Assembly: GCF_032362555.1 (NCBI RefSeq)
Contig: NC_083521.1
Location: 10,150,001-10,214,000, forward strand
Direction of reading: 5' to 3'
DNA from: Amyelois transitella
Taxonomy: Eukaryota; Arthropoda; Insecta; Lepidoptera; Pyralidae
DNA length: 64,000 nucleotides
Under the pieces are notes generated by a model. It had not been told where the DNA came from. It worked only from the letters and a program-made list of their open reading frames with translations, and did no database searches. Position numbers and translations under genes: made by a program. Of this stretch, positions 1 through 64,000 are shown piece after piece; the stretch's first letter is position 1, and every line of letters starts with the position of its first letter.

Positions 1-999
1 ACAAAAAAGGAATGATCTTTGGACAACGTTTCATTTTTAAATTAATATTTACTAACATTAACCTTTTTCTTAGCGAAACTTTCTGAGTGGCCAAGCTATA
101 ATATCGAAGCTTATAAGTTGATTTTAGTTATTCGAATATTGAATATTATATAGATTGTTTTCTGCTAGTATAATTTGTGGCTACCTTATTTATATATTTT
201 TTTATATTTAACTTTGTTCAGTATTTTTTTATTGTATTCCACTAAAAAGACTTCAATTTCAATGTAATCTAAACCTTCTCCTTATAAGTACTTAAAATAA
301 TTGGATTAATGTTAAGAGTGTTACCACACCAACCGATCGATTAATCGATCAAGTCGCAAGATTATCGATTCTGCAACATTCTTAACTAGTTTTTGTAAAA
401 AAAAAATATAAATGTCGAAAAAAAAATTAGATGTAAGAATAAGTGAATTATTTTTGCCCGTTACGATGATACGGGACAAATTATCGTAAATAATGTGTCA
501 TTTTCTTAAATTCTTACTCACTTAAAAGGTCTGTCTCCTGTCCGATGAATCACTTAGGAACAAATTAATTGTTTAATTTTTATTTATAATTTATTGACTG
601 ATGGTAATGTGTTAATCTGGTCACAAATGTTGGTCATATAGCTATCCAACATTTATCTTCAAAAAATTTGGTTTAATATGTTTTTTTTTGGGATACCGAC
701 ATAAAATTTGGCAAATATATTTATAAAGAGAATAAATAATAGTTTAAAAAAAAAACTAAAAAACTACGCTTTTATTGCATATCAAACTAAAAAATAGAAA
801 ATAAAAATTAATGACAAAGGAATTATAAAACAGTAGTAGCAAGTCGAACAATCAGTTATAGTCAATTACCTCCGATTAAAATTATAACAAAATTAAATTT
901 ATAAACAAAACAATTTAAATCTGAGTAAAAATAAATCCTGGCAGTTTTAATAAGGATAATGAGAAACTCTTATCAAAATATTGCATTGTCATCCCAAGT

Positions 1000-2200
1000 A
1001 ACAATTAGGCGCTAAAGTAAGATTTATAATAAGTCTATAAAAGCGCTAACTAGATTCTAAAGTGGTTTATGGGTGTAACAAATTAGTGTTAGAGCGCGCT
1101 CTAACCCTACTTTACCCCCGAATTGGGCACAATTTTTATATTACTTAAGGTTGTATAATGACGGTATACAAGAGTTATGGTAATTGGCTAAGAGGTACAA
1201 TTAGTGCTATAAGAAAGTTATTATAGCGGTAACAGGATCTCTTAGCGATACAAGAGGGGTAAATAAGCGTCAACTGACTCCTTAAGCGGTACAGTAGAGA
1301 TACAAAGGCGTTAATTATATTTTCAAGCGCTAAAAGGGAGGTAAATAGGTGTTTTGTAACGGTCTGAACGCTATTCAAGATAATTAAACTAATTTTGTGA
1401 TCTAATAATAAATAATTTTATTTTCAATGGCTATAAGTTTACGACTAATGATTTTTATATTAAACAAAAAAAAGTGATATTGTATGGTGAGAAAGGAAGC
1501 ATATTTTTGCTGCGAAGGGAAGTACACTGTGAATATGTTACATATTTATTGGCAAATAATTCGAGCGCCCGATGTATGTTGTCTATTTACTGAAAACTTT
1601 TCCACGTATTTACAACAATTTTTGTTTATTTTGGTTGCGACGCCATTGTCAAAAACAAGTAGTCAATATAAGAAATACAGTAGTGACCTTAAGCGCTATT
1701 ACTTTACCTTTAGTCACAAAAAAGTAACAATAGACGCTATAGGATCTGTTATAGCGAAAAATTATACTCCTATTTGACTTAAGGTAATGCAAGAGAGTTT
1801 TGTATAACTTCAAGCATTTGGTTCTATATAAGATTAAATAAACACTATTGTAAGGCTGGTAGCGCTTATTAACGCTATTGTGCAACTTTAGGTTCTTGTA
1901 AAGAGTTTATTATCACCTGCATAGCACTTTTGGAGGTAGTAGCTAATTCTTATTCTTATTTAGATCTTAGAGTTCTAAGATTCACTTAAAGCTATAACAC
2001 AAAATGCTGTGCATGTACAACAGTGTTAAGATTTGCCATAATACATCCATAACCTTTAAGCTCGCCTAATTGTCGCGCTTGTAACTCTGTATTATAAGTA
2101 GAAGTGATATACGTTACTTGGTACGCCACTTTATCGCCAATAGTCATAAGTGTTGCTACTGTAATGCCTTTGTAGCCCACTAAGTAACAAAATAAGCTCT
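1000..2200. repeat. Degenerate dispersed minisatellite-like region
   Basis: Words such as AGCGCTA, TAGCGAT, GCGGTA and GGTAAATA recur every 25-45 bases in both orientations across about 1.2 kb, with no fixed period visible by eye. This looks like an old, decayed tandem repeat. No coding potential was seen. Confidence 0.35.
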
Positions 2201-2305
2201 AATCGTCGCCTAAATGTTTGTTGGGATCGGTCCTTGATACGTGTGCAAAGTTCCAAGTTGATCAGACGTTTAGAAATCAGTGAAAATTAAGCTCAAAGAT
2301 TCCGT

Positions 2306-2340
2306 TACATACATACATACATACATAGATACATACATAC
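2306..2340. repeat. (CATA)n microsatellite
   Basis: About eight CATA units with one GATA interruption. The same tetranucleotide ends the SINE and RTE copies elsewhere in the window, so this may be the only remnant of such a tail. Confidence 0.8.
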
Positions 2341-2701
2341 AACCCAAGCTAATAAAAGCGTAGTAAAAATAAATGAAAAAATTTTTTTTTTTCCTTTTTG
2401 CTTTTACAAAAATAATGACAAAATAAAAACTACCACTGTCCCTTGGAATCTCATTAAATTTCGATATTCATAGCATTAGAATACAAATTTTAAGAAAATG
2501 ACACACGACGAACCTAACTCACCATTCGATATGTTCAGTCAGACTGATTTAGATGTAAGTATTAGATGTAAGTTAATCTTAAACCATGTTTAATTTCCCT
2601 ATTAGTACCTAACTAATATTATAATTAATATCTTTTCGAAGGCGCAAGATGAACTCCTCACAATTTCACAATAAAAAGTGTGATTTCTCCAATTATATTA
2701 T

Positions 2702-2922
2702 ACTAGAGGCCACCCGCGACTTTGTCTTCATGGAAACCCTGTCAATCGCGCGGGAACTCCGGGATAAAAAGTAGCCTATATGTTGTTCTGGATCTTCAGC
2801 TATCTACCAATACCAAATTTCATCGTAATCGGTTCAGTAGTTTTTGCGTGAAAAAGTAACAAACATCCATACTGACATCCTGACCTACAAACTTTCGCAT
2901 TTATAATATTAGTAAGTAGGAT
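2702..2922 (-). mobile_element. Helitron-like interspersed repeat, subfamily 2
   Basis: Begins near CTAG followed by a GCCCGCGACTTTGTC-type hairpin and ends at TTATAATATTAGTA. A second copy with the same internal words (GGGATAAAAAGTAGCCTAT, CCAAATTTCATCGTAATC) lies at 7984-8195. The hairpin next to CTAG resembles a Helitron 3' terminus read on the minus strand. The class assignment is an inference. Confidence 0.5.
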
Positions 2923-3380
2923 GTATGTATATGTTTCGAATCCAGGTAGTAAAATGTTTTGTGGTCGACTGTACGCAGTTGAATAATCTAGGATTATTTT
3001 TATAACTGTATTTAGTATTGTTTATTTTTTTTAAATATTGTTTTTGGTTCCTAAGTTGTCCAAAGGGCATTTGTAGTTAATTTATAAGCGGGTCGTGTCA
3101 TTGTTTATCCATAATTACTGTTGTCTTTTGTGTTAACAGGTCATGTAAAACAATTTGAATTTCCATTGTGTTGTTTAATAAATTAATTTTATGATAATAT
3201 TATTTTCATTCACATGTTTTTTTTATTTCTCGGAACATATACAGTAAGTGAATGAACAAAGTAGTGTAACAGACAAAATTTTCAAAAAACATACTTAGGT
3301 ACTAGTAGTTTCTTCCAAATTATTTTATAAATCTCTTACATTAAACTCGACAGGTTTAGTTAGCTCTAAATATGTTAATT

Positions 3381-3447
3381 TATTATCGCGCGAAAACCTA
3401 TCGCTGTTTCGCTTTTTATTGTGACGTGAAACGGGACAGCGATAGTG
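3381..3447. repeat. Hairpin repeat, copy 1
   Basis: Shares about 65 bases with 57031-57095. It carries a 10-bp perfect stem, CTATCGCTGT at 3398-3407 and ACAGCGATAG at 3436-3445. Probably a small inverted-repeat element. Confidence 0.55.
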
Positions 3448-3617
3448 TGTAAGTTTATTGGGAAGAAAAGTCACAATAGTTCTACTAGTAAGACTACTGG
3501 GACCAGGGGCAGGTCTGATAGATAAAGTAAACAAATGGAGAAATATTTGTAGGTAGGTACTAATTTTGGGGACCGAACACAGACACTCTACTAACAAATT
3601 GACTGGCCGTAAAATGC

Positions 3618-3792
3618 AATTCCTACAGGATGCAAATGAGATTGTCACGCATGCCCAAAATTACCTCCTTAATCCCAATTCCTACAGGATACAAACTATA
3701 AAAAATGGTTGTTTTACTCTAATTTGACTCTGTTTGGCGCTAAGTGGAATAAAGAGTCCTCAATTCTACAGCATTTCCTACAGGCACAGGAT
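3618..3792 (+). repeat. Repeated TTCCTACAGGAT motif
   Basis: The word AATTCCTACAGGATGCAAA occurs at 3618-3636 and again, with one change, at 3677-3695. A weaker third copy lies near 3772-3790. The series sits 70-230 bp before the CpG-rich stretch, so it could be upstream regulatory sequence or a small tandem duplication. Confidence 0.4.
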
Positions 3793-3854
3793 ATAATTCG
3801 GCCCATAGACAATGGCTACTCTATGGCTGTATAAATTGGCGCCAATTCGAAACG

Positions 3855-4054
3855 AGGCTGGCTCAATCCGCGCACGGCCGTGCCTCGCGACGCATGCGCG
3901 ATGTCGCTCCGCCGTCCTATTGTTTACATTCTCCGATCTGACGCCGTTAGACACGCGGCTTCGCTAAAATTTTAAAAGAAACTCGGTAAAAATAGTTATC
4001 TAGTGATCAGTGTGAAGGATTGCGATCCAGATTTCACCAAAGGAACCGAGCAAT
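3855..4054 (+). promoter_or_regulatory. Candidate promoter and non-coding first exon
   Basis: A CpG-rich stretch (about 3855-3960) stands out from the AT-rich surroundings. It is followed by a TCAGT arthropod-type initiator at 4007-4011 and a strong splice donor, GTAAGT, at 4055-4060. The ATG just before the donor is followed at once by TAA, so the exon would be non-coding. The next plus-strand exon starts at 20638 behind a strong acceptor and has its ATG 32 bases inside. A 5' UTR exon here spliced to that exon is therefore plausible but unproven. Confidence 0.35.
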
Positions 4055-4671
4055 GTAAGTGAAAGAGTTAAATGTCTCGATGTCTTAGGTATTGTTGATT
4101 TCATTGATTAGTTAATCGGTCGTTTTAATGCAGTTTTTTCGGGTTCAAAGAGTTTAAATAAAAAACGAAACTATTTTTATTTACTTCTACATATGTATGT
4201 TTCACTCAATACTTATTTTATGATCGTATAATTTAATTTTTGATCAAAGCTTTAACACTTTCCTTATAAGTATTTCAATAGGTAGACATTGATACAATAA
4301 AACATATTTTTTAGAGTTGGTTAAATTTTCTGTATCATAGGTTGTTGTATCATACATGAATTAAAATTTATTATTTTTTACAGTTTTGGTTCTATGCACG
4401 ATTTATTTTGTTAATATTTTTCAGAAAATAGCAAAGTTTTTAGGTTTTTAAAGATAATGCGGCATCCACATATAAATTATTTCGATTCCTTTGATCGGCA
4501 CACCTAACAAATGTAATTAATGGTAAACGGAGGCTAAGTATCATGTATTAGGCTGTTGGTATTCGCATCACGCCTATGTTGTCTAGCCAGGCAACCTAGC
4601 CATATAAAATGCTCGTCCGGTTTCACAAATACCTCTTAATATAGAAAAATTCATTCATTCATTCATATAGG

Positions 4672-4914
4672 TACATATAATCACATCTATTTCCCTTGCG
4701 GGATAGACAGAGCCGGCGGTCTTGAAAGACTAATAGGCCACTTTCAGCTCTTTGGCTTAATGATAGAATTGAGATTCAAATAGTGACAGGTTGCTAGCCA
4801 TCGCCTTAAAGAATCCCAAGTTTATAAGCATATCCCTTAGTCACCTTTTACGTCTTTACGTAAAGAGATGGAGTGGTCCTATTCTTTTTTATATTGGAGC
4901 CGGGAACCACATGC
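4672..4914 (-). mobile_element. (TATG)n-tail SINE copy
   Basis: Nearly full-length copy in reverse orientation. It runs from the tail (ACATATAATCAC) to the head (GCCGGGAACCACATG). Internal landmarks include GACAGGTTGCTAGCC and AGTCACCTTTTACG. Moderately diverged. Confidence 0.75.
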
Positions 4915-5271
4915 CTCCTCACAAACCACAGTTTCCATTGTAATGCTTCAGGGCCCAAGATTCATTTTCCGACTCCTCCGTCTTTTTACGTATATAGTAT
5001 GTATAATTAAGAGTCTGGAGAAGGACAAAGGGTATTTTCATCCCGGTAATTACCTAGTTCCAGTGGGATTGTCGAAAAACCTAGTAGGTATTTGGTAGGT
5101 GGCGCTAAATTTGCGCGCGCGAAACTGCAGGTAAAACCAAGTACCTATAGGTATTATTTCAACTCGTCGACAAGAAGATAGCTGTAATAGTAAGACTAAA
5201 ACTACTTGCACAATGCGCAGCACCTTTAGAGTGGCAACATCTTCAGTAAGATCGCATGCCTCTTTGTCTAA

Positions 5272-5542
5272 TCTATACTAATATTATAAAGCTGAAGAGT
5301 TTGTTTGAACGCCCTAATCTCAGGAACTACTGGTTCGAATTGAAAAATTCTTTTTGCGTTGAATAAACCACTTATCGAGGAAGGCTTTAGGTTATATAAC
5401 ATCACGCTGCAACTTTTAGGAGCGAAGAAATAATGGTAAATTTGAAAAAAAAATAACGGGGAAAATTATTCATTCTTGATTGAAGGCTTCAATGATGCCC
5501 GATATAACTATTCCACGCGGACGAAGTCGCGGGCACAGCTAG
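5272..5542 (+). mobile_element. Helitron-like non-autonomous element
   Basis: Starts TCTATACTAATATTATAAAG and ends CACAGCTAG. A small bulged hairpin (GGACGAAGTCGCGG region) lies about 10 bases before the terminal CTAG. TC at the 5' end and CTRR after a hairpin at the 3' end are the known Helitron termini. Copies also occur at 9923, 14401, 14657, 37156 and 41484. Confidence 0.65.
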
Positions 5543-5700
5543 AACAGAATAAATGGAAAAAATCACGAAGTCAGGCTTTCGTGTCGGCAATCAGTAGTGA
5601 TCGCGCTTACTCGGTCAAGCAACAGCCGCACGTGAACTAGGCTAGACGGTCGATTAGTTTTTTGGTTCTAACCTTTACGTTATTGCCCGCTGTAGTCGTT

Positions 5701-5820
5701 AATCGAGAATACATACAAACATACATACATAAAATCACGCCTCTTTCCCGGAGGGGTAGGCAGAGACTACCTCTTTCCACTTGCCACGATCTCTGCATAC
5801 TTCCTTCACTTTAATCGAAA
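5701..5820 (-). mobile_element. RTE 3'-end fragment
   Basis: Matches the last ~100 bases of the full-length RTE at 45863-49291, including AGTAGTCTCTGCCTACC read in reverse and the CATA tail. It is 5'-truncated and carries no ORF. Confidence 0.75.
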
Positions 5821-6652
5821 AACTCAAAGGAATAATACTTTTCATGGAACGGAAGGCTCCTCTGCCGTGTGGATCCTGGCAGCAATAGAAAAACGAACAG
5901 GACTACTCCATCTCTTTCCTATGGATGATGTAAAAGGCGACTTGGGGTTCTTTTTTTTAGGCGATGGGCTAGCAACCTGTCTTTATATAAATCTCAATTT
6001 TATCATCAAGCCAAAAAGTTGAACTCTGTCTACTCCGAAAGAGATAAAGACGTGATTATATGTATGAAGAAAATATTGAAAAAAAAGAACTCAAGTTTGG
6101 CAGTTTTGTATTAGTTGGAATTCTGATTTCCACTGGTGAAGAAGTAATGCAAATACCACAACTCCACCACCACCACCACGCCTTTGAAATGTGTATAGAA
6201 AAATTGTATGTCTTTTGAAGACAGGTCACAGTGACACGAACTGACTGTAACATCTTTCCTACCTATGTATCCGCAGTAAATAGATTTTTATTTAAAACAG
6301 TAATGCTTCAATTTTGTTGGAGTCCAAAAACTGAAATCCAATAATGATTACCGCTACCTGATCTAGATTGTACTTTCTTATCGAAAGTAACCAATTTCTG
6401 GTCGCAGAGTTTTTTATTGGATTGCCACTATAACGGTGTGAATGCAGTGCTATAAATATAGAATAGAATAGAATTAGATTGTTAGAATTATCTAATAGAG
6501 TGCCTATTATTAAAAAAAAGATCCTAGCCACACGGCCAACGTGGTGTGAGACGCCGAGACCAACTTATCACACTAAACAACTAAAATACGGTTTTCCTAA
6601 TAACTTTATTTAGCGAAAATACAAACTGGGTGCGATTTAATATGAATATTAT

Positions 6653-6770
6653 ATATACATATCACGTCTATATCCCTTGGGGCTAGACTAGACTAGAACC
6701 AGCTGTCTTGAAAGACTGAATGGACACGTTCAGTTGTCTATAACAACGTCTATAACACCCCATGAACTGA
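6653..6770 (-). mobile_element. SINE 3' fragment
   Basis: Diverged 3' half of the (TATG)n SINE, recognised by ATCACGTCTATATCCCTTG and CTTGAAAGACTGAATGG. Confidence 0.55.
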
Positions 6771-7365
6771 ATTGGTTCATTCTAATTTCTATTAAGGTAT
6801 CCTAGATTATAAAAACGTTTCTAGTTTGAGCTAGTCTGCATGCGATCTGTCAGGTTGCTATGAGCTATCTAAATCAGTCATAGGTGTGCCTGTCCGGTCC
6901 GTACCTACGCACGTATTTATTTACAATTCCACGATTGAGTGGAGAAGGTGTGCCAAACGAGGGTCAGGTGGTCGGTAGACCGTGACCATCCAGTTATTGA
7001 GCAAGGATTCTGACTCATTCATAACACTCCTCTTTCTCATCGTAGCATTTTCACGGTTGCATTGTAAGTTTAGAATTTTGGGTCTCATATCTTCCCCATA
7101 GATTACAGCAGAGTTAAGATTATACTTGTAGCGTAATGGGTGCCTGTTCCACGAGGAAAAGTAAAGGAGTCCACGATCCAGTCATGAGTTAATCAGGCGA
7201 TACATGGAAAAACTTCTGTTTAACCTCTGTAACCTAGTTAACAGGAGTATCTAATCCAACTTCGACCATGGTTACAATATTATCTGTTGGTCGAATGTGC
7301 ATTAGATCAGATATAGTTTGCACATTTTGTTGCCGGGATGTCCTAATTTCTCACTGTTTACCCTC

Positions 7366-7563
7366 GACCTCGACCGCCATAAGGGGAAGATCTTTCGCCA
7401 GGCTGGTGTGATGGCTGGGGAACCGCGGCTCCGACGATGTTGAGTCAGAGGTTGTATTTATGCTCCAATCCGTGAAATCGTTGCTTGCGCGATTTAGACT
7501 CTTCGCTGTCATTGGCTGATAGAGTCGCATGATTAACTATTGTGAAGTAGAGATGTCGCCATA
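7366..7563 (+). repeat. Interspersed repeat family Z, copy 1
   Basis: About 195 bases shared, in opposite orientation, with 26382-26575, 53848-54050 and 54826-55035. Shared words include GAACCGCGGCTCCGACGATG, GGGAAGATC and TTGCGCGATTTAGAC. No ORF. It may be a SINE or a small DNA element; I do not recognise it. Confidence 0.6.
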
Positions 7564-7983
7564 AGTATTATCTTACTTAACTTCCCATCGTTGAATTGAA
7601 AGATCGCGGAAGTAAGACCAGTAAAAATGCAAGTAATTGAGTGCTTTACATTATTATGACCATGAGAGTTCATTGACCCTTTCACCCCTGTCTCAAACGA
7701 AGGGTCCTGGGCAGGTGTCCCTTCGCCAAGGATCTGTGTGGCGCGCTAAAAAGAACCACGTAACAATTTTTGACTCTATCCTTATAAGTTGAAGTCGGTT
7801 TTAAATGACCTTACCTAATTGTAGGTATTGTTGTAAATTCAGATTTATTACTTCATGTTGCGGCGCAGGATGCAATCAGGACAACATAAGCTTACGTGAA
7901 ATAAGAGAGATTTTCTTTTGATTAACATAACATGTCGTACCTACCATGCCTGCAAAATTATGCATAACATATATTTTAATTTA

Positions 7984-8195
7984 ATACTTGAGGCCGCCCG
8001 CGACTTCGTCCGTGTGGAATCATTCCCGCGGGGACTCCGGGATAAAAAATAGCCTATATATTATTCTGGGTCTTCAGCTACCTACATACCAAATTTCATC
8101 GTAATCTATTCAGTAGTTTTTGCGTGAAAGAGCTACAAACATCCATACTGACATCCTGACATACTCACAAACATTCGCATTTATATTAGTAGGAT
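7984..8195 (-). mobile_element. Helitron-like repeat, subfamily 2
   Basis: Second copy of the 2702-2922 element: GCCGCCCGCGACTTCGTCC near the left end and ATATTAGTAGGAT at the right end. Confidence 0.55.
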
Positions 8196-9091
8196 TTGGG
8201 CGATTCATACATTCTTTGCCGTACGTCCGGCAGCTGTCTCGGACTCATTCAATACACAAACGGGTCCACATTCACGGTGATACCATATTATTACTTATCA
8301 ACTTGCGACGTTTTAAACTATATTATTTTTTAAAACTGTATATTCAGTAACTATTTGTATCTTAATTCCAATATTAAGCATGCAGCGAAACGTGGACTTT
8401 CGAGCTTTGCAAGATTGTTGGCTCTGTCTTCCCCGATAGGTATAAAGACGTAGGTTTATTTCAAAAGGCAAAGAAGGCTATGTTCACTGTATTGCGAATA
8501 AAGACGAAACATTAAGAATTATTTTTTTCAATACTTCTTGAGCGTGCGTGACAGCTCAACAACTCCAAAAGCCCACATAAGTACATATTCACATAAGTAT
8601 ATATATGTATATATATATTTATACTCGTAAACACTCACTCTTTACGATTACGACTATTGGTAATGTTTACCATAAGGTGGTCAAAATCATGTGTATATAT
8701 ATTATACATACTCATATTATACTGTTCAAAGTCATTCGGAAAATCCAATGGAATACACCTACGTATTTGATTCAAATGGCTATAATTAACAAAATAACAA
8801 TGAGCGCGTTCACGGCGCACCTCACCAGATGATCTAACGTTGCACTTTCCCGGCGGAAGTGCAACAAAGTGCATGCATTATGCAGAAGGCCGCCGCCAGC
8901 AGTCGCCAGCTTTTCATGATCCATTTCAGAACAAATTGATATTATTTGAGTATCTCTAAAATGAATGGTTTAGGAGCGTTTTTGTTCAAAAATGACGAGA
9001 CGGCCCATTGCAATTATTTTCAATTCAATTCAATTCAATTTCTTTATTCACAACAAACATACATTTGTGTCGTATTATTTTTATCTACACA

Positions 9092-9349
9092 CATACATAC
9101 ATATAGTCACGTCTATAGCCCTTGCGGGGTAGACAGAGCCAACAGTCTTGTAAAGACTGAAAGCCTCGTTCAGCTGTTTGATTTGATGATAGAATTGAGA
9201 TTCAAATAGTGACAGGTTGCTAGCCCATCGCCTAAAAAAGAATCGCAAGTTTATAAGCCTATCCCTTAGTCGCCTTTTACGACATCCATGGGAAAGAAAT
9301 AGAGTGGTCCTATTCTTTTTTTTTATTAGTGCCGGGAACCACACGGCAT
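9092..9349 (-). mobile_element. (TATG)n-tail SINE with 12-bp TSD
   Basis: Full-length reverse copy from the (CATA) tail to the head at GGAACCACACGGCAT. TTTATCTACACA flanks it at 9080-9091 and 9350-9361. The intact target-site duplication marks a young insertion by target-primed reverse transcription. Confidence 0.85.
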
Positions 9350-9922
9350 TTTATCTACACAGTTGTATTATTTTGAAGTAAATAATGTAAAAATAAAACT
9401 AGATTACAAAACGCGATTTAAAAAGTACGACACAAGAAAATAGTCATATTGATAGAGATATTTTAAAAAGATGGCCTGTTTGTATGCCACTTTGATTTCT
9501 TTTTAATTTTTTATAATGATACAGTTTGCTACAGTAGATAAACAACTGTAAGCAACGGATATTCAAGTCCATACTCGTATAAATATTTATTGGTGTATAA
9601 TTTGACCTAAAGGTGCAAATCAGTCACGATTCACTACAAGTCGAATACTGTGACACTGAAATTGTGAGAAATTCTAAAACACGATTTCTTACACGAGGTT
9701 ACCTAATATTTTCGCTTGCCTTTACATAACTTTTTACAAAAAATCTGTCAATTCTTGAAGGTAGCCAAAAAAGGCGAAGAAAAAACTATGAGGTGTCAGC
9801 GGAGACACGTACTCACTTACAAGTCTGTGGTGATGATGACGTCACGAATTTCCACACAATGGAATTGGTTGAACAAATTCAATGATTCGTGTCGTGATGG
9901 TAGACGGTGCATTTATTGACGA

Positions 9923-10194
9923 CTAGACGCCGCCCGCTACTTTATCCGCGTGGAATACCTAGTTAATTTCATTGAAGCCCTCAAGGATAAAATTTTTTCC
10001 CGTTTTTTTTTTTCACATTTTCCATTATTACTTCGCTCCTCATAGTTGCAGCATGATGTTATAAAGCCTAAAGCCTTCCTCGATAAATGGTCTATTCAAA
10101 ACAAAAATAATTTTTCAATTTAAACCAGAAGTTCCTGACATTAGTGCGTTCAATCAAACAAACAAACTCTTCAGCTTTATAATATTAGTATAGA
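9923..10194 (-). mobile_element. Helitron-like non-autonomous element
   Basis: Reverse copy of the 5272-5542 element: CTAG at 9923 with the GC-rich hairpin next to it, and the reversed TC-start AATATTAGTATAGA at the right end. Confidence 0.6.
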
Positions 10195-10628
10195 TTCGAC
10201 GCTGAACTTGGCATAACTGGCTAGAATTAGTTCATTATCAGATATATTTATTATATTAGGAGACGCTTACTTAATTAATTAAATTTCCATATAAAAATTA
10301 GGGACATCAAACTAAGCCACGAACCAATTTTCCCAAAATGCTTTAATGAGAAAAGTGCCTGTCGAAATGAGGAAATCCTCTTTACGTGGACGAGTAAAAT
10401 CATCAAGATTTTTCTGGTCAAGTGTGGAATTACCTGAGGAGGTGATGAGTGTGGGAGTGGACCTTCAGCCACTTGTCTCAATCACTGCTTTAGTGGACTA
10501 TTTCTGCCTACTCCTATGGTTGGTTCCCCCAAATGTAATTAACATTCATTTTGCAGTCTAGAGTCAAAATTGTTGTACATTGGTCGCCGATCGAATAATT
10601 AAAGGACAGATTTCAGTGCAGTGTACTG

Positions 10629-10868
10629 TACATGGTTCCCTGCATTTAGAATAGAAAACCTAGAATAGAACCATTCCATATATTCCCATGGGTGTCGTTA
10701 AAGACGACTAAGGAAAAGGCTAAACTTGAGAATTTTCTCGTAGGCTTTGGGCCAGCAACCTGTTACTATTTGAATCTCAAACAGCTGAACGTGGCCTAAC
10801 AGTCTTTTCAAGACTGTTGGCTCTATCTACCCCGCAAGTGATAGAGGCGTGACTATATACATGTAGGA
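10629..10868 (+). mobile_element. Diverged (TATG)n-tail SINE
   Basis: Forward copy with a recognisable head (CATGGTTCCCTGC), body (GGGCCAGCAACCTGTTACTA) and tail (AGGCGTGACTATATACATG). Older than the copies that still have TSDs. Confidence 0.65.
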
Positions 10869-11311
10869 TGTACTTTTATCTTAATTAGAAGGTAATTTAC
10901 ACCTTCAAAGTTTTGTTCGAACTGCGATTACTCTATGGTGCATGTGCTGATGTGGCCAGATACTTTTGAAGTTCACGTTACAATTAACAATAAAAATAAA
11001 TATTTGTTTTTATGCTCTACTTCTATGATAGTCTACGTTTCATCTTGAATTTTTAATGAAAAGATTTGTTGTCAGACGGTTAACAGCTGGTACTTAAAAT
11101 AACCGCAACTCATACCAATAACAAGATTAATTCATATTTATTGACAATGTTTTCGCTTACATAATTTTAGTTTATTGCTGATTCATTCGGACTCATCACT
11201 ACGAGTAGGATAACTAATAAGGAAACAAAACCACATTGTCAATCTATTATAAGCAAGAGATATTAAACGACTCTTTATGCTGTAAACCTTATAGACATTT
11301 GTGTATTTATT

Positions 11312-11540
11312 ATGTATATCTATATCCCTTGTAGGGTAGACAGAGCCAACAGTCACAGGCGGATAGGCAACGTTCAGCTGTTCGGCTTAAAGATAGAATT
11401 GAGATTCATATAGTGATATATTGCAAATCCGTGGTCTAAAAAAAGAATCCTAAGTTAATAAGCCTATCCCTTTGTCGCCTTTACAACGTCCATGGGAAAG
11501 AGACGGAGTAGTCCTATTACAGTGGAAACCACACGGAACT
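11312..11540 (-). mobile_element. Diverged (TATG)n-tail SINE
   Basis: Reverse copy with TAGGGTAGACAGAGCCAACA and GTCGCCTTTACAACGTCC. The head is partly eroded. Confidence 0.65.
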
Positions 11541-11883
11541 AATAATTTGGTAATAATGATTCGTAGTATTTTAATGAAATCTATTCCTTTTTTCATAGGC
11601 GGTGTTACATTATAAGCGTGACAATAAGATAATTACGGGCTCTCATTAGCTCACAATGGAGGAAAAACTATCAGTAGTGAGGCAACAAGCACTGATTGGC
11701 TGGCTTTCTCACGAAACAGTGTTACGAATACACTGGTACAGTCAACTGCACATCAACATACCCAAATTCGCTGCGAATACGCCTCTATTACCGCATCTTA
11801 GAGTTCCATTCAGGGTGCCGTGATATGAGGTTGAATGTACTACAGCATGGAATGAATTAATTGAAATTTTTATATTAGATCCA

Positions 11884-12004
11884 GTACGCCCACAGCTTCG
11901 CCCACTTCTCGCGGGAATTTTGGGAAATCCTATTTCAGAGCACCCGTAGACCACACAGGGAATGTACATAACTATTCCACGCGGACGAATTGCGGGCACA
12001 GCTA
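11884..12004 (+). mobile_element. Helitron-like 3' remnant
   Basis: The right part, ACTATTCCACGCGGACGAAT followed by GCGGGCACAGCTAG, matches the last ~40 bases of the 5272-5542 family. The left part (GCTTCGCCCACTTCTCGCG) is a related but poorly preserved piece. Confidence 0.45.
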
Positions 12005-12319
12005 GTTTAGAATAAAAGAATACAAAATTTGCTGTAGGTTTTAAAAAGAGTCTTTGTTTGTACAATGTAACAAAGTGTCTGTTTCATCAATATTTTATCT
12101 TAAGGTTTTAATTGACACTAAACCGGCTGGTTATCAGTTAAATTCACAAATTGGCGACGCCCGCATTCATACACTTACTGAATTGAGACCTTATTATTTC
12201 TAATTCCCCTAATTTTTGTGACGACGTTAATATAATCGTTATAAGAGTCTTTGTAACTAAAAAAGAAAGAACTGTTTTATTCGAAATATTTACAACGTCA
12301 TGAATGATAAAAACCGATG

Positions 12320-12412
12320 AGCTTGCATGAAAAGATTAATGAATGTGGATGAAGCAAAAGAAGTATACAAGGATCGTGGTAAGATGTAGTCTCTGCCTAT
12401 CTCTCCCTGAAA
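12320..12412 (+). mobile_element. RTE 3'-end fragment
   Basis: Matches the end of the RTE ORF (GAGCTTGCATGAAAAG, GTGGATGAAGCAAAAGAAGT) and TAGTCTCTGCCTA. Diverged. Confidence 0.65.
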
Positions 12413-12689
12413 ATCGTTTGAGCCTCTACCTACACCTTGTGTGTACAATTGTGTTAAATATAACGTCTAAACTATAGAAAACGGTGGTACTTAGTTGGTC
12501 GAAGGCCAGAATGGCAATGGCAAACAGTTATTTTCATTTATAGCAAATCCACCAGCACAGAGACAGTGACTCCGGCCACGCCTCACCACACACAGAGGAC
12601 AGCATAGCCGCTGACGACTGCTTTACTTTTCTAAGACAATGGTTATAAGTTTAATAAATATTTTAAGATACAAAATATATACGTTAATA

Positions 12690-12826
12690 TAATCACGTCT
12701 GATTTAATCTCAATTCTATCATAAAGCAAAACAGCTGAACGTGGCTTATCAGTCTTTTCAAGACTGTTACCTGGCCCTGTCTACCCCGCGGATTTGAACG
12801 TGATTATATGTATGTATGTGTCACTC
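12690..12826 (+). mobile_element. SINE 3' half
   Basis: 5'-truncated forward copy from AATCTCAATTCTATCATAAA to the ATGTATGTATG tail. Confidence 0.65.
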
Positions 12827-13122
12827 TTACATCCTTACAAAGCCAATATTTATCCACGAGAATTTAGCTCGATCTGGTGCTAACCCATCGCGGAGTTCCT
12901 ATGTCAATTTTGTGAGCCTTTATATTTAAGTTTTTTAGTAAAAGGGAAGACTAATTCAGTGTTTGTTCGCCTGAAACCTCAAATCGTCAAGACACGATTC
13001 AATAAAGCATGAAGGACATGGTCACTTAATGACATGACAATATTAGTACCTATTTGAGAGAAATCGTCAAAAAAAACCAAGCCGTTATTTATTTTAGCAA
13101 CATTCTGAGGTCACATTTTGTC

Positions 13123-13372
13123 GGCCTCTGTGGCGCAGCGGTAGTGCGCTTGTCTGTGTCACCGGAGGTCCCGGGTTCGAATCCCGGCCAGGGTATGATG
13201 AGAAATGAACTTTCTCTGATTGGCCTGGGTCTTGGATGTTTATCTATATAAGTATTTATTATAAAATATAGTATTGTTGAGTTAGTATCTCGTAACACAA
13301 GTTTCGAACTTACTTCGAGGCTAACTCAATCTGTGTAATTTGTCCCGTATATATTTATATTTATTTATTGTA
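13123..13372 (+). mobile_element. tRNA-derived SINE
   Basis: The head has an A box (TGGCGCAGCGG, 13131-13141) and a B box (GGTTCGAATCC, 13174-13184), so it derives from a tRNA gene. The body continues with ATGATGAGAAATGAACTTTC, a TTAGTATCTCGTAACAC segment and GTCCCGTATATATT. Reverse copies at 27010, 29543 and 56541 share the whole ~250 bases, which shows this is a SINE rather than a tRNA gene. Confidence 0.8.
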
Positions 13373-13442
13373 TATTTATCAGTCAGCGTTATGGTTTCCT
13401 TACATGCGTTGCTAAAGGGAAAATGGCGCCCAATAAAGTTAA

Positions 13443-13640
13443 CAAGTGAGTGCCGTGTGGTTCCTAGCATTTTAGAATAGGACCACTCCATTACTTGCCA
13501 TGGTTATCGTATAAGGCGACTAAGGGAAAGGCTAATTAACTTGGTATTCTTCTTGTAGGCGATGCTAGCTTCCAGTTTTTTCAAGTCTGTTGGGTCTGTC
13601 TACCTCGCAAGGGTTATAGATGTGACTGTATGTATGTAAA
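13443..13640 (+). mobile_element. Diverged (TATG)n-tail SINE
   Basis: Forward copy starting GTGCCGTGTGGTTCC, with an internal deletion and a tail at TGACTGTATGTATG. Confidence 0.7.
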
Positions 13641-13945
13641 GTTAAGAAAGATGAAATTCAGGGGAAGTAACGTTTCTTAGTAAAGTAAATAATTACGAAA
13701 CTCGTTCAGTATAAGTATTCACCCTTTTTTCAATTATATGTAAATGCAGTGAAGTTGCTTGAAGGAGATAAGCTATATTGCTTAGGTTCACGTTGTTTAA
13801 AAGCGTGATTCTTAAAGCTAACAAAAGTTGACGACCCTGTCGAGATTACGCTTTGATGAGTCACACAAAGACTAACAAATCTCAAAACTCGTAGTAATGT
13901 GGTTGGTACAACAATGCAACAATAATGCAATTTGAAGTAAAGTAG

Positions 13946-14242
13946 CGTGTGGTTCCCGGCAGTACCGTGTGGTTCCCGGCAGTACCGTGTGGTTCCCGGC
14001 ACCAATACAAAAAAGAATAGGACCACTCCATCTCTTTCCCATGGATGTCGTAAAAGGCGACTAAGGGATAGGCTTACAAACTTGGGATTTTTTTTAAGCG
14101 ATGGGCGAGCAACCTATCACTATTTGAATCTCAATTCTATCATTAAGCCAAATAGCTGAACGTGGCCATTCAGTCTTTTCAAGCCTGTTGGCTCTGTCTA
14201 CCCCGCAAGGGATATAGACGTGACCATATGTATGTATGTATG
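13946..14242 (+). mobile_element. SINE with triplicated head and 14-bp TSD
   Basis: The 15-base head CGTGTGGTTCCCGGC is present three times, at 13946, 13966 and 13986, on an exact 20-bp period before the normal body. TTGAAGTAAAGTAG flanks the whole unit at 13932-13945 and 14243-14256, so all three heads arrived in one insertion. Confidence 0.85.
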
Positions 14243-14400
14243 TTGAAGTAAAGTAGTAAAGAGTACTGGCACCCACTATCACTAAGCGCAAGTTATGAAA
14301 TCCCGATAACCAAGATGTTTGGACAGCTTATCACCGGCGGCACCCAGCCGTGGGCTCATTCCAGTTCTTCGACATTACACTCTTAATAAATATCTCTCAT

Positions 14401-14656
14401 CTCTAATATTATAAAGCTGAAGAGTTTGTTTGTTTGAAAGCGCTAATCTCAGGAACCACTGGTTCGAATTGAAAAATTATTTTTGTGTTGAATAGACCAT
14501 TTATCGAGAAAGGCTATATAACATCACGCTGCAACTATTAGGAGCGAAGAAATAATGGAAAATGTGAAAAAAAACGGGGAAAATTATTCATCCTTGGGGG
14601 TTTCAATGATGCCCAAAATAAATATTCCACGCGGACGGAGTCGCGGGCACAGCTAG
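14401..14656 (+). mobile_element. Helitron-like element, first of tandem pair
   Basis: From CTCTAATATTATAAAGC to CACAGCTAG (CTAG at 14653-14656). The next copy begins at the following base. Confidence 0.6.
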
Positions 14657-14802
14657 TCTATACTAATATTATAAAGAGAAGAGTTTGTTTGAACGCGCTA
14701 ATCTCAGAAACTACTAGTTCGAATTGAAAAATTATTTTTGTGTTGAAAAGACCATTTATCGAGGAAGGCTTTAGGCTACGACGAAGTTGCGGGCACAGCT
14801 AG
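14657..14802 (+). mobile_element. Helitron-like element, second of tandem pair, internally deleted
   Basis: Starts TCTATACTAATATTATAAAG directly after the CTAG of the preceding copy and ends CTAG at 14799-14802. About 110 bases of the middle are missing. Confidence 0.6.
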
Positions 14803-14813
14803 AAGGTACAAAA

Positions 14814-14885
14814 AAATCACGCCTCTTTCGCGGAGGGATGGTCAGAGACCTCATCTTTCTACTGCCACGATCATAACATTCTTCT
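14814..14885 (-). mobile_element. RTE 3' fragment
   Basis: AAAATCACGCCTCTTTCGCG and the following ~50 bases match the RTE 3' terminus in reverse, with several changes. Confidence 0.55.
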
Positions 14886-15682
14886 CTCCGCCGCGTACAG
14901 TCGTCTGCGGAGAAACTTGACCCTTTCATTGTTTTGGTTTGTATGAAGAAAGGGTCATGTTTGTCGGCAGGCGACTGTACGTATTCCTAATACCGCAATA
15001 GGTATTCAAAGTGGTCAAAGCCGTTTTTCAAAGAACCCTCTCCATAAGATATACATATATTCTAACCTAGCCAAAATACAATATTGTTGGCAGCTCCGAT
15101 ACTGGTAGATACCCTTATTTGTATAGCTCGGTCATCGTAACCAAAGGCAGGGTATTTGTACAACATATCGCAAAGATAACTATCATCCGTTTGACTCTAG
15201 TTAACTTTACCATAAAATTATGTTCATTTTCAGCCCGCTGTTAAGCTGCCGGTTATGAAATTCAGTATAAGAGTTGTATTATAAAATTTCATGTGTATTT
15301 TTTTTCTTGATTCCAAACAGAATAACAGCAGCAATCCAAACAGCTTAAAACTATTACTGTATTTACTTCGCGTAAGGATAAAAAAACATACGTAACGATT
15401 TCTATCCTACATTTCTCCGTAACAAAAGACTTTCTATCTAATAAACTTTAACACGACTGTCAGCAAGAAACAAACAATTTTATAGTTATTCTATAAGCTG
15501 CATATCAATGTCTGTTGCGGTTTATCTCCAGAACAAAAGGGTTGTATCACGTATATCTACTGCGCTTTATGTCATTGTGTTGTGATGTCACAGCTGTCGA
15601 TAGCTTTTGTTACGTGAAGCCTTTTATCTGGCTTATAAAAGAACCTTCTAGGTTTTACTGCAAACTTTGTTCGAGCAAATTT

Positions 15683-15790
15683 GGTGCCACCTACAATAAG
15701 CGAATCATTTAGCGCCAACTACCAAAAAGTAACGAATTTAGAACCATCTACAAGAAGCGACGAATTAAGCGCTACCTGCAGAAGAAGACG
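15683..15790 (+). repeat. ~29-bp imperfect tandem repeat, 3-4 units
   Basis: Units start near 15683, 15714, 15742 and 15771 and share the pattern CCAnCTACAAnAAGCGACGAATTTAG. Divergence between units is 20-30 percent by eye. Confidence 0.5.
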
Positions 15791-16034
15791 GGTTTTTAAA
15801 AATCTCATAGGAACTATAGTTTTTACCGGAATAAAATCTACTATATGTCCCTCTCCAGACTCTTAATTATATATACGCGAAATTTCAAGAAGATAAGTTC
15901 AGAAGATAACGCTTCAAAAGGAAAAAAAATAAACTGAATTACTTTCGCATTTATAATATTAGTTTGAGAGTTGGAAATATTACTAGGCAGGTGATTTTTT
16001 AGGGAGATAACAAGACAACTGATCATACACTTTA

Positions 16035-16058
16035 ATTGGTGCCGGGAACCACACGGCA
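16035..16058 (-). mobile_element. SINE head fragment
   Basis: Only the 5' head remains, read in reverse (TGGTGCCGGGAACCACACGG). Nothing of the body follows, so this is a deletion remnant. Confidence 0.5.
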
Positions 16059-16399
16059 CTTTAATATTTCCACATTATCCATTATTTATTGTTCTTCGCC
16101 AAACACATAAACATTGAAAAGTATGAGATGTTCCAAGCGTCTTTGATTTCGCAAAATGGAATATTTCGTATTCATTTGTGCGTTATGCTCGGACAAACAA
16201 ACAACACACGTCTTTATTAGAGACGATATGTTTGTTTTCGGAAGATGAAGGACGCCTCTACAAAGACTGCGGAATGTAGGCTGAATTCTACATTGATTAA
16301 TCTGCAGAAAAAAAATCTTACTACATCTTTATGAGTAGGTATATTTTGCGTTTGAAAAAAGGTATCCTGAAACCAAAACAAGGTAGTATGGAATACACT

Positions 16400-16456
16400 C
16401 TATGGCCCAGATGTAGTGGGCTTGTCTTTGACACCGAAGGTCCCGGGATCCGAAAG
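16400..16456 (+). mobile_element. tRNA-SINE head fragment
   Basis: GATGTAGTGGGCTTGTC and GGTCCCGGGATCCGA match the A-box-to-B-box part of the element at 13123. The B box is damaged. Confidence 0.5.
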
Positions 16457-16481
16457 TTAAGCCAAAGCACAGAGTACCTAC

Positions 16482-16566
16482 ATACATAAATCGCACCTCT
16501 ACGTCGGAGGGGTAGGCAGAGTCGACATCTTTCAACATGCCACGACCCCTGTATACTTCTTTCGCG
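16482..16566 (-). mobile_element. RTE 3' fragment
   Basis: Reverse match to the RTE 3' end (GGAGGGGTAGGCAGAGTC, TGCCACGACCCCTGTATAC). Diverged. Confidence 0.6.
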
Positions 16567-16967
16567 GAACTGATTTATTAATTCCCGCGTTAGCGAAACC
16601 GTATACGCTTGCTAGTGCTTCTAAATCTTAATCATCAGGGTCAGATATTAATAGAAATATTTTTATTTTAGTATCAATATTTATTACGTCATTGGAAGCC
16701 TCTCCATTGTGATGCTAACCTTGCATGAAGCACCTCATAAACGCACTGATTTAAAACTTCAGTGCTTCTATCACCACGGGTGACGTACTTTCAAATCCCA
16801 TGGTTCCAACGTAGTGCGGGAGCTTGCGTCTTTATATGCACGAAAATTGTTAACTCTTGATTATTACGTTCCTTTTTATAAAATGTTTTTCTTTTAGATG
16901 GAAAAATTACCATTTTATTAAAAATTCAGATCCAGGACATACATAGGAAGTGTTAATTAAAACACCT

Positions 16968-17028
16968 AATGAATAAGATGTTAAAATTGCGTCATACATC
17001 ATGACGCAATTTTAACATCTTATTCATT
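16968..17028. repeat. Perfect 28-bp hairpin, 5-nt loop
   Basis: Left arm 16968-16995, loop ACATC 16996-17000, right arm 17001-17028. The arms begin AATGAATAAGATG and match without a mismatch. No flanking duplication was seen. Confidence 0.9.
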
Positions 17029-17269
17029 GACTAGAATTCATGGAAAGAAACGAAGTAGACTTTTGTTTACCAAACAGTGGCACGTGAAAAGTAATCGAGT
17101 TAGGTACATACCTAATTTGTAATACATTGCATTGACAATACGATGAAAATTATAAGGCTGCGTGTCAAATGGCAATGTAAAATTTTAGGTGTTTTGAAAA
17201 AGTTTCCTGATATTTTTAATTGCTCTGTTTTTGCAATCTATTCAAAAATCGCAATGCGCTTATGTTTTT

Positions 17270-17386
17270 CCTCTGAGTCAACTCTATATCTATACCAAAT
17301 TTCATCAAAATCAGTTCAGTGGTTTGGACATGGACGCGTAACAAACAGACTTAGTTAGTTTAGTATATATAATATTAGTAGAGAGA
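17270..17386 (+). mobile_element. Helitron-like or LINE-tail fragment
   Basis: CCAAATTTCATCAAAATCAG, GGTTTGGACATGGACGCGTA and the end ATAATATTAGTA match the common right end of subfamily-2 elements. The left part is unrecognised. Confidence 0.4.
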
Positions 17387-18024
17387 GTAATCATAAGTAG
17401 TGAAACAAATCAAATTTATTTTCTTTGTTGAATAATTTTACAAATATTTTAATTGATACTGTTTAATTTTTTTTTCTATAACGTACACTAGATCTCGGAC
17501 TATCGCCAACTCCTTGTAGTAACATTAAGCAGTTAAATAGAAGTGGCAGTTATCAAAATCGTAAATCGTACTCGTTATAAAACCGAGTCGTAACTCCCGA
17601 GTGTGAGTGGACATCGGTTCGACCTATTTCCGATAGAACAGTGGGCTACATAGAAAATTATACAACTATCAATACATTTACGATATAAATGTGGTATAGT
17701 CACTATGAAGTCTACTGTACATGACTAACACGCGATGTTTTATCGCCGAAAATATTTTTATTTCTTTCATAAATTCTGTTTTATGTTTCTTTGTAAAATA
17801 CTGTTACCCTTGAAATGATTGATTCTTTGAAATTTCTATTGGCACTTGTTATGTTGGCAGGGCTCTTTCTTTTAATAATTTTGCACGGAATATATTAAAT
17901 TTAAATATTTCTCTAATATTCATAATTTAAGCTGGTTCATAGGTCAATGACAAAGAAAAAAGTAAATTCCATAAATAAAATGGTATTTATGTCTCGAAAT
18001 GATGGGAATATTAGTAAACACGTA

Positions 18025-18125
18025 CATACATATTATTGTCTATATCCCTTGCGGAGTTAACAGAGCCAATAGTCTTGAAAAGACAAGCTCACGTTATGGT
18101 ATTGAGATTCAAGTTGTGACATATA
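18025..18125 (-). mobile_element. SINE 3' fragment
   Basis: TTGTCTATATCCCTTGCGG and AGCCAATAGTCTTGAAAAGA identify the 3' half in reverse. Confidence 0.5.
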
Positions 18126-18166
18126 CTCGTATTATGAAATGTATATAGTTGTATTGTGTAAGTAAC

Positions 18167-18252
18167 ACAAAGAATGCAGGGATCGTGGTAAATGGAAACA
18201 AGTAGTCTCTGCCTACCCCTCCGGGAATGAGGCGTGATTTTATATTTTATAT
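18167..18252 (+). mobile_element. RTE 3' fragment
   Basis: Forward copy: GATCGTGGTAAATGGAAAC, AGTAGTCTCTGCCTACCCC, GAGGCGTGATTTTATATT. Confidence 0.65.
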
Positions 18253-18527
18253 AAAAAGCACATACATGTTACTACGGCCTATAAAAGTATGCTTTGAATT
18301 CACTATCATTTCATGTCCAAAGTACATTATAATGCAAATGAGTCCGTCCGCCAGTTCGCACGCTGCCGGCCCTTGAAAGACCCAGTGCCCTAAATGCCCA
18401 ATTGTTCACGACTACTTGATATGCTCGAGACGGGCCCTTTACACCCGGTAAGTTTGACAAGGGCTTATGACGGGCTTTGTATTGAACAGTTAAATGCTTT
18501 AACGAAATTAGTGATGAAAATTGACAT

Positions 18528-18625
18528 ACATACATACATAAAATCATGCTTCTTTCCCAGAGGGGTATGCAGAGACTATCTCTCTCCAATTGCCACAATC
18601 TCTGCATACTTCCTAATTTAATTAT
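18528..18625 (-). mobile_element. RTE 3' fragment
   Basis: Reverse copy starting at ACATACATACATAAAATC. About 95 bases of the 3' terminus. Confidence 0.65.
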
Positions 18626-18779
18626 GCCTGCTTGAAAATTGACCTTTATAAAAATCTAAATTTCTTTTAGACCAGTTCAATTTTTCTTTTTAGAACGAAT
18701 TACTTTACTTGAGACTTGTATTAGGTTGTGATAACGGTAACTTTATAATACTTAAGTAAAAAAATATCAAATGATCAAA

Positions 18780-18950
18780 TTAAGGACGTCCTGGTAAAGG
18801 GTCAGGTCAAAAGTACCCGAAACCGCCGAGCTTGCATGAAGAGAGTTATGAATGTGTATGAAGTGAAGGAAGTATGTAAAGATCGTGGTAAGTGGAAAGA
18901 GGTAGTCTCTGCCTACCCCTCCGGGAAAGAGGCGTGATTTTATGTTATGT
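18780..18950 (+). mobile_element. RTE 3' end, 5'-truncated
   Basis: Well-preserved last ~165 bases, beginning GATCAAATTAAGGACGTCC and ending GAGGCGTGATTTTATG. The truncation point lies within a few bases of that in the chimera at 39483-39913. Confidence 0.75.
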
Positions 18951-19189
18951 TTTTACAAAAATAATTCTCCAAGACTCAAGTCTACTCATAGAGGTAAATT
19001 AATTCATAAACGCGATGCAAACAACGTTATTGCTACCTATCGTTAGATTATTATTGCTACATAGCGTTCACCCGCATAGAGCACAATAAATGGAATAACC
19101 CTTATAGGTTTAGTCGAAAAGATGCAGGCGTTTTCACTGAGATAAGAAGATATACAGAAAAGACTCCCATCTAAAAGTCACACCTTCAC

Positions 19190-19252
19190 ATAACATCTGC
19201 ATCTCCCCGCATACTTCCTTGACTTCATTCACATTAATCCCGCCTTCACACA
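19190..19252 (-). mobile_element. RTE 3' fragment, eroded
   Basis: Words CATCTGCATCTCCCCGCATA and TTCCTTGACTTCATTCACAT match the reverse of the RTE ORF end. Confidence 0.4.
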
Positions 19253-19300
19253 TCGGTAACATAATATGGATTTTAAATATTTTTTTGCCCTTAATATTAT

Positions 19301-19546
19301 GTGCCGTGTGGTTCCCGGCACCAATAAAAAAAAGAATAAGACCACTCCATCTCGTTCCCATAGATGTCGTAAAAGGCGACTAAGGGATAGGCTTATAAAC
19401 TTGGATTCTTCTTTTAGGCGATGTGTTAGCAACTATTTGAATCTCAATTCCATCATAAAGCCAAACAGCTGAAAGTGGCCTATCAGTCTTTTCAAAACTG
19501 TTGGCTCTGTCTACCCCGCAGGGGATATAGACGTGATTATATGTTT
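19301..19546 (+). mobile_element. (TATG)n-tail SINE
   Basis: Forward copy from GTGCCGTGTGGTTCCCGGC to GACGTGATTATATG. A short internal deletion follows GGCGATGTG. No clear TSD. Confidence 0.75.
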
Positions 19547-19569
19547 ATTATGTCCACATAAAGAATCCA

Positions 19570-19812
19570 ACTTTCTCAATCGACTTCCTACAACCATTTC
19601 GCGCTGAGCTGTGCCGCGTGCTGCATACTAACGCCACTAGTGGATGCACTCGTGCTGGAATGCCACAAACGGCCATTGCCGGAGACGTGACCGCTGTCAC
19701 ATGCGGTTGGTCAAGTGCAGTGGGTGTCCGGGTGACTAATGTGTGGGCTATGCCGGTTGTAAGAGGTATCGGTTCTTCCAGCCATAAATCTCTGGACAAT
19801 TTGGACAGCATT
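19570..19812. other. GC-richer block of unknown nature
   Basis: Stands out as ~240 bases of higher GC in AT-rich DNA, open in one frame on each strand (plus 19618-19821, minus 19548-19811). No domain, splice context or second copy was seen in the window. It could be a repeat fragment or an old exon. Confidence 0.3.
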
Positions 19813-20089
19813 TATACTTAAGTTGGTAAATGATGCGTGTTAAAAAGTACTGTGAAATGAATTGTAAAGTATTTTTTTTAGTTCAGAACACGAGTATCGA
19901 AATCTTAGTCTCGTACTTAAACATCAAGTTAACGAGATTAACGAACTGGCTTCGCTTGACTTTTTGGCCTTTTGACTGTTTGGTGAACGCCAATACCTTG
20001 ATTATGGAGCCAATTAACGTGCATGACATAGTTTGCCGTTGTATACGTTTCTTGAGAATTTAGCGACTTCCATAAATACATTTAATCTG

Positions 20090-20180
20090 GTCTTCATCCC
20101 TTGCGGAGTAAATGGAGCCAGCAGTTTTTAACAGACTGATAGCTGACGTTCAGCTGTTTGGCTTAATGATAGAATTGAAT
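20090..20180 (-). mobile_element. SINE 3' fragment
   Basis: GGTCTTCATCCCTTGCGG, CAGCTGTTTGGCTTAATGAT. Diverged reverse copy of the 3' half. Confidence 0.5.
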
Positions 20181-20332
20181 TAAGCGACCTAATATAAACA
20201 TTCGTAACATCAACCACTTTGGTGCATAAAATGAGATCTAAATCTGAGAAAGATTCTAAATTCTAAAGAGCTAAACTTTGACCAGTTGGATACGACTTCT
20301 ATTCAGTGTTTTCTCTGTAATATCTACACATC

Positions 20333-20593
20333 ATACATACATACATATGGTCACGTCTATATCCCTTGCGGGGTAGACAGAGCCAATAGTCTTGAAAAGA
20401 CTGAATGGCCACATTCAGCTATTTGGCTTAATGATAGAATTGAGATTCAAATAGTGACAGGTTGCTAGCCCATCGCCTAAAAAAGGATCCCAAGTTTGTA
20501 AGCCTATCCCTTAGTCGCCTTTTACGACATCCACGGGAAAGAGATGAAGTGATCATATTCTTTTTTGTATTGGTGCCGGGAACCACACGGCAC
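20333..20593 (-). mobile_element. (TATG)n-tail SINE with 11-bp TSD beside a splice acceptor
   Basis: Complete reverse copy flanked by ATCTACACATC at 20322-20332 and 20594-20604. Its right edge lies about 45 bases before the acceptor at 20636-20637 that opens the first coding exon of the cysteine-rich protein gene. Confidence 0.85.
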
Positions 20594-20669
20594 ATCTACA
20601 CATCGATGGTTAATATACCCTGTTACCTTTGTTCCAGCTGAAGCGGTGGGTGCGTGGGGGTGCGATGGG

Positions 20670-23600
20670 ATGCGGTGGTGGCTGGCTGCGGTGGCGGTCG
20701 CGGCGCTGCCCGCGGCCTTCGCCGACGTCATCTTCAGGGTGCCTGAAGTGATGGTGCGCTAGACATCATCTTCCTAGAGTTTGTTCGAGTGGCAGAACAC
20801 GGGCATACGTCTAGCATTGTTCTGGTAGCGGTGAAGACTAGTTGCCAAGGCAGAAGATAAAGATCAGTATCGATGGCTGACTGTTATTAGCTGAAGATTC
20901 TGTGGTGCTAAACATCTTGAACCTTTTGGCGTTTGTCCTGATTGCTAAGTCCATGGGGAGAAATTCAGGACCATCTTATGACCACTATTTAAAGGGACGC
21001 GAATTACACAGACTGAATTACTGAATACTAAGGGAATGGCCCTTGGTATTCAAAAGCTTTAAAAAATCATTAATATTATTATCTCCATACAAACTTAAAC
21101 AAATACTTAGATACATGATTAAAAGTAGGTTACAGAGTAAGTTTTGTGAGAGACTGGTGTCTGAACTAAGCAGAGCTTGTGTATCTTAGCACACCAGCCT
21201 CTCTCAAAAGATGAATACGCGTAAGTATATTTAAGTTACATTCAATAGCTGAACACAATGAAATAAATATGTCGTAATTGAAATTTTCTCATGATCCGTC
21301 GTCTAACTGGTTCTTAAAATATGTGCTTTGAGTAATCGATACGAATACTCCAGGTTCAGCACTCAGCAGCGTCCAGACCAGTGGGTACGGGCCGCGTCAA
21401 CGCGACTCGAGCCAACGACTCCGAGCAGTGGAACACCGATGAAGCCCTCATAGAAGTGAGATATGAGGAATACTTCGTGGAGCATGACGTGTCTACCCTG
21501 GACGCGAGGAGGGCCGCCAGGGCACTGAGGGTTGAAGATGGTAGGTTGATCATGACTTAGACATAATGTTCAAGCATCTCGCCACGATCTATCAATTTCA
21601 TTTCTCAATTATCGGAAAAGACCTTATATGTAACCAGAACGCACTTGATTTGATAAAGGTAGGTACTTTACCTTCATATATTCGTACTTTCGTCTATTCG
21701 TACGTGTTGAGTAAGTTTAAAACATAAACCGAAAAGTCACTCGTAATAATTATAAAAAATTTGGATCAGGGACAATTCAATAACATAACAACAGTAAACG
21801 ATTTAAAAATGGTTCTAACGATTGAAGATCTTTCATTCTGTCATAATATTAATCGCGTAGAGTTACTTTGAAATATCATACCACATAATTGAATTTGTTC
21901 AATAGACGTGTAGCTACTGCAATTAAATCAGGTCAATAAAATTCACGGTATAAAAAGGATCACGATAATAGTTTCATTTGAGAACGAACGTATTATTCGT
22001 AACTGGTAAATTGAGCTAGTAAGTACTAAGTCTCGTTAAAGTAGTATTTGTCTTGACAATTGCTGCGCCGGCGCGACTAATTAGCTCGCTCCTCAAATTG
22101 GGACGAGGCCCGACATATTCTATGGGACAATTATCAAATTAAGAGGCTCAACCAACAACGGAGCCACCATGAAATGTGCGTGAGGAAGAATTCATTCATT
22201 CATATAATCACGTCTATATCCCTTGCGGGGTAGGCAGAACCAACAGTCTTGAAAGACTAATAGGTTGCTAGCCCATCGCCACACCTATCCCATAGTCGCA
22301 TTTTACGACATCCATGGGAAAGAGTGAAGTTGTATTATTTTTTTTAAATTGGTGCCGGGATCTACCCTGCGGAAAATGGTTCAAAAGCACAAATTACCTT
22401 AATTTACAAATTAGTAAGAATTTTGAAGTACTACGCGTACTCGAGTAAAAATGTTTGTTTCTCTCTGGAGACGGGAAGGAGAAAGCAACCGAAACTAACG
22501 TCAGATTAGATGAGTTTAAATTAGAAAAGACCAATTTCCGATTAGTTGGATCGAAAGCCTTAACGACTTTTGATTAATTTCCTACAAAATAATTCGCTAT
22601 TTGATACAAATCATCTGTAATATCTTCTTAATCAACAGTTGCTAGTTTTGGCGAAGCAGCAGCCCAATCAGCCAATAGAGCGCTGTGACAACACAGCAGC
22701 AATGAGTAAGCGTCTGGTTATAGCCGTGACTTTCGTCTCGCTAATTAATGTCCCTTTAATTGTTCCAATCACGGTGCCGTGGAATTCTAATTGAGGCCGG
22801 CTTCATAACAGGAGGTTTCTAGCAGCATCTGCCCTGCTTTGGATATAATAACTATATTGTTGCTTGACATGAGTGATCGGGTGATTTTAACGTTAATTCT
22901 GTGAATTCAAACTAAGTTGAATATGGACGAAGGTTTGGTAAAAAAACAGTCTATGACATTGAAACACGGAAAAATGGTCGTTTTTCAGAAAAAGAATGAT
23001 CCATAACATATATTATGTTATGGATCATTCTTTTTCTGAATTGGCTGAGCGTGGCCTATCAGTCTTATCAAGACTGTTGGCTCTGTCTACCAGCAATGTA
23101 TATACACGTGATTATATGTATGTATGTCTGTATATGGCGTTAAATAATATAATTTAAAATAACTTTTTAAGAATCCTATCACACGACCGATGAGATCTGA
23201 TGAAAAGTGGGGAAAAGCAACCACTACCAAGGCTTAAATATACATCTTAAAATTGTCCAACAATGCTCAGGTTTCAATTCCGCAGCCTTGGGCTCGTGTG
23301 ACAGCTAAGGTGTTATTAATATCGCCTAATTAATCCATTGTGTGAGGAGTACGACACTGTATCATTACGCCAGGGGACGGCGGATGCATTTTTGATGCAG
23401 CTCTATCATTATACGACACTTCAGCTACATTTATAGCATTATTCTTTTAATTGCCATCTTGATTGGCTGTTACAGTCTCTAGTTAGTCTGCGTAGGATGA
23501 AAATTCTATATTGAGATTTGTTTCGCGTGTCGCATTTTTTGTAATGAGTTTGCTGTTGTCTGAAACTTCTCTGTGAAAAATTCATACACTTAAATTTGTT

Positions 23601-26600
23601 CTAATGGATTGCTTTCCATTTTGCTCATTGGTCTCTTCCTCTCATAATCTCAAACAAAAAAAAAGATTCATGATAACCGCATCTTAAAACTTTTGGATCT
23701 CAATCAATACCAATTAATTCTGATGGCATATTAAGTAGATGGAGATCTTAAGAATTATAAAATGCATTCATAATGAGGACTCCGGATTTTATTGTAACAG
23801 CTAAAAACTCAGTAGCGACCATTAACACAGTAAAAAATGAGAAAGCGTTTGTTACTTTCTTCATTTTTTTTGGAAGTGGAATAGTTTAAGTTAGGCTTAT
23901 AGGCAAGCCTACGAAAGAATGACCCAAATTAGAAAATAGGTACCACCGAATGTACCTTGGTCACCTGATTAAATCAGAACAGCCATAAACTCTCCCCTCG
24001 GTGTCAATGCCAGGTTACCCCATATTACAACCTTCACAGTATGATATGACGTCATTCCTGTTGACGCACTGTGAGTCACTTTCCTGCAAAATTTGGTGTG
24101 GTAGCCGTTAAGTTTTATCAAGTAATAAGATTTCATTTTTATCCACACTTTTTGGATAATTCTTTTGCAAAGTTTTCTTTATAACTGAGTTCATAAAAAG
24201 GCTTGGTAGAGTGGAATATTAAATCGAATATTTGCTTTCAAGTAAGCTGTTTGAAGCTTCGTGTGAATTGTATTGACATTAAGGGTTTCTACTTCATTAA
24301 TTTCTATTATTTCAGGGATTTTTTTTCAATAACGAATTTTTGTTTCTGCTATGAATATAAAAACTAATCTGTTTAATAATAAGGCTACATGTAAGAGAGA
24401 ACAAAAGGCTATATCTAATAAAACAACAAAAGTAAAAGTATTTGTTTGGCTCTGTTTACCCCGCGAGGGATAAAAACGACTATATGTATGTATATGTTTA
24501 CCAGATAAAGGTTCGGAGGTTAGGGGGCGGGTCTGTGGCCATCATGGTGGTAATGGCAGAGAAAATGAGGGGTATTAGAGGTCTTTGATAAATGTGACCA
24601 ATGCCATAGCTGCCTACGGATGAGGTGCTGTTTCACCATTCATGTATGTCTATTGAAATTATGGAACACAGAAAATTCAGCCAAAATTTACGAGACGTAC
24701 GCGCAAAAAGAAACATAATAATAATTTTTAAAACGATCTGTAACTTTCGTTCGTATTATGTACAAACTTACCTTTTTAGATTAAATCAAAAATTTATTTT
24801 TACGGACCTAATTCACTTAAATAAAAAGTAGAACTCTTTCTTTTTTATTTAGATTAAACTTTTAATTTCTTTGGCTACTTATAAAGGATGGATTCCGCTT
24901 ACCACCTATATGTTGATCTTACCCAAATCTTTCAATAATATCTACAACATGTCTATTATTAATTACCTTAGTCTATCTAAACCAGTGTTACGCAGATGAC
25001 CAACCACTATATCAAGTAAATTGTAATTTTAACGAGCTCCACAAATTACCCACTAGAACATGTATTTACGTTTCGGAGGTCAGGGGGCGGCCCTCTGCCC
25101 CTTGTTCAAGGCCCGTGGGAGGGATCGAGGTATTGTCAAAAAATTATCGAGGTCATTTGAGTAATGCAGCTGTGTATATTGTTTTAATTGCTTTATCTAC
25201 AACTCTTCATTAAGAGGTGCATGATTCTGCCGTGGTAAGATAACATTCGTTTCATGTCTGACTGATGACCCGACTCATCCACTAGAATCAGGTAAACATT
25301 AAGCGAATTTTGACTCACTCCATACTAGTAACAGTTCGATGATGGGTATTCCATGTGAAGGTCTTATTCACTGTCTGATAGACTCATAAACTATCGAAGG
25401 AAATTAGTATTCAAACAAGTCACGAATAAGTAATTTTTGACAAAATTAACGTATGCATTCTTTTAATTATCGCATACGGCATTAAATTACGATAATGACG
25501 ATATAGTCCAAGATCCCAGAGCCGTAAGACACAACTTATTTTCTAAAGAATGGATCTTTCGATTCTCAGTAGTCTTTCATGTACTTTTAATACCTGCATG
25601 TTTGTGAGACTTGCCCGGTGACACCTGCGCAGGTACCAGGCGAGAAAGGTAACTAAAAATCACAGTTACTTAACTTAAATTTTTATGACTGATTTTTATA
25701 TATATTTTATAGACTATTACTCTGAAGTCATATCAGAGAAGTCAGACGCTTTCCATGCGCCAGAACTTTTGTCAGACGCTTTAAAGCTCTATCAAAAAAA
25801 ACTATTAGAAAAAACTATTTTCAAATATTAGATATTTTACTCTGACGCGCATGCGCATTGTGCTATCGCGCTCATACTCGAGGCTGAGTAATTCTTGTGT
25901 TTAAGGGGTGTTTGGTCATTACAAACTGTCTGACTGATTTAATACAACTTTGTAATAGTTATCTGAATAACATATATAAAAGTCAGACATTTAAAAATAA
26001 ATTAAGTTAATTTTTTTTTGATAGAGCTTTAATGCGTCTGACAAAAGTTCTGGCGCATGGAAAGCGTCTGACTTCTCTGATATGACTTCAGAGTAATAGT
26101 CTATAAAATATATATAAAAATCAGTCATAAAAATTTAAGTTAAGTAACTGTGATTTTTAGTTACCTTTCTCGCCTGGTACCTGCGCAGGTGTCACCGGGC
26201 AAGTCTCACAAACATGCAGGTATTACAAGTACATGAAAGACTACTGAGAATCGAAAGATCCATTCTTTAGAAAATAAGTTGTGTCTTACGGCTCTGGGAT
26301 CTTACTCTAATATAGATTTTAAAAGTTAAGTGAAATTTCGGAGCACGAAGGCAAATGCACGTTTTTATTGTAAACTTTGTGGCGACATCTCTACGCCTAT
26401 CAGTAAAAAACAGCAAATAGTCTAAATCGCGCAAGCAAAGATATCACGTTTAGAGCATATATACAACCTCTGACACAACATCGTCGGAGCCGCGGTTCCC
26501 TAGGCATCACACCAGCCTGGCGGTAGATCTTCCCTTTGGTGGCGGTCGAGCCCGAATCATCGCTCCCGCTACAACTTTATCTTATCTTAACTTGATATCA

Positions 26601-28808
26601 ATTTCCGTTAGTTCGATGTCAGTCAATTCATTTATTATCAGTTTAACTTATAGGGGAAAGTTCCGGTTTTGAGTCATATTGCAAGTGGTAACGTATTTTC
26701 ATTTTATTGGCCTTTTTTCAAAGTCAATGATTGTCGCCAGTAGTCGGTTATATAATTGGCCGTGTACCGCAGAGTCCAAGTCTTTGTCATCCGACGGCTC
26801 TGGCCTTCGATTGGTCACGACACGATTGTCACAATCGGTATAAAAAAACTGATCGTAGTTTTACCCAATAAAGTACTTTTTGTACAATTCTGGGCTTATG
26901 CTTTTTTGTGGAAAACGGAAGGTAGGAAAATAAGCGTCTTTATCGATTCTCTTTTTGTTATAATCATTATAGTTCTGTATTATTTATTGTACTTTATATA
27001 TCCCATCTACGGGACATAATTACACAAATTCAGTTAGCCTCGAAGTATGTACGAAACTTGTGTTACGAGATACTAACTCAACGGTTTAATAATGTAAATA
27101 ATTATATTTATAATGAATACTTTTGTAGATAAACATCCAAGGTCCAGGCCAATCAAAATAATTGTTTCTCATCATGCCCTGGCCGGGACGCGAACCCGCT
27201 CGCCCTACTGCGTAACTGACAGGAGCACTACCGCTGCGTCACAAAGGCCGTTTATAATGTATCCATTGGAAAACCTTAGCAGAATAATATTTTTCTAACG
27301 CAAGTACGGTAACGCGATACGGCGCTGCACTTCATATTCCGTTACCTGCAGCTGCGGCCACGCATGTGCGCATCACACGCATGCGGATCTGCTTACATAT
27401 ACATACATTACAAGTATATAACGTTACATTACTGTACATTTAAATACATTTTGAGGCACATCTTCAACCAGCTCCAATCTGATATACCTGTTTTTGGTAA
27501 TTGTTATATCTGTTAGCTTGTAAGATGTATTGAATAAATAAATAATACCTATGCTTCTGGTGTCTTTTATTCTTAGACAAAACTTTCAATAATATCATGT
27601 AAAATTTTATATCTACCAAAACTCAACTCACGATTACCTGGTACTTTTCTTGCTTCAGTGGGAATTTTGGAGAATTTACCTATAAAACATCATTTGTCTC
27701 TACATTTCAGTTTGCTGTGACTAATACTGGTTGATCCATACCAGTTATCCGTCATTACTTCAAGTGTTTACAAACGACCTGATATTCTACCTCCAGTTCC
27801 AGTGACCCAACTTGGCTGTGGCACCTGCAGCCGCCGCGAGCTGGAGTACTGCGAGACCCGGGTGCTGGCCGACCACTGCTGCTGCGACCGCCAGGTGCTA
27901 CCAGAACCCTTCCCGTGGCTGCCCCACACCTGCTACATGGGTCCTCACAGATGCAAGCCCCTGGCTCATGACTGTGCTCAGTATGAACGGCTGAGAGACT
28001 GCTGCTGCGCTAGGAAACTTGCTGAACGATGTGAGTACATACTGACTGGTTGATGTACCTAACTTCTCAATTCCATACATACATACATAAAATCACGCCT
28101 CTTTCCCGGAGATATAGGCAGAGACTACCTCTTTGCCACGATCTCTGCATACTTCCTTCGCTTCATCCACATTAATAACTCTCTTCATGCAAGCTTGGCG
28201 GTTTCGGGTACTTTTGACCTGCCCCTTTACCAGGACGTCTTTAATTTGATCAAGATACGTTCGTCTAGATCTTCTCACTCCGACCTTTCCCTCCACACTC
28301 TCCTTGTATATCTGCTTAGTCAACCTGCTTTCATCATCCTCTCCACATGACCGAACCATCTTAACATACCCTTTTCTATTCCTGTAACTACATCTTCTTT
28401 CACATCACAACATTCCTTTATCACGCTGTTCCTTATCCTTATTCCATTGCCGTTAGAAACAACAGCTGCATGGCCGACCATTGCCGCTGCGACCGCCAGG
28501 TCCCACCAAAATCCCTTTTGTTGCTTTTTAGTTAGAATCATTCAATTCAATTTACATATTAAACCTATGCTCAAAATGCCTGAGAGTTTATTTATTTAAT
28601 TAAAATCAATATGATCTTGGTTTGGAGAAAAATCGACGAATTTCGTTAGGACTTCTTAAGGCCTCTGTATTTTTTGTTCACTGTTAATTTAATCAATGAT
28701 TTTTTGTCCATTTCAGGGAAGAGCATTCTGTCGAAGTCAACTCGACTGGGGGTATCAGGAGCGTCGCTTCTCCTGCTATCCATGCTGCTGTTCGTGGCCT
28801 ACCTGTGA
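20670..28808 (+). CDS. Uncharacterised CCC-triplet cysteine-rich, probably GPI-anchored protein (4 coding exons)
   Basis: Proposed coding exons: 20670-20753, 21354-21540, 27797-28030, 28717-28808, giving 198 residues. Phases agree at every join. The first donor could instead be at 20747, also phase 0. Residues 1-18 form a signal peptide. Residues 29-90 are hydrophilic, with N-glycosylation sites at Asn44 and Asn49. Residues 98-161 carry twelve cysteines: 98, 101, 109, the triplet 118-120, 136, 143, 150 and the triplet 159-161. Residues 181-198 are hydrophobic and end the protein with no cytoplasmic tail, as in a GPI-anchor signal; a short single-pass anchor is the alternative. I do not recognise the family. 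The exon starting at 20638 has 32 bases of 5' UTR, so an upstream non-coding exon is expected, possibly at 3855-4054. Role inferred only: a disulfide-rich extracellular surface protein. Confidence 0.75.
22195..22368 (-). mobile_element. SINE, internally deleted
   Basis: Reverse copy: ATATAATCACGTCTATATCC at the left, TTGGTGCCGGG at the right. About 80 bases of the middle are missing. Confidence 0.65.
22984..23040. repeat. Perfect 27-bp hairpin, 3-nt loop
   Basis: Left arm 22984-23010, loop TAT, right arm 23014-23040. The arms begin TTCAGAAAAAGAATG and are identical. The right arm abuts a 5'-truncated SINE. Confidence 0.9.
23041..23135 (+). mobile_element. SINE 3' third
   Basis: GGCTGAGCGTGGCCTATCAG to ATTATATGTATGTATG, joined directly to the hairpin on its left. 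Confidence 0.7.
24440..24497 (+). mobile_element. SINE tail fragment
   Basis: TTGGCTCTGTTTACCCCGCG and CGACTATATGTATG: only the shared LINE/SINE 3' tail remains. Confidence 0.5.
25510..26303. mobile_element. Foldback/MITE-like element with ~292-bp inverted arms
   Basis: The arm at 25510-25802 is matched in reverse complement by 26009-26303, with only a few differences by eye (for example around 25590 and 25778). The spacer is about 206 bases and carries no ORF. Arm ends are AAGATCCCAGAGCC and its complement. No convincing target duplication was found, so the superfamily is open. The transcript would fold into a long double-stranded hairpin. Confidence 0.8.
26382..26575 (-). repeat. Interspersed repeat family Z, copy 2
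   Basis: Includes TCGCGCAAGCAAAGATATC and CATCGTCGGAGCCGCGGTTC. Opposite orientation to copy 1, and shares the flanking word GCGACATCTCTAC with it. Confidence 0.6.
27010..27250 (-). mobile_element. tRNA-derived SINE
   Basis: Reverse copy of the 13123 element, from ACGGGACATAATTACAC to ACAAAGGCCG. The B-box region is present (GGGACGCGAACCC) with changes. Confidence 0.75.
27415..27548 (+). repeat. Possible LINE 3' tail with (AAAT)n end
   Basis: AT-rich stretch ending TATTGAATAAATAAATAAT, which resembles the AATAAATA ends of retroposons. No second copy was located by eye. Confidence 0.3.
28072..28447 (-). mobile_element. RTE, 5'-truncated copy of ~370 bp
   Basis: Reverse copy within intron 3 of the cysteine-rich gene, spanning the last ~120 codons of the RTE ORF plus the 3' tail. 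It is frameshifted relative to the intact copy. Confidence 0.8.
28460..28515 (+). pseudogene. Duplicated fragment of CCC-protein exon 3
   Basis: Bases around 28468-28513 match exon 3 at 27870-27917; in frame they read MADHCRCDRQV against LADHCCCDRQV. Only the first CCC region is present, it has no splice acceptor and the reading frame soon leaves the homology. It is a dead partial exon copy placed between an RTE fragment and exon 4. Confidence 0.65.
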
Positions 28809-31549
28809 CACGCGGCCCCGGCCCGGGCGCTGGCGCCTGCGCATGTTTAGCTGATAGAAGAGAACCCTGGATTTTATCCAATTTTAAAATGCTTACACAG
28901 AAGGCTGGATTATATCAAGTTCTGTGGTTAAGATTAAAGAAAACTTCAGAATGTGTTTATAGAACAGGGGAATTATTCACGAACGTTGAATGACAATGAC
29001 TTATCTTTTCTTTCCTTCTAGCTTTGAGGTTAACTAGAGTGATAGAACGAGAGCTTCCCCTCTTAACAGATATGCCTCATCAACGTTAGTGAATAGATGA
29101 CAGAACCATGTATTTTAAGCTCAGTGGGTAGATGCTTTCCTGATAGCTGTTGGAATATTTCAGAATAACTTTCCAAGAAGCGATATAGTTCCCAATAGCT
29201 CGCTGGGTGACCGCTGAGCCTATTTAGGAGGCCCACAGTTAGAGACTGCGCGGTTTTTATAGAACTGTTCTCAAGTATAGGTACATTGTTGAAGTACGCA
29301 ATGCTTACGCTATGTAGTAGTGATCATAATCCTGAAATTTGACGTAGGGAGTCTGAGCGAATCTACAATCTGTCACGATAGAACAAGCTTAATTTCTTTT
29401 TCTTCCTACTAAAAGTCGAATGAATGTTGCCATTATCAAGGTAATCTCATGATGTATAAACAAGATCTGATTAATTTCTGGAAATAGCCTTGTTTATCAT
29501 CTGGATTGTGGCATATTATAAATATAATATAATATAAATATATACGGGACAAATTACACAGATTGAGTTAGCCTCGAAGTAAGTTCGAGTCTTGTGTTAC
29601 GAGATACTAACTCAACGTTACTATATTTTATTATAAATACTGATGTAGATAAACATCCAAGACCAAGGCCAATCAGAAAAGTACTTTTCTCATCATGCCC
29701 TGGCCGGGATCCGAACCCGGGACCTCCAGTGACACAGACAAGCGAACTACAGCTGCGCTTGATTTAAGAAAAAAATTAAGATCTCGGCCTCAAATTTACC
29801 CTAAATTTCTATACGTTGCATAAAGGACCAAAATATTAATATCTCAAGTCACAAACAAGAGAATATTTTATTATATTCATTTCATTTCATATTTACTTTG
29901 GCTACGGCAAGATGGACAGCGATCGTTTGACCGTACCTAACACGTTTCATAGTGATTTAAGATGTGTGTGTAAATGTGCTTATTAGTATTTCATTTTCTT
30001 TTTACATTTTATTAAGGTCACTGTCCATTGTTCCACATGTGGCTTGAAACACACTTTGTAGATATATAATTGTAGATATTACTCGTAGTTACGGATTTAA
30101 AATCCGACAAGCAGTTGTAAATTAAAAAAAAAACGATGAATGATGAAATCACAATATTTATTTTGCTAAATATGTATATGTATAGACATAACACATACGT
30201 GATGGAAGTTGAATTTTTCAGGATTTTTTGGCTTTTTTTAACTTGTTATTTATTTCGCAAAATTTAAGACCCACCTATTATAGGCAGCAACCACAAATTT
30301 ATTTATTAAGCGAAGAATTAAGAAATGTTTTTGTTGTGAAAGCCTTAACCTAGTTTTGGATATAAGTCTTGATCTAGCAAAGTCTTATTCGGAAATCTGT
30401 TATAATATTCATGTTTTTAAATCAGATAAGTAAAAACCAAAGCTATGTTTAAATTTTAAAAAAATAATGTTGTATTATAAGTAATATAAGTTTAAACATA
30501 AATCAATCATCACATCTGTTTACCAAAAGGAAAGACAGAACCTCGGTCATACTGTGGCCTAGTTAAATATTTTGTTATTTAAAAAAAAGTTTTTGAAAGT
30601 AATAGTCCCCCATTTTTTCATCAGTACATATCACAAGTACAAAAGATATAAACATTTAATATTTAACAAACGTACAAACAAAACAGCGGTGTAGACACAG
30701 TTTTTTTTATAACCATGTGAATTGGATCGTTATTTCGAAATTATTTCTAAATTTATTTAATCGTTGGCTTTATTTGTTATTTATTTAATTAAGATAGCGT
30801 ACACGAAGAATGCTTTACGTAGAAAAATCGTTTTGTTGCACCCGTCACGCCAAAGGCGTTTGCTTTCATCAAATGAAACTAGTTACGATAACTGAAAATT
30901 TTATATTTTTAAGTATTATTTAAGGTTACGTGTCTATTATTTCGATGTCTATGTTATAAAATAAATAAAAGTAGATCTACGCAGAATATGGCACTAAATT
31001 ACGAATTATATTTGGATCAGATATATGTAGTTACCTATTTTAAACATGAATAAAAGAAAGTTACCACGACACACTCATGCATTTTTCCTTATATTTTTTC
31101 TTCCTTTTTTTGGTTTTGTTCACAAAATTTATGAGCATTATAATAAAATTAACCCTCTAAGCTGGTCTGATAGCGAGAAAAAACTGTGTGCAGCTTGTGA
31201 AAGTCAATCAAGGGAAACGCTGTCACTATTTAAATACCAAGTATAATATCAAGCCATACAATTGAACGTTGCCTTATGAGATTGCTGACTCTGCCTTCCC
31301 CGTACGAAGTAATGACGTGATTGTAAGTATGTTACTTATGAGGTGTGATAAGAATTCATGGTCGGCAATGCATCTTTGGCTAATGCAACTTTCGCGACTG
31401 ATTTTACCTCATTTTACCTTTTTTAACTTAGCGCATGGTCTTATTTATTCAGTCTTTAGTATCCTGAATATTAACAATAAATACATATATAATAAACCAA
31501 TTATATGTATACTAAAACGGTTTTCATTTGAAAGATCAGATAATGAGCA
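28809..31549. other. 3' flank and intergenic DNA
   Basis: Follows the stop codon of the cysteine-rich protein. No clear AATAAA was seen within 100 bases; ATTAAA near 28933 is a possible poly(A) signal. Apart from the tRNA-SINE at 29543 I see only AT-rich unique sequence and a SINE-tail-like word near 31290. Confidence 0.5.
29543..29762 (-). mobile_element. tRNA-derived SINE
   Basis: Reverse copy from ATACGGGACAAATTACAC to CAGCTGCGCTTG, with the reversed B box GGGATCCGAACCC. Confidence 0.75.
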
Positions 31550-32141
31550 ATGATCGAGTTTAAAAATTAATTGAGTCTTGTTTGGACATCGGACGAACAC
31601 GGTCGTGTCCAGCACAATAGACTGCAACATCTGTTGGCCACTTGCAGTGCCGATTGCAATGAGGCTACTTTGGCGGGAAATTACAAACCTTATAATATTC
31701 TATAAAGGTTTGCATAAACTGTATTGTGAAGTGTTGTGTTATGATGTGTGAGATTAGCTGATTATACGTGCGTTCGTGTGGCAGAAAACCCGGTGAGATC
31801 TTTCCTTTTTCCATTGGCTTTTGTCGTACAAAGCAGCCAAAAACAAGCGTCAGATGTTAACAATATCTAAAATTCATCTATAACTGCATAAAGCCAAAAA
31901 TAATATCACCACTTGATATCGCTTAAGTAATTCTATTCAAGGACGTATAAGAAATATTTTTTCTATACGTAAGTATATATGCTTCTATTTTCTATCTTGA
32001 AGACACTTAACGGGTATATTTATTACTAAGACTAACTAGGTTGTTTAAGAACAATTCTGTATGTCCAATTCCCTGATACCGTTACCACGTGGGCTTCATA
32101 AACCTAAAATCTACATATTAAAAATCATAACTATAAATTAT

Positions 32142-32419
32142 GTGCCGTGCCGTGTGGTGCCGTGTGGTTCCCGGCACCAATACAAAAAAGAATAGGACCA
32201 CTCCATGTCTTTCCCGTGGATGTCGTAAAAGGCGACTAAGGGATAAGCTAACAAACTTGGGATTCTTTTTTAGGCGAGGGGCTAGCAACCTGTCATTATT
32301 GGAATCTCGATTCTATCATTAAGCCAAATAGCTGAATGTGGCCATTCAGTCTTTTCAAGACTGTTGGCTCTGTCTACCCCGCAAGGGATATAGGCGTGAC
32401 CATATGTATGTATGTATGT
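32142..32419 (+). mobile_element. (TATG)n-tail SINE with 12-bp TSD and duplicated head
   Basis: ACTATAAATTAT flanks it at 32130-32141 and 32420-32431. The head is partly repeated (GTGCCGTGCCGTGTGGTGCC before the normal head), another case of 5' reiteration. Nested in the 3.65-kb insertion, so it is younger than that element. Confidence 0.85.
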
Positions 32420-33229
32420 ACTATAAATTATAAATCCAAACAATACTAAAATACAAGGCCGCTTGGGCAGTTGGTCAAATAGAAAGTTCTCCTATCCCAT
32501 TCCAGCTACCTGCTCCACAATGCCAAGGGACAAAAATTCACATCTGGCAAAAACAATAGAAGCTGGGATCATTAAAAAAAATCGGCTCTTAGACCGTTCA
32601 CTACATTGCGTTTTGTTTTTCAAATTGCACAAGATTAATAATACTAATGCATTTATATTTCCAGACAACTTTCCTTCCACAGATCTTACCAACCCTTAAA
32701 GAACACATTATATAAAATAAAACCAACAACGCACACACAACATCATCACCGATTGTAAAATAATAAAATTAATCTGGACCATCTGCTGCATGGAACCTTT
32801 ATATAAATTCAAAACCAACGTTCGCCCCGTAGCGGATGGAAACATGACATACCTACCATACATAGTATATAATATTGAATATGATGATAAAACAAATGAA
32901 ATAGAGAACAAAATAATATTAAGAAAAACAAAAAAAAGATAAAGGCGTATCAAAACGGTTAGGTATAATCCTAGCAAAACACGACAGAAAACACAAAAAG
33001 GCATCAATCTTACTGATAACCTCAGATTATAATAATACAAACACAATGCAATAGGAAAGAACCACGTCACAAAAATACGGCCTCTGTTGCCGAGCTGGAG
33101 CTAGAAGACATAACTAACTCTCATAATAGTGTATATTAGTATTGGAAGCCATGCCGCAAGCCCACGCAGCAAGCAAAAGTAGAGCGAGCTGAAGAAAATC
33201 AACACATCAAAATCAATGCTGGAATCTGG

Positions 33230-34560
33230 AGGAATTATGACAGGAATCAAAATTGAAAAAATTTAGGAAAAATGGAGTATTTTAATCAGTGCTAAGAACT
33301 GGAGAAGTCAGATTGGAATCAACGCTATGATCTATGATCTGGAGGAAATACTGAAAACCGATGTATTTGAACGAATGCTGCGAACTTCAGAAAACAAGAC
33401 TTATTAAATCAATGCCGCGAATTTAAGAAAACACGACGTATTGGAATCAAGGCTGTGAATTCGAGAAATAATCATGTATTATTATTAATGCTACGAACTG
33501 ATAGAGGTATTGGAGTCAATGCTGCGAACCTGAGGGTACACAACGTATTGGTATCAAGACAACGAATTCGAGAAAAATGAGGTATTGGAACTAATGCTGT
33601 AAACTGATAGAGGTCATATTGGAATCAATGCTGCGAACGTGAGGAAACATGATGTATTATAATTAATGCTGCGATCTGATAGAGGTCATATTGGAATCAA
33701 TGCTGCGAACGTGAGGAAACATGATGTATTAGAATTAATGCTGCGATCTGATAGAGGTCATATTGGAATCAATGCTGCGAACCTGAGGACACATGACTTA
33801 TTGGAATTAATGCTGCGAACTGATGGAGGTCATATTGGAATCAATGCTGCGAACCTGAGGACGTACAACATATTGGTATCAAGACTACGAATTCGAGAAA
33901 AATTATGTACTGGAACGTATGTTGTAAACTGATAGAGGTCATATTGGAATCAATGCTGCGAACGTGAGGAAACATGATGTAAGTATTAGAAGTAATGCTG
34001 CGAACTGATGGAGGTCATATTGGAATCAATGCTGCGAACCTGAGGACACATGACTTATTGGAATTAATGCTGCGAACTGATAGAGGTCATATTGGAATCA
34101 ATGCTGCGAACCTGAGAAAACGCAACGTAGGTATGGAAATCAAAAGATTGAATCCGAGGAAACACAATATATTGGAATCAATGCAGCGAACCGATGGAAA
34201 TTATATTGGAAGCAATGCTGCAAATCTGAGGAATCATGACGTATTGGAATCAAGACTGCGTATTCGAAAAAACATTATGTATTGGAATCAATGCTGCGAA
34301 CTAATAGAGGTCATTTTGTAATTATACTGCAAACCTGAAGACACACAACAAATTGGAATCAAGAGCATGAATTGGAGAAAACATGACGTACTAGAGTTAA
34401 TACTGCGAACTGACGGATATCCTATTGGAACCTGAGGAAACACGGGCATTGGAGGCGAAAATGAAATCTGGAAAATACGGTAGGAGAATATACGGACGGC
34501 ATTGAAACTAGGGCGGTAAACTAGAGGAAATAACATCGGAATCAATGCTTCTAATTGGAG
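33230..34560 (+). repeat. Minisatellite, ~36-bp unit / 72-bp higher-order
   Basis: Dozens of imperfect copies of ATTGGAATCAATGCTGCGAA followed by CTGAGGAAACAYGAYGT. The best part (33600-34110) has a 72-bp higher-order unit that happens to be open in one frame (for example 33666-33932). Frames break elsewhere, so it is not a gene. Confidence 0.75.
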
Positions 34561-35245
34561 AAACACGACGCATAGGGTCCAATGCTACAACTGGAAGTGC
34601 ACATACAAGAGACACGACACATTAGAAACAACACTACAAGCTGAATCAACACCTCGAACTGGAAGAACTCATATTGGACACAACGCGGCCAACTTGAGAG
34701 AAAGCCACAGGCAAATTTGGATAACAAGAATAAAGGCTTGAAGATGGCGCAAGAAATGACTTGGCGAGTGCAGATCTGAAACAGCCGACCGAACCGAACC
34801 ACAAAAACTATCAAAACGGGGATAATTTATTAAAAAGGCCTCATGAAATCCTACACTACATATTCTTCAGAATGGGCAGACATCGCGACAAATAACAAAA
34901 TTCATCACAGCAGCATGAGATTTCTACGAAATAAATGAAACTGACAACGAACCATTAAAAGAAGAATTAGAAAATAAGAAAGAAGGAAAGACGCAACACA
35001 TCAACGCTCTCCTCCGTCGCAATACCCGTCTTCCTCAATTCCTATATTGGCTATAGGCTGTATAGTCGGTCGATTGTGGTCGACTGGTTGCGGTTGGTCG
35101 GCCTTCCTCTCCCATCCCTGAGCGTGTCACTCCCTATAAAATCTGTGCCCCCTGGTGTATCCAGCTAGACTGGGTCAGGCTTTGCTTGGCTGGGTGTGGT
35201 ACCAATGTTCATGTTCATGTTCATGATCGAGTTTAAAAATTAATT

Positions 35246-35904
35246 AATCTTTTTATTAGTGTCCATGGCAAACTATTTAACTGCACACAACAGTTTAGTC
35301 ACGACACCTTTGTACGTACCTATCTGTTCCTACGTGAAAGTAATAAAATTTATTTAATTTTGTAAAATTAATGCTAGCCAGTGAATACAGTGGATACGTA
35401 TATCTGCCTTTTGTTTAAAACATGCACTGTGCAAATAATTGGCCTATAAGTGCCCAATTAATCAATATCCAATAAAATTAATGAATAATATTTTAAACGG
35501 AAATTTTGTTTTCCCTACATAGCAAAGAATAACTGTAAACCTTTATATGTAATAATTTTACCTTACATTTATTTTTATTTTCATTTTCTTTCGATTAACA
35601 AATTGCCGTTTTCTCTTTGTAAATAAAAGTTATATTTAAATTTTTGGAGTAATTAATATTATTGTTTTTTAAATTAAAATTTAGTAATATTAAAATTAAA
35701 AACTAATTTTGTGCCATTAGTCGCGGTTAAACGAAATTTTAAAATGAACATTATTATCTAGTAAATTAATTATTAATATAAATTTATTGAAATAAATCCA
35801 CCATTGGTGGTTTTACAGTGTAATAAAAATTCTAAACTAATAGCAAGAGCAAAGTCGCAACACAAAATATTTGCATTTCATTTCCCAATTACGAATGAGT
35901 GAAA
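35246..35904. other. AT-rich 5' flank of the channel gene
   Basis: Continues the sequence interrupted by the 3.65-kb insertion. Very AT-rich, no repeats recognised. It must contain the channel promoter and any 5' UTR, but no convincing initiator was picked. Confidence 0.4.
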
Positions 35905-38900
35905 ATGAGGACAGTGGACCCTGGTGTATGGCTTCGAGACCCGGTTTACGAGGCATGGTCTCGCAAACAAACAGACAAGGACCTGGAGAGCCGTCTGAGG
36001 CGCAGCTTCAGTGACGCAGCCCGGGAATTCTGGAGACACGCGTCTTTGAGAGGAACCTTAATAAGTAACAGGCGATGCGTTACTACTTGGGACACGTAAG
36101 AATTTTTGCGTACATCCTACACTATTAAACGACTTATATATATTTATATATACACATATATATTTGTACCCGCGTTCTTGGAAAAGGCTCTATCTATTTC
36201 TTTGAAATATAGGTGCATACGTGCGTGAAAAATCAATTAAGCTATTACCTTTTTTACAAAAAAAGAAGTTTCCATGTAGAATGGTCGCTAGGCATCGATA
36301 ATTAGAATAGATGGATTTTCTGACGTCCACTGAGCACAGCTCGGTCACCCAGGTACTTACAGATAATATTTGTAGAACAGTCGTTTGTAGAGAAACATTA
36401 CCCCCTGTGGGTTCAGTTTCTGTGCAGGCAACTGTACATACGGTGGGCTCAGGAGATAGCTGTACCAACCTCGCCGTGATTGGTGTATTGGGAGGTGACC
36501 CAAGTTAGATACCTGGGTCACCTCCCTATATATGCCTAACGGGGTAGACGAAGAAAACAGTCACTAGTCAGAAGTTTCGTTAAACTGGATGAAATTCCAA
36601 TTTGTAAACCCTTTCCTTGTATGATTTTCAGTATGCTTACAGCTTTTAGCTTCACTATCACTACATACATACATACATACATAAACTCACGCCTCTTTCC
36701 CGGAGGGGTAGGCAGAGACTACCTCTTTCCATACATCTTTACATACTCGTAGTATAAAGCATACTCGCTTCCCGCGTCTGTCTCTATGTATGTATGTGTG
36801 TTTAAATCTTCAAAACTACGCAACGGATTTTGACGCAGTTTTTTTTAAATAGATGATTCAAGATGAAGATTTATATGTATAAATGCTACCCACGAATACG
36901 GGTCGGGTCGCTAATTCATTATAGTTATAGTTCTCTCCGGCATCTTTGCTTATCAAATACGACAAGGCGTCAAAATTTTCACCACAGCATCGCCTATCAC
37001 TAATGTATGTTTGAAAAAGTATTGGTTCTTCCCCGGCAGTGCTCGTAATGTCTTCGCAGCTTCGTTCGCCTTCTTCCTCGCGGTCTGGCTGGTGACATAC
37101 AACGTACGGGAGCAGACGGCAAGACCACCTTTGCAGGTATACCTATTATAATACACTAGCTGTGCCCGCGACTTCGTCCGTGTGGAATAGTTGCTTTGGG
37201 CATAATTAAAGCCCTCAAGGATGAATAATTTTCCCCGTCTATTTTTTGTACATTTTCCATTTTCCTAAAGCCTTCTTAGATAAATGGTCTAATTTTTCAA
37301 ATAGAACCAGTAGTTCCTGAGTTTAGCGCGTTCAAACAAACAAACAAACTCTTCAGCTTTACATAGAATAAAATCATAAAATCCGCCTCTTTCCCGAAGA
37401 CGTAGGCGTATAACATCCCAAAATTCATCTCTCCTCTCATGGGTCTACTGAAAGAGATTTCTTTTGAAATAAGTAGCACCTTTGTACTAGAATTACTGAA
37501 ATAACTGCTCCTGTATATAATTGTGTGTACATAATTAAATAAATAAAAATCAAAACTTTTTAAAACGTATTACATTGTCAGGTGAACGCTCTGTCCACTC
37601 GCAGCCCGACGGAGGTGCGGTTCCCAGCCATCGCCCTCTGCTCCAACAACGTCATCAGCAAGGACAAGCTGGAAATGTATATCGAATTTCTGTAAGTAAG
37701 TTTATCATAAATACATTTTTTTTTCTCTTTAAGCAGAGACTATATCTTCATACTTGCCGCCATCTTTGCAAACTTCTTTCGCTTCCACATTAATTATTGT
37801 TTTCATGCAAAATAGCCGGTTTAGGGTATTCTTGATCTAACCGTGTGAGGTTAAATGTAAATTACTTACTTAAACATAAATTTGAGCTCTATATTATTTA
37901 GAAAATATCCCGATTAATTTATTCAGGACGAGCAGAGCATCTCACAACAAAACTTACAACACAGAATACCTGGTAAGGAACATCCTGCACTTCGGCGCCT
38001 TCCTCACGAAGACGCTTCCTCGTGTGGATGTCTCCTTCATAGATCTTCTCCAGCACAAGAATGAAACCTTCAACGTCACTCAACTTATGTATCAAGTAAA
38101 TCTCATTCTTTATTATCTTTTAGGCGATGGGAGAATCACTATTCGATACTCATTCCATCATTACATACAGCTGGACGTGGCCTTTTAGTATATGCGAGAC
38201 TATTGGCTTTGTCTACCTCGTAAGAGATAAATGCGTGATATCGATCCTATTATATATATATTGGTTTTGTTTTAACAAAAATATCAGCCCGATCTGTTCA
38301 ATGAAATCGTTTTAAATACGCACATCGAAAACTTACATACACAGAATCACACCTTTTTGATAAAAGGAATATTGGATTCCTTTTATCAAAAAGGTGTGAT
38401 TTCTATTGAAATAAGCAGCACCTTTGTACTACAAATTAATGCTCCTGTATATTTTTGTGTACATAAATAAATATAAATAAAATAGTAGTTATAATTAGAT
38501 TTAAGTGATGTGACGTCAATAAGTGATACCTTGTATCCAATTTTGAAAATAAACTATTCTATTCTATTCTAATAAAGGATTTGATTTGTCCAGCTGTCTC
38601 CGAACTGCTCCAGCCTGCTGAGGACCTGCGCGTGGGCAGGCTCGCTGGTGGACTGCGCCCAGCTGTTCGCGATGAGGATCACGCCACTCGGGTTCTGCTG
38701 TGTTTTCAATTCTCGATATCAGTTAGTTCAAAAATGCCTATTTTTTGACAAATCCAGATAGCCACAAATGGAGTTTTCATGCTTCATCCTGGCGTTACAT
38801 ACATATGATCACGTCTATATCCATTGCGGGGTAGACAGAGCCAACAGTCTTGTTAAGACTGATAGGCAACGTTCAGCTATGTGGCTTTAAGATAGAATTG

Positions 38901-41900
38901 AGATTCAAATAGTGACAGGTTACTAGCACATCGCCTAAAAGAAGAATCCCAAGTTTATAAGCCTGCCTCTTAGTCGCCTTTTACGACATCCATGGGAAAG
39001 AGATGGAGTGGTCCTATTCATTTTTGCATTGGTGCCGGGAACCACACGGCACTGGCGTTACATCCACTGGTGAGAAGACTGGCGCCCTTTGCCCGTGAAC
39101 CTGGATTGGGTGAATCAGTGACATGATAAATATCTAAGACTTAGACAGAGTTAGCTTTTCATTATATTTGATCAGGATTCGAACCGGAACCTTCTGATAA
39201 AGAAGCAGGCATTTACCAAAATAACTTTGCATTATTAACAATTTGTTCGGCACACGATTTGTGGCTCCCAGTTTTAAAAAGCAATTGTCACCTTCATTTA
39301 TATCTTTATCATGATCAGCAAGTTTTTTTCCACCTTCTCACTTTTCCCAGACCAGAAGACATTAACGCAAAGCCCTGGGTGTCCCGCCGAGTGGGCCAGA
39401 GTACCGGCCTCGTGGTGGTCTACACGGAGAATGATGAGGATTATGCTTATCTGCGTCGACCAGCACTCGGAGTCGAGGTCATACATACATACATAAAATC
39501 ACGCCTCTTTCCCGGAGGGGTACGCAGAGACTACCTCTTTCCACTTGCCACGATCTCTGCATACATCCTTCGCTTCATCCACATTCATAACTCTCTTCAT
39601 ACAAGCTCGGCGGTTTCGGATACTTTTGACCTGACCCTTTACCAGGACGTCCTTAATTTACATATATATGGTCACGACTATATCAATTGCGGGGTAGACA
39701 GAGCCAATAGTCTTGAAAAGACTGAATGGCCACGTTCAGCTATTTGGCTTAATGATAGGATTGAGATTTAAATAGTGACAGGTTGTTAGCCCATCGCCTA
39801 AAAAAAGAATCCCAAGTTTGTAAGCCTATCCCTCAGTCTTTTACGACATCCATGGGAAAGGGATGGAGTGGTCCTATTCTTTTTTGTATTGGTGCCGGGA
39901 ACCACATGGCACATCGAGGTCATCGTATACATATTTATTTCTTTTTTGAACATTTCTACCTCCTGGCATAAGTACTGTACATCCATCCACGCCTTTCTGG
40001 AAAGCCCGGGTACGGTAGAATTACTTACTTACATTATTTTTTGGTAGCCATCACTCTAATAATACTTAGGCTCTACAGCAAGCAAGAAAATTGTAACCTG
40101 AATACTTTCATCTAGTGGAATGAACTGGCTTAAAAGGTAGGCTGGGTGAATCACTAAGATTAAAGACAGACACTTGGAGAATCCAAGTAAAATTTAACTT
40201 ATCCCTAACAACTTACGACTTACAACTAAGTCGTGGTCATAGGCCGACTTCAGGCTTAGTGCTGTTTACGATTCAGCATCTATAGCCAACGAAAATTTGG
40301 AGGAAGATAATCCTACTTCCAGGTTTTGTTGTTTGATGGTGACGAGTATCCGCTGCTGGAGACGGGGGTGACGCGACTGTACCCGGTACAAAGGAATACT
40401 TCCATGTTCTTCTCTCTCAATCTGCGAGACATCAGGAGTAGTTCCGACCTGGGCTCGTATAGTGAGAGCTGGGTGAGTAAAATATGGTTGCAACTCTAGA
40501 CATTTGATTTCTGATTGCTACATAGGGAATAAAGGACAGTCACAATCATTCATTATTATCACAATGTGGAGAGACTGTGTGACTGTGACTGTGTGAGTGT
40601 GCCGTGTGGTTCCCGGCACCAATACAAAAAAAGAAAAGGACCACTCCATCTCTTTCCTATGGATGTCGTAAAACTTGGGATTACAAACTTGGAATTCTTT
40701 TTTAGGCGATGGGCTAGCAACCTGTCAAAATTTGAATCTCAATTCCATCATAAAGCCAAAGAGCTGAACGTGGCCTATCAGTCTTTTCAAGACTGTTGGC
40801 TCTGTCTACCCCGCAAGGGATATAGACGTGACCTTATATATGTATGTATGTGGAGAGACTATGGATGTGCACTTGATACGATTCCTACAAGCTTTTTCTT
40901 ACCCTAAAAAGGACAAAGATAAAAGTAAAAATTCTTCGATCAGAAACTTATCAATGTCCCAGCGAAAGGCGGATTGAGAATTACTACATACTTAGAAAAG
41001 TTATCATTTGAAAACGTGATTTAGAACAGGCACAAGGTATATCCATTTATTGTTCATCATTCACCTCTATGAATTGGGATGCGGTATTTATAAGACTACC
41101 TTCCAGCGTCGATGCGGCATCCGCGCCGCCGCCGGCCCGGCCGCCGCGCGCGCCAGCTACGGCTGGTGCCTGCTGCGGTGCCGCCGGCGCACGGCCGCCG
41201 CGCTGTGCGACTGCGTGCCCTACACGCTCATGCCGAGCGAGCTAGTGTGCAGCATCGGCCAGCTGCCTTGTCTGGACAAACACAAAGGTTTATTGACTAC
41301 TAGCGACCCGCCCCGGCTTCGCACGGGTGCAAAATTATAAATGTTATTATACATAAAAACCTTCCTCTTGAATCACTCTACCTGTTACAAAAAACCGCAT
41401 CAAAATCCGTTGCGTAATTTTAAAGATTTAAGCATACAGACAAACAGACTAAAATAGCGACTTTGTTTTATACTATGTAGTGACTAGTTGTGCCCGCGAC
41501 TTCGTCCGCGTATAGTTATTTTGGGCATCATTGAAGCCCTCAAGGATGAATAATTTTCCCCGTTTTTTTTCACATTTTCCATTATTTCTTCGCTCCTTAA
41601 AGTTGCAGCGAGATGTTATATAGCCTTAAGCCTTCCTCGATAAATGGTCTGTTCAATTCGAACGTAGTTCTTGAGATAAGCGCGTTGAAACAAACAAACT
41701 CTTCAGCTTTATAATTAGTATAGATATAGATAATCACGTCTTTACCCATTTGTGCCGTGTGGATCCCAGCACCAATAGGAAAGAGAATAGGACCACTCCA
41801 TCTCTTTCCTATGGATATCGTAAAAGGCGACTAAGGGATCGGCTTGTAAACTTGGGATTCTTCTTTTAGGCGACAGGCTAGCAATCTGTCACTATTTGAA

Positions 41901-44258
41901 TCTCAATTCCATCATTAAGTCAAACAGCTGAACGTGGTCTATCAGTCTTTTAAAGACTGTCTACCCCGCAGACCTGATTATATGTATATATGTATGATAC
42001 ATATATATAATCGTCGTCTTAATCACTGATACGGTTAACAGAGCCAATGGTCTTAAAAAGACTCTAAGAACTCGTTTAGCTAATGGCTGAATGAGTGAAG
42101 GAATAGAGGTTCGGATTCTGACAGGATGCGACCCATATATTTTAGATGAAGACCTTAATTAAAAATCACAAGTGTATATCCTTAAATAATTTGATGATTA
42201 TTTTTTTCTAAATATTCAAGTAAAATTTTACCTTGAAGGGTTTCATTGCAATTTGTTCTCAGGCACAGATGGGATTTGTTCTAAATTAGAAATCGTGAGT
42301 GTTTCGTCTGATGGACGATTTCGATTTATTTGTATGAACCAATTTAAATGCTCTTATTTCCTAAAGCGAACATAATTTTACTACTTGTAGAAATAATTGA
42401 TCGAATCCAGTCGCTTCAATGGACGGAATATACTTTTTTTTTCAAACCCATCACTTTTTACAAAACAGAGAAGTTCGTCTATCATTACCCGGGGCTCGAC
42501 GCCGATCCCAGCTTGAACGAGGAGACGCAGGACTCCCTGTTCTGCCCAGAATGTCTGCCAGACTGCGACCACCCCGTCTACAGCGCCGACGTCGCTTTTG
42601 CTTCTTATACGTTCTTAGAAGAAAATAAATACTTTCTGGGATTGACATTAGGGTAAGTCTATTCTTCTGACAACCATAAAAAATGGAGATTTTACATTTA
42701 TACTTTAAAATAGGAGAACGCCATCACTTTCCCATGGATTTCGTAAAAGACGATTAAAGGAATAGAAGTACATTTATCTAGTGCAAGCTTCCATGTTGTT
42801 CTGGTACCAGAAAAAAGTTTATTAAGGGAAATTCTAGTGACCTTGAGCTAGTAACCTGTCTCCCTTTAAATCTCAATTCCGTCATAAAGCCATAAAGCTC
42901 AACGTGCCCTTTAGTCATTCAAGACTGTTGACCCTGTCTGCTCCGTAAAGGATAGATACGTGATATTATATGCCTGTTATGAGTTAAGCATTAGCCTTTC
43001 AGTCTTCCAAATTTTCAGTCATTGTGGTCTCTGTCTCCCCCGTAAGGGATAAGGATGTCACTACTACTTTTCTTCCTCCTGCAGTTAGTTTCGGTTACTC
43101 ATTATTAAGGAGACAAAGGTGCGCTTTTAAAAATATATAAGTTACTATTTTCGAGTAATAAACATTTGATGTGCCGTGTGGTTCCCGGCACCAATACAAA
43201 AAAGAATTGAACCACTCCATTTCTTTCCCATGGATGTCGTAAAAGGCGACTCACAAACTTAGGATTCTTTCTTAGGCGATAGGCTAGCAACCTGTCACTA
43301 TTCGAATCTCAATTCTATCATTAAGCCAAACAGCTGAACGTGGGCAGTCTTTTCAAGACTGTGGGCTCTGTCTACCCCGCAAGGGATATAGACGTGACCG
43401 TATGTATGTATGTATAAACATTTGATTGCAGTCCAGGGGCATCCCTGGCGAACTCTTCAGTGCTGCGCTTCTACTACAGCTCCAGGAACCAGCCGCAGTA
43501 CCTCGTGGAGCCGGCCATGCGGTTGTCTGAAGCCATCGGTAATAACATTGTCTTTGGCGGGTTTTTTAATTGCTTTAATGAATTTGAATGAAAACTTTGA
43601 CGACCGTTCCGTTACTCGACTGATGTACTGGTATGGTGTGTGGTTAAAATTTTATCGAAAAATCTGATTATTAACCCTTTTCATGAAAAATTTTTATGCT
43701 TAAATCAAAAGATTTACGAGTGTGCATGAAGCGAGATACAAGAAAGAAAATACAGGGATCGTGGCAAGTGGAAAGATATAGTCTCTGCCTACCACTGCGG
43801 GAAAGAGGCAGGAAGTACTTTTCCAACCCTGCTTATGGATGTCATAGACGGCGTATCTTAGGGTGCAAGTATTAAGTAACAATACTTTTATAAAATGCAA
43901 TCAGGCACTTCAGAGAACTTCTTCAAAATCTTTATAGATTATAAAAAGCTCTTTAAAGTCTTATCAAAATCATACTTTGATCTATTAGACTATCAACCAA
44001 TGATAATGTTCCACAGCTTTCATCGCCTGCCATTGGGTACTTCTGCTGACTGTCACCCTTATCACCATCGTGGAGCTGGTGTTCCACTTGACGATCCGGT
44101 GGGTGCATCATTTCAGGAGACGCACTGCTCGCATCAGGAAACTTACTAAAATCGACCACTCTCTAAGAATTCAGGAAGATCCTGATGTTGTTTCGGACCA
44201 TGAGAATGCTTCCGATGAGAAAGTGGTTGAGCCAATTCTACAAAGATTCAATTTTTAA
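35905..44258 (+). CDS. Pickpocket-family DEG/ENaC sodium channel subunit (11 exons)
   Basis: Exons: 35905-36064, 36988-37136, 37582-37691, 37927-38095, 38594-38721, 39351-39477, 40323-40472, 41107-41287, 42469-42652, 43432-43538, 44017-44258. All phases agree, giving 568 residues, normal for insect pickpocket proteins. An in-frame TGA lies two codons before GTG-AAA-ATG, fixing the start. Order: cytoplasmic N-terminus with FWRHASLRG (42-50), TM1 (~74-92), FPAIALCSNN at the start of the ectodomain, the ENaC thumb signature in exon 8 (Tyr349, Cys352, 356, 365, 367, 379, 386), TM2 (~490-512) and a ~55-residue tail. Trimeric, amiloride-sensitive-type cation channels of the plasma membrane are known for the family. 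Two key motifs are altered: HG reads RG (Arg49-Gly50), and the G/S-x-S filter reads TVT (500-502). Orthology to a named ppk is not claimed. Confidence 0.9.
36490..36526. repeat. 13-bp perfect inverted repeat in channel intron 1
   Basis: GGGAGGTGACCCA at 36490-36502 and its complement at 36514-36526, spacer 11. Just to its left, 36311-36508 is open and coding-like on both strands but does not fit the channel phases. Confidence 0.7.
36655..36765 (-). mobile_element. RTE 3' fragment
   Basis: (CATA)n then ACTCACGCCTCTTTCCCGG and GTAGGCAGAGACTACCTC. About 80 bases of the RTE 3' end in channel intron 1. Confidence 0.65.
37156..37368 (-). mobile_element. Helitron-like element in channel intron 2
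   Basis: CTAG at 37156 followed by TGTGCCCGCGACTTCGTCC, running to AAACTCTTCAGCTTTACATA. It begins about 20 bases after the exon 2 donor. Confidence 0.6.
37450..37555 (+). mobile_element. LINE 3'-end fragment, copy 1
   Basis: GAAATAAGTAGCACCTTTGT, GCTCCTGTATATAATTG and AATTAAATAAATAAAAATC match 38401-38486. These look like 3' ends of one retroposon family ending in AAATA repeats. Confidence 0.5.
37728..37850 (-). mobile_element. RTE 3' fragment, eroded
   Basis: AGCAGAGACTATATCTTCAT, CTTTCGCTTCCACATTAAT and TTTCATGCAAAATAGCCGG are a diverged reverse copy of the ORF end. Confidence 0.55.
38125..38240 (+). mobile_element. SINE remnant
   Basis: TTTTAGGCGATGGGAGAATC, ATTGGCTTTGTCTACCTCG. Strongly diverged. 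Confidence 0.45.
38346..38400. repeat. Perfect 25-bp hairpin, 5-nt loop
   Basis: Arms 38346-38370 and 38376-38400, loop ATTGG. The arms begin ATCACACCTTTTTGA. The right arm runs straight into a LINE 3' fragment. Confidence 0.9.
38401..38578 (+). mobile_element. LINE 3'-end fragments, two families
   Basis: 38401-38486 matches 37450-37555. 38500-38578 ends AATAAACTATTCTATTCTA, the pentamer-tail end of another LINE family. It stops about 15 bases before the exon 5 acceptor. Confidence 0.5.
38801..39051 (-). mobile_element. (TATG)n-tail SINE with 12-bp TSD in channel intron 5
   Basis: CTGGCGTTACAT at 38789-38800 and 39052-39063 flanks a full reverse copy. Confidence 0.85.
39483..39913 (-). mobile_element. 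SINE-RTE chimeric retroposon at a splice donor
   Basis: On the minus strand: a complete SINE (39913-39656), its TATATATG tail, then ~170 bases of RTE 3' end (39655-39483) with its own (TATG)n tail. One duplication, TCGAGGTCAT, flanks the composite at 39473-39482 and 39914-39923; none separates the two parts. The left duplication contains the donor of channel exon 6 (GT at 39478-39479). A single insertion of a chimeric cDNA is the simplest reading. Confidence 0.8.
40577..40848 (+). mobile_element. (TATG)n-tail SINE with 12-bp TSD in channel intron 7
   Basis: TGTGGAGAGACT at 40565-40576 and 40849-40860. About 25 bases of (GTGTGACT)-like repeats precede the normal head, again extra 5' sequence. 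Confidence 0.85.
41298..41483 (-). mobile_element. Interspersed repeat starting ACCCGCCCCGGCTTCGCAC
   Basis: Begins 11 bases after channel exon 8. The same head occurs at 57800. Internal CAAAATCCGTTGCGTAATTT and the right end TTTTATACTATGTAGTGA are typical of Lepidoptera Helitron- or LINE-like repeats; the class is uncertain. Confidence 0.45.
41484..41724 (-). mobile_element. Helitron-like element in channel intron 8
   Basis: CTAG at 41484, hairpin GCCCGCGACTTCGTCCGCG, right end TATAATTAGTATAGA. Adjoins the previous repeat directly. Confidence 0.65.
41751..41990 (+). mobile_element. (TATG)n-tail SINE
   Basis: GTGCCGTGTGGATCCCAGC to CCTGATTATATGTATATATG. Forward copy with moderate divergence. 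Confidence 0.7.
42690..42975 (+). mobile_element. Old SINE copy in channel intron 9
   Basis: CACTTTCCCATGGATTTCGT, GAGCTAGTAACCTGTCTCCC and CTCAACGTGCCCTTTAGTC identify the body. Tail at ATACGTGATATTATATG. Confidence 0.55.
43171..43413 (+). mobile_element. SINE with 13-bp TSD next to the exon 10 acceptor
   Basis: ATAAACATTTGAT at 43158-43170 and 43414-43426 flanks a full forward copy. The acceptor AG is at 43430-43431, so the element ends only 18 bases before the channel exon. The sequence that normally holds the branch point is now SINE tail. Confidence 0.9.
43712..43815 (+). mobile_element. RTE 3' fragment in channel intron 10
   Basis: TGCATGAAGCGAGATACAAG, AGGGATCGTGGCAAGTGGAA and TAGTCTCTGCCTACCACTG. 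Diverged forward copy. Confidence 0.6.
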
Positions 44259-44370
44259 GAATATGTGTCAAGAACTTAAAGATAAGAAATGATAAAACAT
44301 TAGATGTTATCTGAAGTACATGAGGATACACCATAAGTTTATACTAAAGTCAAAGTCAAAGTTAATTACA

Positions 44371-44376
44371 AATAAA
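44371..44376 (+). terminator. Poly(A) signal of the channel gene
   Basis: AATAAA 113 bases after the channel stop codon. Confidence 0.65.
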
Positions 44377-44381
44377 ATATA

Positions 44382-44387
44382 TTTAAT
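44382..44387 (-). terminator. Poly(A) signal of the lipase gene
   Basis: ATTAAA on the minus strand, about 148 bases after the lipase stop. It is five bases from the channel signal on the other strand. Confidence 0.5.
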
Positions 44388-44534
44388 GTACAAACACGTT
44401 TTGTTATCTATAGTACGCCTAATATCACAGATGTAGCACTCATGCGCGAGGTATTCAAATAGCTATGATTTTAGCTAAATATTTCTATAAGAATTCAAAA
44501 ATCTCAGAATATTGCAATCTTAATCTCCCATAAT

Positions 44535-47500
44535 CTATACCCACGAAAATGGATCAAATGGATTGAAAATCTGAAGACGTGGCTCTTTTCGTCTGCTCCT
44601 AGCTTTTTCAGATTTGTACAAATACATTCCTCGTGACGAGGAACTGCAGGAGTAGCCTACCACGGTCTCGTTCCCACTGCACTCTCCACGCATCAGCTCG
44701 TTCCAAGATCGGCACTCTCTTCCCATTAAAGATCGATCATTCTGGACAGACTCCGAATAAAGCCTCCACGCCTGCGCATGGTCGCACTCTAAAGTGATAC
44801 TCCTGTCCCGACACTCTGGCTGCTTCACCAGCACTCCGTTCACGTACACATCAGCATGACCCACAGGATTCTCTAATCCTAAAATCCCGGCGCTAGAATG
44901 TACCACTTGGACAAACTGTGCATCATTTTTGTCCAGCCTGTATTCAGCTAATCTGACAAAACACGGTCTCGCCGGATCAAGAGCTGTAATTCTTCCAATC
45001 CTTTCCTTCAACCCTTTTTTAACCAGCTTCCCCGTGATACCTGCCACGTGGGCTCCGAGGCTGAATCCTATCAGATGTACGGCTGATAAAGGTATGCCTT
45101 CTCTGTAGACGTTTTTGATGAAGTTGTACAGCAGATTGGCTAGAGCCTTGACTCTTGACGCCGAGGAGATGTATCCTCGATGGAAGGCGAGGCGCGTATC
45201 AATGACTAAGACTATTGGGTTTTTTCTGAGTAGAGCCGTGACTAACGCTTGTGCGGCTTCGTCGTTTGGGGAGTTCAACCACCCGGGGATGTAGACTATG
45301 AGAGCGGCGGGTCGCGGGTGTTCGCGGAGGCGGAGGTGGGCGTTGGCGACGCGGTAGGAGCGGCGGCCGGTCCGGGTGAACTCCACCACGTCCAGGAGGG
45401 GCAGCTCGGAGGTGTACTGCCTGGAGAATAACACCTCCAGGGGCAGGATCTCACCTGAAAATGTTTTTTTTTATTATATGTATATTTTAAAATATTATTT
45501 TTTGATGTCTACTGTTTGCATGACATCGACGTATTTAAAATCCGAAAGCAAAATTCGTCTCGGGAATTAATGGAGACAGGGGTAGTCTTTTCCCAGCAAT
45601 GGGTCACGATATTACGGTTTACGTTTTCTTAGGCGGAAAACAAGTATGTAAAAATCATCTCACAATGCTTTTATGTAGGTACTCGATGATGGAAAATAAT
45701 TTGCTTTAATGACATCCGTAGGGCTAAATGCAATGAGTTACGTTACAATTTAAATAAAGAACAGTTTATTATAATTGTGTCACTATTTGATAATAATAAA
45801 CGCGTAGGCGACGAAAAGCAGGTCAAGCGCAGGTTCATTGCCGCTGCGGTTGAGTTACGATGCATACATACATACATAAAATCACGCCTCTTTCCCGGAG
45901 GGGTAGGCAGAGACTACCTCTTTCCACTTGCCACGATCTCTGCATACTTCTTTCGCTTCGTCCACATTCATAACTCTCTTCATACAAGCTCGGCGGTTTC
46001 GGGTACTTTTGACCTGACCCTTTACCAGGACGTCCTTAATTTGATCAAGATACGTTCGTCTAGGTCTTCCCACTCCGACCTTTCCCTCCACACTCTCCTT
46101 GTATATCTGCTTAGTCAACCTGCTTTCATTCATCCTCTCCACATGACCGAACCATCTTAACATACCCTTTTCTATTCCTGTAACTACATCTTCTTTCACA
46201 TCACAACATTCCCTTATCACGCTGTTCCTTATCCTGTCACTCAATTTCACACCCATCATACTCCTTAACGCTCTCATTTCCACTGCATTTATTCTGCTTT
46301 CATGCTTCTTTTGCCATACCCAACTTTCACTCCCATACATTAATGTCGGGACCAACACGCCCCTGTGCACAGCCAGTCGAGCCTTTTTGGATAGTTTCTG
46401 ACTGCTCATAAAGGCATGCAAAGCTCCATTCACCATGTTCCCCGCGTTCACTCTCCTTTCAATATCACTATCATACTTGCCATCTGATGTAAACTTTGAT
46501 CCTAGATATACAAACTCTTTCACTTGCTCCACTTTTTCTCCTCCAATCAAAATATTACATGCTGTCATTTCTTTCTCCATTTCAAAAACCAGTGTTTTAG
46601 TTTTACTTACGTTCACTTTCATTCCTTTCTCTTTTAAAGCTTCATGCATACAGTTTACCATCTCCTGTAACTCCTCCGCTGATGACGCCAGTATAACCTG
46701 ATCGTCGGCATAGAGCAGACATTTGACGAGTAACTCATTCATCCTTAATCCACTTTTAGACTCTTTCAAATCTGTCAAACAGCTATCCATAAATAGGTTG
46801 AACAGCCACGGTGACGCAACACATCCTTGCCTAACGCCTTTCTCAATCTTAAACCACTCAGTGTGCGCTCCGTTTATCCTGACACAAGCACTCGAATCCT
46901 CATATAAGGATTTCAGTGCTCGTATTAAGAGACTGCTCACCCCATGCATAGAAAGTGCTGACCACAATTCATTCCTCTCAACTCTGTCATAGGCCTTTTC
47001 CAGATCTACGAATGTGCAATAGACTTTTTGACTCTTGGCCAAAAACTTTTCGGCTATGCACCGCAAGGAAAAGACCTGATCAGTACATCCCATTCCCTTT
47101 CGAAATCCCGCTTGAGCATCCCATATTTTGTCATCAGTTTCATTCCTGACTCTATTAATCAATACCTTAGCATACAATTTGCCGACGACGCTAAGCAGGC
47201 TTATACCACGATAATTTTTGCAGTCCAGCTGTGACCCTTTTCCTTTGTAAAGTGGCACGATAACAGCCTTACACCAATCTTTTGGTACTCGGCCGCTTCT
47301 CCAACACAAATTGAAAAGGCAGTACAACTGACTAGCTACTACGCCTTTTCCTGCTTTAAGCATCTCGACCGACACTCTATCACACCCAGCAGCCTTTCCC
47401 GCTTTCATACTCTTAAGTGCTTCCACAATTTCGAACATTTCAATTTCGCCTTCCATCTCATTCTCTTTTTCTTCGCTATAGCAGAAATCTTTCTTATTTC

Positions 47501-50500
47501 CTTCCTTTTTTTCAAATAAACTTTCAAAATAGTCCTTCCATATCTTTAGTACACATTCTTCTCCTTTCACAACGCTACCATCCTGGCATCTGATCCTAGT
47601 CAGCTCTCTGGTTATAGTATTTCCTCGGGCTGACCTTACGGATTTCCAGAATACTTTCAGATTTGACTGAAAGTCTTCTGATAGCCTTTTATCAAAATCC
47701 TCTTTATACTCTTCTTTCTTTCTAATCACAGCTTTCTTAACCAAATCTTTCATTTTCTTATATTCCTTACGTGCTTCATTCACATCTTCATCTATAACCT
47801 CTTGCATTCTTAAGTTAGCTTTTGCTGCTAACAAATCCAGCCATGCTTTCTTCTTTAATCGCACAAGTTCTTGCACATCTTTACTCATCCACGCATTTTT
47901 GTGATTTTTTCCTTTCCTTCTTCTACTTACACCACACACTTCAACAGCTACTTTCACAATTCTTTCTTTAAATTCCTTCCATCCATCTTCAATATCGCTC
48001 ATTTCCTCTAAATCTTCAAATTCATCCTTCAGTCTATTAATATACTTCTTACCTACATCCATATCTTGCAAATTTTCTACTTTTACTCTTTCCAAAGCGC
48101 TGGTTTGCTCCCTTACCCTGTGCCGCCAGCGATTGAAGATACCCCTTATCCGGGATATCACCAGTAAATGGTCCGAGTCAATGCCAGCACCGCGATATGC
48201 ACGGGTATCCAGCACTTTGTTCTTCAATCTTTCATCTACAATCACAAAGTCTATCATACTTTTTAAAATACCTTCCACTCTTGTGTAGGTGTGGATCTCT
48301 TTATGTTGAAACATTGAGTTCGACACAAAAAGATCCCACTCTAGACAAATTTCTAATACACTTCTTCCATTATCATTCACCTTTTCGTCACCAAACGCAC
48401 CAAGCACCTTTTCATATCCATCACGCTTTACACCCACCCATCCATTAAAATCACCTAACATAATAATCTTCTCATTTGGCTTGGTAACTTTCAATACTTC
48501 TCTTACACTATTCCAGAACTCCTCGTTTTCGCTTTTTGCTGATGTTGTACCCCTCGAACCCACATCCCAAGGTGCATAAACACCTAGAACGAAGATCCGA
48601 GTGATTCCAACTTTCAGCCTAATCCATAGAAGACGAGGGCTGACACACTCATACTCATTCACGCACTCAGCCATTCGTGCAGAAAGAATTAGACCGACCC
48701 CTTGACAGCCTCGGCTGGTACTGGAAATTCCAGACCAATACGCCGTGTAAGGGCCGTGCTGCGTCGCGTCGCATCCTTTCCGCTTCGTTTCATTCACGCA
48801 CAACACATCCAAACGTCTTTCATCCATCATCTGGCATACTTCCTCAATCTTATCCTTCATTCCTCCTCTTACATTCATCGTCGCAAAGCGGCTTTCAGCA
48901 GACCGCATACCGCTCCCGCCGGGAACGAGACGTGATGGGGTGCGGACACCATCGCCGCCATCTAGGTGCTCTTTCAAAAGATTTGCATCCATGCGATTCC
49001 CACGAGACGCTAGGGAAAAATTTTGTCCGCCCCAGCAGAGCCCCGCATGCCAGGGTAAGGCTAGCCATTACCTGGGGGTCGCCCAACCCCATGGCGGAAG
49101 TGGCACGCTCGAGACTAGGCTCGCCCCTAGCCATGCATCCATCGGCGCGGCAGACCTTAGATTGGCAGCTAGCACCTATGATTATTATATTATAAAAATA
49201 TAATTAATTCGAGAGACAGCAAGTACAGCGGGATTCTGTTGAAAATCGTAAATATCCGTCGTAAGTGAACAAAATCGATTTACGATGTTACGAGTTACGA
49301 TGATGTGAGTAAAGCTTAGTTCACACATGTTACCAATGCTAATGATTAATGTTACATGATTCCAAATGTCTAAGATAAAATAAAGGTGTGTTACGTGCGC
49401 TTAGTACCTTAATTATTTATCTTTACCTTTCATCTTTACTTGGTCAAAATCAACTAACTCTTATTAATTTTCTTCTTTATGTAATTCCGGGAGAGATGAA
49501 TATAAAATTATCTTTTGCCATGCCATATATTACAAATTAGGTTTTTACTACAAATATAATGTAAAAGGCTTACTGAACAGATCTATCAATATTAAAATTA
49601 TTAATTAACTAAGTTTAAATACTTTTCAAGTTCGTGTAAACTGAGCATTATGCTAATGAATTATTTATAAGACCGTAACTTCCGATTGGCCGGAATAATT
49701 TTAGGAGTTTATTTATAAGCTTAATTAGAATAAGGAACCTTCTTATAATAAAAAATCAGTTCAAATACTTTCATAAAGCTCAGGTTTATTATTCTAATCT
49801 GACCGAACGGTTAAATCAATTTCGAACAGTTACGAAGTAAGACAAATAATTTTAAGGTGTATATAATAATGTCAAGAAATATTTTCATGAAATTCCAAAT
49901 CCAGTCTAGTTATCTGAAATTAAATATCCCTAAAAATAATTTAAAACCTTCCTTTATGAATTCTTGCTAATTATTATGTCAGAAACACATATTTTCGACA
50001 AAGACAAGACATGTCTTACATTCCTTACTCTTTTAGAATTAAAACATAAATGAATCATTCAGTACTCCATCGTTAGGTAACTACAGCTGTGATACAGACA
50101 GACAGACAGATAATGATCGCGTTGTAATGAATGGCTGCGACGGCGGAAGCATATCCGCGTGCGCCGGCGCAGCGACGCGGCGCGATCTATGTGAAAATGG
50201 CAGTTTAGCACGTACAGAACAAGAACATTTGATATTATTTATGATTATCCAAATCGCGTAAGTCCCGGTTACATTTTCACCTCTCTGGAGAGGTGGCCAG
50301 GGTTTGCTTCAACCACAAACATTGATTGGTCACTCATTCTAGTCTGACCTACTATGCCATCGCAGAGAATCCATGGGGGAATCTTGTCTATATTGCATCG
50401 TAAGTGCACTTCCTGAAACTGAAGGTTTCTATTATCCCTCGACGTTATTATCATAAGCATCAGTTAGCCATCAATAACTCTCATTTGTCTTTCAGTTGCA

Positions 50501-53082
50501 CCGTCAGAATGTCACGTGTTCAAGCGTCATAGCGGAATTTGATAATCTTAAACTATACTGAGTTTACCTAAAAATTACCTACGTTTCCATATCAAATCAA
50601 ATATGACCAATTTGTAGTGTCCGACCGAAGGTCTATTTTTGGCCGAAGCCGAAGCCGAAGCCGATTAATCGGCTATCGCCACAACCTTCGGCCGAAGCCG
50701 AAGCCGAAGCCGAAGGTTTATATTCTCTCAGCACTCAGTAATTAATTTTGTTCAATATTGTCTACAAGCTACAATTAATATTAAAATCTTTTCAAAACCT
50801 CAATATTGAAGGTTTATATATTGACTGTCTCATATACAAGTTGATGATATATCATAGAGGTGGTTGGTTTAGAGATAAACTAGCTGTTGCCCGCGACTTC
50901 GTCCGCGTAAATTTTGAGTTGAATTTTAATCATACAGTCAGATACAGACAGACAAAAAATGTAAAAAAAAAATTCTCTATCCGTTTCAGTCAAAATATTA
51001 AATGTACAGAAAAAATATTTTTACCGTTTTATTATTATATGTAGTATTTTGATTTTCAGTTTTTTTACATAAAATACTCAAACAATACAAAAAAAATATA
51101 TATATTTTTAATAATAAAAAATATCTTGTAATTGCGGGGTAGACAGAGCCAACAGACTTGAAAAGACTGAATGGCCACGTTCAGCTATTTGACTTAATGA
51201 TAGAATTGAGATTCAAAAAGTGATAGGTTGCTCGCCCATCGCCTAAAAAAGAATCCCAAGTTTGTAAGCCCATCCCTTAGTCGCCTTTCACTTATATTTA
51301 TATGTTATAGGTATAATGCCGTCGTATAATGATAAATGACTTTGAATTTTTAATTTCGTAACTTATTTGCAGGCATACTGATGCCTTGAGTTCATTCAAA
51401 TGTCGATAACTTTTTTTTTGTGAACCGATTTTGATGAAACAAACTTTAAATGTTATTCTGAGTTAAAACAAAGCAATTGGTGAAAGTTTGAAGTAAATCG
51501 GTTTAGTACTTTCGGAGATAATCGTGATCATACATACAGACAGACAGACAAGAAATTAAAAAAAAATATTTTTGCTTTCTATTATTCATTCTAAGTGTCC
51601 CTCTATGCATTTCAGTCGAAAATACTAAATGTACAGACAAAATATTTTTACTGTTTTATTATATGTATAGATAAAAGTTTGTGATTTACCTACTGGTAAA
51701 AAATAATGATTTGATTTCTTACAAAAACACTCGTTTAAATACACGTACGGACTTGTTTTGATGCATGCAATCAGCAATGTGATATTTTGACAGTGACTCC
51801 CCGCCGCCTCATGACTTTCGTAACAGTTCGTTCAATCTCGACGGTCGCTCGGACCTTCGGCGAAACCTTCGGCTTCGGCCGGATTTTGGGCCGAAGCCGA
51901 ATGTTTCGCCGAAGGTGGATTTTTTGGCCGAAGGTGGCCGAAGCCGAAGCCGAAGCCGAAGCTTCGGTCGGACACTACCAATTTGACGTTGTGTCAAATT
52001 GGTCATAAATTTAGGAACCCAGTTCTTAATCCTCTAACACGAAACAAGCACTCAAAGCGTCCAAATACCTAGAAGATATTTAGGTATTCAACCTCTTTGT
52101 GAACTACGCACTGCGAGTAGGTATTTGTTACTGGCCAGTTACAAAATGATGTTTTTTTTTAAATGTTTTTAAATGTTAAAAAAATTATACATTAATACTC
52201 GTACTACTTTATTGTGCAATGACTGCATATTCCGAGATCATAATTATTATTTCTAAGTCAGTGCATTAATATAGTTTTTCGTGTCAAGTACAATTTCATT
52301 TTTCTGCAATTGTTTCTAAGTTTCAATCCATTAGCAATCTAGTTTATTAGTTCATAAATAAACAAGCACTGTGCTTAATGCAATTCCCATGGGAATGGAG
52401 CGGAGATGTAATTTTCTAGTCACTCATAGAAAACAGAATTGGTACATGAATGTAATAGATGAGTGTAATTGCAGAGATAATTATAATTTCGAAAACATTC
52501 TGTCCGTCTTTTGTCTTAGAATTATGAAATCGAACCCGACACCACGGCTACGGCATCCGCACGCACTAAACCACACGACCATATAGCAATTTGTATTTTT
52601 GAAAAGAAAAATTACTGCATCCATTACTGCATCGAATGTATGAATTAATTTAGATAAATTGTGTAAAAGTTAACAAACTTGACAACAATATTAATTTAAT
52701 TTTAAATTAAACGAACTTAGAAAAATCGAACTTTGTTATGCTCTTATTTTTAGATAAAACTTCAACCTTAAAACGCACGTAAATTAGGTCAAGTTGAATG
52801 AACACCATCACAACCCGTCACCACCACACCGGAACAGGAAGCGCCCGTTATCACAACTTCAATAAGTTATACACACACAATATAAAATGGCGGAATAAAA
52901 AAAAAATACACACAACTGGCCGCGGCAGTTTTCACGAGCTCTTCAAAATTGCTGGCCAGGAACGGAGGGAGACCAGCAGTCAACGGGCCCAGGGTCTCTC
53001 CTGACGCGGACCCTAGGAGGGCAATAATCGCAAGGGCCCCGAGAAGGCCCGAGGAGCCAACCGGCACGGTGCGCGCGCGCAT
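44535..53082 (-). CDS. Secreted lipase of the pancreatic-lipase/phospholipase A1 family (2 coding exons)
   Basis: Exon 1 is 53082-52914, exon 2 is 45454-44535. The donor (TT/GTGTGT) and acceptor (TTTCAG/GTGAG) join in phase 1, creating a Cys codon, for 362 residues. Residues 1-28 form a signal peptide (core LLGALAIIALLG). The catalytic triad is visible: Ser188 in GFSLGAHVAG, Asp216 in ALDPARP, His282 in ECDHAQAW. The usual oxyanion-side HGW is PGW here (YIPGWLNS). Such enzymes hydrolyse acylglycerols or phospholipid sn-1 esters outside the cell; the substrate cannot be told. An out-of-frame ATG lies 17 bases before the start. The 7.46-kb intron carries the RTE and hAT elements. The gene converges on the channel gene, with 276 bases between stop codons. 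Confidence 0.85.
45863..49291 (-). mobile_element. Full-length RTE-clade non-LTR retrotransposon
   Basis: 3.43 kb flanked by GAGTTACGATG at 45852-45862 and 49292-49302. The 3' end (low coordinates) has the short TATG repeat typical of RTE elements; the 5' leader is about 300 bases. The ORF is uninterrupted. It lies in the lipase intron in the same orientation as that gene. Probable source family for the many 3'-end fragments in this window. Confidence 0.85.
45882..48992 (-). CDS. RTE endonuclease-reverse transcriptase, intact ORF
   Basis: 1036 residues. The N-terminal apurinic-like endonuclease has Asn40, Glu68 (VNETK), GDFNGWVG (180-187) and SDHLL (273-277). A central lysine-rich linker follows. 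The reverse transcriptase shows KNYRGISLL (~592), Asp663 in VDLEKAYD, RQGCVASPW (~721) and YADD (761-764). The C-terminal region ends a few bases before the 3' tail. It nicks target DNA and copies its own RNA onto it. No gag-like ORF1 exists, as is normal for RTE. Upstream, 49134-48895 is open in another frame and is probably leader. All catalytic residues are present, so activity is possible. Confidence 0.9.
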   Translation of the reverse strand: MDANLLKEHLDGGDGVRTPSRLVPGGSGMRSAESRFATMNVRGGMKDKIEEVCQMMDERRLDVLCVNETKRKGCDATQHGPYTAYWSGISSTSRGCQGVGLILSARMAECVNEYECVSPRLLWIRLKVGITRIFVLGVYAPWDVGSRGTTSAKSENEEFWNSVREVLKVTKPNEKIIMLGDFNGWVGVKRDGYEKVLGAFGDEKVNDNGRSVLEICLEWDLFVSNSMFQHKEIHTYTRVEGILKSMIDFVIVDERLKNKVLDTRAYRGAGIDSDHLLVISRIRGIFNRWRHRVREQTSALERVKVENLQDMDVGKKYINRLKDEFEDLEEMSDIEDGWKEFKERIVKVAVEVCGVSRRRKGKNHKNAWMSKDVQELVRLKKKAWLDLLAAKANLRMQEVIDEDVNEARKEYKKMKDLVKKAVIRKKEEYKEDFDKRLSEDFQSNLKVFWKSVRSARGNTITRELTRIRCQDGSVVKGEECVLKIWKDYFESLFEKKEGNKKDFCYSEEKENEMEGEIEMFEIVEALKSMKAGKAAGCDRVSVEMLKAGKGVVASQLYCLFNLCWRSGRVPKDWCKAVIVPLYKGKGSQLDCKNYRGISLLSVVGKLYAKVLINRVRNETDDKIWDAQAGFRKGMGCTDQVFSLRCIAEKFLAKSQKVYCTFVDLEKAYDRVERNELWSALSMHGVSSLLIRALKSLYEDSSACVRINGAHTEWFKIEKGVRQGCVASPWLFNLFMDSCLTDLKESKSGLRMNELLVKCLLYADDQVILASSAEELQEMVNCMHEALKEKGMKVNVSKTKTLVFEMEKEMTACNILIGGEKVEQVKEFVYLGSKFTSDGKYDSDIERRVNAGNMVNGALHAFMSSQKLSKKARLAVHRGVLVPTLMYGSESWVWQKKHESRINAVEMRALRSMMGVKLSDRIRNSVIRECCDVKEDVVTGIEKGMLRWFGHVERMNESRLTKQIYKESVEGKVGVGRPRRTYLDQIKDVLVKGQVKSTRNRRACMKRVMNVDEAKEVCRDRGKWKEVVSAYPSGKEA
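49303..50280. other. AT-rich intron sequence with a small GC block
   Basis: Mostly unique AT-rich DNA, with no coding signal on either strand. A GC-rich block lies near 50125-50190 (GCGTGCGCCGGCGCAGCGAC), preceded by a short CAGA repeat. Confidence 0.4.
50281..50412 (-). other. Candidate symmetric (0-0) exon of unknown gene or repeat
   Basis: 44 open codons bounded by an acceptor (TTTCAG at the 50413 side) and a donor (GAG/GTGAAA). The other two frames have stops. The peptide (EVHLRCNIDKIPPWILCDG...) is not lipase-like, and its phase does not fit the lipase junction, so it is not needed for that protein. It may be a fossil fragment of a repeat. Confidence 0.2.
50615..51977. mobile_element. 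hAT-type DNA transposon, non-autonomous, 1363 bp
   Basis: 16-bp perfect terminal inverted repeats (TAGTGTCCGACCGAAG) and an 8-bp target duplication, CCAATTTG, at 50607-50614 and 51978-51985. Eight-base duplications and clustered subterminal motifs are hAT features. Arrays of CCGAAG/TTCGGC occupy about 50640-50716 and 51855-51975. No transposase ORF. The interior holds a SINE fragment and two similar LINE- or Helitron-like segments (50930-51055, 51530-51675). Confidence 0.8.
51121..51290 (-). mobile_element. SINE fragment nested in the hAT element
   Basis: TTGCGGGGTAGACAGAGCC to TAGTCGCCTTTCA. Both the tail and the head are missing. Confidence 0.65.
51986..52797. other. Unique AT-rich lipase intron sequence
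   Basis: Begins with the right half of a palindrome that the hAT element interrupts. No exon, no recognised repeat; a short ORF at 52371-52586 has no domain. Confidence 0.4.
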
Positions 53083-53847
53083 CGCATATACCTCCCATCG
53101 CTTACGTAACGGTAATATAAACAATGAGATTTGTAGAATACCCTTGATTCGATGTTTAGCATTTTTGTGGTTCTGTCAGCGGGAGCTAACAGCTGATTTA
53201 GGTGTTTGATTTGCAACTTTATTTCATTGAAATAATAGCTAGACTTGAATGAGTATGATAATTGTTACTTTTGTCTGATCGCAGTTATTGTGTTGGAATT
53301 TGTCTAAAAACACAAATTGCACCCGATCGTAAGCCAAATCAAAACCACGATCTGTCCAGAACCGCTGACCTACATAACTAAAGTATGTTTATACTAATTC
53401 AAATTATGTGGCCAAAAACTTGTCCAGTACTTTTAAGCCAATTGTGTAATGGGTGGCTATAGCACTCAGGCTATTCAAATTCAGACAACGTCTCAAATCT
53501 CACAAAATAATCAAAGTAGTATATTTTTGGCAACATGTCATTACTTAGGTAATTAGTGAACTAACAAAGAAAATCAAAAAGACGAATGCAACATGCTACA
53601 TTTTCATAAACCACACGACTCTTGATTCCTGACCTTCCAGCGACCTCGGCATGGCCAGATTTATTCTGTTGTTAGCGTGACCACATGTTGGAGAGCAATT
53701 ACACAGTGTTGATAAATGTATGACAAGCAAGGGTCACAGAATAATACAAGTCATGAGTGAAAAAGAAATGTAATTTCTGCACAGTCAAAAGCAAAAAATA
53801 TTTCAGACCTGCCATAGACTATTATTTTATGACGAGATCTCTATGCC
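53083..53847. other. 5' flank of the lipase gene
   Basis: Must contain the minus-strand lipase promoter. No clear initiator was chosen and no repeats were recognised. Confidence 0.4.
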
Positions 53848-54050
53848 ACAAGTCACAACAACAAATCACGCGCCACTATCAGTCAAAAACAGCGTATATT
53901 CTAAATCGCGCAAGCAAAGATTTCACGGATATACAACCTCCGACACAACATCGTCGGAGCCGCGGTTCCCCAGGCATTACACCTAGCCTGGCGGAAGATC
54001 TTTCCTTTGGCGGTCGAGCCGAACTATTGTACCCGTTACAATTTAAATCG
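53848..54050 (-). repeat. Interspersed repeat family Z, copy 3
   Basis: CACTATCAGTCAAAAACAGC, TCGCGCAAGCAAAGATTTC and CGTCGGAGCCGCGGTTCCC. Same orientation as copies 2 and 4. Confidence 0.65.
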
Positions 54051-54825
54051 TGTTTCTGCCAATAAAATCGTAATTACTTACTTAGAAATAAAATCATCAA
54101 CATTATTCGTACGTTACTTCAATACAAAAGCATGAACAAAGTTCATAGAGGTGCATGTTATGGTGATAACATTATGTAATCAGCGCATTTGTGATGTCTA
54201 CTCAATTTGATAACGAAAGCCCTTACAAATATTATACCCAAATGCAATGAAAGTCTGTCTGTCTGTTTGTTCCGCTTTCACAGCTAAACCACTGGACCGA
54301 TTCAAATGAAATTTGGTATGCATCTAGACAAATATAGGATACTCTTTTTTCAAAAATCAATCCCAAATTTCTAAAATGGGAGGTGAAAGTTTGTATAAAC
54401 ATCAATATAATATCAATAATGCTACCAGTGTGAAGCCGGTCGCTAGTATTTATCATAATTTGATGACTTGCGTTTTGAATGTACGTGAGTTTTTGATGAT
54501 TTGCAATTGATGATTCATTAGCGGAGATTATCACAGCCTTTTCAATGTAAATAACCGTGATATTTACAATACGGCCTGCTCGTCGTGACGGGCGGCAAGG
54601 ATGAGTGGAGTGCATCACAAAGCTTCTTCAATTATTTGACAATGACCTTATATGGTGTTTCCTGATTAACAAATAAATTGACGTGTTATGCTTTGTCCTA
54701 ATTTTGAAGCAAGATTGTGGATTTGACTACTCCGTAAAAGATAAAGACGTGATTGTTTGTATGTATTGAAGGCAATTTGGCAATAAGCTAGCAATAAGCA
54801 GACTTTAAAATCTTTCCTAAATCGT
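54051..54825. other. Unique intergenic sequence
   Basis: Contains a diverged repeat end (CCGATTCAAATGAAATTTGG near 54298) and a SINE tail word near 54725 (ACTCCGTAAAAGATAAAGAC). No gene. Confidence 0.4.
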
Positions 54826-55035
54826 TGCATAAGTCACAAAAACGAAATCACGGGACACTATCAGTCAAAGAATAGTGAAAAGTCTAAATCGCGCAAGCAA
54901 AGATTTCACGGACTGGCGCATACATACAACCTCCGACACATAATCGTCGGAGCCGCGGTTCCCCAGGCATCACACCTAGCCTGGCGGAAGATCTTCCCTT
55001 TGGTGGCGGTCGAGCCGAATCATTGCTCTCGCTAC
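54826..55035 (-). repeat. Interspersed repeat family Z, copy 4
   Basis: The best-preserved copy, beginning AAGTCACAAAAACGAAATC and ending CATTGCTCTCGCTACA. Confidence 0.65.
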
Positions 55036-55964
55036 ATTGGTATCAGTTCAAGCAAGTAGCTTACTTTAAAAAAATAAAAATTAAATCTATTCGCAGCATG
55101 TAAAATGTCGTTTTTATTGTCTGTGGTAGATCTGAGTATCAAAACAACCTTATTAAAGGCGAGAGTGGAAGATGTCAATAATAATCTTTGGAGCGACATT
55201 CTTTACATCAGTAATGAAATATGAATTTGTCTAAGTACATTGTAATAACTGGTAATTACTTTGAATAACAGTGGGAATCTACCACAGTTAGATTTGAAAT
55301 AATGCTAATAAAACGACCGGAAACATGGCGGCATTGGTGCCCCTGCACGCTAAGTAAATTTAATTTGATAACAAATATATAGCAACGACATTGCTTTGTT
55401 GGAATAAATAGATTCGCAAAGAATAAACTTAACTTTGATTCTGCGTAGAAGGCAGCTTTATCACTTTATGCCATCTCATCACCCTGGCGTACTCACCTCT
55501 CGAGAAAGGTGCCCGTTATGTCCATGATTATGATCCTGGCTTGGGCAAGTTTGTCTGTATGTCTTCACCTTTGCAGAGGACATTAACTTATTGGATCATG
55601 ATTAAACAGATTTAGTTATCTAAATGTTAAGGTTTCCTTGCGACGTATTATCCCCCACCGCAAGAGCATCAATTAGCACTCAAACTAATGTACGTAACTC
55701 AGAAAGGAGTCATGGATAAACGACCTTTTTTTCAATGGTAGGTACAATATTGTTGACTAACAATCACTAGAATCATTTTAAAAGTCCGATTCAAATAAGG
55801 CAATAAAGATGGAGGCCGCGTGAGTATGTCTCGGCTACTAAGTAGCATAAGTGGCATTACTTATACCAATAATGTCGTAACGATCGTGATACAAAGGTAT
55901 TATGTTCAGGATCGGTCAGTGCACGGCATAAGTATTCAAAAGATTAAGTTTGTCTTATTATCAG
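55036..55964. other. Unique intergenic sequence
   Basis: No ORF with domain or splice support and no recognised repeat. Confidence 0.4.
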
Positions 55965-56160
55965 CCAGGTTCCCGGCACCGATGTAAAAAAAATAAGATC
56001 ACTCCATCTGGTTCTCATGGATATCGCAAAAGACGAGTAAGGGATAAGCTTATAAACTTAGAATTCTTCTTTTAGGCGACGGGCTAGCAACCTCTCACTA
56101 TTTGAATCTCAATGCTATCATTGAGCCAAACAGCTGTACGTGGCCTTACAGACTTTTGAA
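55965..56160 (+). mobile_element. SINE, 3'-truncated
   Basis: AGGTTCCCGGCACCGATGT through CAGCTGTACGTGGCCTTAC. The tail is missing. Confidence 0.65.
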
Positions 56161-56540
56161 GAAACAAAAATAAATAAAAAGAAATAACACCTACAATATT
56201 TTGCATCATTTTAAACCAACGAACTTAAGTTCATTGGTTTCAATATTCAGGTTACAATTTAAGACACATCAATCAATCAAATACAGCTACTTCTTAAACA
56301 AAAGAAGCACAGTCCCGCCCTACACCATAGGATCATCGACCGAAGCAATGCGAACACGTTGCCAAAGTAAGGGCATTTGGTATGCCACCTGCGCCTGCGC
56401 ACCTACAAGGCGAAATGACCGATTTAGCTGAGAGACCACGTCGGCTGGGTAGCGGTGCGGTGTCATTGATGATCAGGGAATCATGTTCAATGACTTTGAA
56501 GCCGCAAGTCTCAGAATGTATCTAAATAAGTAAATAAATA

Positions 56541-56770
56541 TATACGGGACAAATTACACTGATTGAGTTAGAGGCTAACTAGTTCGAGGCTTGTGTTACG
56601 AGATACTAACTCAACGATACTTTGTATATTTTATAAAAAATACTTATATAGGTAAATTTCCAAGACCCAGAACAATCAGAAAAAGTTCTTTTCTCATCGT
56701 GCCCTGGCCGGGATTCGAACACGGGACCTACGATGTCACAGACAAACGTATTACCGCCACAGAGGCCGTC
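56541..56770 (-). mobile_element. tRNA-derived SINE
   Basis: ATACGGGACAAATTACACTG to CAGAGGCCGTC. The reversed B box GGGATTCGAACAC is nearly intact. Confidence 0.75.
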
Positions 56771-57794
56771 AAATATATACTATAATAAGCTTTACTTGAT
56801 TTCTCCTATGCATGGAAATATTCATAATTAGTTATGTTTGTAACAGCGGTATGTCAATGTTTTTGGCAATAAATATATTTTATTTATATTTTATTATTAT
56901 TATTTATTTAAAACACAAGTTAGTCCAACGCTAGGAGAAGAAGAAGAGAAGAGAAGAAGGATCAAAACCTTTCTCTGTTTATCACATCATGATCATCCTG
57001 GCTCCGTCGCATGGCACGCGCAACTCTGTTTTTATCGCGCGATAATCTGTCGCTGTTTCAGCTTTTATTACGAGGTGAAACGGGACAGCGATAGTTTTTC
57101 GGCTAAAGGGGCTGGTGTTAGTCACATCACGCCTAAAAAGAAGACAGCAGTAGGAAGATAAGGTTATTATCGACAACCTTAATCACAGTTAAAATAAACT
57201 GCATCTCAATTGCATTATAGGCTAAATTAGAAATAAACAATTTTTTTATTTATGAATTTCCAAAAAATATTTGTCTCATTACTACTTGACGTCAGAAGAG
57301 AAACATCTGCATCTTCCATCATAGGCCAACCAGCCATAAATTTTAACGTCCATATTCTTTACTGAAGACGAAAAAACATCCACATTGCAATGGAATATTA
57401 CTTTTATAACAATGATTAACTATATGATTTTTTTCTGTTATGTGCACAAAAAAATTTACAAACAAATAAACTGCCAGAAAAATAGACAAATATATTTTTT
57501 AGCTCTCACTTTTTTGGGAAAGAATTTGATTATCATATCGTACCTGATTATCTTTATTCTATAGAACATCTTAATTGTACACTATCTATAAGACAGATAC
57601 AACACATTCACCAATCTCTTCATTTTATCGTCACATATCTTCCATTTCTCTGAGAATCGTGCGCAGATATCTTTTGTTTTTTATCTTCAGATCTGAGTGT
57701 GCATCACGTGCGGCGTTGGGCAATAGGCGCGGTGCGCAGGCGCATACTTAGGTACTCTTGACAATGGCAGTGGATTAGCATTAGAATTGATATA
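56771..57794. other. Intergenic sequence with hairpin repeat copy 2
   Basis: 57031-57095 matches the hairpin repeat at 3381-3447. Otherwise AT-rich, with a GC-richer patch near 57705-57750. No gene. Confidence 0.45.
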
Positions 57795-58482
57795 TAATAT
57801 ATAGCGACCCGCCCCGGCTTCGCACGGATGCACAGCCGATACTAAATATATATCTCTATTAGAACTAACTAAAGGACCGCCCGCAAAGGGCCTAAGTCTT
57901 GCTCACTTCGCAACGGGCCGTGCAGCAGAAATCGTAATATTTTAATTTTACCACAACTTCAAAACCAAACGTCAAATTTTAATCATTCAAAGACCAAATA
58001 TTATCTACATAAACTGTACTTATTGATGAAATTATTTATTTTGATAAGGATTAATAGCATGAGTAAAAAAACGCGTTTAAATGTAGAATAAAAAAAATTC
58101 AAGATTTTAAAATAAAAATGTGGTTGTTGTGCCTCACTCGACATAGATAGGTATAGTGTGTCGCGGACTTTTTTGTAGATATTTATAAGATCTACAATTA
58201 ATTAAAACATTTTATGGTTCTATCTTTTGTAGTTTGGGCAGCGTACGCAAAATAAGTAACTTTTTGGTTGATTTTTTTCAGTTTGTGTCCGAAAAATCCA
58301 AATATATTACGGAACCCTATTTTTTTTCTAAAATAAAATATAGTCTATGTTACTCGTGGATAATGTAGCTTTCGTATGGTGAAAGAATTTTTAAAATCGG
58401 TCCAGTAGTTTTTGAGCCTATTCATTACAACCAAACAAACAAACAAAGTTTTCCTCTTTATTTATAATATTAGTGTAGATAA
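57795..58482 (-). mobile_element. Interspersed repeat, ACCCGCCCCGGCTTCGCAC head
   Basis: Shares its head with 41298 and ends TTTATAATATTAGTGTAGAT after ACCAAACAAACAAACAAAG. About 690 bases, no intact ORF. LINE- or Helitron-like; unresolved. Confidence 0.45.
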
Positions 58483-58489
58483 TATCCAT

Positions 58490-58730
58490 ATAATATATCC
58501 CTTGCGGGGTAGATAGAGCCAGCAGACTTGGAATACTGACAGGTCACGTTCAGTTGTTAGGCTCAATGATAGAATTGAGATTCAAATAGTGACAGGTCGC
58601 TAGCCTATTGCCTATAAAAGAATACCAAGTTTATGAACCTATCCCTTAGTCGCCTTTTACGTCATCCATGACAAAAGAGATGGAGTGGTCCTATTCTTTT
58701 TTATATTGGTGCCAGGAACCACATGGCGGT
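58490..58730 (-). mobile_element. (TATG)n-tail SINE
   Basis: Reverse copy, TATCCCTTGCGGGGTAGATA to TGCCAGGAACCACATGGC. Confidence 0.7.
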
Positions 58731-58799
58731 AAAGGTGTTTCAATTTGATATAATGAACCAGATTGATTGATTAAAAAACTAACGTTCGAAATTATCACC

Positions 58800-58912
58800 G
58801 ACTGACAAGACTGATCGGCCACGTTCTATCCCTCAGTCGCCTTTTACGACATCCATGGAAAAGAGATGGAACGGCTTTTTTCTATTGGTGCCAGGAACCA
58901 CACAGTATATCC
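58800..58912 (-). mobile_element. SINE, internally deleted
   Basis: A tail-side piece (ACAAGACTGATCGGCCACG) joined to the head half (TCAGTCGCCTTTTACGACAT to CAGGAACCACACAG). Confidence 0.55.
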
Positions 58913-58989
58913 ACAGTATCACATTAAGAATTTCCTTTAAGTTATTTATTTCCTCAATTTAAGATTTACTGCCTAAAGTTAATAATTAC

Positions 58990-59147
58990 TAATTTTTAAA
59001 TTATTAATTTTGAAATTAATTTATTACAAAACAATATTTACATGCCATACTTCTGGCGGAACATGTAAGATCACATATTTTTCTAACACCAATTTGTACC
59101 ATGTTTCAAGTAAATAAAGAATATTTCATTTCATTTAATTTTTATGG
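58990..59147 (+). mobile_element. LINE 3' end with (ATTTC)n tail
   Basis: ACATGCCATACTTCTGGCGG then AAATAAAGAATATTTCATTT and further ATTTC units. Typical retroposon 3' end; the clade is not assigned. Confidence 0.45.
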
Positions 59148-59747
59148 AAGTCATAAGCAAAGTTAATCACGATTATTTGTTTTTGAGGCTAACCAATTTG
59201 CAACTCAAGATGATTTGTATTCTAATGATACTACACCGCTGACAAGGAAAGTCACTGTGGTTCTATTCACTCATGAGGTACAAATGTTGGCATTATTTAA
59301 GATACTTAGTTAAATCTGAATTTCTCTTGTATATTCATCAGTCTATCGTGTATTTTCAATTCGTTCTCATTATAAATAAACAATTCTGAGGAAGTGATAT
59401 TAATTTAGCATAACACTTCCTAGTGGATTTTACGTTTTATAAAATATACCTAATAATACTGGTTTTAGAAATAACATTTTAAGCTTTTGTCTAAATTCTA
59501 AAGGCGACTTGTTAAACGAGTTTGGTCAGAATTGGCATATCTTTAAGGATCGTTAAATGCAGGAAATTCCATTTTCAGATTATTACATCATGAAGTTTAT
59601 AAGTTATGATGACATTTTTTACCAGATTATCATATCTATGTATATTTAAATCATTAAACTACCGCATGAGCCCACGCTTTTATCATTTTAATATGCCAGT
59701 AAGATTTTTTTTATCAAACGAAATATTTTTTTTGGGAGAAGAAAGAA

Positions 59748-59992
59748 AATGCCGTGTGGTTCCCGGCACCAATACAAAAAAGAATAGGACCACTCTCTTT
59801 CCCATGGATGTCGTAAAAGGCGACTAAGGGATATGCTTACAAACTTGTGATTTTTTTTAGGCGATGGGCTAGCAACCTGTCCTTATTTTAATCTCAATTC
59901 TATCATTAAGCCAAATAGCTGAACATGGCCGATCAGTCTTTTCAAGACTGTTGGTTCCTGTCTACCCTGCAAGGGATATTGGCGTGACCACG
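59748..59992 (+). mobile_element. (TATG)n-tail SINE
   Basis: ATGCCGTGTGGTTCCCGGC to TTGGCGTGACCACGTG. Full length except for the tail repeat. Confidence 0.75.
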
Positions 59993-60021
59993 TGTAGAAA
60001 TTTCTCGTTAATATTTTCCTC

Positions 60022-60249
60022 ATGAAATTCACTATGATTATTATCCTGGCTCAGGTCCTGGGAGCCCTGCAAGTCAAGTTTGTAAATTCAAGCTTCGACT
60101 ACCTATTAATATTAATTACAACTGTGAAGCCACAACCCTCTAACTTCCACAAACTGCCGGGAAACCAGACCCATTTTAGTTGCCTGACGGACAGGTTTCT
60201 TCAAGATGTTTTCTTTACAGTTAGAGCATCGATGATATCAACTTTATAA
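60022..60249 (+). other. Short ORF with signal-peptide-like start
   Basis: 75 codons, beginning MKFTMIIILAQVLGALQVKF, which looks like a secretion signal. The remainder has no recognisable domain. It could be a first exon (a weak donor GTCAAG follows GCCCTGCAA) or chance. It lies 300 bases before another small secreted-protein gene. Confidence 0.25.
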
Positions 60250-60548
60250 ATTTATATACAAAATACAAGTAAACATTTAAGACTGCCTAATCTGATTTTT
60301 TTTCCAAATGATTAAACAGCTTTCGATGAAAAAAGCAGAAATCTAGACGTGGTGTGACCATTAAAATCAACTGCCATCAAAACCATAAAATATTACATAA
60401 GAAAATCCTCGTTGAAGTAAATAAAATAATGTGGAAAATACCGACAAATTTGCGAGACCGATGCTGCCTTGACGAGCGAATTATGGAGAAATTGATCTAT
60501 TACCAGCAGGCTATATGAGCTGTGATGAGATGGGCTGCTTCATTCAGG

Positions 60549-62238
60549 ATGTGGGTGACAGCTTGTGTGCTGGTGTGTGGGGTGTTGTGGGCCGCGGCGG
60601 ATCCTATCGTGAGTCTCGAATCTTCTTTAAATGGATAACTCCACTATTCTTTTAGTTCAGCTACCACAAGTTTGAGTTAAGTTTGAATCAACCTTAAATA
60701 TAAGCCAGTAAAAAAATAACAGGATTTATTTCTTACGATGTCATTACCACTTCAAAGCTTTGACCCATTTCTCTTTCAAAGACCACCGCCGTGGCCATGC
60801 GAGTCTTACATCAAATGACTGACTGGTCTCCCTTTGTCCAGCCGCGGCCAGAAACCAGACTACCCCTCGCAGCCGCTGCTGACCTGAGTTCCCGTCTGGC
60901 AGCCCACACCCAGCATGTCCAGAACATACCGGACCCAAGGCTACCGGTACCAACTCCGCAGGACATAGAGGCTATAAAGAAAGTGGCTCAGATTCTTATC
61001 ACCCTCGGTCAACAGGTAATTGGTGGAATAAGCAACTTTAGATAACAGATTCATTACTCCGAAACTGATTGTCTCTATTAGCCACTGCTGACCTGGGTTC
61101 CCGTCTGGTAGCCTACACACATGTCCAGAGCATCCTAGATCTCAGACAGCCGGTGTCAACACCACAAGATATAGAAGCCATCAAATTCAAGCTCTCATCA
61201 CTCTTGGTCAACAGGTTAGATGATAGAATAAGTGAATTTTGGAGTACAGATTCTTAGTCCAGTTCTAGAAGCTACTGCAAACCTCGTTTCCCGTCTCACT
61301 GCCCACACCCAATAGGACCAGAGCCTATCAGAACATACGCTGATGGTACCAACTCCTCTGGATAAAGAAGCTATCAAGAATGTAGCTAAAATTCTCAACA
61401 GTCTTAGTCAACAGGCAACATTATAGAAATAATAACGTAATTTATCCAGACCAGACTGTCTTTATTAGCCACTCCAATTGGTTATAGCTGTAGGCTAGCT
61501 GTCTGTCTGTCCAATAATACTCGGGAAACCTTGGGCATCAGCTGATTTGCTTTACGTTTTGATGACAGAGTAGAAACGTTAATATACAAAAGCAAACAAC
61601 AATTCATAAATCAGGTATATGCTAATTAATTAACATATAGTTGAAATATAGTAGTTTCCTGACGAAGCGATATCGTGTGTTTGCATGTGTCGTCATATCG
61701 TGAGTCACGAATGTAACTTGGTTTGTTGCCCCGTGCCGTGTAAACATAGGAAGGACATGTCAGCATGGAATTGATGGAAAACTCGGGTTGTACGGTATGT
61801 TTCTTATGGGGCAGTAAATTAGCTGAGTATAAAAGAACGATTAAGTTTATTAGGAAAAAAATAATAAACTAAAATTTTATTCCGACAAAATTTTATCAAA
61901 ATCGGTTTAAGGATTTAGCCGTGAAAGCGTAACAGCAGATAGACTTGCTTTTATATTAAATAGTATGGATGAAAAACTCTGTTCGTCTTAACTTTACGAA
62001 ATAGATGTTGATAATCTAAATAAAATTTTACTGTGAGATCACGTGACTGATGCAATTAGAAAAAAACTGAAATAACGATCCCCCGGAAAAAATGGGAAAA
62101 GGTAACGGCACAGAAAGAAAGTAACTGATAGAACAAATGTTGTGTCATCAGGTCATCCCGGCCATCGTAGGTGAACCCACAGCTCCATCGCCGATGAACT
62201 GCGATCCCCCGGAGGATGCCGTGGATGACAGCCCATAG
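60549..62238 (+). CDS. Small secreted protein of unknown function (3 exons)
   Basis: Exons 60549-60608, 60782-61015, 62152-62238, all phase 0, give 126 residues. An in-frame upstream ATG at 60525 would add eight residues, but Met at 60549 directly starts the signal peptide (residues 1-17, core ACVLVCGVLWAAA). The mature part is about 109 residues, with AADLSSRLAAHTQ, a proline-rich PVPTPQD segment and a probable amphipathic helix (IEAIKKVAQILITLGQQ), then an acidic tail with one Cys (about residue 115). Donors are GTGAGT and GTAATT. Acceptors end AAAG (weak, exon 2) and ATCAG. I do not recognise the family. Two decayed copies of exon 2 follow in intron 2. Confidence 0.65.
61081..61215 (+). 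pseudogene. Decayed duplicate of exon 2 (copy 2)
   Basis: Matches exon 2 from the GCTGACCTG region to GGTCAACAG. A net deletion of about 7 bases near the 3' end shifts the frame relative to exon 3. An acceptor (TCTATTAG) and a donor-like GTTAGA remain. Confidence 0.7.
61266..61415 (+). pseudogene. Decayed duplicate of exon 2 (copy 3)
   Basis: Third copy, with an internal stop (CCCAATAG) and the donor GT changed to GC after GTCAACAG. More diverged than copy 2. Confidence 0.7.
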
Positions 62239-62275
62239 CTGACGGCTACACTGCTGGAGACTGGACGGACACTAA

Positions 62276-62735
62276 GGGTTAGTTCACAGCGAGATGAGAC
62301 GTTGCGAGAACTTGTAATGTTATAGTTGTGTATAAAATCTACATACATACATATAGTCACGTCTATATCCCTTACGGGGTAGACAGAGAAAATAGTCACG
62401 AAAAGACTGAATGGCCACGTTCAGCTGCTCGGCTTAATGATGGAATTGAGATCCAATTAGTGACAGGTTGCTAGCCCATCGCCTAAGTAAAGGATCGCCA
62501 TTTTTTAAGCCTATCCCTTAGTCGCCTCTTACGACCTCCATGGGAAAGAGATGGAGTGGTCCTATTCTTTTTTTTGTATTGGTGCCGGGAACCACACGGC
62601 ACTAATAAAATCAACACAAAAAAATAATAGTTTTTTTTTAAATGAGGATCTCTATTGCTGGTAAACGTCCACGCATCAAGTAGATAGTGTTTACTTACAT
62701 ATCCGCTGCGTCTCGACTCCGGTGTGAACTAACCC
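62276..62735. mobile_element. Harbinger-like MITE (TSD TAA) with nested SINE
   Basis: Perfect 13-bp terminal inverted repeats (GGGTTAGTTCACA) flanked by TAA at 62273-62275 and 62736-62738. A 3-bp TWA duplication fits PIF/Harbinger. Without the SINE the element is about 195 bases. It starts 38 bases after the stop of the small secreted protein and so may be part of its 3' UTR. Confidence 0.7.
62340..62604 (-). mobile_element. (TATG)n-tail SINE nested in the MITE
   Basis: ATAAAATC flanks the element at 62332-62339 and 62605-62612. Full-length reverse copy. Confidence 0.75.
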
Positions 62736-62738
62736 TAA

Positions 62739-64000
62739 GGAGTTTCATATTTTCAGTGAATGTAGATCAGGGTTTCCAATTTATGAACAAGCAGCTTTTG
62801 CAAGGGGCTTCGCTCCCGTGAGAAATTCCAGTAAAGAGTAGCCTGTGTTACTTCCGAAGGCCTTTTCTACATCTGTGCCAAATTTCGTGAAAATCAGTCT
62901 TGTAGTTTTCGAGTTTATTTGTTACAAATTACAAACAGAATTTAAATTTTATCATTATGCCAAACTATCAGCCTTTACAAGACCATTGGCTCTGCCTAAC
63001 CCGCAAGGGATATAGACGTGATTATATGTATGTAAAACTATTAATTTCTCTTCGTCTGATTTGGTAGTTGAATTTTGTTTTCAAGCTGTTTCATTCATTG
63101 AAAATGTGTCTGTTTATTTATTGGAACATATCAAATAATAATGAATTGTTATTATTAGTAGTAATGGTGGGTTTTGTTTGAATGCCAGCGACTTCCGTTG
63201 TGTAAATATTTGCATGTTAAATAAAGTATTTCAAAATGACTCGAATGTTTATTCATTTATATACTTACTCGCATAGATATTTCGTTTATTTATTTTTGTA
63301 CTACATGTTAGTATTGAAAGGCCAACCTGGGTGTCATTATACCTATATGTGATCAAATAAGTGATGAACAATTGTTTGACAACAATCGTTGAGAGCGGAC
63401 CTCAGGCCTAAATAGGACGCAACCAGGACTAATTCCACACGTATGAGGCTGACGAGGAATTGATATTAACCGACTTCAAACATGGAGGAGGTTCTTAATT
63501 CAACCGTGTTTTTTTGTATGTTTGCTGTTACTGCTTTCATATTAATATGGCAGCGAAGAAAAGTCATCATATACATATGTCTTTTTCGCTAATTGCTTTT
63601 TCTCCCGTGCTTATTGTCTAAGACCCAGGCATATCAGAAAAAGTTCGCTTCTCATCATGCCTCGCAATAGAAATTGGAGATTCGCCTTTGAGACCCCTAG
63701 CCAGCAATCTGTCACCATTTCTGAAACAGATTTTAAACTTCCGAGTTGCATTTTATTCGGACGTTTTGATTTTACAATAATCCGTAGTCACCGAGCGACA
63801 TCCGAGATAAAATAAATGTACGTTATGTGCGCGTTTAATAACTGTATTATTTATAAATACCATTTCAGAATTTCAATTTCTGACATTGGCTTTTGGCTCT
63901 GTTTACGCCTTAAGGAATAAAGACGTTATATGTTTCATAGCAGGATAAATTAAAATCATAATCGTAAACTTGAAACTAATTAACGATTAATCATAAAACT
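62739..64000. other. Intergenic sequence with repeat fragments
   Basis: 62800-62940 resembles the right half of subfamily-2 repeats (GAAAATCAGTCTTGTAGTTTT). 62960-63040 is a SINE 3' tail. 63468-63530 (AACCGACTTCAAACATGGAG) is a common Lepidoptera repeat end. 63618-63665 is a tRNA-SINE body fragment. No gene was seen up to the window edge. Confidence 0.5.

Follow-up and report, generated by a model that had tools for sequence, protein, structure and literature searches.

A SINE–RTE composite at a predicted splice donor

We analysed a window of 64,000 nt (positions 10150001-10214000 of contig C17) from an assembly of 327 Mb in 33 contigs, the repeats of which have a lepidopteran appearance. The feature under study, at 39473..39923 on the minus strand, is a complete SINE fused to the 5'-truncated 3' end of an RTE retrotransposon, and it lies within a predicted DEG/ENaC-like gene on the plus strand. 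Elsewhere in the window, a tRNA-His gene occupies 13124-13195 on the plus strand.

One predicted exon of the DEG/ENaC-like gene (39351..39477, plus strand) ends at the insertion site with TCGAG/GT in phase 0 (..ALGVE/V..). It continues in phase 0 into the predicted next exon at 40323..40472 on the same strand (VLLFDGDEYPLL..ESW, joined as ALGVE/VLLFDGDEYPLLETG), the end of which we placed at a GTGAGT donor in the sequence. When the pieces of the gene were joined by eye, the product matched the Pfam family ASC (amiloride-sensitive sodium channel) at 1.2e-24. The two exons at 39351-39477 and 40323-40472 without the other pieces scored 0.036, below the family's cut-off, and the 42-aa exon (39351-39477) by itself matched neither a Pfam family nor a solved structure.

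Read along the minus strand, the locus consists of the target sequence ATGACCTCGA, one nucleotide, the SINE (252 nt), the RTE part (180 nt, with TATG x4) and then ACCTCGA. The SINE spans 39661..39912, a range that takes in its 3' end and a brief TATG tail; from 39912 to 39661, it aligns to positions 1-255 of a consensus that we built from 48 full-length copies, with 94.5% identity. The RTE part comprises the last 180 nt of the element (39480..39659, with the tail at 39480-39495) and, from 39659 to 39480, is 97.2% identical to an RTE copy at 45863. The SINE tail ..CATATATATGT meets RTE AAATTAAGG.. at 39659..39661 on the minus strand in an exact joint with an overlap of 0-1 nt, one A possibly being common to both parts. 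Because the RTE copy at 45863 has CTTGATC before AAATTAAGG, unlike the composite, the RTE part is genuinely cut at the joint. These coordinates and alignments agree with the layout given in the initial annotation, namely a whole SINE followed in the same orientation by a truncated RTE end, with a direct repeat on the outside only; the annotation did not name the strand, which is minus for both parts.

The outer direct repeat, TCGAGGTCAT, is present at 39473..39482, across the exon/intron boundary TCGAG/GTCAT, and again at 39914..39923. Its two copies agree at all 10 nt, and 7 of these lie beyond the tail repeat; as ATG could equally be part of the TATG tail, the share of the target in it is 7 to 10 nt. 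The same sequence occurs a third time in the window, at 25147, within unrelated sequence. When 14-nt stretches of the window were paired at random 200,000 times, about 0.026% of the pairs had an exact common run of at least 10 nt. The repeat copy at 39473 is made up of the end of an exon and the start of an intron, and TCGAGGTCAT is therefore independently shown to be target DNA.

The composite sits exactly on the predicted 5' splice site of this DEG/ENaC (pickpocket-like) gene. The target duplication has copied the donor, and a GT stays adjoining exon 39351-39477; past this GT, the retained donor, GTCAT, is weak. A duplicated donor beside the exon suggests how an insertion within a gene may be tolerated.

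The RTE element, the SINE and their similar 3' ends

An apparently full-length copy of the RTE lies at 45863..49291 on the minus strand, its 5' end being placed only by the 11-nt duplication CATCGTAACTC (45852-45862 and 49292-49302). Within this copy, an ORF of 1036 aa (45882-48992, minus strand) matches RVT_1 at 3.8e-41 and Exo_endo_phos_2 at 3.1e-06 (27.5 bits versus a cut-off of 27.4). A single ORF for an endonuclease and a reverse transcriptase, a short 3' UTR of simple TATG repeats and a duplication of 11 nt agree with an RTE-type non-LTR retrotransposon, and we keep RTE, the name given in the initial annotation, as a provisional one for the family. A stretch of 507 nt at locus L039 matches the copy at 45863-49291 without a single difference, an apparent sign of recent RTE activity.

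Across 39 RTE copies from the window and loci L002-L050, the 5' ends gather at 81-101 nt (n = 12), 178-191 nt (n = 7) and 286-298 nt (n = 4) from the 3' end, although the 178-191-nt class includes the index composite itself and 3 ends contributed by a search that was biased. Copies without a SINE also end at 183, 185 and 190 nt, near the index cut. The 178-191-nt ends fall within a predicted 7-bp local hairpin (dot-bracket read by eye), and the stability of the RNA fold of the RTE end was not above that of shuffles (z = -0.39). An RTE tail of four units is ordinary, being found in 8 of 32 copies with the index composite counted.

The SINE shows the features expected of its class: it is short, high-copy and non-autonomous, has duplications and carries a LINE-like 3' end. 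Its head had no match to tRNA, 5S or 7SL in Rfam up to E = 5; by simple pattern, box B was absent and one box-A-like match was present, at position 174. The last 32 nt before the SINE tail resemble the RTE end (CTCTG.CTACCCC..GGGA.A.AG.CGTGA), with a score of 26, whereas 2000 shuffles reached at most 20 and the 165 other windows of the RTE at most 17; the (TATG)n tail is common to the two elements. It is chiefly from the similar 3' end and the TATG tail that we conclude that the SINE is probably mobilised by this RTE or by one closely related to it. The initial annotation had read the chimera as direct evidence for this mobilisation; that claim is overstated because a jump shows only that SINE RNA was copied after a start on RTE RNA, and the similar 3' end is the better evidence.

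One insertion or two

The reading that we prefer, and consider fairly probable if short of proof, is a template switch in a single insertion. The RTE enzyme would have nicked the DEG/ENaC-like gene at the splice donor, begun synthesis at the TATG tail of an RTE RNA and copied about 180 nt. Copying would have halted near a point at which several SINE-free RTE copies are cut as well, and the enzyme would have shifted to a SINE RNA, entered it at the 3' end and copied it to the SINE 5' end; closure of the target would have left a single duplication. We include here the variant in which the two RNAs were joined before copying, which would give an identical product.

A duplication separating the two parts had been named in the initial annotation as the observation that would speak against a single event. 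We found no stretch of at least 7 nt of the duplication in the joint sequence. Five nucleotides of it, TGACC, are present in the SINE end, but they also belong to the SINE consensus itself. Locus L002 provides a positive control, in that an inner duplication, TATTATAGG, is visible there. The check is nevertheless blind to an RTE that inserted inside the TATG tail of the SINE, where a duplication of up to 6 nt (TATGTA) could be hidden.

Two insertions of this kind could indeed have built the locus: the SINE would have come first with ATGACCTCGA, and an RTE in the same orientation would later have entered its TATG tail, with its own duplication hidden. We regard this as rather unlikely but deserving of weight; our gradings of it and of the single event are judgements and not computed posteriors. 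The TATG tail common to SINE and RTE speaks for it, as do younger elements directly after older SINE tails at L025 (80% then 95% identity) and L015 (82% then 92%). Sequential neighbours are present in the genome at L002, L017 and L025, with those at L025, L015 and L017 being of the tail-to-head type, and some direct SINE–RTE joints combine a diverged SINE with an undiverged RTE and look sequential (C17:9419617 and C29:218670). The index SINE also has 11 differences from its consensus in 252 nt, versus 3 private changes in 178 nt of RTE (p = 0.17), with 6 of the 11 found in at least three other copies as well. Private changes in the 252 nt of the SINE amount to 5 substitutions plus 1 deletion, or 7 + 1 if variants in 3-4 of the 47 other copies are counted, and the RTE has 3 in 178 nt. 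Because these values are similar (6-8/252 versus 3/178), there is no clear age difference between the two parts.

By contrast, insertion into the tail needs an RTE duplication of 6 nt or less, and 3 of the 16 RTE duplications found are 5-6 nt long. It also needs an RTE tail of about two units, and it fits worse: in a rough simulation, the observed letters were 9-13 times likelier under one event than under tail insertion. The input to this simulation was the tail-unit and duplication lengths of 32 RTE and 60 SINE copies, of which 16 and 26, respectively, yielded a duplication. Complete SINEs inside RTE tails, moreover, are near the chance level. One insertion with a template switch is supported by the single outer duplication, the exact joint, the similar numbers of private changes, the failure to find a composite source in the searches described below and an excess of direct SINE–RTE joints over our chance estimate; tail insertion fits one outer duplication too. 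For elements with repeat tails, a single outer duplication by itself is no proof of a single event.

In the opposite order, the RTE would have come first, regenerating the target site, and the SINE would then have entered the copy of that site on the left. Parallels are L002, where TATTATAGG precedes the SINE and recurs at the joint and TATTTTAGG follows the RTE, and L017, a SINE-after-SINE form with TACAACTATTAT. This order predicts ATGACC.. at the joint, whereas we found ..CATATATATGT/AAATTAAGG..; judged by these letters, it is already contradicted at the index locus unless an inner duplication was lost, and we consider it highly improbable. At L002 itself (L002:1501-1821), an equal 9-nt stretch lies before, between and, with one change, after the SINE and the RTE, the mark of two elements that entered a single regenerated target. 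Such target reuse, with its inner duplication, is absent at the index joint.

SINE–RTE contacts in the assembly and known chimeras

We also considered whether the composite was copied from the RNA of an existing SINE+RTE locus, through read-through from a SINE into an adjoining RTE fragment. Adjoining SINE and RTE pieces are present at L002, L007 and L008. However, with the 451-nt composite as the query, none of the other matches among the 40 of 7090 candidates that were scored covered it in full (next best 437 bits versus 814), and neither these candidates nor an exact-pattern search of the assembly yielded a source or sister with the index joint. We therefore hold this origin to be improbable.

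A pattern search of the genome for SINE–RTE junctions yielded 32 matches with the index counted, of which 21 are direct joints by eye. The first pattern (SINE end, 25-55 nt, RTE GGACGTCCTGGTAAAG), run as an exact pattern on the whole assembly, matched 9 places versus none for the reversed-pattern control, and none of the other eight matches carries the index joint letters. The second, with the RTE cut at about 76-112 nt, matched 23 places, again with none for the control. Direct joints, defined by 3 nt or less between SINE tail and RTE, made up 4 of 9 and 17 of 23 matches, respectively; one further match was unclear and 10 had a spacer, and a script without indels recognised fewer direct joints. 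The joints differ within both sets and among the 32 matches, which also counts against copying from an existing locus. An amplified composite family is likewise not supported, given that the joints differ between matches. Because the 9 and 23 places carry different joints, SINE–RTE contacts are recurrent and independent. Contig C29 holds 6 of the 32 matches.

Exact RTE anchors numbered 14,355 in the assembly, and 8,401 of them continue upstream. For 21 anchors in sampled sequence, 12 were continuous and 6 of the other 9 were truncated within about 36 nt (by eye). From such data, we estimated about 4,000 truncated RTE copies in the 76-112-nt class, or about 2,500 from a smaller unbiased sample. 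The 17 direct joints among the 23 matches in this class compare with about 5 expected by chance (3 with the smaller copy number), an estimate obtained by hand arithmetic from 48 SINE 3' anchors per 264 kb and a 14-nt SINE tail, and carrying a large error. Antisense contacts, in which the 5' end of the SINE faces the start of the RTE, were found at 4 and 7 places, and 4 or 5 were direct by eye among the 8 matches listed of these 11, which speaks against the single-event reading. The numbers of sense and antisense contacts (32 versus 11) mirror the available SINE ends (48:15; Fisher p = 1.0), and this lack of a sense bias does not favour the jump as the main source of contacts.

In an age test on 18 of the 21 direct joints (three with shortened SINE ends were dropped), the SINE ends lay nearer the consensus than in old copies (p = 0.035); comparison with young copies (p = 0.47) and with the full set of copies (p = 0.17) showed no difference. 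The index joint, with 3 changes, falls in the more diverged third of the set. An RTE tail followed by a complete SINE was found at 51 places, 10 of them with a gap of 0-13 nt (about 7 expected). At the other 41, the SINE begins 14-30 nt after RTE TTTTATG, which is 4.6 times chance; this excess fits an RTE right duplication that was cut again after the tail, as at L017.

At L049:6907-7404, C13:3804430 and C27:3660887, an antisense SINE directly adjoins a truncated RTE start, with the tails pointing outward. Such pairs could be the outcome of priming of two RNAs at one break. A broader proposal, which we put forward as speculative and unlikely, is that the RTE enzyme stalls at a few fixed distances from the end of its RNA (about 90, 180-190 and 290 nt) and joins a SINE in either orientation, with many, perhaps hundreds, of chimeras as the result. 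If true, this stall-point reading would mean that the genome itself documents how an RTE-type enzyme jumps between templates and primes on two RNAs.

Lepidopteran genomes often contain RTE ends that are truncated and have duplications of 6-12 bp (PMC2887409), and partner pairs have been described there: PxSE5/SfSE1 with PxLINE1, which ends in ATGT repeats, and HaSE1/HaSE3 with HaRTE1 (PMC8010984, PMC3272025). As in the present case, these are lepidopteran SINEs whose last ~43 nt resemble a LINE 3' end, a comparison made at the level of their descriptions. HaSE3 has been proposed to be a template-switch product of SINE RNA and 5S rRNA; a SINE–LINE joint within one duplication, by contrast, is not reported in the accessible text of these two papers (PMC8010984, PMC3272025). 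In the open-access literature, as far as its accessible text extends, we found no lepidopteran SINE–RTE chimera within one duplication.

Parallels come from other lineages too. In Magnaporthe, MINE, WEIRD-MgSINE and WEIRD-MgSINE-MGL likewise fuse the RNAs of a SINE and a LINE with similar 3' ends within one duplication, and some LINE break points recur (PMC2104539). Unlike the complete SINE described here, Mg-SINE is 5'-truncated with WEIRD in front, and its break consensus is GCC^A/U, whereas the RTE ends of this study gather elsewhere (PMC2104539). Among human chimeric insertions, 452 Alu/LINE-1 cases have been catalogued, and these resemble the present locus in that they consist mostly of a complete sense SINE and a LINE 3' end with one duplication of at least 7 nt (PMC13174262). 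The differences are that the human cases involve L1 and poly(A) tails, and the present one an RTE that ends in TATG repeats and resembles the SINE at its 3' end; that the human cases are mostly sense, whereas contacts here have no genome-wide sense bias; and that joint arrival was judged there from cross-species alignments and is proposed here from the sequence of one genome (PMC13174262). The kind is already known from these human Alu/L1 chimeras, and the composite is probably a further case, in an RTE-type system. LINE/SINE chimeras of this sort are a record of the template changes of reverse transcriptase in a living genome.
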